Of a stretch of DNA of 64,000 bases, positions 1 through 64,000 are shown piece after piece. The first letter of the stretch is position 1. The number at the start of each line of letters is the position of its first letter. The notes under the pieces are model-generated. The model saw only the letters and a program-made list of their open reading frames with translations. It did not search any database and was not told where the DNA came from. The DNA comes from Neoarius graeffei (taxonomy: Eukaryota; Chordata; Actinopteri; Siluriformes; Ariidae). The stretch spans positions 44,780,559 to 44,844,558 of the forward strand of contig NC_083574.1 in NCBI RefSeq assembly GCF_027579695.1. Direction: 5' to 3'. Made by a program: the position numbers and the translations under genes.

Positions 1-1085
1 TACTTTAAATCAGTTTTGCTCTGGGAGTCTGATAAGCCTGTTTGAGAAGAACTGCTTCATCAAAATACAATATCACATTTGAAGAGGGTTTTAATTGTTG
101 GTTGGTTTTAGTGCTAGGATCCCATATAGAAGCTCGGAGCTCATTTATAAGGCTGGGATAAAGATTATTTAAGTTAGTTACTCTCATTGATCAAATCCAG
201 ACCTTTAATCAAGCAAGAGCAGTGGGTTACATTAACATGACTGATCTTCATTGTTAGCATTAACACAACTTTTAACTACAATATGTGATTAATAATGCAA
301 ACAATCCTGAACAAAATCTAGGAATCGTTTTTTATAATGCGCTTTTTTGCCTAAGAAACATGATGATATATGGTTACAGACACTGAAGCAAACGATATGA
401 AGCACTTTTCCATCGTTGGAATGATAAAAAAGCAAATTAAGCCGTAACATTTGATGTTTAATTTTAAACTCCAGAAGGGAACAGTACTTGTGAAATAAAT
501 GTAGAGCCACAAATAATTAACCAATCTTTGAGACCCATTTAATATTTATTTTAATTTCCATTTTGTAGTTAATATACTTTCCATTCTTCCATTGCCTGCC
601 ACTGTTGGAAAAAGCAATTAATTTTGGCTGAAGGTTAATCTGCACGGCATACAACCAAAATGTGCTCATGCTGTATTCATTCAGGTGTCATTTCAGCTCA
701 CAGCATTGATTCATTGCTCCTGATTCTCAGACTTATAATAAAAGAACTATAGAGGCCAAAAAAAACCCACATGCCGAGCTTTTAAGTTCAATAAAGAAAA
801 AAAAAAAGTAGGCAGGTATATGAGATTTATTGATTCATCAAAGTTTCAATCAAAATAAGGTACGTTTCCTTGATGATCTTATTCATTTTAGCCTACAGGT
901 TGTTTTGTGCTTCCCATCTTGAACTTTCCATTAGGGAAGCTAAGTTGTTGTAGCATACACTCTGTTAAACATGTCAGAGTGAATGATTTGCTTTGCCAGT
1001 GCTTTGAGACTTACGTTCAGCAGTGTGAGCTACCGTGGAATAGTCTACTGCATGTGGAATATGAGCAATGCTTATATAACTAGAA
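1..1085. other. AT-rich intergenic stretch, no gene seen
   Basis: No reading frame here resembles a known protein. The short open frames lack domains and codon structure. A run of adenines lies near 798-807. I see no transposon termini, and the stretch may be ordinary intergenic DNA. Confidence 0.6.
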
Positions 1086-1340
1086 AAGCACTCGGAGAGC
1101 GCAGACCTCTGCCAAGAATCCTTTAAAAAAAATCCGGGATCCAGAAGGTGATCCGGATCACCGCCAAAATTTAATGGATTGCTCCTTGTGCCCAGTCACA
1201 CCTCTGGAAAACATTTCAGAGCAATCCGTTCATAACTTTTTCCGTAATGTTGCTAACAGACAAACCAACAAACAGACAAACAAACAAACAAACCAACGCT
1301 ACCGAAAACATAACCTCCTTGGGGGAGGTAATAATATGGA
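1086..1340 (+). repeat. Interspersed repeat with CAAA-rich tract
   Basis: The stretch contains GATCCGGATCACC-type text, a segment about failing to anneal to any gene, and a CAAA/CAGA-rich tract at 1258-1294, ending in CCTCCTTGGGGGAGG. I recognise this as a common teleost dispersed repeat, probably the tail of a LINE, but I cannot name the family. Related GATC(T/C)GGATCAC text recurs at 4535-4560 and 4937-4962. Confidence 0.45.
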
Positions 1341-1934
1341 CATACACTATGCATACAAACATGTACCCCAGGCTTATGCTATTATACCTACAGTACATTG
1401 AAAATTCTCACCAGGGGCAATCAGATTACAAAGTAATGTTTCTTTAAATGGACATGACTCCATGTAGATTTAGCCACAGTTTAAGTATGAAATGCATATC
1501 TGGCTCTGCCTATGAATGAATGAATGAATGAATGTGAAACTATGTAAGTCCAAGAGAAAATGTATTAATGTCCAGCAAAGCAAATTCAAATCCCTGAGTG
1601 AAAAAACCCGAAAATGAAATAAACACCATCCTGTGACTGCAGTTATTAAGTCAGTGGGTCCCTGCAGATGCTGCAATGAAACAAACATAAAAACTACTGA
1701 AGCTGTAAAATAAAGTTTTGAAGAAAAATAGACATTATTGTAACACTGGGGTGCAATTTTGGTCTGACAGATGTGGAGGAGAAACATTAGGAAAGTTATA
1801 GTGTATTTACAACAATTTACAAGTGAAAATAAAAAGTACACTTTCATTGACCATATTGTCATAATATCCAATAGGTTGTTAATACATTAACTCACAAACA
1901 ATCAATTAATATTAACAGGAATAATGTTATTTAT
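1341..1934. other. Unassigned AT-rich stretch with short ATGA repeat
   Basis: There is no convincing gene. A tetranucleotide ATGA run of about six units lies at 1512-1535. The minus-strand frame at 1470-1871 is hydrophobic low-complexity translation across this AT-rich DNA and has no recognisable domain. Confidence 0.5.
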
Positions 1935-2165
1935 TTTTTTCGCGGTCCAAATCCTGCGCTCTGATTGGCTGGCGAGCGGGTCCGTATCCTATGATACGGA
2001 CCCCAGTTACGGACCCCTCGCGACTCGCTCGTTCACAACAACAACAAACATAGTAGCAATTTTTGTCAACGTTTATCTTTTTTTATAAGATTTATTTATA
2101 AGATTATCAAAAATCTTATAAATTTTTGCCAGCATTTCTCAGGAGAATAGCATTAATTTTACAGC

Positions 2166-2258
2166 ATGGATAGCGATAATGACAGTCTTTACAGCGAAAG
2201 CGAGTTTTATTACCCTGAGGAAGAAGAAATAAAAGAAAACATTTCAGGAGAAAGCTAA
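2166..2258 (+). CDS. Short acidic peptide frame, possible transposase first-exon remnant
   Basis: A 30-codon frame opens with ATG at 2166 and ends with TAA at 2256-2258. It is rich in Asp, Glu and Ser (starts MDSDNDSLYSES, ends ENISGES) and has no known domain. A second copy at 2457-2549 in the same element keeps the frame and stop but has ACG in place of ATG. It could be the start of a larger transposon protein, with the rest deleted. Function unknown. Confidence 0.3.
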   Translation: MDSDNDSLYSESEFYYPEEEEIKENISGES

Positions 2259-2456
2259 AACCTGTAATTTGCTAACACCGAGCAGAAACATGGCTGAATC
2301 CTGAATGACTTCTATTTGTATAAATAGGGGACTACATACAGTAGGTGGCAAAATGTAGTTTTTTCCCTCCCCATGGAAGTGCACTTGTATACCGAGGAGG
2401 AAGCAATTTGCATTACAGCCGTGAATGAGGATTCAAAATAGCATTAATTTTACTGC

Positions 2457-2549
2457 ACGGATGGCGATAACGACAGTGTTCACAGCGAAAGCGAGTTTTA
2501 CTACCCTGAGGAAGACAAAATAAAAGAAAACATTTCAGGAGAAAGCTAA
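2457..2549 (+). pseudogene. Second copy of the acidic peptide frame, start codon lost
   Basis: This is the duplicate of the frame at 2166-2258. It is uninterrupted for 30 codons and ends with the same ENISGES plus TAA. The start codon reads ACG, and several substitutions change residues (for example Leu-Tyr to Val-His). Its conservation without frameshift may only mean that the duplication is young. Confidence 0.35.
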
Positions 2550-2984
2550 AAAACTCTAACTTGCTAACAGTTTGATCTCATTAGTTAATGAGGCCCATTT
2601 TGGACCATGTTATCCTAATACATAATATTATGTTAGGTAAAAACTTTAAACCAGTACAATCTCTTCTTCAAAGTTTCACCAAATGGCTTTATTTATGCAA
2701 TATAAAGGTCATAATACTGTATAACTTTGGTCGAGCAAAAACACAGAGCAAAAACATGGCTGAATCCTGAATGACTCAATTTTGTATAAATAGGGGACTA
2801 CATAGGTGGCAAAATGTAGTTTTTTTTTCCTGCCATGGAAGTGCACTTGTATACTGAGGAGGAAGCAATTTGCATTACAGCCGTGAATGAGGATTCAAAA
2901 TGGCGGCTCGCCTCAGCTCGGCTCGGTTTTCCCTTTCGGGCGCTCTCGTTTTCTGTTAGAATTTGGTAAAGAAAAAATATATAT

Positions 2985-3129
2985 TATTTACCAGCTTAAG
3001 GCAGGTCCATATGGTGAAATACCGTGACCTCGGCCTTAAATACTGACTTCGGCCCAGAGGGCCTCGTTCAGTACTTTCAAGACCTCGGTCACGGTATTTC
3101 ATGATACAGACCTCCCAGCTGGTAAATAA
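2985..3129. repeat. Terminal inverted repeat / hairpin
   Basis: TTATTTACCAGCT at 2985-2997 pairs with AGCTGGTAAATAA at 3117-3129. Inside, GAAATACCGTGACC near 3015-3028 pairs with GGTCACGGTATTTC near 3087-3100. The arms form a long imperfect stem with a loop around 3050-3060. This is likely the folded end of the element at 1935-3145. Confidence 0.6.
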
Positions 3130-3163
3130 CATATATGTATTTTCTGATAATCTAATACAGTGA

Positions 3164-3529
3164 ATGGCAGCACGGTGTAGTGGTTAGCACTGTCGCCTCG
3201 CAGCAAGAAGGTTCTGGGTTCGAGCCCCGTGGCCAACGGGAGCCTTTCTGTGTGGAGTTTGCATGTTCTCCCTGTCTCCGCGTGGGTTTCCTCCGGGTGC
3301 TCCGGTTTCCCCCACAGTCCAAAGACATGCAGGTCCGGCTAATTGGTGACTCTAAATTAACCGTAGGTGTGAATGTGAATGGTTGTTTGTCTCTATGTGT
3401 CAGCCCTGCGATGATCTAGCAACTTGTCCAGGGTGTACCCTGCCTTTCGCCTGTAGTCAGCTAGGATAGGCTCCAGCTTGCCCGTGACCCTGCACAGGAT
3501 AAGTGGCTACAGATAATGGATGGATGTTC
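3164..3529 (+). mobile_element. tRNA-derived SINE, family 1, sense
   Basis: The head carries a tRNA-like promoter: an A-box-like GTAGTGGTTAGCACTG and a B box GGTTCGAGCCC. A conserved central part follows (GTGTGGAGTTTGCATGTTCT, then CAAAGACATGCAGG) and a 3' part that includes GATAGGCTCCAGCTTGCC. At least eight copies of this family lie in the window, on both strands, several with target-site duplications. Translations across it are not genes. Confidence 0.85.
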
Positions 3530-3570
3530 TGTAATGACTGCTTACATCTTCTAACATGTGGTGAGCCTAA

Positions 3571-4105
3571 AGGCCAATTTATGCTGACAACGCAGTCCTC
3601 GCAGACGGTGTCGCAGATGGCGTCTGCGTAGCCCCCCCACCTTCGCAGACGCTCTGCGCGCACCTCCCAAAAATTGTGACCACCGCAGAAGCCTCGCAGA
3701 CAGCGTCGCAGACAAGAGGGCTCTGACTGGTCCACTCTACATCTGCTGTACACGCACTTCCGCTTCCCTACTTTCCCGGTTGGGTTTGTTTTCACGACCG
3801 CCATTTTTAAAAACACGAGCGAAGATGGAGCAGCACGAAGAGCGGTTGATCGAGGAAGTGAGAAAGTACGTACATCTGTACAACTCCAGTTCTAGTCATT
3901 ATAAGTAACTGGAGGATAAACACTCCACGAACCACACCCACCAACTACTCCTAGCGATTTCGCGACTTCACGCCCCCTTGCGTTGTAGCGGTGAATAACA
4001 TCGCGCACGCCTATTACTCCCCGCTCAACGATAAATTACAACTGTCTGCGAAAAGCTGTCTGCGAAAGCCTTGTCGCAAGAGCATGCAGAGGCCTTTAGC
4101 CTACA
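3571..4105 (+). mobile_element. PIF/Harbinger-like non-autonomous element
   Basis: The ends are partly inverted: AAAGGCC near 3570 pairs with GGCCTTT near 4092. Both flanks are rich in TCGCAGAC-type subterminal repeats. The interior encodes the first codons of a MADF/SANT-like protein, as in Harbinger elements, and then decays. The superfamily is inferred from that peptide and from the repeat style; the exact target duplication is unclear. Confidence 0.5.
3825..3908 (+). pseudogene. Truncated MADF/Myb-like protein start from a Harbinger element
   Basis: ATG at 3825 opens a 27-codon frame (MEQHEERLIEEVRKYVHL...) ending in TAA at 3906. The text resembles the N-terminus of the DNA-binding MADF/Myb-like partner protein carried by fish Harbinger transposons. 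The stop and the following divergence show it is a broken remnant. The family call is by recognition only. Confidence 0.4.
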
Positions 4106-4134
4106 GTTCAAATGCTCTCTCTCTCTAGCCAGTG

Positions 4135-4300
4135 TAATTTACATATTCATGAAATGACCCTAATCAGCTAATCATGTGGCAGCAGTGCAATGTTTAAACT
4201 GATGCAGATCATGATACAGGTCATGAGCTTCAGTTCATGTCACATCAACACAGGGAAAAATGTGATCTCGACCTCAAGGTTTGATGTGTTATGCATTCTG
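4135..4300 (+). mobile_element. Fragment of Tc1/mariner-like element
   Basis: CTAATCATGTGGCAGCAGTG and the following text to about 4290 match the left part of the element that starts at 40845 (ATCATATGGCAGCAATG there). It is a 5' fragment only. It breaks off into the repeat pair at 4340-5130. Confidence 0.6.
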
Positions 4301-4339
4301 AGATTCTTTTCTGCTCATCACTGTTGTAAAGAGTGGTTA

Positions 4340-4784
4340 CTAATTTGCGGTAGCGCAAATTGTTACTCTCACTCAGGATCTTTCTACTTTCTTCTTCTTC
4401 TCCTCATTATTATTATTCTCCTAATTTTTTTAGGACGCTATTTCTCCCTCAGTTTTCAAAAACCAATCATCACCAAATTTCACATGAAGAATACCTCTTG
4501 GCTGAATTAAGTTGCTATGACTTTTGGTGCTGATCTGGATCACCGAACCGGAATGATCCATGAAAAGTGGACTTTTTTCCTTACTTTCAGCTTTAATATA
4601 AACACCTAGCTGCCCCTTCCTCCTGTGTGTGTGTGAGAGTGCGAGCAGCCCCTCCCCCACCCAAGCATCATTCTCTTTTTCTTACCGTTCTGGATCTATA
4701 GGGTACGGTGACCAGACGTCCCAGTTTGTAAGAGCTAGTACAAATCACTGTGACTTTAGTCACTGTATCTATCTAGTTCTTCTT

Positions 4785-4815
<31 letters not shown>

Positions 4816-5130
4816 TTATTATTATTATTCTCCTAACATTTTTAGGATGCTATTTCTTCCTCAATTTTCAACCAATCATCGCCAAATTTCACATGAAGAA
4901 TATGGCCTGATTTACGTTGCAATGACTTCTGGTGGTGATCTGGATCACTGAACCGGAATGATTCATGAAAAACGGGCTTTTTTTCAATCACTTATAACTG
5001 TCAATTTTCATGATTTTTTCAATCAGTTTTTTAAATTTTTTTCAACAAAATGAACTTCACCTTAACCTTCAACTGACAAAGGTCAGCTAGCGCAAATTAC
5101 TGTGACTTTAGTCACAGTCTCTATCTAGTT
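4340..5130. repeat. Two copies of an unassigned dispersed repeat with TTC/TTA microsatellites
   Basis: Two related blocks, about 4340-4590 and 4730-5130, share TAGCGCAAATT, a CTTCTTCTT/ATTATTATT microsatellite, CAAATTTCACATGAAGAAT, and GATC(T)GGATCAC plus CCGGAATGAT text. The second block ends with ACTGTGACTTTAGTCAC. I read this as a dispersed repeat present twice in direct orientation. Hydrophobic Leu/Ile-rich translations come from the microsatellites. Confidence 0.6.
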
Positions 5131-5149
5131 AAAGTTGCCCTAGCTTTCC

Positions 5150-5310
5150 TGTCAACTCAAACCAGTCTGACCTTTCTCCTCTGACCAACAAGTTTTTACA
5201 CCATTCTGTACAAACTCTAGAGAATGATGTGTATGAAAATCCCAGTAGATTGGCAGTTTCTGAAATAGTCAAATGCTGAAATAGTTTGTCGACATGTTGT
5301 TTAATGTTTG
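5150..5310 (-). mobile_element. Antisense fragment of the same Tc1/mariner-like family
   Basis: On the minus strand the text matches the internal part of the element at 40845 (the AGTTTCTGAAATAGTC region is the complement of GAGTATTTCTGTAACTGC-type text near 41060). With 4135-4300 this looks like a broken copy rearranged around the repeat pair. Confidence 0.5.
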
Positions 5311-7230
5311 TGATTGATTACGAAGTTTCCAAGTGTTAGTGTAGACAAAATCAGAGCATCCCTGAATAATTTGAAAAAGACCAAATCAATCACCATCAAT
5401 CAAACAACTGAGGCCTGAGTCAGAAAATTACAGCATGAGCAGCAGCCAGATTTTTGTCTCCCTACACAGTGCTGATTGTGAATTCTTTCATCTCAAGCTG
5501 TCTTATCCCTGCAGGTAGGCTCTTAAAAATCTGAACTGAAAACCACCAGTGCTGACTATCCTTGGCAGGAGTTAGAATGTGCAGCAGTAGGTTTTTTTTT
5601 TCTTTTATTCAAAAGTTGGTTAAGTATGTCCTGCAGTGACCCCTGTCTCACAATTCCTAGCTTTTCTTACGTTTATGAAATAAAGATACTAAACTGAACT
5701 GGGTACATGTGTATACCTTTAGGCATAAGAACATAATTGTAGAGGAACATCACTGAGGAACATCACTGAACCTTAGGCACTACTATTGTACTTTTGCAGG
5801 TACATTTACGTACATTGTATGTTGGAGAACAGAAATGTATCTGTACAGCACCTTTTTCTGACAGCTTTGATGGTGTGAAAAGGACATCCTATTTTGGCAG
5901 TCCTTCTCTCCCAGTGGCTCACACCCAAAAAGGACAGGTGTCTCTGTTCTTATCCAGATGGCACTGCTACTGACTACAAAGCCTGGAAATCAGAGGCGCG
6001 ACAAAATGGGTATGGGTGAAGTCTATTTTTTCAAGCATCATGGTACACATACTGTATCATACTCAAATGTGTATGCTATTATGGAAAGCACAATCATTCT
6101 ATACAAGGATGCATGCTGGATTTTGGTGCATGTTATCAGTTTGACACCCCCATCTTTTCATCCAGTGTAAGTGCTTTCTCACACCCAGGGAAAGCACTGA
6201 TGTTCTTTTTTTGCTGGTGCTCTAAGAACTTTTTCGAATTTCAGACCAATAACACTTGGAGTGGAGCCGGTGTGGAATTAACACTATAGATGATCTCTTA
6301 ATCTTCTTCAAGGTGTAATTAATATTTACCAAAACACAATGTCTCTTCATAATGTAGCAAGTCTCTGCTTTTTGCTTCTATGTTAGACATTTCTGTATTA
6401 CTGAGTAAAAACCTGTCGAGTAGACTGTGCTTCCATGCTATGTGCAAAAAGTAGACTTCAACATAATGACAAATGAATGACATTCTTTTCAGCACAGGAA
6501 GTGCAAAGAAATAAGCTATTACTTGTGCTATTTTCTCTCTCCTGATTCCAAAGGTTCCTGTATGACTCAACCTGTGCTTATCTATCATTATCAGGACAAT
6601 GGTTAGGAGACCATGGAAGAAAAGTTCCACCTCTGGAGTTTTTGTTGTGTGTGTTTGATGTTATAGACGTGTTCTCTTTCCTTCTTTCTTTATTGAAATG
6701 GGGAAAACTCAAGAGAGCCAAGTATGCTCTGGGAGAGCACTGTGTTTTATGGTATTAAGAAAAAATCTCACTAACTAAAAACACTACCGGAGATTTGTCC
6801 AACAATAATATACTCCGTAATTAAGTATGGTGTGTTTGTTGTAAAGAGAAGTCTACAAGCAGGATAAGTGTATAAGCATGAATCTTACCTGTAGCTAGAC
6901 TCCAACATCCTTCAGGTTTGTTATGTGTTGACTGCAGTCTCTACTTCGGTGCTCACAGAGGTTAAAAAAAAAAAGCATGGGGAGGGGACAGGTCAGAGCT
7001 TTTAAAAGCACCCTGGGCTCATTAGTCTTGAAGGGTTACACATACAGGAATATTCTAGACTTGAGATCGCTGCAGCAAAAGCATTAGCATTGTTCTTGAT
7101 GTTTTATTAAAAACAGGGTTTTCATTTGATATATTGTGTACTGGTTTGACACAAGCACAATTCTGAGGAAACACTTCCCAAGTAGCAAAATGATATTTAG
7201 GATTGCTATGTTGGCTATTTATAAAATTTT
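5311..7230. other. No gene or clear element recognised
   Basis: Open frames are short and have no domain. Adenine or thymine runs occur near 5590-5600 and 6965-6975. This may be unique intergenic DNA; I see no conserved coding pattern. Confidence 0.5.
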
Positions 7231-7565
7231 GCCCTTTTGGTATTGATCAGAAGGTTAGGGGTTCAAGTCACAGCACCAAGCTGCCACTGTTGGTCCACTG
7301 TTGGTCCCTGTCAGCTCCAGGGATGCCATATCATGGGTGAGCCTGTGTTCTGACCCCAGCTTCCTAACAAGGTCTAATGGTTAGATAAGCAGCTTTGGGA
7401 CCAAAAGTTCGCTGGTTCAATTCCCTGGACCAGCAGGACTGGCTGAAGTACCCTTGAGCAAGGCACCTAACCCCCAACTACTCCAGCAAGACTGGTGGTG
7501 TACCTTATGTCTGATTAGCCAAAGAAATACTGATGATGTAATTATCAGTTTGGGCAGTGCCTGGC
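7231..7565 (+). mobile_element. Decayed tRNA-derived SINEs (family 2)
   Basis: A degraded tRNA head (AATGGTTAGATAAGCAG ... TGGTTCAATTCCCTGG) is followed by CTTGAGCAAGGCACCTAACC, the conserved middle of another abundant fish SINE. A partial copy precedes it (GGTTAGGGGTTCAAGTC). The minus-strand text at about 61690-61870 is the same family. The tails are lost. Confidence 0.55.
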
Positions 7566-7624
7566 CAAAACTAAACAACAAACAAAAAACTAATTCCTAA
7601 CAAGCTGGGAGATGTGAAAAAAAG

Positions 7625-7850
7625 AGAAAATCATAGCTCAATGATTAAAGCTCTGGCTTACTGATAAGAAGATCAGAGATTCAAGCCCCAGCACCACCAA
7701 GCTGCCACTGTTGGGCCTTTGAGCAACCCTATCTTCTCCAGGGCCCCTGATCCTGCAATTGGACTCCAACTTCCTGAGATATGTTTATAAATTCACTGTG
7801 CTGTAATGTATATGTGACAAATCAATGCTGCTTCTTCGATATGGTTTTGG
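7625..7850 (+). mobile_element. tRNA-derived SINE (family 2) with 3' tail
   Basis: A tRNA-like head (ATAGCTCAATGATTAAAGC, B box GATTCAAGCCC) is followed by the CAAGCTGCCACTGTTGGG core and a tail reading TTCACTGTGCTGTAATG then ATGTGACAAAT. The tail type is shared with the chimeric SINE at 22693-23096. Confidence 0.6.
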
Positions 7851-8819
7851 GCCAGCATTGGTAAAGAAGCACTTTTCTTGACAATTTTGTCAAAGTTGAC
7901 CTAACTCCACTAACTGGCTCAACATTTCCAGATTTTATAAAAACCCTTCCACTGTTTGGCTAAAGTCAGGCCAAAATCAGTAAAAAGCACTTTTTTTTAA
8001 ATCACCAACTTTGGCTCAGTGTTAGTCCAACGATGGCAAATGAACATGTTTCATAACAATCTTGCCCAGGTAGCCCAACGGACAAAATGTCTGCTAGTTT
8101 GAGACTTAAATTTGTGGTCGTTAACATTTCTATTCATTAACATTAGGGAATTGTTCAATTATCACATTGTGTTTATTGAAACAGCAATATAAGCATTTTA
8201 AACACGCTCTACCTAGATATCTAGTGTTAGTAAAGTACCTCACTGCCTTATCTTTTTTTCTTTATTTATTTTGCTGCTGTACCAATGTAAATTTCCCCTT
8301 GTGGGATAATAAAAAGCTCTTATCTTTTCTTATCCTCAGGTAGACCTGAATGGGATTTCAGCATCAAGTGAGTCTCAATTTTGCATTGTTCAAGTAATCT
8401 GACTTGATAGATTTAACTATGTAGCTTATTTTATAATGAGCTAAGCTGAAAATGTAGCACTCCATTTAAACAATTTAAAAACTATATTTTATTGTCAATT
8501 ATTTTAAAGCACAATATTAATGCCTACTCAAATTAGCATGTCTAGAGCTTGCTTCTGGTTTGAATCAGCTTGAGTGACTCTAGCTTTTCTAACTTTTTTC
8601 TTTTATCTTGTTTATGAACTTTTTTCACAGTACAAAAACACTTAATGACACTGGTGAGCCAAGAAGTGCTTTGAAGTATCAAACTCATTTGTGTGTGTAT
8701 CATTTATTTATAGGTATGACTATAACTATCAGCCAAAAGGAATGGAATAACCTAATTCACACATTACCAAATAAAACACACAGCTCACCTCAAGTAAATT
8801 TATAAGTGAAAATTTAGAA
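7851..8819. other. No gene recognised
   Basis: AT-rich text with a few decayed repeat-like phrases such as GTAAAGAAGCAC and GTAAAAAGCAC. The plus-strand frame at 8608-8805 has no recognisable domain. Confidence 0.45.
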
Positions 8820-9193
8820 AAACATGTACTAAAAATTAAGGAAAAGAGCGCAACGTTTCGGTGCCGCTTGGACACCATTATCAAGCGAGTATTCATAAGC
8901 TAAGTCAATGTCAAAACATAAAAATAGATTAGCATAATGCTAAACAAAAAGTTTGGCCTGTAAGGAGTCCAATTGCACACTGAGAGTTGGTCTTCTTTCT
9001 CTAATATCATGCATTTTGTACAACAAGCAGTCGAATTTACTCTGACACTTTCTTAAGACAACAAAGTTCTTGTTAATGTCTTTAGGTGCAATCCTGTGTG
9101 CTAGCCTATAGTGTTTACCGATGCTTGAAGACACGCCTTTATGCTCTTCAACATGCTCGTACAAGTGTCTACAGGTGGGATATAGTTTCAAAT
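8820..9193 (-). mobile_element. Penelope-like element 3' end, left inverted copy
   Basis: The minus-strand frame 8943-9191 ends (KNFVVLRKCQSKFDCLLY..., ...RRPTLSVQ) like the C-terminus of a retroelement protein with a GIY-YIG-type nuclease, followed by a 3' untranslated tail. The same sequence recurs inverted at 18780-19076. The Penelope assignment is by recognition; a DIRS or other retroelement tail is possible. Confidence 0.5.
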
Positions 9194-9263
9194 GTGACTC
9201 TTGTGATGAGAGTTATATTGGTTACACTTGCAGACACTTGTAAAGTGACCTTGAGTTTGAGAA
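9194..9263 (+). pseudogene. Fragment of GIY-YIG-like coding sequence
   Basis: On the plus strand this reads CDSCDESYIGYTCRHL then a stop (TAA near 9241). The Y-I-G segment is typical of the GIY-YIG nuclease start. It faces the minus-strand copy to its left, where TCRHLYEHVEEHKG follows. The arrangement suggests inversion within or between Penelope-like copies. Confidence 0.4.
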
Positions 9264-10902
9264 CCCTTATCAAAAAGAAGTATACTTCAAGTTCATTTTA
9301 TTAAATATACTGAAGTAAAGTTAAAGTATATTTCCTTAAGTATACTTTTGTGTACCATGTATACAGATATCATTGTACTTACAGTATACTTGTAAGTAAA
9401 CTACAACCCCGATTCCAAAAAAGTTGGGACAAAGTACAAATTGTAAATAAAAACGGAATGCAATAATTTACAAATCTCAAAAACTGATATTGTATTCACA
9501 ATAGAACATAGACAACATATCAAATGTCGAAAGTGAGACATTTTGAAATTTCATGCCAAATATTGGCTCATTTGAAATTTCATGACAGTAACACATCTCC
9601 CCTCCTAGAACTGCCACCTTATTGTGGTGGAGGGGTTTGTGTGCTTGAATGATCTTAGGAGCTATGTTGTCGGGGGCATTATGCCCCTGTTAGGGTCTCC
9701 CAAGGCAGACAGGTCCTAGGTGACAGGTCAGACCAAGAGCAGTTCACCAAAACCCTTATGGATAATAAAAGATCAAGGACCGTGACGTTGCCCAGGATGG
9801 CGCAGCCGGGGCCCCACCCTGGAGCCAGGCCCGGGGTCGGGGCTCGTATGCGAGCGTTTGGTGGCCAGGCCTTTGCCCACGGGGCCCGGCCAGGCTCAGC
9901 CCGAAGCGGTAATGTGGGCCCGACCTCCTGTGGATTCACCACCCACAGAGGTAGCCATAGGGGGCCGGTGCAGTGTGGCTTGGGCGGCAGTCAAAGGCAG
10001 GGGCCTCAACGACCTGATCCCTGAACACAGCGGCTAGCTGTTGGGACATGGAATGTCACTTCGCTGGGGGGGGGAGAGCCTGAGCTTGTGCGGGAGGTTG
10101 AGAGGTACCGGCTAGAGATAGTCAGGCTCATCTCCATGCACAGCTTGGGCTCTGGAACCTAGCTCCTCGAGAGGGGCTGGACTCCCCACTTCTCTGGAGT
10201 CACCCATGGTGAGCGGCAGCGGGCTGGTGTGGGCTTGCTTATAGCTCCCCAGCTCAGCTGCCATGTGAGTCTGAGTGGACCATGTTCTCTACCTCCATTG
10301 TGGATGCGGCTGTTCGGAGCTGTGACCGCAAGGTCTCCGGTGCCTGTCGTGGCAGCAATCCCTGAACCCGGTGGTGGACACCGGAAGTAAGGGAGGAGCT
10401 GAAGGAGGAGTCCCATCAGGCCATGTTAGCCTCCTGGACTCCTGAGGCAGCTGACGGGTATTGGCAGGCCAGGCGTGCCGCAGCTCGGGCAGTTGAGGAG
10501 GCAAAAACTCGGAACTGGGAGGAGTTCGGTGAGGCCATGGAGGAGGACTATCGGTCGGCCTCAAAGAAATTCTGGCAAACCATCTGGCGCCTCAGGAGGG
10601 GGAAGCAGTACTCTGCCAACACTGTTTACAGTGCGGGTGGGGAGCTGTTGGCAGGGATGTGATTTGAGGCTGGTGAAATTATCTGAAAATTTTAGGCGGG
10701 GGTCTGGGGGCCGCAGGCCCCCAGCTGGTCCAGGGCAGCGCCCTGGTGGGGGGACAAGGGGGGAAACCCCCCGAAGCTCCTGGGTTTTGGGGTTTTCTGA
10801 CTTAAAAATTGTACTAAAATGGCAAGCAAAACACACAAGAAAAAACTTGTCATGATTAACAAATTCAAGCCAATTTAATGGTCAACATGCAACTCTGACA
10901 CA

Positions 10903-10910
10903 CACGCTCA

Positions 10911-10972
<62 letters not shown>

Positions 10973-11080
10973 CACTCACACACTCACTCACACACACACA
11001 CACACTCTCACTCTCACTCACACACACACACACACACTCTCATACACACACTCACTCACTCACCCCCCCCCCCCCCCCCC
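10903..11080. repeat. CA/CTCA microsatellite followed by a C run
   Basis: Long (CA)n with CTCA interruptions runs into about 18 consecutive C residues at 11063-11080. This is a simple repeat inside the hAT-like element. Confidence 0.9.
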
Positions 11081-11394
11081 CAAAGAACCAGCGCGAGCAG
11101 GGCCTGCTAGCCCCGCGCCTTGGGACGTAATTCGCCCCAAGCCGAGCCGCGGTGCTCCGCTTAGGTTTCGTTTCTATCCCGGGCTCCAGCCCGACTTTGG
11201 ACGCTCGTAGCTCGGGCAGGAGAGGTCCCAGCATCCCCAAACTTGACAGCCAGAGACCTCTGCCCTCCCCCCAAAGAACGAAATCGCTAAACAAATGTCT
11301 CACAGTCTTATGTCCAACGTCTGTAGCAACCTCTTTCTCCAACCATTCCCAGCGGAACTTGTTTTTCACTATTCTGTCGATTTCTTTAACTCGA

Positions 11395-11680
11395 TTTGCA
11401 TCTTTACGCTCGATCACGGAGGCTGCCATCTTTCAACTCTTTGTTTGAAGCGAGCTTACGTACAGCTAACAAGCGCGTTCATTGGTTGTTACAGAGCGAT
11501 GGGCCAATCACGTACCTCGTTTCATCTCAATGACGTAATTGCGTAAATGACGTAATTACGTCAATGAGATGAAACGAGGTACGTGATTGGCCCATCGCGC
11601 TGTAACAACCAATGAACGCGCTTGCTTCAAACAAAGAGTTGAAAGATGGCAGCCTCCGTGATCAAGGCATAAAGATGCAA
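11395..11680. repeat. Large imperfect palindrome
   Basis: The left arm (about 11395-11540) is the reverse complement of the right arm (11554-11680), with a 13-base centre at 11541-11553. TGACGTAATT at 11531 pairs with AATTACGTCA at 11554. Further out, GGGCCAATCACGTACCTCGT and GGCTGCCATCTTTCAA both have partners. The left arm carries about 20 extra bases near 11451-11470. A third copy of the outer text is at about 11686-11708. Confidence 0.85.
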
Positions 11681-11826
11681 ATCTGAGGCTGCCATCTTTC
11701 AAACAAAGTCGGAACGAATAGGATACGAATGTGGATTTGAGGGAAAAATCGGAAACATTTTTTTTTTCAAGTTTTGAGGTGAAAAAAAGCGGAATTCCAT
11801 GAATTCGTGGAAAAATCACATCCCTG

Positions 11827-13481
11827 TGTTGACCTCGACTGGGGACATTGTCAGGCGGTGGAAGGAATACTTCGAGGATCTCCTCAATCCCACCATCACA
11901 TCTTCCATTGAGGAAGCAGAGGCTGATGACTCAGAGGTGGACTCATCCATAACCCAAGTCAAAGTCACTGAGGTGGTTTGCAAGCTCCTTGGTGGCAAGG
12001 CACCGGGGGTGGATGAGATCCGCCCTGAGTATCTCAAGTCTCTGGATGTTGTGGGGCTGTCTTGGCTGACACGCCTCTGTAACATTGCATGGTGGTCGGG
12101 GACAATGCCTCTGGAGTGGCAGACTGGGGTGGTGGTCCCTCTTTTTAAGAAAGGGGACCGGAGAGTGTGCTCCAATTATAGGGGAATCACACTTCTCAGC
12201 CTCCCTGGGAAGGTTTACTCCACGGTACTGGAGAGGAGAATTTGGCCAATAGTCGAACCTCGGATCCAGGAGGAACAATGCGGTTTTTGTCCTGGTCGTG
12301 GAACACTGGACCAGCTCTATACCCTTCATAGGGTGCTCGAGGGTTCATGGGAGTTTGCCCAACCAGTCCACATGTGCTTTGTGGATCTGGAGAAGGCATT
12401 CGACCGTGTCCCTTGTGGTATTCTGTGGGGGGTGCTTCAGGAGTATGGGGTTCGGGGCTCTTTGCTAAGGGCTGTCCGGTCCCTGTACGAATGGAGCAGG
12501 AGTCTGGTTCGCATTGCCGGCAGTAAGTCAGACCTGTTCCCAGTGCATGTTGGACTCTGGCAGGGCTGCCCTTTGTCACCGGTTCTGTTCATAATTTTTA
12601 TGGACAGAATTTCTAGGCACAGCCAGGGGCCGGAAGGAATCCTGTTTGGGAACCACAGGATTTCATCTCTGCTTTTTGCAGATGATGTTCTCCTGTTGGC
12701 TTCTTCAAACCAGGACCTTCAGCATGCACTGGGGCGGTTTGCAGTTGAGTGTGAAGCGGCTGGGGTGAGAATCAGCACCTCCAAGTCCGGGGCCATGGTT
12801 CTCAACCGGAAAAGGGTAGCTTGCCCTCTCCAGGTTGGTGGAGAAGTCCTGCCTCAAGTGGAGGAGTTTAAGTATCTCGGGATCTTGTTCACGAGTGAGG
12901 GAAGGATAGAGCATGAGATCGACAGGCGGATCAGTGCAGCCTCCGCAGTGATGCGGTTGCTTTACCGGTCCGTTGTAGTGAAGAAGGAGCTGAGCCAAAA
13001 GGCGAAGCTCTCGATTTACCGGTCGAGCTACGTTCCGACTCTCACCTGTGGTCATGAGCTTTGGGTAATGACCGAAAGAACAAGATCGTGGATACAAGCG
13101 GCCGAAATGAGTTTCCTTCGCAGGGTGGCTGGGCACTCCCTTAGAGATAGGGTGAGAAGCACAGTTACTCGGGAGGAGCTCGGAGTAGAGCCGCTGCTCC
13201 TCCACATTGAGGGGAATCAGCTGAGGTGGCTCAGGCATATCTTTCGGATGCCTCCTGGACGCCTCCCTGGGGAGGTGTTCCAGGCATGTCCCCCAGGGAG
13301 GAGACCCCGGGGAAACCCAGGACATGCTGGAGGGACTATGTCTCTCGGCTGGCCTGGGAACGCCTCGGTGTTCTTCCTGAGGAGCTGGCCGAGGTGTCTG
13401 GGTAAAGGGAAGTTTGGGCTTCCATGCTCAGACTGCTGCCTCCATGACCCGGCCCCGGATAAGCAGATGAAGACGAGATGA
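11827..13481 (+). pseudogene. LINE A reverse transcriptase (partial ORF2)
   Basis: One uninterrupted frame runs about 550 codons. It shows the reverse transcriptase motifs in order: PLFKKGDRRVCSNYRGI, motif A FVDLEKAFDRV near 12375-12410, motif B QGCPLSP near 12562, and motif C FADDV near 12677. It would copy element RNA at a nicked target. The apparent start codon at 11799 lies in the hAT-like insertion and is not original. The N-terminal endonuclease is mostly deleted. The C-terminus after RRPRGNP (about 13315) appears shifted out of frame. So the protein is incomplete and probably inactive. Confidence 0.85.
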
Positions 13482-13659
13482 GGCAACACATCTCAAAAAA
13501 AGCTGGGACGGGGCAATAAGAGGCTGGAAAAGTTAAAGGTACAAAAAAGAACAGCTGGAGGACCAAATTGCAACTCATTAGGTCAATTGGCAATAGGTCA
13601 TTAACATGACTGGGTATAAAAAGAGCATCTTGGAGTGGCAGCGGCTCTCAGAAGTAAAG

Positions 13660-14682
13660 ATGGGAAGAGGATCACCAATCCCCCTAATTCTGCACCGACA
13701 AATAGTGGAGCAATATCAGAAAGGAGTTCGACAGTGTAAAATTGCAAAGAGTTTGAACATATCATCATCTACAGTGCATAATATCATCAAAAGATTCAGA
13801 GAATCTGGAAGAATCTCTGTGCGTAAGGGTCAAGGCTGGAAAACCATACTGGGTGCCCATGATCTTCGGGCCCTTAGGCGGCACTGCATCACATACAGGC
13901 ATGCTTCTGTATTGGAAATCACAAAATGGGCTCAGGAATATTTCCAGAGAGCATTATCTGTGAACACAATTCACCGTGCCATCCGCCGTTGCCAGCTAAA
14001 ACTCTATAGTTCAAAGAAGAAGCCGTATCTAAACATTATCCAGAAGCGCAGATGTCTTCTCTGGGCCAAGGCTCATTTAAAATGGACTGTGGCAAAGTGG
14101 AAAACTGTTCTGTGGTCAGACGAATCAAAATTTGAAGTTCTTTATGGAAATCAGGGACGCCGTGTCATTCAAACTAAAGAAGAGAAGGACGACCCAAGTT
14201 GTTATCAGCGCTCAGTTCAGAAGCCTGCATCTCTGATGGTATGAGGTTGCATTAGTGTGCGTGGCATGGGCAGCTTATACATCTGGAAAGACACCATCAA
14301 TGCTGAAAGGTATATCCAGGTTCTAGAGCAACATATGCTCCCATCCAGACGACGTCTCTTTCAGGGAAGACCTTGCATTTTCCAACATGACAATGCCAAA
14401 CCACATACTGCATCAATTACAGCATCATGGCTGCGTAGAAGAAGGGTTCGGGTACTGAACTGGCCAGCCTGCAGTCCAGATCTTTCACCCATAGAAAACA
14501 TTTGGCGCATCATAAAATGGAAGATACGACAAAAAAGACCCAAGACAGTTGAGCAACTAGAATCCTCCATTAGACAAGAATGGGTTAACATTCCTGTCCC
14601 TAAACTTGAGCAACTTGTTTCCTCAGTCCCCAGACATTTACAGACTGTTGTAAAGAGAAAAGGGGATGTCTCACAGTGGTAA
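13660..14682 (+). pseudogene. Tc1 family A transposase, one nonsense codon
   Basis: ATG at 13660 opens a 340-residue frame, the normal Tc1 length. Only TGA at 14242-14244 interrupts it, where TGG (Trp in VWGC) is expected. The N-terminus has paired helix-turn-helix DNA-binding text (QCKIAKSLNISSSTVHNII). The DDE catalytic residues are present: Asp154 in LWSDES, Asp244 in QHDNAKPH, Glu279 in SPIENIW. Asp244 and Glu279 are separated by 34 residues (DD34E). A true active enzyme would cut and paste the element at TA sites. Confidence 0.9.
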
Positions 14683-15356
14683 ACATGGCCTTGTCCCAAC
14701 TTTTTTGAGATGTGTTGTTGTTGTCATGAAATTTAAAATCACCTAATTTTTCTCTTTAAATGATACATTTTCTCAGTTTAAACATTTGATATGTCATCTA
14801 TGTTCTATTCTGAATAAAATATGGAATTTTGAAACTTCCACATCATTGCATTCCATTTTTATTTACAATTTGTACTTTGTCCCAACTTTTTTTGGAATTG
14901 GGGCTGTAATCTAATACTTCTTGGGACTAAATTGGCCCATTTTTAATTTCTAAAAAGTATACTTTAAGTCTCAGAGAAGTAAACTCTGAGTATACAACTA
15001 GTATTTTTTATTTTGTACTGCAAGTATACCACAAGTAAACTTTTATATACTAATAGTTTACTAGTTTTATACTTGTAGTCCACTCTTTAGTTTACAAAAG
15101 CATACTCCATCACGGGCAATTGCTCTAAGACAACGAGGGAGGCTCAGCCTCCTCTAAAAATGACGAACATCGTGTAGGATGAATTGCGCTAGGCTTATGT
15201 TATAGCCGACCTTATAACATTGCTATTTCAGATCCAGAATCATAGAAATATATGTGTTCAACCCAACTACAGTGCGAAATCATTCCGTTATAACTTTCCC
15301 CAGTTCGCCTAATGTGCGCGTGAGTTTTTCCCCCTCGTGACAGCGTGATGCAGCCC

Positions 15357-15578
15357 AGCCTCAGTGGACTTCAGTGGCATTTGGGAGCTATGTGCTTTCA
15401 ATATCAAAATGCAAGACGATTATTGGACAAATACTGAGAAAACGCCCGCCCACCGGACTCCCAGCCTCAGTGGACTTCAATGGCATTTGGGAGCTATGCG
15501 CTTTTCAATCTCAAAATGCAAGATGGTTATTGGACAAATACTGCGAAAACACCCGCCCACGGACTCCCAGCTTCACAG
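15357..15578. repeat. Tandem duplication of ~109 bp
   Basis: Two adjacent copies share CAGCCTCAGTGGACTTCA, GGCATTTGGGAGCTATG, and ATTGGACAAATACTG. They differ at several positions. This lies upstream of the hAT-like reading frame, in what would be the 5' leader of the parent element. Confidence 0.8.
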
Positions 15579-15930
15579 TGGGAGGGACATGGCAGTTTCC
15601 GCGAGGAGACTGGTGATTGGTGAAAGCGGCCGGATATTTTCTTTGATTGACAGCTCGTTTCAAATATAGACAGGCAGCGGTGAATTTCAGTTCAGTCCCA
15701 TGAGGATTCGCAAGTGCTGTGGTGTATTGTAAAAGATCAGCTTACATTTCGATTTCATTCATTACATACGGTTTCTACCAGCTTTTTTAGTTTGTATTTA
15801 TTTTCATTGTAAATAAAGTGTAAATATAGTGTTGTCAAGTTTGCTATCTTAGTTCTAGAAATTTTGTTTATTTGAGTGACTGAACTTGAACTTGAGGGGG
15901 CTAGTCAGCTAGCAAGAAAGCTGCGCACGG

Positions 15931-16134
15931 ATGCCAAGCATTGCTGATTTAATTTTGGCGAAGCCATTTGCCAGTCTTCCTTTCGAGGAAAAAATTAAAA
16001 TTAAAGAGCAGGGTAGACCAATGCCTCAAATTGACTTGGTGAAAAAGGTAGGGAATAATACTCATTCCTTTCAGCTCTCCTGGTACGAGAAAGTGAATTG
16101 GCTAACAGCAAGTGACCCACATCAACAACAGTAA
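15931..16134 (+). pseudogene. N-terminal fragment of a TTF-type zinc-finger hAT transposase
   Basis: A 67-residue frame starts MPSIADLILAKPFASLPFEE and includes FQLSWYEKVNWLTAS. That phrase matches the beginning of the TTF-type zinc finger of ZMYM1-like/hAT transposases (consensus wording FQxxWxxxxxWL). The frame stops at TAA after DPHQQQ, before the cysteines. It is the first exon or a truncated remnant of the parent transposase. It supports the hAT assignment of 15111-18198. Confidence 0.6.
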
Positions 16135-16391
16135 ATAGGCTACTTTAGTAATATGTCATGGATGGACCAAAAATATAGAATCTATTTAAAATGTTTATGC
16201 TGAGTATATTATATTGGAATATATATTTCTCTGGATATGAATTAAACACAGCTACAATTTGGAAAACATTTTTAAACAAAAACACAGCCAAGAACATTTC
16301 ACACTACAGACCTGGATTAAAAGTGAAGGGTTATCAAAATTGTCAATAAAACATTTCTCAGTCAAAATAAGTAAAATATAGGGAAAGTGTC

Positions 16392-16757
16392 TCATCTCAT
16401 TATCTCTAGCCGCTTTATCCTGTTCTACAGGGTCACAGGCAAGCTGGAGCCTATCCCAGCTGACTACGGGTGAAAGGCGGGGTACACCCTGGACAAGTTG
16501 CCAGGTCATCACAGGGCTGACACATAGACACAGACAACCATTCACATTCACACCTACGGTCAATTTAGAGTCACCAGTTAACCTAACCTGCATGTCTTTG
16601 GACTGTGGGGGAAACCGGAGCACCCGGAGGAAACCCACACGGACACGGGGAGAACATGCAGACTCCACACAGAAAGGCCTTCGCCGGCCACAGGGCTCGA
16701 ACCCGGACCTTCTTGCTGTGAGGCGACAGCGCTAACCACTACACCACCATGCCGCCC
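16392..16757 (-). mobile_element. tRNA-derived SINE, family 1, antisense
   Basis: The target duplication ATAGGGAAAGTGTC lies at 16378-16391 and 16758-16771. The tRNA-like head is at the right (CTAACCACTACACCACCATG on the plus strand), and the tail ATCTCATTATCTC is at the left. It is nearly complete. Confidence 0.9.
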
Positions 16758-17059
16758 ATAGGGAAAGTGTCATTGAATGAAATGTGTGGTACCCAGCTCT
16801 ATGTTTGGCTCCCCAAGGTCAGTGCTTGTACCTATGGAGCACTTGCATGTGACGTCACAGCCGATCCAGATTGTGACAGACGCCATTTTGTCGGTCAAAC
16901 GCCATATTTCCGCCTACTACTTCTACTTCTGGTTCTACTTCTGCTTCTACCTTTTCTTCTGGAAAAACCTACTATATACAATTCTACTACAACGGGTGCA
17001 GCTACAAGCTCTCCCTACCTGTGCACGTTTTTTTATGTTTTTTGTGTGTATTTTTGTGT

Positions 17060-17407
17060 GTTGTTCGTCTGTACCGGACTTCAATATCCACTACAACCGT
17101 ATGGACTTACTGGACATTGGTTTCCAGCAGAAAATGACGGTTTGTAGCGATTTCCATCGCATGCACAACATTCCAGACGAGATAGCGAGACCAGCGGGGT
17201 CTCCGTGGATTGTTATCGGAAGCAAAGCGAAGGAGGCGGCGCCGGGAGCGGAAGCAAAAGCGAGGCTGCAGGCAAAGCCGGCCTGTTGACTAAGCTCAGA
17301 AAACAGCCACTCAAACCTCCACTGCTAAGCCTCTACCTCTCCAACGCCAGATCCATGGTAAACAAGACGGACGATTTGGAATTACAGCTGGAATTACCTT
17401 ATTCTAT
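17060..17407 (+). pseudogene. Start of a LINE ORF2 inside the ISL2EU-like element
   Basis: The frame reads MDLLDIGFQQKMTV, then IPDEIARPAGSPWIVIGSK, and after a frame change near 17240 reads LTKLRKQPLKPPLLSLYLSN and ARSMVNKTDDLELQL. The last phrase is typical of the start of the endonuclease domain of fish LINEs (NARS...K.DEL). It then breaks off into unrelated text shared with copy 2. So a LINE 5' segment has become part of this DNA element. Confidence 0.5.
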
Positions 17408-17449
17408 TCTATTCTATAATCGGCTGGTCAGTGCTATACTCAATACTTA

Positions 17450-17784
17450 AGTGACTTACCCATCCAGTGAGGATAATTTTCTTGTTTACAAGATGCCACA
17501 TCTGAGTCGCTGACAAATCCTGAATTTCTGTAAAGATAACTGTCCAGAGATTTATAAGCACGCAGTGCTTCACCACTGAACAGCGAGGGAAAGTTAATGA
17601 GGTAATTATACACGTCTGGGTATTCCACCTCTGGCAGTTCAATATCCACTGACACGGTCGTGAAAACTACGTCCGGTAAGCCATAAGGGTCACTAATCTG
17701 TAGATCGTTTATTTTAGACATATATCTAGTTATCTGTTCATTAGAAAAATGAGCCGTGTAGTCCGTCGGTTGAAATTGATCCAT
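17450..17784 (-). pseudogene. First exon resembling fish SWIM/YqaJ transposon protein
   Basis: On the minus strand a frame starts MDQFQPTDYTAHFSNEQIT at 17784 and runs through LPEVEYPDVYNYLINFPS and LRAYKSLDSYLY. It reaches PHWM, immediately followed by GGTAAGT, a good 5' splice donor at about 17450. The YNYLIN..S...L.AYKSL.AY phrase is typical of proteins with SWIM and YqaJ-nuclease domains encoded by fish transposons. No further exons are present, so it is a remnant first exon. Confidence 0.5.
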
Positions 17785-18779
17785 TCTGTACACGAGTGCA
17801 GCAGTATTCAGCTGTGTTTTTTACCGACAAGATGGCGGCTGTGTACTTTCCGGTCACGTGACTGCAAGATCTCTATTCCAGAACACTCTGCTGTTACTGC
17901 TGAGGTTCCTGACAAAGAGCTGCTTTCAATAATGATCAATTTTTAAACAACATGCCACAATTTTAAAATATAAAATGTTAAAATATACCCCCCCCAACAC
18001 CACCATCATGTATATTGGACAGTAGGCTAATGGGCCAAAAGAACCTGTTATTTCACAGTTTGTGACCCTGCCAACAATCAGCCAGATCAGAGGCAAGAGT
18101 ATGGGCAAAATTGATGTGTTTTTTCTTTTTTCTTTTAAAATCTGGAAATATCGTAACCGACCAGCCTCCCCTGTTTGAAAGACTACCAGCCGCCACTGTA
18201 CTCCATAGTATACTGGAAATATACTATGAGTTTACTTGTTTTATACTTCTCGTCCACTTTTTAAAGTATACTTTATAGCATATTGGAAATATACTATTTT
18301 TACTGGTTATATACATCTAGTCCACTTTTTAGTTTTGAAGTATACTGCAATTACCCTTCTAGGTACACTATTAGTTTTCTAGCCCTAACCCTTACCTCAT
18401 GCACACTACCAGTAGACAACTTAAGTGTTTTGAGCTGACCACAAACAGGATAAGCACACTTAAACATAAGGCACAAATATTTTAATACTTTATTACACTT
18501 GTGTTAAGTATATCTTGATCAAAAGTTTAAGTATAAGCTTAATATACTTAGACTTTTCTATATACTTTTCAGTATAAGCCAAGTATAGTTATGTATAACT
18601 ATTAAATATATCTCTGATAAGTAAATAAAAAGTAAACTGAAAGCATACTCTCTTATTTTTAGTTTAAAACAAGTATACTAGAAGCACACTTGAATAAACT
18701 TCTTTTTTGTAAGGGAAAGGTGCTATATAAATGTAACTTATTCTTCTCTTATTATTATTATTATTATTATTATTACTTA

Positions 18780-19076
18780 TAACAAGAACTTTGTTGCCTT
18801 AAGAAAGTGTTAGAGTAAATTCAACTGCTTGTTGTACGAAATACTCTACATTAGAGAAAGAAGACCAACTCTCAACATGAAATCGGACTCCTTTCAGGCC
18901 AAACTTTGTTTAGCATTATGCTAATCTATTTTTATATGTTTTGACATGGACTTAGTTTACAAACACTTGCTTGATAATGGTGTCTGAGCAGCACAGAAAC
19001 ATTGCGTTCTTTTCCTTAATTTTTAGTGCCATTTGTTTTTCTAAAAATTCACCTCAAATAAAGCAAATATTCTGGC
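18780..19076 (+). mobile_element. Penelope-like element 3' end, right copy
   Basis: This plus-strand copy (NKNFVALRKC-type translation from 18782, then the tail AAACATTGCGTTCTTTTCC) is the inverted partner of 8820-9060. The coding remnant has a stop near 18812. Together the two copies form a ~240-bp inverted repeat separated by about 9.7 kb of nested insertions. Confidence 0.5.
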
Positions 19077-19095
19077 ACATCTTATCTTTTGTGCT

Positions 19096-19128
<33 letters not shown>

Positions 19129-19770
19129 ATGCACATGTGGGGGACTAATGCTAGATGATAGGTTTCCTCTGCAATGTGCAAGATGAAGAGTCCATCAGGG
19201 GATTCACAGTCTTTGCTGATAGTTCAGCTGATTAAGAACCAATCCGGCAGTGGCACAGCTGAGAGGGCAGACACTCTTCTTCTCCCGTTCCTGCGTCTCT
19301 GGGGTAATCATAAATTACATTAGATATCCAATACAGGTGAGAGGAGAGAGAGGACAGCATCCAATCTCCATCCAATTTTACTATTCAATACAAGAAAAGA
19401 TTGTGAAATTGGCCTCTAAGGCAGCTGGTTCAGGTTGAGATCCAAGCTCTCCATGGACAAATTCACTGATTTTTTTTTTTTTTTGTGATTTATGATTGTT
19501 GGACTCAGCATGAACTAACGTGCAGTAATGCGTCAGAGCCTTGTAAGAGCAGTATATTACTTGCTCACTTGGGCTTGCTGATGGTGTAGTAGCTGGCTGC
19601 TTTATGTCCCGGGGCTCCCTCATGCCTGTGTTACCTTCTGGCTCGCCCCTTTTAGTTATGTTATCATAGTTTTGCCGGAGTCCCTGCTTGCACACAGCAC
19701 AAAATGTATACTGTTCCCACTCATCAGGTGACATTGTGCATACCTAAAAACCTGTGTTTTCTCTCTCTCT
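19077..19770. other. Unassigned stretch with (TG)n microsatellite
   Basis: (TG)n lies at about 19100-19127 and a T run at 19469-19484. The minus-strand frame 19381-19734 (117 aa, starts MSPDEWEQYTFCAVCKQ) has a Cys pair but no domain that I recognise, and its C-terminus is AT-rich. It could be a retroelement fragment next to the LINE tail that begins near 19796; this is unproven. Confidence 0.4.
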
Positions 19771-19980
19771 TTTTTCCTCTCCCCCCTCCCCCCACTCTGT
19801 CTGTCCCTCTGAGTTACATATCAATCCTGGGATCGAGATGCTGACCTCTTCTGCTCCTCGGACCTGCCTGATCCATCCTGATGCCTTGTGTCTGGCTGGA
19901 GTCTCATCACACCGCTCCTGTGGAGGATGGCCTCATATGGACAGTTGAAAGTCACACTTGGAAGATGCTCTGGACACTTA

Positions 19981-20860
19981 GGCTACGTTTACATTAGACT
20001 GTATCTGTCTCGTTTTCTTCGCGGATGCACTGTCCGTTTACATTAAACCCCCTGGAAACGCCAGGAAACGGGAATCCGCCAGCGTCCACGTATTCAATCC
20101 AGATCGTGTCAGCTCCGGTGCTGTGTAAACATTCAGAATACGCGAATACGCTGTGCTGAGCTCTAGCTGGCGTCTCATTGGACAACGTCACTGTGACATC
20201 CACCTTCCTGATTCGCTGGCGTTGGTCATGTGACGCGACTGCTGAAAAACGGCGTGGACTTCCGCCTTGTATCACCTTTCATTAAAGAGTATAAAAGTAT
20301 GAAAATACTGCAAATACTGATGCAAATACTGCCCATTGTGTAGTTATGATTGTCTTTAGGCTTGCCATCCTTCCACTTGCAAGTAGTAAGTGATATGCGC
20401 TGGGATCACACACACAGCGGCTCAGTCCCGAATCGTGGCTTGTTCACTTCACTCGCGCGCTGTGTGAGCTGCTCAGGGCCGGAGTGCGCACCCTCCAGAG
20501 GGCACTCGCTGTTCAGGGCGGAGTGATTTGGAGCGCAGGATGCCTGCGGAGCCGAGCGTATCCGTGTATTAGGCTTGCCATCCTTCTACTTGCAAGTGGT
20601 GAGCCTTGCGCGGCTTGCCATCCTTCTACTTGCAAGTGGTGAGCCTTGCGCGGCTTGCCATCCTTCTACTTGCAAGTGGTGAGCCTTGTGCATGCCCTAA
20701 ATGCACTGGGATCATGTTACGCGCCGTCTAAAGTCATGTGATTAGCGTATCCGCGTATTGGCGTTGCTGTGTGCACGGCTAACGGTTTTAGTGTAAACGC
20801 GAATCGTTTTAAGAATGTTAATCTGATGATCCGCTGATTCGACGTAATGTAAACGTAGCC
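19981..20860. mobile_element. PIF/Harbinger-like MITE with 16-bp perfect inverted repeats
   Basis: GGCTACGTTTACATTA at 19981-19996 is inverted at 20845-20860 (TAATGTAAACGTAGCC). The flanks are TTA (19978-19980) and TTA (20861-20863), a 3-bp duplication typical of PIF/Harbinger. The interior has no transposase but has three 40-bp tandem units. It sits inside LINE B, so it is younger than that copy. Confidence 0.85.
20572..20691. repeat. Three 40-bp tandem repeats
   Basis: Units at 20572-20611, 20612-20651 and 20652-20691 each start GGCTTGCCATCCTTCTACTT. They are almost identical. A diverged unit lies at about 20360-20400 (CCACTTGCAAGTAG variant). Each unit contains the palindrome CTACTTGCAAGTGG. 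Confidence 0.95.
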
Positions 20861-21255
20861 TTAGAGTAATGCTTTTATGGCTGAGGACTACAGTTGACTT
20901 GCTAACTTTAGGACTGCAGTTGTCATGAACAGTTTTGCACTCAAGTTTCCATCAATGAAGAGTTTATAACATCAACAAAACAGACTTCATGTTAAAACTG
21001 TTAAAAATTTTATAATCACATTGTTAGCACTCAAATGAGGATGGGTTCCCTTTTGAATCTGGTTCCTCTCGAGGTTTCTTCCTCATGTCGTCTGAGGGAG
21101 TTTTTCCTTGCCACCGTCGCCACAGGCTTGCTCATTGGGGATAGATTCGGGATAAAATTAGCTCATGTTTAAAGTCATTCAAATTCTGTAAAGCTGCTTT
21201 GCAACAATGTTTATTGTTAAAAGCACTATACAAATAAACTTGACTTGACTATATA

Positions 21256-21772
21256 ACCTATACTACTAAAGGAAGGCTCTCTGTCTGTTCACCTGTGCAA
21301 ATTGACACGGCTGGACGCACATATTCCATACTTTGCACATGGATCGGTGACACCCCAGAGGGGCCCAAGACAACATTTACAATTTTCCCAAACATAGGAT
21401 TACTGCTAATCCAACACACTATTCATTTCCCATCGGCTACATGCTCACACTAACACACTGCGTGCAGCCTTGGCGGGGAAGTCCCTCCCTGACTCGCCTG
21501 AGACTTTCGTTTGTACAGGACCTCGCAATCAGCGCTCCTCGCTGGAGACTTCCACGAGGGCCGAGTCTACATCACTGAGGAGACGCGGGGAGCGATTTAC
21601 ATCATTTTCACAGAGCACAGTGAAAACATACATCACGTGTCCACTCAACTCTCCACTGGGCCATTCAGAGGAAATCAGGTTCACGGGTGATAACTACTAT
21701 TATGTTCAGAAAAATGGAAGAGTAGAGAGACAAGGCGATATGAGAGAGTATATTAGAGTCATCATATCATAA
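21256..21772 (+). repeat. Possible Helitron 5' end or other unassigned repeat
   Basis: CCTATACTACTAAAGG near 21257 resembles the 5' terminus TCTATACTACTAAA of animal Helitrons. GC-rich text with an open frame of 100 codons (21470-21772) follows, but this frame has no helicase or replication-initiator motif. No 3' CTAG-type end with hairpin was found. A weak call. Confidence 0.3.
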
Positions 21773-22051
21773 TAATGGCCTGGATTATGAACAGAAGAAG
21801 AGCATATATTGACTTCTTGGAATGCTAATTTTATTTATGTAGAGTAACTAACTTAATAGCATTTTGTGCTGCAATTAGCACGCCTAAATAGCACTCAGCT
21901 ATTCATTAACATTTACAATATTGTTATTGCTAAAGATGTCAGATTTTTTTTTTTTTGTAAAAAAAAACAGGGAACCAATAAGATCACTTTCATGAAAATT
22001 AAAACCAGAGGAAATATAAAACAGAATGCATTTGCATGGTGGTGGCAAATC

Positions 22052-22433
22052 TCATCTCATCATCTCATTATCTCTAAACGCTTTATCCTGTCCTACAGGG
22101 CCGCGGGCAAGCTGGAGCCTATCCCAGCTGACTACGGGCGAAAGGCGGGGTACACCCTGGACAAGTCGCCAGGTCATCACAGGGCTGACACATAGACACA
22201 GACAACCATTCACACTCACATTCACACCTACGCTCAATTTAGAGTCACCAGTTAACCTAACCTGCATGTCTTTGGACTGTGGGGGAAACCGGAGCACCCG
22301 GAGGAAACCCACGCGGACACGGGGAGAACATGCAAACTCCACACAGAAAGGCCCTCACCAGCCATGGGGCTCGAACCCGGACCTTCTTGCTGTAAGGCGA
22401 CAGCGCTAACCACCACGCCACCGTGGTTGCCCT
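22052..22433 (-). mobile_element. tRNA-derived SINE, family 1, antisense, with target duplication
   Basis: TGGTGGCAAATC at 22040-22051 and 22434-22445 is the target duplication. The tail (CATCTCATCATCTC) is at the left and the tRNA-like head at the right. This is a near-complete family 1 copy. Confidence 0.9.
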
Positions 22434-22692
22434 TGGTGGCAAATCAATAAGGATTTTTCATGTAACCAGGTTAATAACATTATGTTCAGCATCTCTGATG
22501 GCGTGTTTCTAACTTACTGTAGATGTTTCAATCACATTACTCAATATTCAATTTAGAACAAAAGTCAAAAGCTGAAATACCTTGCTGTAATGTAGTTAAA
22601 CTTATGTTCATGATGGGAACAAATTTACACTACTTCATTTCACATAGTGTACTTGATTTGGAAGATGCTAAATCTGAAGTCTACCTACCTCT

Positions 22693-23096
22693 AGTGGTTA
22701 TCACTGTTGCCTCACAGCAAGAAGGTTCTGGGTTCGAGCCCAGCGGCCAACGGGGGCCTTTCTGTGTGGAGTTTGCATGTTCTCCCCGTGTCTGCATGGG
22801 TTTCCTCTGAGTGCTCCAGTTTCCCTCCACAGTCCAAAGACATGTGGTTAGATTAACATGGGGCAGTCATGGCCTGAGGTTGGGCTGAAGTGCCCTTGAG
22901 CAAGGCATCTAACCCCCAACTGCTCCCTGGGCACTGTAGTATACCTGCCCACTGTTCTGGGTATGTGTGTGTGCTCATTGCTCACTTGTGTGTGCATGTG
23001 TGTGTTCACTACTTCAGATGGGTTAAATGCAGAGGAGGAATTTCACTGTGCTTAAGTCTGTGCTTGAGTGTACGTGTGATACATAAAGGCTTCTTG
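22693..23096 (+). mobile_element. Chimeric tRNA-derived SINE (family 1 head, other tail)
   Basis: The head and core (GGTTCGAGCCC, GGAGTTTGCATGTTCTCC, CAAAGACATG) match family 1. After about 22855 the text changes to GCCCTTGAGCAAGGCATCTA, GATGGGTTAAATGCAGAGG and ATACATAAAGGCTTCTTG, as in other fish SINEs. The antisense copy at about 49455-49852 has the same organisation, so this is a real subfamily. Confidence 0.75.
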
Positions 23097-24425
23097 TAAA
23101 CAACATGCTCCATCAGATCACAAATGTCATAATTCCATTATATAATAATAATAATAATAATAATAATACTTGTTGATTTTGGTGTTGATGTTTTGACCAG
23201 CGAATGTGCTTTATTATATAGTTAACCACTTCAGACATTGAACAATTATTCGCTGAAGACTTTGTCTCGGTTATTATTCACCAATATTCACTGAGCCTGA
23301 GGCAGATAATTGTTTTAGTATAAATACATAGTTACATATTTTTAGACCAAACTTCGTAGCATCTTTAGTGCTTTTAGGAACAGCATTTTCTTTCATAATT
23401 TCTAATTCTTCCTCACTTACGGTGACGAAGCGATTGGCTGCGATTTTTCCAAGTCGCTAGAGGTGATTATCGAGAAATAGCCCAAATTTCTCGACCAATC
23501 AGCATGCGTGATTTCCTATAATCACCTGTGTACTGATACTAATTATATTTATCGTATTACGCAAACATATACAGTAATGCTTCTATTGATTACATGGTAC
23601 AATGGTTTTATTATTGGCTCTGAGTTTAAGAAAACATGTAAGCAGTTCAGCCGGGAAAGAAAATAGAGAACAGAGGCTAAGGAATGTTCTGTTATCAAAC
23701 ATCATATTACTATCTATTTTCAGTGCAGAGATGAATGTTGGAAATTTCCTACTGAAATTCCATATAAAGAAGCTGAGATGGGCATGTTTTATTCACAAGC
23801 TCTTGACTTGGATTTACATCAATTTGCACCACCAGACAGGAGATACAGAATTATTCCGTTTATTATCCTGGAATAAAATTCATCAGACAGAAGTAAGTAA
23901 CATTTTTGAATTAAAAGGATGTAATAACAGGCAAAAGTATTATTTTTAATACTTCTTTGTGAAAGTATTCACAAATTTCACCACTACTGTATTTAGGACA
24001 ACAATAGCTACCTCAATATAATGTCGTAGAAAAGTCTTTTCATTTTTTCCCAGTAGGTCAGGGTGCTGATTTATTGCACATAAAATAAAGTCTGGCTATA
24101 ACAAGTGGAACACAGTAGACAGATGATGACTGATTAAGTCTTGGCCAGGATTTCTCAAAGATCTAATTACCTGTCTGTGGTGATAAGATCTTGAACATAA
24201 CACTTCGATCTTGTTTTACTGGCAGAAAGCACTAATCACCACCTCTCCATCACTGCTACTTCTAGTCTTAGTCATGTACTCTGTAGTTGCACATATAGAC
24301 TGCTATGTTTTTCACACACAAATTGTTCATGATAATGCCACAAATTCATATAGATATGGAAATATCATCAAGTAAGGAGTAAAGCACAACAGATTATTCT
24401 TCCAGTAACAGCATGAAGTGTGTTA
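23097..24425. other. Mostly unrecognised; ATA microsatellite and repeat remnant
   Basis: (TAA)n lies at about 23143-23168. Text at 23240-23540 (GAACAATTATTCGCTG, TCTCGACCAATCAGC) looks like a MITE related to the flanks of the Tc1 at 27241 (TAACAATTATTCACGG; TCAGTGAATAATAGTC). The plus frame 23602-23949 has no known domain. Confidence 0.4.
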
Positions 24426-24433
24426 TTCATCTT

Positions 24434-25623
24434 CAGGGGCGCCACCAGAAATTTTGGGCCCCATGAAAGATTAGAATTTTGGGCCCCCCAACTTTGCCCA
24501 CCCTCGTCACAATTGCACTATTGTCATTATTTGCCTTTTGATAGCCCATGGACCTTGAGTTTGTGACTTTGTTATTACATTTTATGTATTAACCTACCAG
24601 GGACTAGATGAAAACTGGTCAGTGACTAATTCTGGTGCATTTACAATCACAAATGAAAATTCAAGATTTTGCCACATGCCTTTTTGTGCTAGGACAATTG
24701 GTAGTGAAATGTGTGATGTGACTGCTAATAAATCATAGAACACGTAACCATGTCAAACACTTGACTGGTGTCCCTTATTAGCAACACTTTAATCTAGCAA
24801 ACTGTATATGGCGCTCGCTCATTAAAAACTTCAACCCTAAAGCATTTATGGGTTGTATTGCTGCTTACCTCCTTCTCCAAAGGGGGGTTCAGTGGTTTGG
24901 TAGGGCGGAGGTCCCCCTGAGGCTGAATCTGTGCATATTTAGGGCACCCCATTAGTTATGAAACTGGTTATTAGCACTAGTTATTAGCACCAGCATAACG
25001 TAATATTTCATCTTGTTTATTATCACACAAGTCAGTTCAGTTATTAAAATGGAAAAAATGTCACTGTACAAACTGTAAAAGTGTTCTCTTGATAGGCTAA
25101 TCCAACCACGTTCATACTGTTCATTTACCATTCGCTAATATTTTGAACACACGTGAGCGATAGCTACCTTTCTTTGGGAAAAACTGAGTGACCAGTTGCC
25201 TGCCTCTCCGGTCCTTCTCAGCTTTCAGCTGCCTTTCTTCATGTTTTTGACAGCCACTCTTCATATTTAGCGATCATAGACTGTACGCACTCCACTGCTG
25301 GCTGGCTGGCTGCTGCACCGCGACACAGCAGCAAGTAGCGTTGCACTGATCAGCACACAGATTTAACACATCGCGCTTCTACCAGAACTGGACTGTCCCA
25401 TTTCACAAAAGGGGGAGGGTTAAATGACAATATGTTGAAGAACTCAAGAAATAGACAACCTTGTTCAATTAGCTCATTTTACCAGATGGAATATTGCATT
25501 GTTGTTATTTCAAAAGTCTTATTAAAATCATTAAAAGCATATTATCAGCCCCTTAAAGGGCCCCATGGCAGTGCTGGGCCCCTAGAATTGTTCTAACCTT
25601 TCCCCCCCCTGGCGGCGCCCATG
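24434..25623. mobile_element. hAT-like element with GGCGCC termini
   Basis: TTCATCTT at 24426-24433 and 25624-25631 is an exact 8-bp duplication. The left end CAGGGGCGCCACCAG is matched inversely by CTGGCGGCGCCCATG at the right, with the terminal CTG altered to ATG. No transposase frame remains. This is a non-autonomous or decayed hAT. Confidence 0.8.
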
Positions 25624-25637
25624 TTCATCTTATAACC

Positions 25638-27065
25638 AAGTCTAATCTGTCTCTACACTGTTTTCAGAGCACCACCTGGACAGCCAGCAGTTCAGTGACC
25701 ATAACCTGCTGTAAGCTACATCGCCACGCCGCATTGGGATGGGGCCAGAGCATACTACAGCATCGGACATCGCCTTCGCTAATTTAAACACCTCTACAAA
25801 GTTACTCTTAGTAACCTCAGACTGACGAAGGCGTATATCATTAGCTCCTGCATGGATAACTATCTTTGAGAACCTGTGCTTGCCTAGGACCCTAAGATTA
25901 CCTGCTATGTCCGGCGCCCTGGCTCCCGGTATACACCTGACTAAAGCTGCTGGTGCCCCTAAAGGCTGAGCTAATTTCACGTGCCGTATGATAGAGTCCC
26001 CTATAACCAGAGCTCTTTCAGGTTTCTCAGTGGGTGCATCACTAAGGAGAGCAAACCTGTTCGACACGTGACGCGGAGAGGAGTGGTGCTCCCGTGGGCG
26101 AGCCTCAGCGGTAGCTTTGGCTCTACGCTTATGCCGCCGAGCCGTCACCCATTCGCCCCGCTGTAAGGGCTCTAATGCCGGAGTTGGGGGATTGCTAACT
26201 CCACCTAGGGCGTCCAGACTTTCCCTAACAGAAACTACACTGTTCTCACGCTCACTAACCTGCTCTAAAGCCTGGACACGCGCTTCTAGCACTGTAATCT
26301 TCTCCGTCAGAGAGCTAACTAATCTGCACTTATCACAAGTAAAGCTAATAGAGCTATCGCTAGTGACGGAGGAAGAATGACTAAACATCCTGCACTCAGC
26401 ACACTGAACAGGCTGAAGGTGTGCCATGATGAAAAGATTCACGTACCTTAAATGAAGATCTGTTGATATTAAAGCAGATCAGATGGCCTCCGCTTGTGGA
26501 CTTTACACAGGAGGAGAGAAAAAGAAAGCTTCCGGTCTCGGCGTTCTTCCGAAAAAAGAAAGAGAAAAAACCGGAAAAAAAAAACTGGAAAAAGGAAAGC
26601 GAAAGTGAAAAGTACAAAAATGAAAGCGACAGTATAATATAAACTCAGGATGTCCCTCTGAGTTACATGTTGATCCTGGGATTGAGATGCTGGCCTCTTC
26701 TGCCCCTCGGACCTGCTTGATCCATCCTGGTGCCCTGTGTCTGGTCGGAGTTTTATCGCCCCACTCCTGTGAAGGACGGCCCCATGAGGACAGTTGAGGG
26801 TTATACCTGTTAAAACTGTTAATATTATAGTCAGGCTGTCTGTTGTTGCCCAAATGAGGATGGGTTCCCTTTTGAGTCTGGTTCCTCTCGAGGTTTCTTC
26901 CTCATGTCGTCTGAGGGAGTTTTTCCTTGCCACCGTCGCCACAGGCTTGCTCATTGGGGATAGATTAGGGATAAAATTAGTTCATGTTTTAAGTCGTTCA
27001 AATTCTGTAAAGCTGCTTTGCGACAATGTTTATTGTTAAAAGCGCTGTACAAATAAACTTGATTG
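25638..27065. mobile_element. LINE B insertion with inverted 5' segment (twin-priming geometry)
   Basis: The left part (to about 26640) carries ORF1 on the minus strand; the right part (26650-27065) is the 3' end on the plus strand. The small repeat ATAACC occurs at 25632-25637 and 27066-27071. The C-terminal side of ORF1 is next to the left flank and the 5' end of ORF1 is at the junction. This order is what twin priming gives. ORF2 is missing. Confidence 0.6.
25642..26427 (-). pseudogene. LINE ORF1 protein with SGNH-esterase domain, C-terminally cut
   Basis: From MAHLQPVQCAECRMF the protein has an N-terminal Cys-rich region (CAEC, then CDKC), a short coiled-coil-like stretch (TEKITVLEARVQALEQ), a basic linker (RRHKRRAKA) and an SGNH/GDSL-type esterase domain. 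The block I serine lies in ALVIGDSIIRH and the asparagine in HAGANDIRLR. ORF1 proteins of CR1/L2-type LINEs have this layout and bind element RNA. The C-terminal Asp-His of the catalytic triad is absent because the copy ends at 25642. An alternative upstream ATG at 26442 adds five residues; I prefer the MAHLQ start. Confidence 0.75.
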
Positions 27066-27240
27066 ATAACCCAGCAATTTGCCAGTGATTACAATTTAAT
27101 TTTTTTTCTTAATGAATGACATACTTATTCCACAACTTATTCCATTTAAGTTATGGAATATCCATGAGACAAGTTAGTTTCTGATATCACTTATATGATA
27201 ACAGCTATTTAACAATTATTCACGGAAGGTGAAGTGAATA

Positions 27241-28848
27241 CAGTGGTGCTTGAAAGTTTGTGAACCCTTTAGAATTTTCTATATTTCTGCATAAATATGA
27301 CCTAAAACATCATCAGATTTTCACACAAGTCCTAAAAGTAGACAAAGAGAACCCAGTTAAACAAATGAGACAAAAATATTATACTTGGTCATTTATTTAT
27401 TGAGGAAAATGATCCAATATTACATATCTGTGAGTGGCAAAAGTATGTGAACCTTTGCTTTCAGTATCTGGTGTGACCCCCTTGTGCAGCAATAACTGCA
27501 ACTAAACGTTTCTGGTAACTGTTGATCAGTCCTGCACACCGGCTTGGAGGAGTTTTAGCCCATTCCTCCATACAGAACAGCTTCAACTCTGGGATGTTGG
27601 TGGGTTTCCTCACATGAACTGCTCGCTTCAGGTCCTTCCACAACATTTTGATTGGATTAAGGTCAGGACTTTGACTTGGCCATTCCAAAACATTAACTTT
27701 ATTCTTCTTTAACCATTCTTTGGTAGAACGACTTGTGTGCTTAGGGTCGTTGTCTTGCTGCATGACCCACCTTCTCTTGAGATTCAGTTCACGGACAAAT
27801 GTCCTGACGTTTTCCTTTAGAATTCGCTGGTATAATTACGAATTCATTGTTCCATCAATGATGGCAAGCTGTCCTGGCCCAGATGCAGCAAAACAGGCCC
27901 AAACCATGATACTACCACCACCATGTTTCACAGATGGGATAAGGTTCTTATGCTGAAATGCAGTGTTTTCCTTTCTCCAAACATAATGTTTCTTATTTAA
28001 ACCAAAAAGTTCTATTTTGGTCTCATCCGTCCACAAAACATTTTTCCAATAGCCTTCTGGCTTGTCCACATGATCGTTAGCAAACTGCAGATGAGCAGCA
28101 ATGTTCTTTTTGGAAAGCAGTGGCTTTCTCCTTGCAACCCTGCCATGCACACCATTGTTGTTCAGTGTTCTCCTGATGGTGGACTCATGAACATTAACAT
28201 TAGCCAATGTGAGAGAGGCCTTCGGTTGCTTAGAAGTTACCCAGGGGGCCTTTGTGACCTCACCGACTATTACACACCTTGCTCTTGGAGTGATCTTTGT
28301 TGGTCAACCACTCCTGGTGAGGGTAACAATGGTCTTGAATTTCCTCCATTTGTACACAATCTGTCTGACTGTGGATTGGTGGAGTCCAAACTCTTTAGCG
28401 ATGGTTTTGTAACCTTTTCCAGCCTGATGAGCAACAACAACGCTTTTTCTGAGGTCCTCAGAAATCTCCCTTGTTCGTGCCATGATACACTTCCACAAAC
28501 GTGTTGTGAAGATCAGACTTTGATAGATCCCTGTTCTTTAAATAAAACAGGGTGCCCACTCACACCTGATTGTCATCCCATTGATTGAAAACACCTGACT
28601 CTAATTTCACCTTCAAATTAACTGCTAATCCTCGAGGTTCACATACTTTTGCCACTCACAGATATGTAACATTGGATCATTTTCATCAATAAATAAATGA
28701 CCAAGTATAATATTTCTGTCTCATTTGTTTAACTGGGTTCTCTTTATCTACTTTCAGGACGTGTGTGAAAATCTGATGATGTTTTCGGTCATATTTATGT
28801 AGAAATATAGAAAATTCGAAAGGGTTCACAAACTTTCAAGCACCACTG
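27241..28848 (-). mobile_element. Tc1 element (family B), copy 1
   Basis: CAGTGGTGCTTGAAAGTTTG at the left is inverted at the right (CAAACTTTCAAGCACCACTG). TA flanks are at 27239-27240 and 28849-28850. The inverted repeats are about 200 bp long, with internal GTGAGTGGCAAAAGTATGTG direct-repeat-like text. It lies in a decayed MITE (ATTCACGGAAGG / TCAGTGAATAATAG flanks). Confidence 0.9.
27461..28483 (-). pseudogene. Tc1 family B transposase, two nonsense codons and Glu-to-Lys catalytic change
   Basis: The frame from MARTREISEDLRK at 28483 to TAG/TGA-type end near 27461 keeps one phase for 340 residues. Stops occur at 28302-28304 and 27836-27838. The helix-turn-helix region reads GLHQSTVRQIVYKW. 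Catalytic Asp in LWTDETK and Asp in QQDNDPKH are present, but the DD34E glutamate is Lys (LNPIKMLW). The related copy at 38463 keeps Glu. A functional enzyme is excluded. Confidence 0.9.
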
Positions 28849-28850
28849 TA

Positions 28851-29198
28851 TCAGTGAATAATAGTCGAGACAAAGTTGAGGTTACTATTTAAATAATATT
28901 GGCTGGCTTTTTTCGTGGTATATCAGATATATTCCATTCAGCTAGCATGATATTGAACAAGTCGAAGGCAAGTTATAGGCGGTGCATTTACCCATCTTTG
29001 AGAAGATATAGATGAAGACACTACTGCTTCATTACACTACATAAAATGTAATACACAGACAAAACAATGCTTGAAAAAATAGACGGTGATAATAACTTTG
29101 GCTGCACGCAATGGTGGACCCAGGAGGGAATGAAGAAGACATGCAGAATCCTACGTCATGCATTGCCACCCTCATTTTCATTTCCTTATGCATCCATG
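28851..29198. other. Short intergenic stretch, MITE flank
   Basis: The first part (TCAGTGAATAATAGTCGAGA) is likely the right part of a MITE split by the Tc1 at 27241. Nothing else is recognised. Confidence 0.4.
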
Positions 29199-29200
29199 TA

Positions 29201-30789
29201 CAGTGTCTTGCAAAAGTATTCATCCCCCTTGGTGTTTGTCCTGTTTTTCACAGTACAAGCTGGAATTAAAATAGATTTTTGGGGGGTTAGCACCATTTGA
29301 TTTTACACAACATGCCTACCACTTTAAAGGTGAAATTTGTTGTTTTATTCTGACACAAATAAGAATTAAGATGAAAAAACAGAAATCTGGAGTGTGCATA
29401 AATATTCACCCCCTTTCATATGAAACCCCTAAATAAGAGCTGGTCCAACCAATTCACTTCATAAGTTACATAATTAGTTGATTAAGATCCACCTGTGTGC
29501 AATTAAAGTGTCACATGATCTGTTACATGATGTTTGTATAAATTAACCTGTTCTGGAAGGACCCTGACTCTGCAACATGACTAAGCAAGCAACATAAGAA
29601 CCAAGGAGCCTCCAAACAGGTCAGAGACAAAGTTGTGAAGAAATATAGATCAGGGTTGGGTTAAAAATAATATCCCAAACTTTGAATATCCCAGGAAGCA
29701 CCATTAAACCCATTATAGCAAAATGGAAAGAATATGGCACTACTACAAACCTGACAAGAGAAGGCCGCCCACCAAAACTCACAGACTGGGCAAGGAGGGC
29801 ATTAATCAGAGATGCAACAAAGACACCAAAGATAACACTGAAGGAGCTGCAAAGATCCACAGCGGAGATGGGAGTATCTGTCCATAGGACCACTTTAAGC
29901 CATACACTCCACAGAGTGGGGCTTTATAGAAGAGTGGCCAGAAAAAAGTCATTGCTTTAGAAAACACAACTGGAGTTTGCCCAACAGCATGTGGCAGACT
30001 CCCCAAACACATGGAAGAAGATTCTCTGGTTAAATGAGACTAAAATTGAACTTTTTGGCCATCATGAGAAATGCCATGTGTGGTGCAAACCCAACACCCT
30101 GAGAACACCACTGCTACAGTGAAGCATGGTGGTGGCAGCATCATGCTGTGGGGATATTTTTCATCTGCAGGGACAGGAAAACTGGTCAGGACTGAAGGAA
30201 AGATGGATGGCACTAAATACAGGGCAATTCTGGAGGAAAACCTGTTTGAGACTGGGATGAGGGTTTATGTTCCAGTAGAACAATGACCCTAAACATACTG
30301 CTAAAGCAACACTAGAGTGGTTAAAAGGGAAACATTTAAATGTCTTGGAATGGCCTAATGAAAGCCCAGACCTCAATCCAATTGAGAATCTGTGGCATAA
30401 CTCGAAGATTGCTGTACACCAACACAACCCATCTAACTTGAAGGAGTTGGAGCAGTTTTGCCTTGAGGAATGGGCAAAAATCCCAGTGGCTAGATGTGCT
30501 AAGCTAATAGAGACATACCCCAAGAGACTTGCAGCTGTAATTGCAGCAAAAGGTGGCTCTACAAAATATTGACTTGGGGGGTGAATACCTATGCACACTC
30601 CAGATTTCTGTTTTTTCATCTTAATTATTGTTTGTGTCACAATAAAACAACAATTTTCACCTTTAAAGTGTTAGGCATGTTGTGTAAATGAAATGGTACT
30701 AACCCCCCAAAAATCCATTTTAATTCCAGCTTGTAATGCGACAAAACAGGACAAATACCAAGGGGCATGAATACTTTTGCAAGACACTG
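29201..30789 (+). mobile_element. Tc1 element (family C)
   Basis: CAGTGTCTTGCAAAAGTATT at the left is inverted at the right end (AATACTTTTGCAAGACACTG). TA is present at 29199-29200 and 30790-30791. The length, 1.59 kb, is normal. Confidence 0.9.
29578..30572 (+). pseudogene. Tc1 family C transposase, broken, two catalytic Asp-to-Asn changes
   Basis: Coding text is visible in pieces: NIPGSTIKPIIAKWKEYGT, LTREGRPPKLTD, then after breaks [12 protein letters not shown] and [11 protein letters not shown]. The first catalytic Asp is Asn (LWLNETK). The second is also Asn, next to a stop (reading Q-stop-N-N-D-P-K-H near 30275). The Glu in NPIENLW remains. Stops and at least one frame change (near 30080) interrupt the protein. 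Confidence 0.85.
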
Positions 30790-30791
30790 TA

Positions 30792-31028
30792 TCTGGCTTA
30801 TTCAGTATGGCCGCGCCTGGGGAAATGGCCCAACGGACTGATGTTACAACTTTAACGTGTTTTTTAAGCTAAAGTCTGCTCAATTTTTTCGTCTAGAACA
30901 TCTTGTTTTAATGTATAATGATGACATTTCATAACCCCGTAATTTCAAAATTTCCTGGTTAATCGCTTTAAATCAAGTGGAACATCTTCCATACAAGACC
31001 CTGTAAATGAGTCATTACTGTAGAAACA
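30792..31028. other. No feature recognised
   Basis: Unassigned intergenic sequence between a Tc1 and a SINE. Confidence 0.5.
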
Positions 31029-31041
31029 ATAATGTATTAGT

Positions 31042-31401
31042 CCGTCCATCCATTATCTTTAACCACTTATCCTAGGGTTGCAGGCAAGCTGGAGTCTATC
31101 CCAGCTGACTATGGGTGAGAGGCGGGGTACACCCTGGACAAGTCGCCGGGTTATCACAGGGCTGACACATAGAGACAAACAACCATTCACACTCACATTC
31201 ACACCTACGATCAATTTAGAGCCACCAATTAGCCGAACCTGCATGTCTTTGGACTGTGGGGGAAACCGGAGCACCTGAAAGAAACTCACGCAGACACAGG
31301 GAGAACATGTAAACTACGCACAGAAAGGCCCTCGCCGGCCACTGGGCTCGAATCCAGAACCTTCTTGCTGTGAGGCAACAGTGCTAACCACTACACCACC
31401 C
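31042..31401 (-). mobile_element. tRNA-derived SINE, family 1, antisense
   Basis: ATAATGTATTAGT at 31029-31041 and 31402-31414 is an exact duplication. The tail reads CATCCATTATCTTTAACC and the B box on the minus strand is GATTCGAGCCC. Confidence 0.9.
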
Positions 31402-31414
31402 ATAATGTATTAGT

Positions 31415-32402
31415 GCTTTACTGTAATATAAACCTCTGATTTGTATTACAGTTGGCACTACTGTCAGAGCTGCTGTTATGGAGAATTATTCAACACCTTT
31501 TGACCAGTCGGTTTTAAGATTTCAAGAACTTGAAAAGTCTAACAGAAATCATGAGCAAAGCTGCAGAACAATAATAGCATCGTAGCCCCAAATGGAACTT
31601 TACGACCTGCATCACTCATCTCTGCATCCTGTGAATCAGACGCACCTGTGGATTAAAGTATTATACAAAAGCATACGATTCTGCTGTCCAGTTTTTCACA
31701 GCTTATTTCATCTTTATAATTTAGAGCGGTTAAAGTGCATGAACACTTCAACACTATGTGTAGTCATTAATATATAGTCTTAAGCTGTGATCAAGGCTCA
31801 TTTCCTCAGAATATGAGTATGCTTTGCTGTCAGAGAAAAGCCCATCTGCTGTAATGGAAGACACAGAAGTTGAAAGGAGATAATTTGGTCTCAGATAGAC
31901 TCTGCAAATAACAAACAGCTTGTTACAAGAAGAACATCATATGGCATGTCTTAACAAACAAGAGATATCAAATATAAATGAGCACCCTTTTCTCTTCATC
32001 TCTGCTTTGCCAGTTTAGCTGAACAGATGAAGAGTGCTATACTGAAAAATTAAACCTGCATAGTCTGCCATCGCCTATACCCAACCCCATTATTCATTTT
32101 TAAAGCTTTACCCGACAAAGAGGGGAGGAGGGATATTGATCATATTGTAGATCCATGAAATGTACCCAACAATCCAATTACAGCCATCTGTCATACACAG
32201 TGCATGTTCAGTCAGTCTTCTGCAGTGATGAAACTCAGGGGAAACCCTGAGTATGGCTGGGATGTTTGATTAACACCTACAGCAACTAGCATAATTGTCT
32301 TCCTGTTAAACTCCATTACCAAGTACCAGCATCTGTATCCAGCTGTGACTGATGGACAAGAAAATCCATTAACAATCTTACTACAAGAGATATAAGGAAT
32401 GT

Positions 32403-32433
<31 letters not shown>

Positions 32434-33038
32434 GGGGGGGTCTGAAAATCAGACTTGTAATCCCTCTCTTTCTAGAAGGCTTAGTTTCAGTCAGCAACGT
32501 AGACCTCTGTGCTCCAGCTTCACCTCCCACTGTGTGTTTGAAGACAAATAGAGCATCTTCAAAAGGCCGGAGTTCACAGTGAAATTCGAATGGTATTCAG
32601 GTCAAACTGAGATCACACTCTGTGCTACCTTTAAAACGCTCTGACCAACCACTGTCTCTGTGTTTAACACTTCTAAGGATGAACATCAATACCAAGTGTG
32701 GTGGAAAAGGCTGTGTATATAAATGCAAACCAGTTTCATGAAATACAGTCGTGACTTTCAAGAGTAAAAGTTACTAAATGTTGCTCCAACCAAGACCAAA
32801 GATGTGATTCCATGTTTGGGCTGTCCTTTAACCCTTCTAACATTCAGAATTGTTAATTTTTTTTATCACTGATATGCATTTAACCAGTTTTTAAAAAGCA
32901 CTAACCCATCTTAGGCAACAATATCTAACTTTTCAGCGGCTCATGACTATAGACTTTCATGGGGCAGAACAACATTCATAATGGCAAAATGAAATCAAGC
33001 GCCTATCACACTTGACTAATGCTACAAGTTACTATCTA
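31415..33038. other. Unassigned intergenic DNA with (TG)n(G)n tract
   Basis: The only clear structure is (GT)9 followed by about 22 G residues at 32401-32440. I saw no gene or element ends. The AT content and lack of open frames suggest ordinary non-coding DNA. Confidence 0.5.
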
Positions 33039-33051
33039 GTGAATTTTTAGA

Positions 33052-33369
33052 GTCAAAAGTCAAAGTCTTTCCCGTACCATGCCCTGGTCTTCCCAGGCAC
33101 TCTCCCAGGCCCTTAGGCGCATTGGGCAGTGCTGATCTCCATTTCCATAGCCCTCAACCTCTCACCTATACAGCTGGGGTTAGAATGGGGGGCTAGTCCT
33201 CTGGTAACCGCAAGTGTTTGACTCCCCACTCACATGTGTATTGTAGCATGCTTTGCCAGACGGCAGCAGGTACCATTTTTATGATGGTCTTTGGTATGAC
33301 TCGACTGCAAGTAGAACTCACGATCTCCCGTGCAAGAGGCGGACACGCTAACCACTAGGCCAACTCGTG
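33052..33369 (-). mobile_element. tRNA-derived SINE, family 3, antisense
   Basis: GTGAATTTTTAGA at 33039-33051 and 33370-33382 is the target duplication. The minus-strand head reads GTTGGCCTAGTGGTTAGCG with a degenerate B box (GATCGTGAGTTCTACTTG). The body includes GTATGACTC and CATAAAAATGGTACC, as in another common teleost SINE. Confidence 0.85.
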
Positions 33370-33382
33370 GTGAATTTTTAGA

Positions 33383-33749
33383 TTCCACCCATCCATTACC
33401 CGTAACCTCTTATCCTGTGCAGGGTCACAGGCAAGCTGGAGCCTATCCCAGCTGACTATGGGTGAGAGGCATGGGTACACCCTGGACAAGTCGCCAGATC
33501 ATGACAGGGCTGACACATAGAGACAAACAATCATTCACACTCACACCTACGGTCAATTTGGAGCCACCAATTAGCCTAACCTGCATGTCTTTGGACTGTG
33601 GGGGAAACCAGAGCACCCAGAGGAAACCCACACAGACACGTGAAGAACATGCAAACTCTACACAGAAAGGCCCCCGTTGGCCACTGGGCTTGAACCTGGA
33701 ACCTTCTTGCTGTGAGGCAACAGTGCTAACCACTACACCACGTGCTGCC
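33383..33749 (-). mobile_element. tRNA-derived SINE, family 1, antisense
   Basis: It abuts the family 3 SINE. The word TTTTTAGA recurs at about 33753-33761, so it probably used the same target site or the copied target sequence. The head is at the right (GCTAACCACTACACCACGTG). Confidence 0.8.
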
Positions 33750-33761
33750 CTGACTTTTTAG

Positions 33762-34620
33762 AGTAAACCCCATAATTAAGAGTTGACAATCAGTCACCAG
33801 AGAATCATCAAGCATACAGTCTAGCAGCTAGCCTTGAGCAGTTTTAAACATACCTTTGTTCAACTGAATTTGATACAGCAGGTGTGTTTGCCAGGTTTTA
33901 GCATAATTTCCAGCTCAACTATGCTTCAAGATCCACACAAAAGAACTGATAGTAACTCAAATAGTTCTTATCCTTTGCATAGGGAACAAGGTCACTGTGG
34001 TGCACAAACATTTCTGATCACACATTATCCACTCCATAATCCACTTTTACCTTGGCATTGTTCATGCAATTTTTAAAAAATTATTTCAAATTATTTGGTA
34101 TTAACCAAGATGACCACAGAGTATTTCTTTACTAGCACAATGCGCCATAAAAACTGTCACCCTGGCATTGACTGTCATGTCTGCTGCTGCTTATCCTCCA
34201 CTGAAAATCATCATCGAGTGAGTATGGGGCAGCATGAGTTCTGCCTCAATGGGCCTCTATTAGCACTGGTTGCAGTTGCCATTTTGGAGCACTAGATGCA
34301 ATACGAACTCAATAGTGCTAAAAGTAACAGTGAACATGCCGTTCCATGATTGCACAACATCCAGGAAGGTGAACAATGGAACATCGACATACATCTCAAA
34401 TAGGCAGCAGGATGTAAAAAGCATGGCATTGTGAATAAGGAACTTATGAAGATTAACATTTGTTGAACGGCTGATATAAATGCTGGAGCTCTGTACCACC
34501 TGCCCATATGGTTTAAGGTTCTCCTAACCATGTCAAAAGCTTGAGGTTGGTCCTAAATGATTATCTTTCTAAATTATTCTGTGATATGCATTGTGTAAAA
34601 TCCCATCTTAAACCTTCCAA
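33762..34620. other. No gene recognised
   Basis: Several short open frames occur here, including minus-strand frames at 34260-34531, but none has a recognisable domain. Confidence 0.45.
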
Positions 34621-34624
34621 TGTG

Positions 34625-35530
<906 letters not shown>

Positions 35531-35532
35531 TA

Positions 35533-36426
35533 GAACTGTAGTGTGAGGGGATAAACTTGCGTAAACTTAACCCTTAGTACATCACATGCGAAGGATTTGA
35601 AGTCACATTTACTCACGAGTCAGGTTCTGAAAGTCAGGATCACAGCTCAGGACTCTCAAATCTAAAGAGATTCTTGATTCTATTCAAAACAAACTTTGTA
35701 GTATAGAAGTTTGGTGACTGAAAGATAATACAGGAAAAATAAAAATTTGCTAAATCTGTCAATATCTGGGGTCTGTTACATTTTCAGTGTCAGCTGGGAT
35801 TAACGAATGTTTGATGTATGTCGTTTTGTAATTTGGACTTGGTTTAGGAAAATAGTGAAATGATCACGAGTGCCGTTGCCATGAATTTACAGGACATCTA
35901 ATCAGCAATCTCATCAATATTACCCCACACCTGCTGGCCATCTTATCCTGTAAGCATTGGATGGGAAGTCTATTCCGTGACCTTTTACAGCACTGATTAT
36001 AAGAGACAATGACGTGGTGAGATCAGGAGACAGGATTAACCTCACTTAGGTCAGCACCTGGATGTTTTTATAATATTCCCTGAATGTGAAATGATAAAAA
36101 ATATTCAAGGAATATGAAACATCCATAGATACATGCATACTGTAAACCCCTGAGTAGTAACTGTTGTTTGTACAACAGCATATTGCGCCAAAAATGAAGA
36201 CAAAAGAGTTTTCTTCAAATGGGAACCACTTACAATCTAAATGATTCATGTGAAATGTGACTAGTGCACTGTGTAGACAGAAATATTCTTGAATTAAAGC
36301 CAGACTTTAAATTGAGTTTTATTGTTTGATGTCAAATCCAGTGTGCTGGATTGAGCCAAAACAACATTAATTCTGTCTAATTATTTATAGACTGGAGTGT
36401 ACACAGACATCGGCCCGTCTACAAGT
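35533..36426. other. No gene recognised
   Basis: Unassigned AT-rich DNA downstream of kcng4. Nothing conserved was noticed. Confidence 0.5.
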
Positions 36427-36461
<35 letters not shown>

Positions 36462-36475
36462 CTTTCTGAAAAAAC

Positions 36476-36518
<43 letters not shown>
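36427..36518. repeat. Facing (AC)n and (TG)n tracts
   Basis: About 17 AC units (36427-36460) are followed by a 17-base spacer and about 20 TG units (36478-36518). The two tracts are complementary and could form a hairpin. Translations across them (poly Thr-His or Val-Cys) are not proteins. Confidence 0.95.
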
Positions 36519-36779
36519 TACTGAGGACCAAATGTCCCCACAAGGATAGTAAAATCTGACAATTTTGACCTTGTGACGACATTTGGATGGTCCCCACAAG
36601 GAAATTGCTGTTGAGTTTTTTTTTAAAACTAAAATTTAAAAAACAGAACAAAACAAAAAAGCCAAAAAGTTTCCTCTTCATTACCGAGGTTAAGGTTCGG
36701 GTTAGGTTTTGGTGCAGGCACAGCATTAATTAACTGCAATAAGAATGATGTCAGTGGAAGGTCCTCACAAGGATAGTGA

Positions 36780-36815
<36 letters not shown>
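36519..36815. repeat. Dispersed repeat with second (TG)n
   Basis: TTACTGAGGACCAAATGTCC, then CCACAAGGATAGTAAAA, and GGTTAAGGTTCGGGTTAGG form a known teleost microsatellite-associated repeat. A second (GT)n lies at about 36787-36815. CACAAGGATAGT recurs at 36767. Confidence 0.6.
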
Positions 36816-36819
<4 letters not shown>

Positions 36820-36964
36820 CACACAAACCAAGCATATGTAAATTGTTTGAATGTTTGCGCATCTGTAATGTTTTGAACATTTGACAGAGCAGATTAAAAG
36901 GCTTTCGGCGAACCAAATGAAAGATGAAAACAGCACAGGCAAAGTGCTGGGATAACTACAGTCT

Positions 36965-37523
36965 TTTATTTGGATCCTTTATGGGCCAGTCACTGCTGTC
37001 TGTTCAAAATGCTACAAAGGAACAGCAAGACTAAATGTGCTTAGAATATAGTTCTTTCTTGACAATATAAATGCAGTCATTATCATACTAAATCTCGATC
37101 GAACGGATATAATGTGCTAGATTGTGTCGATTTTAATTGGCTTAAACTGAAGGAAGAAAGAGCTCACAAATGATACAAGGAATCAAAAATGATCTAGGAT
37201 ACTATTTTTACAGCATGACAAAGCCACGGCCATGACAAACTGGGATGATAAAAATCATCTGCGTGGTTTAATAGGCTCAAGAGCGATTATTAAATCTGAA
37301 AAAGGTGTTCGATTTCGAGCAAGCTGAATATGAAAACTGTAGTATTTCAATTAGAACTAGTCAGCTGATGGCTGATGGAAGACAAAATAGGCTGATTCAC
37401 ATAGTGAAAGTCTCTATGGCATTGTGGTTTTTTTTTCAGGTCCTTATGTCCTTTCCTTCATCTGAAAGGTTAGAAGATCAGGAACCACTACAAAGTCCAC
37501 ACTGTCAATAGTGTCAGTAGTCT
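36965..37523 (-). other. kcng4: Probable kcng4 3' untranslated region with polyadenylation signal
   Basis: The stop codon TAG is at 37524-37526. On the minus strand AATAAA occurs at 36965-36970, about 555 bp downstream, and could end the transcript. No coding pattern is seen between. Placement of the 3' end is inferred. Confidence 0.45.
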
Positions 37524-38399
37524 CTACAAAGGTCCTACCGGTAACGGATGTCTGTTATTCCCTGATGAATCTCCACTGTTTGCTAATAGAGACACACCAT
37601 CAGTGGATCCAGTCTTTTCAGAATCTGGATGTAGAGCCAGTATAGGTGGAGGATGATCCCCACTTCTTTCTGGCTCCTCTCCGAGTCTGTCCACAGCCGA
37701 AGCTGCGGCTATAGCGCACTCCTCCTTCATGATGCGCTGATGCTCGTGTTTGAGCTCCTGGTAGGAGCGGGAGAACATATGGAAGATGGAGGTGGCAGGG
37801 AAAGCCATGATAAGAATGCCACTCAGGATGCTGCTGAGTGCCACCACCTGACCAGGTATGCTCCGTGGCACCATGTCACCATAGCCCACTGTCGTCATGG
37901 AGATAATGGCCCACCAGTAGGAGGCAGGGATGCTGCTGAAGTCCTGCTCGCCGCTTAGTTCACTCTCAGCCAGGTGCACAAGTGGTGAGAAGAGTGTCAC
38001 GGCTACACATAAGAAAAGAAGCAGAAGGCCAAACTCACGTGTGCTTCGGCGCACTGTCAGTCCCAGAGTCTGCAGGCCCAGTGAGTGCCGCGCTAGCCGC
38101 ATGACGTATAAGATGCGCAGTGCTCGCAGGATTCGCAGCACCAAGCCCAGCTTATCCAGGTATCCCTTGCCTGTGGATGAGCGTTCTTGATCTAACCCCA
38201 CCTCTTCATTTTTGTCATCCACAGCCAGAGACACATAGTAGGGCAAGATGGCCATGGCATCGATAATATTGAGCGGTCCACGTAGGAACTCCAGCTTGCT
38301 GCGTGCCTGCAGGAAGCGTAACACAAACTCCAGCGAAAACCACGCCACGCACACGGTCTCCACGATGAACATGTAGTAGCATTTCTGAGTGCAGTCACC
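37524..38399 (-). CDS. kcng4: Kv6.4-type voltage-gated potassium channel subunit, last coding exon
   Basis: This exon encodes 291 residues of a silent Kv subunit that assembles with Kv2 channels in the plasma membrane and shifts their gating. The acceptor is CTTTCCTTTTTCAG (minus strand, ending at 38400), and the exon opens in frame with GDCTQKCYY. In order it has S2 (FIVETVCVAWFSLEFVLRF), S3 (GPLNIIDAMAILPYYVSL), S4 with regularly spaced arginines (LRILRALRILYVMRLAR), S5, the pore with TTVGYGD, and S6 (SSILSGILIMAFPATSIF). S6 has PAT where Kv1-Kv4 have PxP, as expected for Kv6. GPLNIID and LIMAFPATSIF favour KCNG4 over KCNG1-3. The T1 domain and S1 must lie in an upstream exon not seen here. 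Confidence 0.92.
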   Translation of the reverse strand, partial: GDCTQKCYYMFIVETVCVAWFSLEFVLRFLQARSKLEFLRGPLNIIDAMAILPYYVSLAVDDKNEEVGLDQERSSTGKGYLDKLGLVLRILRALRILYVMRLARHSLGLQTLGLTVRRSTREFGLLLLFLCVAVTLFSPLVHLAESELSGEQDFSSIPASYWWAIISMTTVGYGDMVPRSIPGQVVALSSILSGILIMAFPATSIFHMFSRSYQELKHEHQRIMKEECAIAAASAVDRLGEEPERSGDHPPPILALHPDSEKTGSTDGVSLLANSGDSSGNNRHPLPVGPL

Positions 38400-38462
38400 C
38401 TGAAAAAGGAAAGAAAGAAATAACTTTATTTCTTACTATTAATTAAACCTCACCTAAATATA
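38400..38462 (-). promoter_or_regulatory. kcng4: kcng4 splice acceptor region between exon and a Tc1 insertion
   Basis: A pyrimidine-rich tract (TTTCTTTCTTTCCTTTTTCAG split across 38400-38420) precedes the exon. Only about 62 bp of intron lie between the exon and the Tc1 end at 38463. Any branch point must be in this short interval (for example within TTTAATTAATAG) or inside the transposon. Confidence 0.75.
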
Positions 38463-40064
38463 CAGTGGTGCTTGAAAGTTTGTGAACCCTTTCGAATTTT
38501 CTATATTTCTGCATAAATATGACCTAAAACATCATCAGATTTTCATACAAATCTTAAAAGTAGATAAAGAGAACCCAGTTAAACAAATGAGACAAAAATA
38601 TTATACTTGGTCATTTATTTATTGAGGAAAATGATCCAATATTACATATCTGTGAGTGGCAAAAGTATGTGAACCTCTAAGATAAGCAGTTAATTTGAAG
38701 GTGAAATTAGAGTCAGGTGTTTTCAATCAATGGGATGACAATCAGGTGTGAGTGGGCACCCTGTTTTATTTAAAGAACAGGGATCTATCAAAGTCTGATC
38801 TTCACAACACGTTTGTGGAACTGTATCATGGCACAAACAAAGGAGATTTCTGAGGACCTCAGAAAAAGCCTTGTTGATGCTCATCAGGCTGGAAAAGGTT
38901 ACAAAACCATCTCTAAAGAGTTTGGACTCCACCAATCCACAGACAGATTGCGTACAAATGGAGGAAATTCAAGACCATTGTTACCCTCACCAGGAGTGGT
39001 CGACCAACAAAGATCACTCCAAGAGCAAGGTGTGTAATAGTCGCCGAGGTCACAAAGGACCCCAGGGTAACTTCTAAGCAACTGAAGGCCTCTCTCACAT
39101 TGGCTAATGTTAATGTTCATGAGTCCACCATCAGGAGAACACTGAACAACAATGGTGTGCATGGCAGGGTTGCAAGGAGAAAGCCACTGCTCTTCAAAAA
39201 GAACATTGCTGCTCATCTGCAGTTTGCTAAAGATCATGTGGACAAGCCAGAAGGCTATTGAAAAATGTTTTGTGGACGGATGAGAAATACTAGAATGTTT
39301 TGGTTTAAATAAGAAGCATTATGTTTGGCGAAAGGAAAACACTGCATTTCAGCATAAGAACCTTATCCCATCTGTGAAACATGGTGGTGGTAGTATCATG
39401 GTTTGGGCCTGTTTTGCTGCATCTGGGCCAGGACGGCTTGCCATCATTGATGGAACAATGAAGTCGGAATTATACCAGCGAATTCTAAAGGAAAATGTCA
39501 GGACATCTGTCCGTGAAATGAATCTCAAGAGAAGGTGGGTCATGCAGCAAGACAATGACCCTAAGCACACAAGTCGTTCTACCAAAGAATGGTTAAAGAA
39601 GAATAAAGTTAATGTTTTGGAATGGCCAAGTCAAAGTCCTGACCTTAATCCAATCGAAATGTTGTGGAAGGACCTGAAGCGAGCAGTTCATGTGAGGAAA
39701 CCCACCAACATCCCAGAGTTGAAGCTGTTCTGTATGGAGGAATGGGCTAAAATTCTTCCAAGCCGGTGTGCAGGACTGATCAACAGTTACCGGAAACGTT
39801 TAGTTGCAGTTATTGCTGCACAAGGGGGTCACAGCAGATACTGAAAGCAAAGGTTCACATACTTTTGCCACTCACAGATATGTAATATTGGATCATTTTC
39901 CTCAATAAATAAATGACCAAGTATAATATTTTTGTCTCATTTGTTTAACTGGGTTCTCTTTATCTACTTTTAGGACTTGTGTGAAAATCTGATGATGTTT
40001 TAGGTCATATTTATGCAGAAATATAGAAAATTCTAAAGGATTCACAAACTTTCAAGCACCACTG
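38463..40064 (+). mobile_element. Tc1 element (family B), copy 2, in the kcng4 intron
   Basis: Termini CAGTGGTGCTTGAAAGTTTG (left) and the complement (right), TA at 38461-38462 and 40065-40066. Same family as 27241-28848, opposite orientation. Its transposase is antisense to kcng4. Confidence 0.92.
38828..39844 (+). pseudogene. Tc1 family B transposase, frameshifted
   Basis: The start MAQTKEISEDLRKS at 38828 is intact. A 4-bp deletion near 38940, within GLHQST, shifts the frame. A second lesion near 39260-39300 destroys the first catalytic Asp context (the TGG-ACG-GAT-GAG region is present but off frame and followed by a stop). From 39374 the last 156 residues are intact, with Asp in QQDNDPKH and Glu in LNPIEMLW. 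Confidence 0.88.
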
Positions 40065-40066
40065 TA

Positions 40067-40842
40067 ATTAATTGGGTTAATCTGACCACAAAGGTCCACT
40101 GAATTGAATGTGAATTAGCAAGAGCAGGCAAGGAGAGATAACATTTACACAACACGAGGATGTGTCACTGAGAGAAATAGTGGCGAGATAAGATGAGGGG
40201 TGAGATAGACATCAAATCGTTAAAGAAATGCCTTTGTTTCCTTTCGGTATTGAAGTCATTCAAACGATAAGTCTAGTAGAATCAATTAATTATCCTGGGT
40301 CAAAGGTATATCCGCTTTACTGTGGGAGAGAACACAGAAGAAAAACAGATTACTGGGCCCTCCAACTTCCCTTTCCTGAGAAAGCCAGGTTAACACTGAT
40401 ATGATTCAATCAGTCTTTCCGCTCTCATCTTTTGTTCCTTTTCTCTCTCACATGCCTCCTTTTCTATTCAGTTCAGTTTAATTTTCTCATCTTTCTCTGC
40501 AACACTTCAGAAGTGAATGTGATAACGATAAGAAGGACTTGCGTGAAAGAAGACTTGCACCTTCCCTAATGCTCATAGTCAATTTCACTGTGTTAATGCA
40601 CTTAAAGTGACCTTATCTCCATGACTGCTGTTTCAAGAAATATCAATGACATCTCATTCCGCCCATGAGAATAAATCAACTACTGCTTCAATCACCATGG
40701 TGACTACATGCATGTCCTTGTCCTTTACAAAAAGGACAAAATCTTCAGAAAATGAAAAACGGATTAGGGATGGGAAAAACAATTTATTCCTGAGATGTTT
40801 TGTGATTTAATATTCTGCACAAAAATGTAATATTTATGTTAA
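40067..40842. other. kcng4 intron, no feature recognised
   Basis: Presumed intron sequence. No splice-flanked coding exon similar to a T1 domain was found. Confidence 0.5.
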
Positions 40843-41250
40843 TACACTCACAGAACGCTTTATTAGGAACTCCTGTACACTTCTCATTCATGCAATTATC
40901 TAATCAGATAATCATATGGCAGCAATGCGGAAAATAAAATCATGCCGATTCGGCCCAGGAGCTTCAGGTAATGTTCAAATCAACCATCAGAATAGGGAAA
41001 AAACTGTGATCTCATTGTTTTTGACAGTGGAATTATTGTTAGTGCCAGGCAGGCTGGTTTGAGTATTTCTGTAACTGCTGATCTCCTGGGATTTTTACAC
41101 ACAATAGTCTCTAGAGTTTCCTCAGAATGGTGCAATAAAGAAGAAACATCCAGCGAGCAAAGGTTCTGCAGATGGAAAGGCCTTGTTGAGGTCAATGGGG
41201 AATGGCTCAACTGGGTCAAGCTGACAGAAAGGCTATGATAACTCAGATAA

Positions 41251-41546
41251 CCTTCTTCTTCTTCACCCTTCCAGTGTGTTCTGGGTTGGGTACCTTTCCT
41301 AGGGTTTCTTGGCTAAGTGAGTACAGTCAGCTAGCCACTCCTCTGCTGCTGGTCATGGACAATTTAGAGTAGCCACTAGTTAGCCTAACTGCATGTCTTT
41401 GGACTGTGGGAGAAACCAGAGCAAACCCATGCAGAGAACATACAAACTCTACACAGAAAAGCCCCTTGACAGCTGTGAGGTTCGAACCTAGAACCTTCTT
41501 GCTGTGAAGCAACAGTGATAACCACTGCACTACCGTGCCACCCTCG
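41251..41546 (-). mobile_element. SINE family 1 relative, antisense, truncated
   Basis: CTCAGATAA at 41242-41250 and 41547-41555 is the target duplication. The minus-strand tRNA head and core are present (AGGTTCTAGGTTCGAACCTC; CAAAGACATGCAG). The tail part near 41251-41330 differs from family 1. Confidence 0.75.
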
Positions 41547-41792
41547 CTCAGATAATCACTGTGTACAACTGTTGTGAGCAGAAAAGCATCTCAGAATGTA
41601 CAGTACAATACATCGAATCTTGAGGCAGATGGGCTACAGCAGCACAAAACTGCATCAGGTTACACTTCTATCAACCAAGAACAGAAAGCTGAGGCTGCAC
41701 TAGGCAAAGTTTCACCAAAACTGTTGAAGATGAAAACAGGAAAAATGCAGCCTAGTCTGATGAATCTTAATTTCTGCTGAGGCACACAGATG

Positions 41793-42471
41793 CAGGCATG
41801 TGATTGGCAAAGGATCAAAAAGCAAGAAATTATACAAAGCATAGAGCACGGCACAGCAATAACACCCCTTACCACCTCCCAACACACACACACGACTCGA
41901 AGATTTGCTCTCATTATCTTCTGTATTGGGACATGTGCACATTTGTGTATGTGATTATGCGGCTCAGAACACAGCTGCCTGCAGCCTACACTGCAACAAG
42001 CAGTTCAAAGTTATTATTCTAACATTACATTTATTGCGTCACCAATCCTTGGCCCAGCAGAAATTCTCCGGGTTCTCCTGATTAGCCACTCCAGGACTGC
42101 ATATCTGAATCATCTGCTCTGAAACTGCAATCTTCTTGTCAACTGACGATGTAGTCTACCACTGACATATGAGCGTGACTGGGGTACACAAGTGCATTAG
42201 TGTGGAAGGGGAGGGGGTGGAGGTTTTTGCACTGTCCTTAAAACGTGTGGAATTGGTTATGTTTATCTCAACCTGAATGCAAACAAACATCATTGGAAAT
42301 ACTGTACTTGGAAAGGAAAGAAATCTTTCAAGGACTTCAGCCTATAGATATAGCAGCTCATCTTCCCCCCTCAAAAAAAATCTGTTTACGAATCTGCACG
42401 ATTCTCATGGGTCACATTTTCAGGTTGGAAAATCCTGAATTCTGGATTAATACGGAAGAATCACATCCCTG
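41793..42471. mobile_element. hAT-like non-autonomous element with 6-bp duplication
   Basis: CAGATG at 41787-41792 and 42472-42477 is an exact 6-bp duplication. The ends CAGGCATGTGATT and AATCACATCCCTG are inverted with one mismatch. The ends match those of 10652-11826, so these are two members of one family, though the interiors differ. No transposase. Confidence 0.8.
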
Positions 42472-42647
42472 CAGATGGTAGAGTCAGAATTTGTCATCAA
42501 CAGCATGAATCCATGGACCCAACTTGCCTTGTGTCAACAGGCTGGTGGAGGTGGTGTAATGGTGTGGGGAATGTTTTCTTGGCACACTTTGGGCCCATTA
42601 ATACCAATCATTGCTTGAAAGCCATAGACTATTTGAGTATTCACATC

Positions 42648-43881
42648 CAGAGGTGGACAGTAATGAAGTACATTTATGGAGTATTGTACTTAAGTACACT
42701 TTTTAAGTATCTGTACTTTACTCGAGTATTATTTTTTTGGAAACTTATGACTTTAACTTCACTACATTTGAAAGACAAATATTGTACTTTTCACTCCATT
42801 ACATTTCTATCAAGGTCCTCGTTACTCATTACTGAGCTTTGAAAGTGGATGTTTTTTCTTTTCTTTTCTAAAATGTGATTGGTTTATTCGCAGGTGACAC
42901 TGAGACAGCCTATCAGTAATCACTAGGGTCACGTCACGTCACGTCACGTCCATAGACTGTATAAAATGAAGTTCAATGATTTCTCAGCAGCATTATTTGA
43001 ACACGATCAGTTGATGGCAAAATGGAAGGAGGTGGTTCTTCTGGGGAACACACGCACTCATGGCTATAGCTAGAACCCATGTTTCAGTTTTCTGTACGGA
43101 GTAAAGATTTGTTGCATTTTAAATGTTTGCTTTCCTTGCCTAAAACAAACCACATCACAGCCTACAAAAAATCGCCATCCAACCTGCGGAAGCATATTGA
43201 GGTATGTAAATGTTTTATTCCAAGAAAAAGCTTGCAATGAAGTTGTCTGTGCTTTTAGAGCTAGCGATAACACTACAATAGCTATGCAGTCTGGTTAGTC
43301 AAATGACTTTCTATGGATTTGCCCACCAAGTTGCCATAGCCTTGTCCACGGCAAATGTTAACATGTAGCTAGTTAATTTGGACACTGTTAGTTAGCATGT
43401 AAAAACGGAGTTATGCTAACATGAATAACGTTAACTTATCTGAAGTCCTTTCAGAAATGTTTTAGCATAATCTTGCCAAATAAACAGAATGTAGAAATCG
43501 TTCTTTTCTAGTAACATTAGCTACCCAATATGATTTCAAGTTTGAAAAGAGTTTGCTAGCATGTCAGGTGGAGCTTCACTGACTAGCTAGCTTAATGTTA
43601 AACCACCATGATGCACAGCATGCGTTCATGTTGTAAATTGAGTAAATCCAGTCGGTTGCTTCAGAGGCATTAGGTTTTGTAAGCATTGTGGCAATTATAC
43701 AACAATGCGTTGACAGAAAATGTACTTTAAATACTTAATTTTTTTTAAAAGCAAGTACTTCAGTACTTTAACTTAAGTAAAATTTTGACTGTACAACTTT
43801 CACTTGTATTGGAGTAACATTTGACCAGTGGGATCTGTACTTTGATTTAAGTACTGAAGTTGGGTACTTTGTCCACCGCTG
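42648..43881. mobile_element. hAT non-autonomous element, CAGAGGTGGACAG termini
   Basis: TTCACATC at 42640-42647 and 43882-43889 is an exact 8-bp duplication. The ends CAGAGGTGGACAGTAATGAA and ...TACTTTGTCCACCGCTG are inverted. AGTACTTAAGTAC-type words cluster at both sides. A GTCAC run is at about 42928-42950. No transposase. Confidence 0.9.
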
Positions 43882-44344
43882 TTCACATCCCTTCATGGCC
43901 ACAATTTACCATCTTCTAGTGACTACTTTCAACATGATAATGCACCATGTCACAAAGCAAAAGTCATCTCAAACTGGTTTGATGAACATGACAGTCAGTG
44001 CGTTTACATGCACATAGAGAAAATCGAATTTCTGCCGTAGCTCGACTGAAATCGAAGTTCTAAATGCCATGTAAACACCTTAGCTCGGCTGAAATCGAAC
44101 CGAACTGGATTTCTCGTAATCGAGCTATGCGACCTAGATTATGCGACTGTAGCCGAGCTACTTAGTGCATGTAAACCCTATAGAGCTACGTAGTCGAGCT
44201 ACTTACTTCAGCACTGCCCCTTCCGGAAGTGACGAGACCACAAGCGGGAAACACAACAGCCTCGGTTGGCATGACAACAGTAGTAGAAACGTGCACTTCT
44301 GGAACAATGAGGAGATAGAGTTCATGCTCATTCAGCTTAAGGAG

Positions 44345-44348
<4 letters not shown>

Positions 44349-44402
<54 letters not shown>
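44349..44402. repeat. (AT)n microsatellite
   Basis: About 27 uninterrupted AT units. The Ile-Tyr translation is meaningless. Confidence 0.97.
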
Positions 44403-44404
<2 letters not shown>

Positions 44405-44414
44405 ATGTTGCTGT

Positions 44415-45425
44415 CAGTGCTTAATTTGTGAAGTGGGAGGTCCCGGAACGCAGGAGGTGGGTGGGTCCGGCGACTCAAAAAAAAAAAGGCGGGGGGTGGT
44501 TTACTATAACTTTACGCACACACGCCTATTGTGTGTGTAAAAGAAAAATTATAATATCAGACATTATGATCTTAGAAAACGCTTTAGTGACGAACAGTTA
44601 CAGACAGTAATATGTTGTGATATTATGTTATAAAATATTATTTTTTATTAGGTTATATATTAAATTATATATTAAATTAATCTTCTAAAATAACAGACTG
44701 TACTCATATCACAACCGGTTTATTTCACCATTGGAGATCAGATCACACAAGACATGAGTTAAATGACTCATTTTAAGGATTTAAGTAGGGTATTTAAAAG
44801 CAGTGCCAGCAAGACTTTGTGGCTCAGGTTGATAAGGTGCCATACCATAAATCCGGGTACCCGGGTTTGATTCCAACCTGCGGTCATTTTCCGAGCCCTC
44901 CCTGTTTTTTTCCTGTCTCTACACTGTCCTATCCAATAAAGGTGGAAAAAGCCCAAAAAAGAGAATAATTTAAAAGCAGTGCCAGCAAACATAAGTGCAA
45001 TCAATTCAAGTAATAGTTAAGAAATAAAGGGTTTACAAAACAAGTTGGAGAATTCATTTTAAAAATTTTAGTAAGCTTTCTTGTTTTTTTGCCATTTTTT
45101 CCACAGCGCAAGCTAACGGCTACAAAAAACCCGGTGTTCTATTGAGCGGAAGTATACACCCCCCCTCCCTCTTCCCCTTTCGCATAGATTTTGTGGATAC
45201 CATAGGAGAGAAATCAACAACAGATATCAAAACCGAACACTAAACACATTTTTATTTACTTATTTAATTTATTGTTTGATTTTTTTCCCTTTGTGATGGT
45301 CACGGAGGTGATCTGATCCATTTAAATAGTTGCCGGAACACCGAATGAAATGAAAATAGTTGCCGGATCCGACAACGGAGGTTACGGATCTTGTTCCGTC
45401 ATGTTCCGGCTCAAATTAAGCCCTG
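44415..45425. mobile_element. hAT element, CAGTGCTTAATTTG termini, with nested SINE
   Basis: GTTGCTGT at 44407-44414 and 45426-45433 is an exact 8-bp duplication. The ends CAGTGCTTAATTTG and CAAATTAAGCCCTG are inverted with one or two mismatches. GGAACG/CGTTCC-type words occur near both ends. A tRNA SINE sits at 44813-44967. No transposase. Confidence 0.88.
44813..44967 (+). mobile_element. tRNA-derived SINE, family 4, with 21-bp target duplication
   Basis: The 21-bp repeat TTTAAAAGCAGTGCCAGCAA (plus one leading A) lies at 44792-44812 and 44968-44988. The head has A box TGGCTCAGGTTG and B box GGTTTGATTCC. The short body includes CTGTCTCTACACTGTCC. Its relative is at 50902-51052. Confidence 0.92.
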
Positions 45426-45749
45426 GTTGCTGTCCTTGTCATCGTTCTTCTTGTGAACACGGAACTGATAACTTTGTTTATACTCTTGAATAGCTCTTCT
45501 TCATGACGAGAACCGGAAGTGTACCAACACGATGGGGCGTGTAGCGCCACCTGTGGCTCGGGTGTACAATGTACCTCACACAATAGCTCGATTTCCTTGT
45601 GTGCATGTAGGATTGGATTTCTCTGGCATCCCTGCTGGGACCCTTAGCTCGATTACCGACAACTGAAGATGAACTGAGGCTGTTTTGAGAGCAAAGTGAG
45701 GCCCTACCCAGTATTAGTATAGTGTTCCTAATAAAGTACTCAGGTCGAG

Positions 45750-46147
45750 CATATTATATTAACAAACCATATTTATATTAAAATTTCATATTTATTTGTA
45801 TGTTTTTAAAAACATTTCTGACAATTTCTGTTTTTAATGATGGATGAAAATCACAATATCATAATGCAGGCTTATAGAAATCAAAACTGAAACGAATCAG
45901 AATGAATAAAAATGATTTATATCACATAACCATAAAACCACATCATCTCAGCACCCTTGATCAAAAGCTAATCAAAATTTTAAGATGCCTACAGATTTCA
46001 ATCCCTCGAGTAGATTACTGCCATCACGAGTTTGTAATAAATGTCACCATAAAACAACACAGAAGTTTATAATAACTTGAGATACTTTTTCCATGAAGTG
46101 TTTGGCCAAAGACAGCAATGTGGCATGGTCTTTGTGCTCGTCATTTA
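45750..46147. other. No gene recognised
   Basis: AT-rich unassigned intron or intergenic sequence between two Tc1 elements. Confidence 0.5.
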
Positions 46148-46207
46148 CAGCACCCTCCACAATTATTGGCACCCCTTGTTAAGATATGTTCTTAGGCTTC
46201 TAATAAA

Positions 46208-46574
46208 TTCATTCTCATTATCTCTAGCCGCTTTATCCTTCTACAGGGTCGCAGGCAAGCTGGAGCCTATCCCAGCTGACTACGGGCGAAAGGCGGGGTA
46301 CACCCTGGACAAGTCGCCAGGTCATCACAGGGCTGACACATAGACAACCATTCACACTCACATTCACACCTACAGTCAATTTAGAGTCACCAGTTAACCT
46401 AACCTGCATGTCTTTGGGCTGTGGGGGAAACCAGAGCACCCGGAGGAAACCCACGCGGACACGGGGAGAACATGCAAACTCCACACAGAAAGGCCCTCGC
46501 CGGCCCCGGGGCTCGAACCCAGGACCTTCTTGCTGTGAGGCGACAGCGCTAACCACTACACCACCGTGCCGCCT
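46208..46574 (-). mobile_element. tRNA-derived SINE, family 1, antisense
   Basis: Near-complete copy with tail ATTCTCATTATCTC at the left and tRNA-like head at the right (CTAACCACTACACCACCGTG). I could not identify a target duplication. Confidence 0.88.
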
Positions 46575-46714
46575 AACATAGGATAACAATGCAAAAAAAG
46601 AGAAAAATCCAACCTTTAATTCAAGTGCATTTATTCAGTGGGAAAAAAAATTCCCACATTAAGAAATAATTTTTTTACATGAAATCATGTGTGCCACAAT
46701 TATTGGCACCCCTG

Positions 46715-47720
46715 ATGTTAATACTTTGTACAACTCCCTTTTGCCAACAAGACAGCACTTAATATTCTCCTATAACATTTCACAAGATGGGAGAATACAG
46801 AGAGAGGGATATTCAACCATTACTCTTTGCACAATCTCTCTAAATCATCCAGAGTCCTGGGTCCTCTACTATGCACGCTCCTCTTCAGCTCACCCCACAG
46901 GTTTTCAATTGGGTTGAGGTCTGGGGACTGAGATGGCCATGGGAGGAGCTTGATTTTGTGTCTGGTGAACCATTTTTATGTAGATTTGGCCACATGTTTA
47001 GGGTCATTATCTTGCTGAAAGACCCAGTGACGACCCATCTTCAGCTTTCGGGCAGAGGCCACCAGATTTTGATTTAAAATGTCCTGGTATTTCAAAGAGT
47101 TCATGATGCCATGCACCCTAACAAGGTTCCCGGGGCCTTTGGAAGAGAAACAGGCCCACAGCATCACCGATCCTCCCCCATACTTCACAGTGGGCATGAG
47201 GTGCTTTTCTGCATACTCATCTTTTGTGATGTATTAGTGTTTGTTGCCAAAAAGCTCTATCTTGGGCTCATCTGACCAAAGCACACGGTCCCAGTTGAAG
47301 TCCCAGTATCGCTTAGCGAACTCCAGACGTTTACATTTATGCTTGTAAGTGAGAAAAGGCTTTTTCCGTGCATGCCTCCCAAACAGCTTGTTGGCATGTA
47401 GATAGCGCCTGATGGTTGTTATGGAGACTTTGTGACCCCAAGACGCTACTCTTTGATGCAATTCTCTAACAGTGAGCTTTGGAGAACTTTTTACTTCTCT
47501 TACCATCCTCCTCACTGTCTGTGGTGGCAAGATAAACTTTCATCCTCGTCCAGGCTTGTTTGCCACTGTTCCAGTTGTTTTAAACTTCTTGATGATTCCT
47601 CTGACTGTAGATCTGGGCAGGTGTAGGCGAGTGGCTATTTTCTTGTAGCCACTGCCTGACTTATGAAGGTCGACACACATCTGCTTTACTTGAATGGTGT
47701 GTTCTCTTGTCTTTCCTATG
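46715..47720 (-). pseudogene. Tc1 family D transposase, all three catalytic residues kept, four nonsense codons
   Basis: One phase runs from about 47720 (GKTREHTIQVKQ) to 46715 (KGSCTKY). It includes a helix-turn-helix (HLPRSTVRGIIKKF), Asp in LWSDEPK, Asp in QQDNDPKH and Glu in LNPIENLW. Nonsense codons replace sense codons after KPGRG (about 47545), after GNKH (47234-47236), after AKST (46976-46978) and after LCKE (about 46818). No frameshift was found. Confidence 0.85.
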
Positions 47721-48097
47721 TTGAAGAGTGGATAAGAGAAATAGGCCTCTGTGTCACATCATATTTATACCCCAGGGAAACAGGATGTGATGAATTACTA
47801 ATTAAAGGTTCCTAGATACTCTGATCAACTTTATAAATTACAGTAGAAATGACAGAAATGCTTCAATTACATTTATTTTCTAGGAATTGTTATGGGTGCC
47901 AAATTGTGGAACAGGTGATTTTATGAATAAGAAATAATTATTTGCCAGGGATTTTTTTTTTAATTCACTTGAGTTAAGGGTCACATTTTACTACAATTTT
48001 CAGTGTGAGATTATGCTTCTGCAATAAAAACTGAATTTATTTTAAGGCTTTTAAAACATCTTAACCAGGGGTGCCAATAATTGTGGAGGGCACTGTA

Positions 48098-48754
48098 TTT
48101 TTAAAAAGATACAGATGAATGATATCAATATCTAAAATCCACCATGTAGCCCTGTTGAGTGGCTTTGCACAATTTTTTTAACCAGTGCTTGAAATGGTAA
48201 AAGCTTTAGCAAATTAAGTAATATTGAAGTTCTACAGTGAATATGACACAAAAATGCCAGTGTATGAGACATATTGTAAACTGCTTTAATAAAGAAGGCA
48301 GAATGATGAAGATTAATTATACAAATACTCAAAAATATTAAAATATCCATCATTTTTAGTTGAAAGTGCCAGGGCAGGGCAGCTTATTGCTCTGTGCTTT
48401 TGTCACAGTATGTTTGAATATTTGACTCTCATTCTGAGGTGATGTTTCGTTTTCCACTTTCTCCACTTAGGCCAGTTGAAACCAGATGTTTTCCTGAAGC
48501 CTTTTTTTCTTTGACGAACCTGAGATGTGCGTCACATATAGCAGTAAAGTTTCCAAGCACTTCAAGCTGCACTAGTTGCATTAAAAGCATGCTGCGCTCC
48601 AACTGTTAGTCTTTTCATTTTATATGAATCACACTTTCCATATGCTGAGACTTGACTTGCAGTTAATTTGTGTGTATAGCTACACAGTCCAGGTGATTCT
48701 TTGGCTAGGCAGGGGAAACATGAAACATGTGAAAGATCACTAGAACACGACAAT
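48098..48754. other. No gene recognised
   Basis: Unassigned AT-rich sequence with no element ends seen. Confidence 0.5.
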
Positions 48755-49011
48755 CCTTGTGTCCAAAATCGCTCCCTACTCACTATATAGGGCACTATAT
48801 AGTGGGGACGCCATTTTGTAGTGCTGTCCGAAACCTTAGTGAGGATTATTTACACCCTATATAGTGCACTCAAAGTATCCCGCAATGTATCATGAAAAGT
48901 GGTGCACAACGATGGTCACTAACCAAAGCAATATATCCCATCATGCATTGCGGTCACGCTGAAAGAAATCAAATTAAAAGTCTCAAATTTGATTGAATAA
49001 AAGGCAGCAGC

Positions 49012-49382
49012 GGGCGGCACGGGTGGTGTAGTGGTTAGCGCTGTCGCCTCACAGCAAGAAGGTCCGGGTTCGAGCCCCGTGGCCGGCAAGGGCCTTTCTG
49101 TGCGGAGTTTGCATGTTCTCCCTGTGTCCGCGTGGGTTTCCTCCGGGTGCTCTGGTTTCCCCCACAGTCCAAAGACATGCAGGTTAGGTTAACTGGTGAC
49201 TCTAAATTGACCGTAGGTGTGAGTGTGAATGGTTGTCTGTCTCTATGTGTCAGCCCTGTGATGACCTGGCGACTTGTCCAGGGTGTACCCCGCCTTTCGC
49301 CCGTAGTCAGCTGGGATAGGCTCCAGCTTGCCTGCGACCCTGTAGAAGGATAAAGCGGCTAGAGATAATGAGATGAGATGAG
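49012..49382 (+). mobile_element. tRNA-derived SINE, family 1, full length, sense
   Basis: AAAAGGCAGCAGC at 48999-49011 and 49383-49395 is the duplication. It has intact A and B boxes (GTGTAGTGGTTAGCGC; GGTTCGAGCCC) and the tail TAATGAGATGAGATGAG. It is the best copy of the family in the window. Confidence 0.95.
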
Positions 49383-49454
49383 AAAAGGCAGCAGCAAAGA
49401 AGAAAGTATGCAGCCTTGATTAAAACAACTGAAAGATACAGGTACTTTGTATTG

Positions 49455-49856
49455 ATTAATAATAATAATAATAACTTTATTCATCACACACTTGTGAAAT
49501 TCCTCTCTGCATTTAACCCATCTGAAGCAGTGAGCATACACATGCGCACATACATGAGCAATGAGCACACACACATACCCAGAGCAGTGGGCAGCCATGC
49601 TAACAGCACCCAGGGAGCAGTTGGGAGTTAGGTGCCTCGCTCAAGAGCACCTCAGCCCAAAGCCGTCTCATATTAACCTAACCGCATGTCTTTGGACTGT
49701 GGTGGAAACCAAAGCACCCGGAGGAAACCCACACAGACATGGGGAGAACATGCAAACTCCACACAGAAAGGCCCCCGCCGGCCGCTGCACTCAAACCCAG
49801 AACCTTCTTGCTGTGAGGCGACCGTGCTAACCACAACACCACCATGCTGCCAATGT
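49455..49856 (-). mobile_element. Chimeric SINE (family 1 head, other tail), antisense
   Basis: The left side reads TAATAATAATAATAACTTTA then TGAAATTCCTCTCTGCATTT, the complement of the tail type seen at 23030-23096. The right side is the family 1 core and tRNA-like head. It matches the organisation of 22693-23096. Confidence 0.8.
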
Positions 49857-49868
49857 GGGAAATATGCT

Positions 49869-50217
49869 CAATATAATATGTCATCCTTCTACAGGGTCGC
49901 AGGCAAGCTGGAGCCTATCCCAGCTGACTATGGGCGAAAGGCGGGTACACCCTGGACAAGTCACCAGGTCATCACAGGGCTGACACATAGACACAGACAA
50001 CCATTCACACTCACATTCACACCTACGGTCAATTTAGAGTCACCAGTTAACCTAACTTGCATGTCTTTGGACTGTGGAGAAAACCGGAGCACCCGGAGGA
50101 AACCCACGCGGACAGCATGCAAACTCTGCACAGAAAGGCCCTCGCCAGCCATAGGGCTCGAACCTGGACCTTCTTGCTGTGAGGCAACAGCACTAACCAC
50201 TACACCACTGTGCCGCC
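49869..50217 (-). mobile_element. tRNA-derived SINE, family 1, antisense, tail truncated
   Basis: It starts at CCTTCTACAGGGTCGC, lacking the usual ATCTC tail, and ends at the head TACACCACTGTGCCGCCC. A gap of some 15 bp in the core near 50115 removes the GGACACGGGGAGAAC phrase. Confidence 0.85.
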
Positions 50218-50599
50218 CATATTATACTACAACCCTGATTCCAAAAAAGTTGGGACAAAGTACAAATTGTAAATAAAAACGGAATGCAATAATTTACAAA
50301 TCTCAAAAACTGATATTGTATTCACAAAAGAACATAGACAACATATCAAATGTCGAAAGTGAGACATTTTGAAATTTCATGCCAAATATTGGCTCATTTG
50401 AAATTTCATGACAGCAACACATCTCAAAAAAGTTGGGACAGGGGCAATAAGAGGCTGGAAAAGTTAAAGGTACAAAAAAGGAACAGCTGGAGGACCAAAC
50501 TGCAACTCATTAGGTCAATTGGCAATAGGTCATTAACATGACTGGGTATAAAAAGAGCATCTTGGAGTGGCAGCGGCTGTCAGAAGTAAAGATGGGAAG

Positions 50600-52041
50600 T
50601 AGGGTTGGGCGGTATTACGGTAAGAAGGTATCCCGAGGTATCCAAAAGTACCAACGGTATCGGTCTCATTACCGTCATTTTAAAAATATATATAATATCT
50701 AAATAAATATGGAGTACATGAGGTCATAATATAAAATAATAAATTGAAGATCATCCCGAATAACTGTGTGATCGTATTTTCACTAATTCTATCAATTTCC
50801 TAAAGAAGTTCTCATCGCGTGCAGGGTTGTTTATGTCGTTACCATGGCAACCCTGCGTGACATTTGGAGTCTGACAGAAAGCTTCGCAAGAGACTGAGAC
50901 CAGGGGTGTCATGGCTCAGATGGTTAAGGCACCGTACCATAAATCCGGGAACCCGGGTTCGATTCCGACCCGAGGTTATTTCCCGATCCCGTCTCTCTCT
51001 CTCCCCCGCTCATTTCCTGTCTCTCTGTACTGTCCTATCTAAAAAAAAAAAGAGAGACTGAGACCGCGGTTGAAAGATGGCAAGTCAAGATAACGAGTCA
51101 GTGGCAAAAAAAAAATACAACATCGGCAGTGTGGCAGTATTTTGGTTTCAAACCAAACGAAAAATCTAATATGTCCCCTAAGGCACACCATAGCCTGGGG
51201 TACTCCACTTCCACGAGATCTCTCCAATGAGTTGTGTTTTGAGTAGGTTACATGAGTAACAACAAGGTAAAATAATATAACGTATGACATTTGAGATGTG
51301 GGTCATAAACGTTTGAAATGTCATCTACTGAAGAAACGGAAGAAAACATCGTAGCGTAAACTGTTCGGTTTCTGGTGGGAATTAGCAATGCGCTTGCTAT
51401 CTTTGTTGGGTGTGTTAAACCGTATGGATTTAAGTGGAATAATTGTAAGGAGTTATGTGATCAAGACAACGTTTTAAGCAAGGTAAGGCCATTTGATTAT
51501 TAATTTCCCCGCCATGGCATGACGTGGACCCATATGATTTTGCCTTGTGCAGCTATCACGCATTTGAATTAGGTTCGCCTCATTTGCGCTGAAGAATATG
51601 GTTTATCGCGCAGTCTAAACGGACTTGGGTGTTGGTTGATTCTTTCTCTTTTTTTTTTATTTCCCATGCTTGAAAGGGTATGATCCTGCTCATCGTGTAC
51701 TTTTTTTGATGGAGTAGGTGAAATAGTGCTGCAAATGCGTTTCAACGCACACATGTGTAAACGACAGTTGAATGCTATTTTCAAGATGAAGGAAGAGTTG
51801 CGTGATGCTTTGAAATATCTCTTAATCCATTCATCAATGCACAAAATTCGCTTTGCTGCTTAATCCATACCACAATGCACACAATTCGCTATGCTGCTTT
51901 TAAATAGTACATTTGAGGCATAGGCGCACGTTACACAGTAGGCTGAAACAAAATATTATTTTTTTCTCGGTAATACCGTATACCCCGGGAAAACACAGAG
52001 ACAGTTTAAAGGTATCAAAATTTGGATACCGCCCAACCCTA
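50600..52041. mobile_element. hAT element, TAGGGTTGGGCGGTAT termini
   Basis: ATGGGAAG at 50592-50599 and 52042-52049 is an exact 8-bp duplication. TAGGGTTGGGCGGTAT is perfectly inverted at 52026-52041. A SINE is inside (50902-51052). No transposase is seen. The duplicated target is the start codon region of the Tc1 transposase. Confidence 0.95.
50902..51052 (+). mobile_element. tRNA-derived SINE, family 4, with 13-bp duplication
   Basis: AGAGACTGAGACC at 50889-50901 and 51053-51065. The A box TGGCTCAGATGG and B box GGTTCGATTCC match the RNA polymerase III consensus exactly. The tail is poly A (51041-51051). Confidence 0.95.
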
Positions 52042-52487
52042 ATGGGAAGAGGATCACCAATCCCCCTAATTCTGCGCCGACAAAAAGTGGAGCAATATCA
52101 GAAAGGAGTTCGACAGTGTAAAATTGCAAAGAGTTTGAACACATCATCATCTACAGTGCATAATATCATCAAAAGATTCAGAGAATCTGGAAGAATCTCT
52201 GTGCGTAAGGGTCAAGGCCGGAAAACCATACTGGGTGCCCGTGATCTTCGGGCCCTTAGACGGCACTGCATCACATACAGGCATGCTTCTGTATTGGAAA
52301 TCGCAAAATGGGCTCAGGAATATTTCCAGAGAACATTATCTGTGAACACAATTCACCATGCCATCTGCCGTTACCAGCTAAAACTCTATAGTTCAAAGAA
52401 GAAGCCGTATCTAAACATGATCCAGAAGCGCAGACGTCTTATCTGGGCCAAGGCTCATTTAAAATGGATTGTGGCAAAGTGGAAAAC
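52042..52487 (+). pseudogene. Tc1 family A transposase, N-terminal part
   Basis: ATG at 52042 opens MGRGSPIPLILRRQKVEQYQ, with the helix-turn-helix QCKIAKSLNTSSSTVHNII intact. The frame is open to about 52487, where AKWKT runs into an ATT microsatellite. The catalytic Asp154 region is deleted. The C-terminal part is at 53341-53702. Confidence 0.85.
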
Positions 52488-53340
52488 TATTATTATTATT
52501 TTTATTTATTATTTATTATTATTATTATTTTATTTTATTTATTATTATTATTATTATTTTGAAGTTGTGTTCAACAAAAACGCAATGCGCGTGACATGAA
52601 CATGACATGAAATCCCACGAAACCTAATCCCGCGATAACTACTTCCGTAATTTGTCCAGACCAACCACAAACTTGCACATCATCCTTCAAACGGTCCAGC
52701 CAATCACATAATGTGACGTCACCAGCAGGTGCCGGAGTCCAAGCCGATCTGTAGATCTGATACTTACACTAAATCAACGTTGTTGCGAGCAGGTCACAAG
52801 AAGACTTTAACCCCCAAAATGTCCGCAAAAAGGAGAAAGGTAGATGCCGAATGCAGGGCTTTCAACAAAACATGGACTGCTAAGTATTTATTTACTGAAG
52901 TCAGAGATAAAGCCGTGTGTTTAGTTTGTGGAGAGCAGATCCGAAAAACTCCAAATGAGGTGATTAGACTACAAATGTGGGCATCATTATTATAATATGA
53001 TGTATCTTGCTTGATATTTGGAGGAGAAAGACAATATTGTGACGTCTTTATTGTGTTTTGGAGTGAATGTGACTGAAAAAAAAATGGTACAAACGTTCAT
53101 ATTTTGTTAACCATTGTTTTGAGAAATTTGATTGAATAAATTACATTTTTTGTAAGGCAACCTCATTTTTTCCATACTCTTACCAGTCTTAGCAGCTTGT
53201 AAAAACAATGTTATTTACTGCTTTATATAAAGAAATACAATTAATATTCTGCAGAATTTAGTTCAGCCTTTTGGTCCGGCCCTCCACAAAATTTTCTGTT
53301 TCTCATGTGGCCCCATGGAAAAAATAATTGCCCACCCCTG
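52487..53340 (+). mobile_element. hAT remnant, left end lost
   Basis: The right end (AATAATTGCCCACCCCTG, 53323-53340) is the complement of a typical CAGGGGTGGGCAATTATT hAT terminus. The left end is missing and is replaced by an ATT/TTTA microsatellite (52487-52560). Inside is the N-terminal coding part of a transposase. Confidence 0.7.
52819..52995 (+). pseudogene. N-terminal fragment of a hAT transposase (GTF2IRD2/ZBED-like)
   Basis: From ATG at 52819 the frame reads MSAKRRKVDAECRAFNKTWT, then AVCLVCGEQIRK. This resembles the N-terminus with a zinc-finger C..C of hAT transposases related to the domesticated tail of GTF2IRD2. It stops at TAA (52993-52995) before the histidines. A host gene is unlikely because it lies between hAT remnants inside a Tc1. 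Confidence 0.65.
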
Positions 53341-53702
53341 GTCTAGAGCAACATATGCTCCCATCCAGACGACGTCTCTTTCAGGGAAGACCTTGCATTT
53401 TCCAACATGACAATGCCAAACCACATACTGCATCAATTACAGCATCATGGCTGCGTAGAAGAAGGGTCCGGGTACTGAACTGGCCAGCCTGCAGTCCAGA
53501 TCTTTCACCCATAGAAAACATTTGGCGCATCATAAAACGGAAGATACGACAAAAAAGACCTAAGACAGTTCGGCAGCTAGAATCCTACATTAGACAAGAA
53601 TGGGTTAACATTTCTATCCCTAAACTTGAGCAACTTGTCTCCTCAGTCCCCAGACGTTTACAGACTGTTGTAAAGAGAAAAGGGGATGTCTCACAGTGGT
53701 AA
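53341..53702 (+). pseudogene. Tc1 family A transposase, C-terminal part
   Basis: Open from EQHMLPSRRRLFQGRP to SQW stop at 53702. It retains Asp in QHDNAKPH and Glu in SPIENIW. It belongs to the copy interrupted at 52487. Confidence 0.88.
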
Positions 53703-54209
53703 ACATGGCCTTGTCCCAACTTTTTTGAGATGTGTTGTTGTCATGAAATTTAAAATCACCTAATTTTTCTCTTTAAATGATACATTTTCCCAGTTTAAAC
53801 ATTTGATATGTCATCTATGTTCTATTCTGAATAAAATATGGAATTTTGTAATTTCCACATCATTGCATTCCGTTTTTATTTACAATTTGTACTTTGTCCC
53901 AACTTTTTTGGAATCGGGGTTGTAGATTAGATTAGATCAATAAAGTTTTAGATAATCTAATCTAGTATAATATGCATTTATCACAAAAATACATGTATGT
54001 ATTTATTATTTTGAAAACCCACCAGCTGACTGATCTGACACGTTTTAATTGTGCGACAGTAATGACGCAAATACCAGCGCGATGGTGTCCAAAAGTGTTT
54101 TTTCATTTTACCAATGAGCTCACTATACAGTCCTCTTTAGAGTAATTCCCTATATAGGGAATAGGGAGTAGTGAACGAGTGAGTGACTTCGGACACAAGG
54201 GATGACATC

Positions 54210-54690
54210 TATGTCTGAGTATGAAGTTAAAGAAAAGAATGGCAAAAACGTTCGTGTGGAGTGTATTACTGTATGGTGCAGAGGCCTGGCCCTTGAAGAA
54301 AGCAGACATAAAAAGGCTGGAGGCTTTTGAAACATGGGTTCGGAGAAGAATAGGGAAAATCAGCTGGACAGAAAGGAAGACCAATGAGGAGGTGCTACAT
54401 ACGGGAGATGAAAATAGAACTATGATGGATGTGATAATAAGTAGAAAGAAAAACTAGGTGGGGCATATCCTAAGAGGAAATGGATGAAATGGACTACTAA
54501 AAGAAGTGACTGAAGGTAGAATGACAGGCAAACACAGAGGATGGAAAAGACTTGGGATGCTGGATGTGATCAAGGAAAGCAGCTACAGTGAAATGAACAG
54601 GAAGGCAGAAGATAGAAAAGAATGGAGAGAACGGATGCCACGGACCTGCCATCAGGCAGAACACTAAAGAAGAAGAAGGGAAAAGTGAAG
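54210..54690 (+). pseudogene. RTE/BovB-like LINE 3' end (reverse transcriptase C-terminus)
   Basis: Coding text: VLLYGAEAWPLKKADIKRLE, FETWVRRRIGKISWTERKTN, then frame breaks and LGMLDVIKESSYSEMNRKAE. These match the C-terminal region of RTE/BovB reverse transcriptases (KRLEAFE.W..RR; NEEVL). It is 5'-truncated, with stops after SRKKN and GNG. The 3' end is an AAGAAGAAG tail. Confidence 0.75.
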
Positions 54691-55390
54691 CACAATGAGC
54701 TTCTGAGAGGTGCTAGTATGGCTCCCCGCAAAAAAAAAAAAAAAAATTCAATTACACCTTCAAAAAAAAAAGCTACAATATTCAATAACTTGACATCTGC
54801 AAGTTAAAATATACCTTAAAAAAGAGGCTATTAATACACTAACATAGTTCATTTAAAAAGGTTTGACCATAGCTATACACCTTAAAAAAAAAAAGTCAGC
54901 CTTGATCTGATTAAGTCTTAGCATAAGTGTTCAATTGAATTACTGGCATTCCAGACTGCAGGATATTATTCACTGTGCTGAAAAACCTTTCTAATCCTGT
55001 GTCATCCAGTCAGCACACACACACACACACACACACAGGTATTTGTGTTATGCTTTTTTTGTGTGCTTTCCTTAACATCATTGACATTTTGCTTGAGTAT
55101 GTACTAAGGTCAGATGCTAACCCCTCTCCACAACAGATAATGAAGTCAATGGATTGCCATTTTCTTGCTATTTTTATTGTTAATTCCTGTAATTATGGTC
55201 ATAATAGATGGGTTTACCTGTTCAGGTCGCAGCTAAGGCTTTCTGTCTCATTGTAACAAGCTAATAATAAGAGAAAAACTTCTTTTCCCCATAGCCAGCA
55301 AAGGCACCACTGATGACATTTTAATAGTCCATCACTGGACTGTTGAGGGCATTTAAACTTGGCATATCCTATCCCTCTCCAAGCTTGATC
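54691..55390. other. Unassigned, with A runs and (CA)n
   Basis: Poly A lies at 54731-54746 and 54759-54770 and (CA)n at 55014-55037. No gene was recognised. Confidence 0.5.
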
Positions 55391-55590
55391 AATGAACAAT
55401 TTAGAGTAGCCAGTTAGCCTAACTGCAGGTCTTTGGACTGTGGGGGAAACTGGAGCACAAGAAGGAAACCCACATAGACACGGGGAGAACATGCAAACTC
55501 CACACAGAAAGGCCTCCGTTGGTTATGAGGTTTGAACCTGGAACCTTCTTGCTGTAAGGTGACACTGCTCCACCATGCTACCCACCAGAG
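55390..55590 (-). mobile_element. SINE family 1 fragment, antisense
   Basis: CAATTTAGAGTAGCCAGTTA, CTTTGGACTGTGGGGGAAAC and GGAGAACATGCAAACTCCAC mark the core. The head near 55550 is degraded. Confidence 0.75.
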
Positions 55591-55948
55591 AAAAATTAAC
55601 AGAGGAAAATAAAATGTGAAAAGGGATTTTTATCAAGTAAAAAAAAAAAGGAAAAATGCATTTCCATGGCAAATTTGTTGCTTCGTAAAATGAGACCGTC
55701 AATGACAGTGTAGCTCACTCCGGCCTCATCTAGTCCAGAAGGAACAATCTAAAGTGGCCCATCTTGCACAATAAATGTTGCAAGCTATATACACTATGTA
55801 CAAGCTATATATAGAAGCTACATACACTCTAGGAATACCAACCTATTTGCCAGAAAGAATCCAAAATGGTGAGGAACTGACCGAGAAGAAACAATTTTTG
55901 TTGAACTGCTCATTAAGGCTTAGTTAGTCCATAACTTCATTAATAATT

Positions 55949-56063
55949 GCCATCCATCCATTATCTGTAACTGCTTATCCTGTTCAGGGTCGCGGGCAAG
56001 CTGGAGCCTATCCCAGCTGACTACGGGCGAGAGGCAGAGTACACCCTGGACAAGTCACCAGGT
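55949..56063 (-). mobile_element. SINE family 1 tail fragment, antisense
   Basis: CATTAATAATTG flanks it on both sides (about 55937-55948 and 56064-56075), so it is a true insertion though it lacks the tRNA head. The text reads CCATCCATTATCTGTAAC to GTCACCAGGT. Confidence 0.75.
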
Positions 56064-56348
56064 CATTAATAATTGAAATTAAGCAAATCTGGGTAGAAGT
56101 TATTATGCACCCTAGGTACCCCTACCTTCATGCCAGAATGAATTAAAATCGGTGAAGAATTAAGAGAGAAGCGATTTGTGTGGAAACTGCTCTTTAGGGC
56201 TTAATTACTCCATATCTTCATTATTAATTGCTATTATGCAAATTTGGGTAGAAGCTATAGAGATCTTGCAGTCACGTGACCGGAAAGTACACAACCGCCA
56301 TCTTGTCGGTCAAAAACACCGCTGAATACTGCTGCACTCGTGTACAGA

Positions 56349-56658
56349 ATGGATCAATTTCAACCGACGGACTACACGGCTCATTTTTCTAATGAACAGA
56401 TAACTAGATATATGTCTAAAATAAACGATCTACAGATTAGTGACCCTTATGGCTTTCCGGACGGAGTTTTCACGACCGGATTTTGAACTGCCAGCGGAAT
56501 ACCCGGACGTGTATAATTACCTCATTAACTTTCCCTCGTTGTTCAGTGGTGAAGCATTGCGTGCTTATAAATCTCTGCACAGTTATCTTTACAGAAATTC
56601 AGGATTTGTCAGCGACTCAGATGTGGCATCTTGTAAACAAGAATCCTCATTGGATGGG
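56349..56658 (+). pseudogene. SWIM/YqaJ-type first exon, copy 2, frameshifted
   Basis: Starts MDQFQPTDYTAHFSNEQIT at 56349. A deletion near 56475 shifts the frame compared with copy 1. The later part (YPDVYNYLINFPSLFSGE, LRAYKSLHSYLY) is intact, followed by a donor GGTAAGT near 56657. Confidence 0.5.
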
Positions 56659-56754
56659 TAAGTCACTTAAGTATTACTAGTACTGATACTAGATGCACTG
56701 ACCAGCCTATTATAGAATAGAATAAGGTAATTCCAAATCGTCCGTCTTGTTTAC

Positions 56755-57060
56755 ATGGATCTGGCGTTGGAGAGAGAGAGGCTTAGCAGTGGAGGTTTGA
56801 GTGGCTGTTTTCTGAGCTTAGTCAACAGGCCGGCTCTGCCTGCAGCTTCGCTTTTGCTTCTGCTCCCGGCGCTGCCTCCTTCGCTTTGCTTCCGATAACA
56901 ATCCACGGAGACCCCGCTGGTCTCGCTATCTCGTCTGGAATGTTTTTTTTTTTTCTCGTCCGGAATGTTGTGCATGCGATGGAAATCGCTACAAACCGTC
57001 ATTTTCTGCTGGAAACCAATGTCCAGTAAGTCCATACAGTTGTAGTGGATATTGAAGTCT
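56755..57060 (-). pseudogene. LINE ORF2 start inside the element, copy 2
   Basis: Minus strand: MDLLDIGFQQKMTV, HNIPDE, a T-run insertion near 56943-56955, then KLRKQPLKPPLLSL and NARSM. Same segment and same break as copy 1. Confidence 0.5.
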
Positions 57061-57475
57061 GATACAGACGAACAACACGCAAAAATACACACAAAAAACA
57101 TAAAAAACGTGCACAGGTAGGGAGAGCTTGTAGCCGCAGCCGTTGTAGTAGAATTGTATATAGTAGGGTTTTCCAGAAGAAAAGGTAGAAGTAAAAGCAG
57201 AAGTAGAACCAGAAGTAGAAGTAGAAGGCGGAATATGGCGTTTGACTGACAAGATGGCGTCTGTCACAATCTGGATTGGCTGTGACGTCACATGCAAGTG
57301 CTCCATATGCACCCCAGGCAGCTCTACCTTCCTGCCAAGAAGAATTAAAATTAGTGAAGAATGGAGAGAGAAGAAGAGATTTGTGTGGAAACTGCTTTTT
57401 AGGGCTTAATTAATCCTCTCTCTGGCAGTTGCTCATGACCGAGCACTAGAGTTCATGTCAGATCCGCCTCAGTTG

Positions 57476-59618
57476 TTACTGATTCAGGGGGTGACGATGT
57501 CTTATGTGGCTGCTCAAACCCAGAGCAGAACGGAAGAGTCGGGGACACTTTGTGCAAGGCAGGGTGGGTGGTGAGCGAGGTAGGAGAAGCCGCTCTTTCC
57601 GTTGTTGTCTCTTGGCCTCTACCTCCCAACATCGTTGATTCTCCATGCGGTCTGTTCCCTGAATGATGGTGTGCCTCCACTCAGTGCGGTCCTCGGCGAG
57701 GGTCTCCCAGTTGGCATGGTCGATGTTGCAGCGAAGGAGAGTGGCCTTCAATTGGTTGCGAAATCGACGTTTGGGGGCTCCTCGGGATCTTGTGCCGGAT
57801 TCAAGTTGTGAGAACAGGATCTGGCGGGGGAGTTGGGTTGTGGGCATTCTTCTGACATGTCCTGCCCAGCGGAGGTGATGTCGTGCCATCGTGGACTCGA
57901 TGCTGGGAGATTGGCTCGGAGAAGGACAGATTCATTGGAAATGAGATCTTGCCATTTGATCTTCAGGATCGCACGGAGTCTCTGCTGTTGGAAATGCTCC
58001 AGCTTTTTTATGTCACTCCTATACGGAACCCACACCTCAGAGCCATAAAGGAGGTTGGAGAGAATGATGGCTTGGAACACCATGATTTTTGTATGAAGAT
58101 TCAGGCCGTGGTTTAGGAAGACATGTTTAGAAAGCCTTCCAAAAGCTGTATGTGCAGCACAAATCCTATTTTCAATGTCTTTCTGCACAGTGCAGTCATT
58201 GGGAAGATAGCCTCCCAGGTAGGGGAAGGCTTCCACAGTCTCAAGGACTTCACCACGGAGTCGTATGTTGCTGGTGTCTGGAGGGGGATGGCCCAGGGCT
58301 CCCTGCGCAAGGATCTTGGTCTTCCCAGTGTTGGAAGTGAGACCGAAGCGGGAGTAGGCACCATCAAAGGCATTGACAGTAGTCTGGAGGGCGGCAACTG
58401 TGTCCACAGGGGTTGCGTTGTCGTCAGCGTACTGCAGCTCCCGAACTGTGACCAGGGTGGTGAGTCTGTGGGCGCGGAGGCGTCTGGTGTTGAAGAGGCC
58501 TCCATCCATTCGGCAGTGAAGTTGGATGCCAGAGGCCGTGTCAGGAAGCTCGTGGATCATGGCCCCAAGGTAGAGGGAGAAGAGGGTGGGGGCCAGAACG
58601 CAGCCCTGCTTCAGACCAGTGGTCATGAAGAAGGGGTCTGAAATGGTATTCTTGGCCATGACGCGACCAGTCATCCCATCGTGAAGGGCCTGTACAAGGT
58701 CTGTGAAGTGGTCGGAACAGCCAAAGTGTCTCAAGGTTGCCCACATAACTGGTCTTGGGATGCTATCGAATGCCTTCTCCAGGTCCCAGAAGATAAAAAG
58801 GAGTGGTCATTGTTGCTCATGGGACTTCTCCTGAAGCAGGCAGGCACAGAAGATCATGTCAGTGGTGCCACGAGATGGCTGGAAGCCGCACTGTGACTCT
58901 GGAAGGACTTCCTCAGCGACAGTCAGGAGCCTGTCTAACAGGACCCGTGCAAAGATCTTTCCATCGATACTGAGGAGGGAGATGCCGTGGTAGTTTCCAC
59001 AGATAGATTGATCCCCTTTCTTGAAGATGGTGATGATGGTGGCATCCTTCAGGTACAGCTTTCGTCTCCCACATGCGCAGGATCATCATGAAAAGCCTGG
59101 TCTCCACGGCTCTGCCCCCATGAGAGATAAGTTCCAACGGGATGTTGTCGGGACCTGGGGCCTTCCATGCTTTCATGCGCTTCAGCGCCTTCTGAAACTC
59201 ACTCAGTGTAGGAGGGAGGGAGTGACATCCAATGCCTGACCGGGTGTTGGGGTACCTTATGGAGCAAGTCATCAGCCGTGGTAGATGGACGATTCAGGAG
59301 CATCTGAAAATGTTCTTTCCACCTTTTAAGGATGGCTTGATCTTCTGTAAGGGTGGTTGCCCCATCGGCAGTCCAGAGAATGTTGGTACCTCCATGATGA
59401 GGACCAAAGATTTCCTTTGTTGCAGCGTAGAAGCGCCAGAGGTCTCTGCTGTCAGCATAAGACTGGATCTCCTTTGCTTTGCCTTGCCACCAGAGGTTCT
59501 GCATCTCTCGGACCCTTCGCTGGCACTCCTGTTTTGCCTTTTGGAAGCATTGCAAGCAGGCATGGGTAGGGCGATTCTCCCATGTGAGGCAGGCAGATCT
59601 CTTCTGGTCGATCAGTTC
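57476..59618 (-). pseudogene. LINE C reverse transcriptase and C-terminal zinc finger, frameshifted
   Basis: From the 5' side: CQRRVREMQNLWWQGKAKEI in one frame, KAPGPDNIPLELIS, a break near 59040, LQALHDGMTGRVM, GLKQGCVLAPTLFSLY (motif B), ELQYADDNATPV (motif C), a break near 57880, then RHHLRWAGHVRRMP. The C-terminus has a C2H2-type finger, CTKCPRLF...HIRHRH. At least three frameshifts and a stop after the endonuclease make it non-functional. The zinc finger may bind nucleic acid during integration. Confidence 0.85.
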
Positions 59619-60722
59619 TCAGATATCGGCATAATTTTGGTCAAACCAGTCTTGATGGGGATGATTGCAGTAGCCAACTACATCCTCTGCAGCCTTGCTG
59701 ATGGTGCCACGGAGCACGGACCAGTCCGCTTCTACGGAGTCTGGCTGATGTGCTGATGGTGGGGTCTCACTAAGAAGCTCTGTGAGACGGTTGGAGTAGT
59801 CTTCCTGGACTCCAGGGATCTTCAGCTTCGCAACATTGAAGCGACGTGCCCTCTTTGCTGGTCTGTTGTGGCGGGGAAGGTTACGCAGTCGGAGTCTGAG
59901 GTGAGATATGAGGAGCTGGTGGTCTGTCCAACAGTCGTCTGCACCGGGCATGCTGCGGGTCACACGGACATCGCTCCGGTCACGTGATTGGGTGAGGATG
60001 TAGTCAAGGATGGTCCAGTGCTTTGACCGCAGGTGTTTCCAGGTGGTCTTGTGACGATTCGGAAGCCGGAAGAAGGTGTTAGTGATGGCCAGTTCATTTT
60101 CAGCACACAGGCCAAGGAGGAGAAGCCTGTTGGAGTTGCAGGATCCAAGGCCCTGCTTGCCCAGAATGCCCTCCCAGAGTCTGTGGTCGCGACTGACTCT
60201 GGCATTAAAGTCTCCAAGCACAAGGAGCTTGTCTCTGCTGGGGACGGCTTGGATGGTACTGTTCAGGGCAGCATAGAATGACTCCCTGATGTCATCCTCA
60301 GAGTTAAGGGTTGGTGCGTAGACCGAGATCAGGGTCAGGTGGTTGCTGTCAGGGAGTGGCACGTGGAGGGTCATGAGACGCTCGTTTATGGTGCTTGGGA
60401 CCAGGTTATAGCGATTCACGATTGATGTCTTGATCGCAAAACCAACACCATGGATCCGCCGCTCTTCAGTATCTTTCCCTTTCCAGAAAAAAGTATAGTT
60501 GGTGCCAACTTCGGAAAGACTTCCCTCACTGGCAAGTCTTGTTTCAGAGAGGGCAGCAATATCAATGTTAAAGCGGTCGAGCTCCCGACTCACAAGGGCA
60601 GTGCATCGGTGTGGTCTTTCTATGTCATTGTGGTCTATGAGAGTCCTCACATTCCATGCTCCCACCTTGAAAGAGTTCAGTTTCAGTTTTCTCGGGTTTT
60701 GACCGTAGAAGCAGGTCCCCAC
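59619..60722 (-). pseudogene. LINE C endonuclease domain
   Basis: A 367-residue open frame begins MGTCFYGQNPRKLKLNSFK. AP-endonuclease motifs appear in order: GAWNVRTL, ALSETRL (catalytic Glu), VYAPT, LVLGDFNARV (Asp, Asn), and near the end CWTDHQLLISHL (Asp-His). This domain nicks target DNA to prime reverse transcription. The frame is intact up to a stop at 59619, which is internal to the full polyprotein. Confidence 0.9.
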
Positions 60723-61660
60723 TGGCCACGGTCTGTCTGCCAGTCAGGGGGGATTGTGGTGACCGATGCTTACCCCACCTTTTCTAGGGGTCTCTCCATT
60801 TGGAGTGGGCTGCGGTACTCCTAAATAGGCCAGCCCAGTCACACCTGTAGCTGCCGAACTACCACGTCACTACAACTTTGTGGATAGAACGACCTTCACA
60901 CAAGCGCGTGTGTGTGGCTCCAGACTAGAGACTTCCAGCTGACCAAGCCTGTCCCCATCATCCAGGGTACCATCGCCACAGGACTTTTGAGGAGGGTAAA
61001 AAAGAAAGTTGAGGCTTGTTGGTTCTGGCACGAATAGCCTTCGCATGAATTTGTTTAAGGTGGATCACAGGTTTCACGCCTGAGACCCACGCACTTTGGG
61101 CACCCGCTTTCTCCAGCAGCACCATGGAGATGGAGACGTGCTAGTTCTGGTTGGGGTGCTTGCAGCGGGCTGCCGGAAAACTTGATTACAGTCAAGGTCC
61201 GCCTTAAATCACGCCAGCCCGCCTGGCACTGCTCTCATACGCCAGTTACGAGGCAACTGCCATTGGAGTCTTCAAAGTTCCAAGCCCTAGTAACCCAAGG
61301 ATCCGCGCGGTTTTGTGGTGCCAACCGCACTCGCCAGTCACAGAGTGAGTAGTAACGGCCACCTGTGCGCTTTTTATAGGTTTCAGGTTGGGGTACACTG
61401 ATCCCACGCACGACCTCCCCACTCTGCCTGGATGCAGTTTAATGTCATACCCAGGACATTTAATTAATTAATTAATCCATATATTCATTATTAATTGCAA
61501 TTATGCAAATTCGGGTAGAAGCTATATGCACCCCAGGCAGACCTACCTTCCTGCCAAAAAGAATAAAAATCAGTGAAGAACTGATTTTCATGAAATGTGG
61601 ATGATGACAGACGATGGACAACACATGATGGCATAAGCTCATCGCTTATCGGCCGGATGA

Positions 61661-61880
61661 GCTAATAATCTACATTACAGGTATTTAACAGATGCTCTTA
61701 TCTAGAGTGACGTACAACAGGACCCTGACACCCACAGCAGTGGGCAGCCTGGGGAGCAGTTAGAGATTACGTGCCTTGCTCAAGGGCACTTCAGCCATTC
61801 CTGCTGGTCCAGAGAATCAAACCAGTGACCTTTTGGTTCCAAAGCTGCTTCACTAACCTTTAGGCCATGGCTTCCCCATC
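61661..61880 (-). mobile_element. SINE family 2, antisense
   Basis: CTTGCTCAAGGGCACTTCAG, CTGCTGGTCCAGAGAATCAA and CCTTTAGGCCATGG are the complement of the family 2 text at 7380-7480. Confidence 0.65.
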
Positions 61881-62447
61881 TATTAATGATTCCAACATTT
61901 TATACCACAGCGATGTTGAATTCTTAATTCTGATTGGTCAGAAGGTGATTTACATTTCTATATAAACAATTTCTACATGGACTTGTATGACATAATATGC
62001 TTCATAAACATATTTAAAACGTGTAATAGTCTGATCTTGTGAAGGTGTAGGTATCTGTGAGAGCATTATTGAAAGGAGTCTCCAGTGTCAGTGCTTTCTA
62101 ACAGTCAGAGGTAAAGCTGTTCCGACATGGGAAAGTCTTCAGGATTGAGGGCTCAGTGGGAATGCTGGGTAATATTACGATACAGTATATTATAGATATT
62201 GTGATAAACTCACAATAAAAGATGTCTCACAATACACTAAAAACAAAACAATACATTTTTCTAAGATATTGCAGGTATTGTGATATCTTCTTACCACTTT
62301 TTTTTAATAAATAACAAGACAGTCTAGAAGCAGCTTATTTGATATTTAGGAACTTTAAATAGAAATATGTTAACTGTGAATTTTTCAGAATTGTTTTGGT
62401 GACAGTTTGTTAGCAAACCGAAATATTGTGACACCTCCAGGTATAAT

Positions 62448-62478
<31 letters not shown>

Positions 62479-63036
62479 GCCCTGTGATGACCTGGCAACT
62501 TGTCCAAGGTGTACCCCGCCTTTCACCCGTAGTCAGCTGGGATAGGCTCCAGCTTGCCTGCGACCCTGTAGGATGCCCACTCACACCTGATTGTCATCTC
62601 AGTGATTGAAAACACCTGACTCTACACCTGCGGCTACAGATAATGAGATGATATAGAAAAAATTTTTTGCTTACCCCTACTGTACGGTTTCTCTGGATGG
62701 ATAATTAGCTGAAATTTTATCTTATTAACCTCAAAATAAAGACAAAAGAGAAGCTATATAGAGAGCTATCTCGCTGCCATATCGTAAATGATAACAGGAA
62801 TGTATTTTCATGTGATGTAGTTTATTTTAAAAAAAACTGTAATTATTAGAAAATTGCTGTGCTATAAGAGGAATAAAGCACTTCAAGGTGTCCGCTTTAC
62901 AGCGGGCTGCATCACACCATCCCATCACTGAACAAAAATGATATCATAGTAAATGAGGATATAATAAATAAAGGACACATTATCTAATAATTCTCATTAT
63001 GATGTTATTATATAACATATACAATTATTAAGCGTA
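61881..63036. other. Possible MITE remnant with SINE fragment and AC/AT repeats
   Basis: CTTAATTCTGATTGGTCAGA near 61920 and AATAAAGCACTTCAAGG near 62872 resemble ends of a common fish MITE, but no inverted ends are proven. (AC)n(AT)n lies at 62449-62479. A SINE 3' fragment lies at 62479-62650. Confidence 0.4.
62479..62650 (+). mobile_element. SINE family 1 3' fragment with embedded Tc1-derived patch
   Basis: CCTGTGATGACCTGGCAACT to GCGACCCTGTAG (about 62572) is family 1. From about 62573 to 62620 the text (CCACTCACACCTGATTGTCA, GAAAACACCTGACTC) is that of Tc1 family B (38741-38756 region, complement orientation). SINE tail GGCTACAGATAATGAGATG follows. Confidence 0.75.
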
Positions 63037-63240
63037 CAGTGGCATCCAAAAGTCTGAGAGCACAAGAGAAAATGTTTCTATCTGATGTGCTTTTTCAATT
63101 TAATGCAACTGATTTTATTACCCATGATATCAGCAATAACTTGAGTGAAGAGTAGAATCTTTCAAATATTTGCATGAATTTCAGAGTTTCTTAGTGTTTG
63201 GTACGTCCACTTTTGGCTTTAATAACAGCGTGCACTCAAG
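63037..63240 (-). mobile_element. Tc1-like element end (family F), truncated
   Basis: TA at 63035-63036, then CAGTGGCATCCAAAAGTCTG. The following text includes GTACGTCCACTTTTGGC, typical of the untranslated or C-terminal part of Tc1-like elements in antisense. The other end is not seen. Confidence 0.55.
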
Positions 63241-63424
63241 TTGGCACAGACTCCACAAGTTTGTCCATTTTAGATCAAATTCACTGGAGTGTCGTCTGAA
63301 CACATGCTTCAGTAGAAGAGATGAGGCATGAGGGAAAGCTGATATTTTGTACAAAGCAGCCAACACGATCAATATCACACATCCGCTTATATTTAAATAA
63401 GGACCTAGAAATAGTGCAAGATCT

Positions 63425-63570
63425 TGAACACTGGCTGTCCATCTCTGTGTTAGCCCTGCGATAGATTGGCAACCTGCCCAGGGTGAACTCCACCTCTCAC
63501 TGAAACGCAGCTGGGATTGGCTCCAGCTCACCTGTAACCTTGCAGATAAGTGGTATAGATGGATGGGTCT
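63425..63570 (+). mobile_element. SINE 3' fragment, diverged relative of family 1
   Basis: TTAGCCCTGCGATAGATTGG, CCTGCCCAGGGTGAACTCC and GATTGGCTCCAGCTCACC correspond to the 3' half of family 1 with many differences. No head. Confidence 0.6.
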
Positions 63571-63671
63571 GTCAATAGACTAAAGACAAGTTCAAGCTTG
63601 AAATTAGTAAAAATATCTATACATACGCTTAATAATCTTACATTTATTTATCTAAAAGAGAGAAACATTAG

Positions 63672-63812
63672 GCTTGCTCATCAGGGACAAATAGCTTTAT
63701 TAGTGATAAAATTACTTCATGTTTAAAGTCTTTATTTTTCTGTAAAGCTGCTTTGCGACAATTTCTGTTGTTAAAAGCGCTATACAAATAAACTGACTTG
63801 ACTTGACTAGCT
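63672..63812 (+). mobile_element. LINE B 3' tail fragment
   Basis: GGCTTGCTCATCAGGGACAA, GTAAAGCTGCTTTGCGACAA and TACAAATAAACTGACTTGAC match the 3' ends at 21120-21249 and 26940-27065. Confidence 0.75.
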
Positions 63813-63833
63813 GCATCCGCTTACAGTAGCGTG

Positions 63834-64000
63834 TAAAATTCTTAGGCACATGCAAAGAAATGCTGTAAAGCAAAGATGCCTCAAAAATAATGAAATTAAA
63901 CGTTTCCACATTAAAAAACACTATAAAAAGAAGTAAACAGTAATAAATGAACCAAAGTCAATATTTTTGTGATGACTCCTTGCCTTAAAAACTAATAGTA
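63834..64000 (+). mobile_element. Tc1-like element end (family G), cut by window edge
   Basis: TA at 63832-63833 followed by CAGTAGCGTGTAAAATTCTT and AGGCACATGCAAAGAAATGC, which resembles a well-known teleost Tc1-like inverted repeat. The rest lies outside the window. Confidence 0.55.

Follow-up and report, generated by a model that had tools for sequence, protein, structure and literature searches.

The 64,000-nucleotide stretch of DNA analysed here (the window), from an animal genome of 2.3 billion bases, contains a nest of nine transposons that is up to six layers deep (Table 1). A script was used to derive the boundaries and duplications anew, and all eight elements named in the original prediction were found where it had placed them. 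That prediction read the elements as nested, with an order legible to four or five levels; the nesting and the legible order stand, while the depth is now six levels. It counted seven families, though its own list names eight and the nest holds nine insertions. When insertions were removed in silico, the alignments refuted no junction within the Penelope layer, a test that covered every join except that of the LINE-type tail with the Penelope arm, and the readable order is thereby supported to six levels. Boundaries, duplications and the continuity of empty sites in other copies are direct observations. The genome searches scored the best 40 places only and are therefore biased to good matches.

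Table 1. Elements of the nest and their target duplications, by position in the window.
Feature	Position	Strand	Basis
Left target duplication of Penelope insertion, TCACCTCAAGTAAA	8785-8798	+	13/14 with 19049-19062
Penelope-like minus arm: end of endonuclease frame and 3' end, 3' end leftward	8799-9178	-	86.2% to plus arm; relatives
Penelope-like plus arm, start, GIY-YIG-like motif	9167-9243	+	Collinear with arm in 7/7 retrieved copies, inverted here
LINE-type tail, left part	9239-9263	+	Joined tail at 40/40 scored places
AAGTATACTT element, left part (whole element 9264-18715)	9264-9403	+	40 scored places including window copy; 27 copies retrieved
Tc1 element (9404-9599 and 13483-14906), TA duplication; transposase frame 13660-14682, one stop	9404-14906	+	Domains, joins
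LINE left duplication, GTAACACATCTC; right copy 13483-13494	9588-9599	+	Script re-derivation
LINE (9600-10651 and 11827-13482), RT domain	9600-13482	+	RVT_1 2.9e-34
hAT-like non-autonomous element, TGTTGG/TGTTGA duplication, palindrome 11393-11683 inside	10652-11826		Ends, empty sites
AAGTATACTT element, middle part	14907-15110	+	Join alignments to copies
hAT element, duplication TACTCCAT (15103-15110, 18199-18206)	15111-18198	+	Duplications, joins
SINE left duplication, ATAGGGAAAGTGTC; right copy 16758-16771	16378-16391	+	Exact 14 bp
SINE	16392-16757	-	13 further matches in window
ISL2EU-like element, AT either side (16834-16835, 17875-17876)	16836-17874	-	89.8% to 56259-57304
AAGTATACTT element, right part	18207-18715	+	Join alignments to copies
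LINE-type tail, right part with (TTA)n	18716-18779	+	Right limit approximate
Penelope-like plus arm, remainder, 3' end rightward	18780-19048	+	Comparison with minus arm; adjoining repeat
Right target duplication of Penelope insertion, TCACCTCAAATAAA	19049-19062	+	13/14 with left copy

The locus is well resolved yet ordinary, as nests of this type are, and we consider it very probable that nine successive insertions built it in the following order. A Penelope-like retroelement would have entered first, as a single head-to-head insertion whose 3' ends both point outward, duplicating 14 bp of its target. Its plus arm would next have come to contain a short LINE-type tail truncated at the 5' end, and this tail would in turn have received the AAGTATACTT-rich inverted-repeat element, which duplicated 2 bp. 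To one side within the AAGTATACTT element, a Tc1 copy would have inserted at a TA; target-primed reverse transcription would then have placed a LINE in the Tc1, and the LINE would have been interrupted by a non-autonomous hAT-like element. To the other side, a hAT would have entered with an 8-bp duplication, later receiving a SINE and an ISL2EU-like element. The enzyme that mobilized each copy is something we infer. The nest offers a clean worked case of how insertions nest in a genome rich in transposons.

The Tc1, LINE and hAT-like chain

The predicted Tc1 has TA on both sides, and once it is taken out of the AAGTATACTT element all 27 retrieved copies of that element are continuous over the join, 24 of them gap-free. 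Its transposase, searched as separate pieces either side of the stop, matches PAX (3.1e-08), HTH_23 (4.7e-08) and DDE_3 (2.7e-12). The Tc1 end gave 0 matches in a scan of viral contigs, and a literature search with it found no papers.

The LINE duplication had been proposed as AACACATCTC, which is present, and is better taken as the 12-bp pair GTAACACATCTC and GCAACACATCTC with one difference; in this comparison the window's second Tc1 has GC. Removal of the LINE restores a Tc1 join that matches the second Tc1, at window positions 50276-50572, at 291 of 298 positions. A reverse transcriptase together with the 12-bp target duplication identifies the element as a non-LTR retrotransposon, which from its look may belong to the RTE clade. 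Compared with its relatives, it lacks about 645 bases near 10266, upstream of the RT domain.

The hAT-like element within the LINE was also borne out, with 14 of 14 terminal bases identical and a duplication that agrees at five of six positions (TGTTGG/TGTTGA); eight LINE copies read TGTTGA there. Its inverted ends and a duplication within the 5-8 bp range fit a hAT transposon. With the element removed, the LINE join is crossed at 40 of the 40 best-scored places, with 96-98% identity.

The AAGTATACTT element and its immediate host

The predicted limits of the AAGTATACTT element were confirmed; its ends are CCCTTA..TAAGGG, similar by eye over about 27 bases, with AA on either side. The 27 copies retrieved for comparison were drawn from 39 other places among the best 40 scored. 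Both ends were found in 13 of 28 copies (12 retrieved and that of the window), and among these the 2-bp duplication is exact in six and inexact in seven. The sections of PMC4482050 on CMC transposons describe 2-4 bp duplications, and the AAGTATACTT element resembles this group, as presented there, in what may be a 2-bp duplication of variable sequence and in a motif repeated near the ends; it differs in its CCCTTA..TAAGGG ends and in having no protein. These are not the CA..TG type ends of CMC; a CMC (CACTA-like) assignment would be a guess, and the element is left unclassified. A literature search with AAGTATACTT returned only unrelated papers.

Immediately around the AAGTATACTT element lies a layer absent from the original prediction, a short sequence, present in many copies, that looks like the 3' tail of a LINE. 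After removal of the element the tail is continuous at 40 of the 40 best-scored places (92-100%). At the position of the tail about 86 bases of the Penelope plus arm are missing, a loss that may have come with the tail. Because of these missing bases, and because the tail has no clear duplication, its place in the Penelope element is the least secure of the layers.

The hAT arm with a SINE and an ISL2EU-like element

The second arm agrees with the predicted hAT and its TACTCCAT duplication. Both sides of the insertion are exactly adjacent in six of seven copies of the AAGTATACTT element; in the wider set, 24 of 27 align across the join with 2-15 gaps and the other three have no alignment there. 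The join sits in short tandem repeats. An 8-bp duplication flanks all three copies of this hAT family (TACTCCAT in the window, CTACAGAT in L060 and CCTAAGTG in L059). One 67-aa piece of the element gave no Pfam match at 0.01, to a hAT transposase or otherwise. The portions of PMC4482050 and PMC12730594 dealing with hAT transposons include some families with 5- and 6-bp duplications; the nest shares with hAT transposons the 8-bp duplication of this family and the 6-bp duplication of the hAT-like element in the LINE, and differs in that the one piece of the 15111-18198 element searched had no detected transposase domain.

The SINE and the ISL2EU-like element do lie within this hAT, since the flanks joined after removal of both match 40 of the 40 best-scored places at 99%. 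The SINE has an exact 14-bp duplication and, judged by eye, what may be a tRNA-like head and a LINE-like tail. Both ISL2EU-like copies in the window have an AT target duplication, in which they resemble the ISL2EU group placed within PHIS transposons in the relevant part of PMC4482050; the nested element differs from the group described there in being non-autonomous, and the one 114-aa piece searched gave no Pfam match, with neither a transposase nor a YqaJ domain. We file it as ISL2EU-like only.

The outer Penelope-like layer

The outer pieces had been described as Penelope-like halves. We ruled out complementary halves, as both pieces represent one and the same region in opposite orientations (86.2% over 275 columns). 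Most likely they are the arms of a single head-to-head insertion that duplicated 14 bp, and would have arrived together. A direct repeat of 14 bp (13/14), overlooked in the original prediction, abuts the outer ends of both arms. When 37-base zones were paired at random, one pair in 2000 matched as well, these zones having been chosen after the repeat was seen. The plus-strand piece at 9167-9243 is collinear with 18780-19048, and contains CDSCDESYIGYTCRHL, a putative GIY-YIG-like endonuclease motif. A Pfam search of the 90-aa minus-strand piece gave no match. Across the window, where only a 3' fragment of Penelope is present, there was no Rfam match at the gathering score, to a hammerhead ribozyme or otherwise.

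It is unlikely, though not negligibly so, that the arms instead arrived independently, the left one carrying a 5' inversion like those of twin priming, with the rest of the nest between them by chance. The arms differ at 32 of 268 positions, and their mutual similarity does not exceed that to unrelated copies (partner rank 15 of 20), and the inversion of 9167-9243 relative to 8799-9178, with overlapping 5' limits, is the pattern expected of twin priming. Against independent arrival stand the direct repeat at both outer ends, the collinearity of the plus-strand pieces, and the recurrence of such pairs in the genome, since exact 11-14 bp repeats flank three of three other retrieved head-to-head pairs (L068-L070). 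The same head-to-head order was seen in ten of ten further close inverted Penelope pairs.

Order of insertions

The original prediction saw in the nest a relative chronology of seven families. Every nested pair does truly order two insertions, but a chronology of families is very unlikely, as the nest gives a partial order of single insertions and one insertion dates one copy, not its family. The nest is a branching tree in which the SINE and the ISL2EU-like element are unordered, as are the Tc1, LINE and hAT-like chain relative to the chain of the hAT with its SINE and ISL2EU-like element, and 40 orders therefore remain. SINEs, whole or in part, lie inside five of the 27 retrieved AAGTATACTT copies, an ISL2EU copy lies inside one, and conversely one AAGTATACTT copy (L021) sits within a SINE; the activity of these families therefore overlapped. 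Divergence was discarded as a clock for the layers, its values (AAGTATACTT 25/824, Tc1 33/1604, LINE 55/1631) being out of step with the nest order. The locus also tests how much can be learned from target duplications in raw sequence: the predicted boundaries were upheld, while the reading failed at the outermost layer and on passing from single copies to the history of families.

Methods such as TinT and interruption analysis reportedly pool very many interruptions, whereas the window is one locus with nine insertions. Ordering by interruption is common to our nest and to these nested-insertion chronologies, in which transposon activity is ordered by who interrupts whom, as outlined in the pertinent parts of PMC3014933, PMC2517846 and PMC5657132.

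It is extremely improbable that an assembly or recombination artefact lies behind part of the arrangement: high-copy repeats are difficult to assemble and the evidence comes from one assembly, but every inner insertion has clean ends and a duplication of its own that fits, features that mis-joins would not create.

Recurrent head-to-head Penelope insertions

Recurrent head-to-head insertions with target duplications bear on the insertion mode of Penelope-like elements. One tentative and rather doubtful idea is that reverse transcription proceeds from both sides of one staggered cut and draws on two different RNA copies, instead of self-priming within a single molecule. Two templates would fit the near-intact duplications of 11-14 bp, which enclose arms 9-18% apart (15/170, 32/268 and 14/79). 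They would also fit the uniform head-to-head order and, in L070, a plus arm with no 3' end. At shared variable columns the arms differ in 13 of 23 cases in the window pair, five of 19 in L068 and five of 14 in L069; L070 was omitted because its arms barely overlap. In L068 the partner arm has rank 3 of 20, against 15 of 20 for the window pair and 19 of 22 for L069. We do not accept the column differences as proof of two templates, because they are mostly C/T or G/A, as recurrent CpG decay gives, and because of the partner rank in L068. The sections of PMC3846280 on animal Penelope-like elements report an inverted terminal copy and target duplications of 8-10 bp. The head-to-head inverted arrangement, short target duplications and 5' truncation are common to those elements and the window; compared with the elements as reported there, the window copy has no reverse transcriptase part, and the insertions here consist of 3' fragments only, flanked by repeats of 11-14 bp.

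Organization of the nest

The nest at ~8785-19062 is genuine, and the original prediction was largely correct: all of its boundaries were re-derived and hold, although it counted seven families where its own list names eight. We read the region 8400-19500 and compared its pieces first with the window and then with the genome (2,341,909,251 bases in 38 contigs), scoring each genome query over its best 40 candidates only. The window occupies positions 44780559-44844558 of contig C6, and its element families appear similar to those found in ray-finned fishes. The nest consists of nine insertions, with six levels in the deepest chain, and is an ordinary outcome of a transposon-rich genome.

Components of the nest, in window coordinates
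Element	Position	Placement
Penelope-like arms	8799-9243 and 18780-19048	outermost layer
LINE-type tail	9239-9263 + 18716 to ~18779	within Penelope arm
AAGTATACTT element	9264-18715	within tail
Tc1	9404-14906	left branch, within AAGTATACTT element
LINE	9600-13482	within Tc1
hAT-like element	10652-11826	within LINE
hAT	15111-18198	right branch, within AAGTATACTT element
SINE	16392-16757	within hAT
ISL2EU-like element	16836-17874	within hAT

Restored insertion sites

Removal of the LINE from the Tc1 gives a join matching the second Tc1 of the window at 291/298 positions. This second copy carries GCAACACATCTC a single time, so the LINE duplication most plausibly spans 12 bp, its left copy having undergone a C-to-T change. 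Once restored, the Tc1 is 1608 bases long and aligns from end to end, at 96.8%, with a copy at locus L058 that carries no interruption. With the hAT-like element removed from the LINE, 40/40 scored matches (best 40 of 2741 candidates) cover 1-238 of 240 bases at 96-98%; an exact anchor word is present in eight of ten fetched LINE copies, all eight of which read GAGCTGTTGACCTC at the hAT-like site.

The AAGTATACTT element without its Tc1 has a join crossed by 27/27 fetched copies, 24 of them gapless. Across the hAT join 24 of the 27 align with 2-15 gaps, as the join sits in short tandem repeats, and three give no alignment; in a separate comparison its two sides were exactly adjacent in 6/7 copies. 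Removing both SINE and ISL2EU from the hAT gives 40/40 scored matches (best 40 of 357 candidates) covering at least 1-318 of 320 bases at 99%, and the tail without the AAGTATACTT element is crossed at its join by 40/40 (best 40 of 1613 candidates; 92-100%). Restored pieces thus align across the junctions, as proposed, at every junction in this set, which comprises all except that of the tail in the Penelope arm.

The tail and the AAGTATACTT family

The sequence that separates the AAGTATACTT element from the Penelope plus arm joins into the high-copy TTGTAAAGTGACCTTGAGTTTGAGAAAGGTGCTATATAAATGTAACTTATT, which we take to resemble a LINE 3' tail. The predicted nesting stands, with this tail, overlooked earlier, as the immediate host of the AAGTATACTT element. 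Judged against fetched Penelope copies, ~86 bases of the arm are absent at the tail, and no clear target duplication was found around it at this locus.

The twelve fetched AAGTATACTT copies with both ends measure 1116-1377 bases, inserts counted. Near 18432-18440, where the window copy has none, five of six copies carry 280-315 bases and the copy at L002 carries 111. The 2-bp duplication is exact in 6/13 copies (CA, TA, TA, GG, TC and, in the window, AA) and inexact in seven. A relationship to CMC is our guess, although the ends do not fit.

A head-to-head Penelope pair

The two Penelope pieces span one and the same region at 86.2% identity in opposite orientations, 3' ends outward. Within the window 9167-9243 is inverted relative to 8799-9178; the piece adjoins in collinear orientation at 27/39 other primary places among the matches listed, and in 7/7 fetched copies. 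From this arrangement we read 9167-9243 as probably marking where the two arms of a head-to-head insertion meet; the plus arm would then resume at 18780. The outer end of each arm is bordered by one copy of a 14-bp direct repeat, TCACCTCAAGTAAA / TCACCTCAAATAAA. Of six other copies compared at the 3' end, three read ...TTCACTTAT there and the remainder stop earlier; hence the repeat does not belong to the element.

In the three other head-to-head pairs fetched (L068, L069 and L070) the outer ends carry exact direct repeats without exception. These measure 14, 12 and 11 bp by direct reading and at least 13, 11 and 11 by script, that of L070 being of low complexity. In the pair at L070:39-558 the plus arm lacks the 3' end of the element, a truncation that would suit initiation of reverse transcription within the RNA. 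Among the matches listed, close inverted pairs also occur on contigs C1, C5, C7, C8, C9, C11, C16, C23, C27 and C29, head-to-head in 10/10.

These pairs agree with published Penelope anatomy (PMC3846280), where self-priming is the cause its authors favour for the inverted arrangement. An Anolis element cuts and extends both strands in vitro (PMC11167929), an activity that in our view could directly yield head-to-head arms. With regard to a possible single RNA source for both arms, the partner arm ranks 15 of 20 in the window and 19 of 22 at L069, showing no greater likeness than unrelated copies, but at L068 (3 of 20) it nearly outranks them; decay at CpG sites may account for much of the divergence between arms.

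Order of insertions

The nesting order is Penelope, tail, AAGTATACTT element and then, on the left, Tc1, LINE and hAT-like element; on the right the hAT came first, and SINE and ISL2EU later. The branches are unordered relative to each other, so 40 orders are compatible. Differences from relatives are 25/824 for the AAGTATACTT element, 33/1604 for the Tc1 and 55/1631 for the LINE; the hAT has 39 mismatches over 1668 columns against L060, and the hAT-like element is 98-99% identical over 250 bases to 39 others among the matches listed. Divergence is ruled out as a clock for the layers, because the LINE differs more than its host Tc1. SINE sequence lies inside 5/27 AAGTATACTT copies (ISL2EU inside one), and the AAGTATACTT copy at L021 sits within a SINE; the activity of these families therefore overlapped. 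With SINE and AAGTATACTT copies nested in both directions and 40 orders left, the claimed relative chronology of seven families is not supported.

Other features of the window

The Tc1 transposase frame (13660-14682) has 340 codons and a single in-frame stop at 14242. By eye, the LINE and SINE ends (13470-13482 and 16392-16405) have similar GAGATGAG-type tails, a likeness that suggests mobilization of the SINE by the LINE machinery. The hAT-like element holds a long palindrome (11393-11683), whose arms, 75 and 47 bases in length, show 96% complementarity each.

The second Tc1 (50230-53922) is itself a nest similar in style to the main one, with a hAT-like element (50600-52041) at its transposase start flanked by an exact 8-bp duplication, ATGGGAAG, and containing a SINE-like insert with duplication GAGACTGAGACC; an additional insert lies at ~52492-53341. 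A second ISL2EU-like copy (56259-57304), 89.8% identical and flanked by AT, is hosted by a locally repeated sequence.
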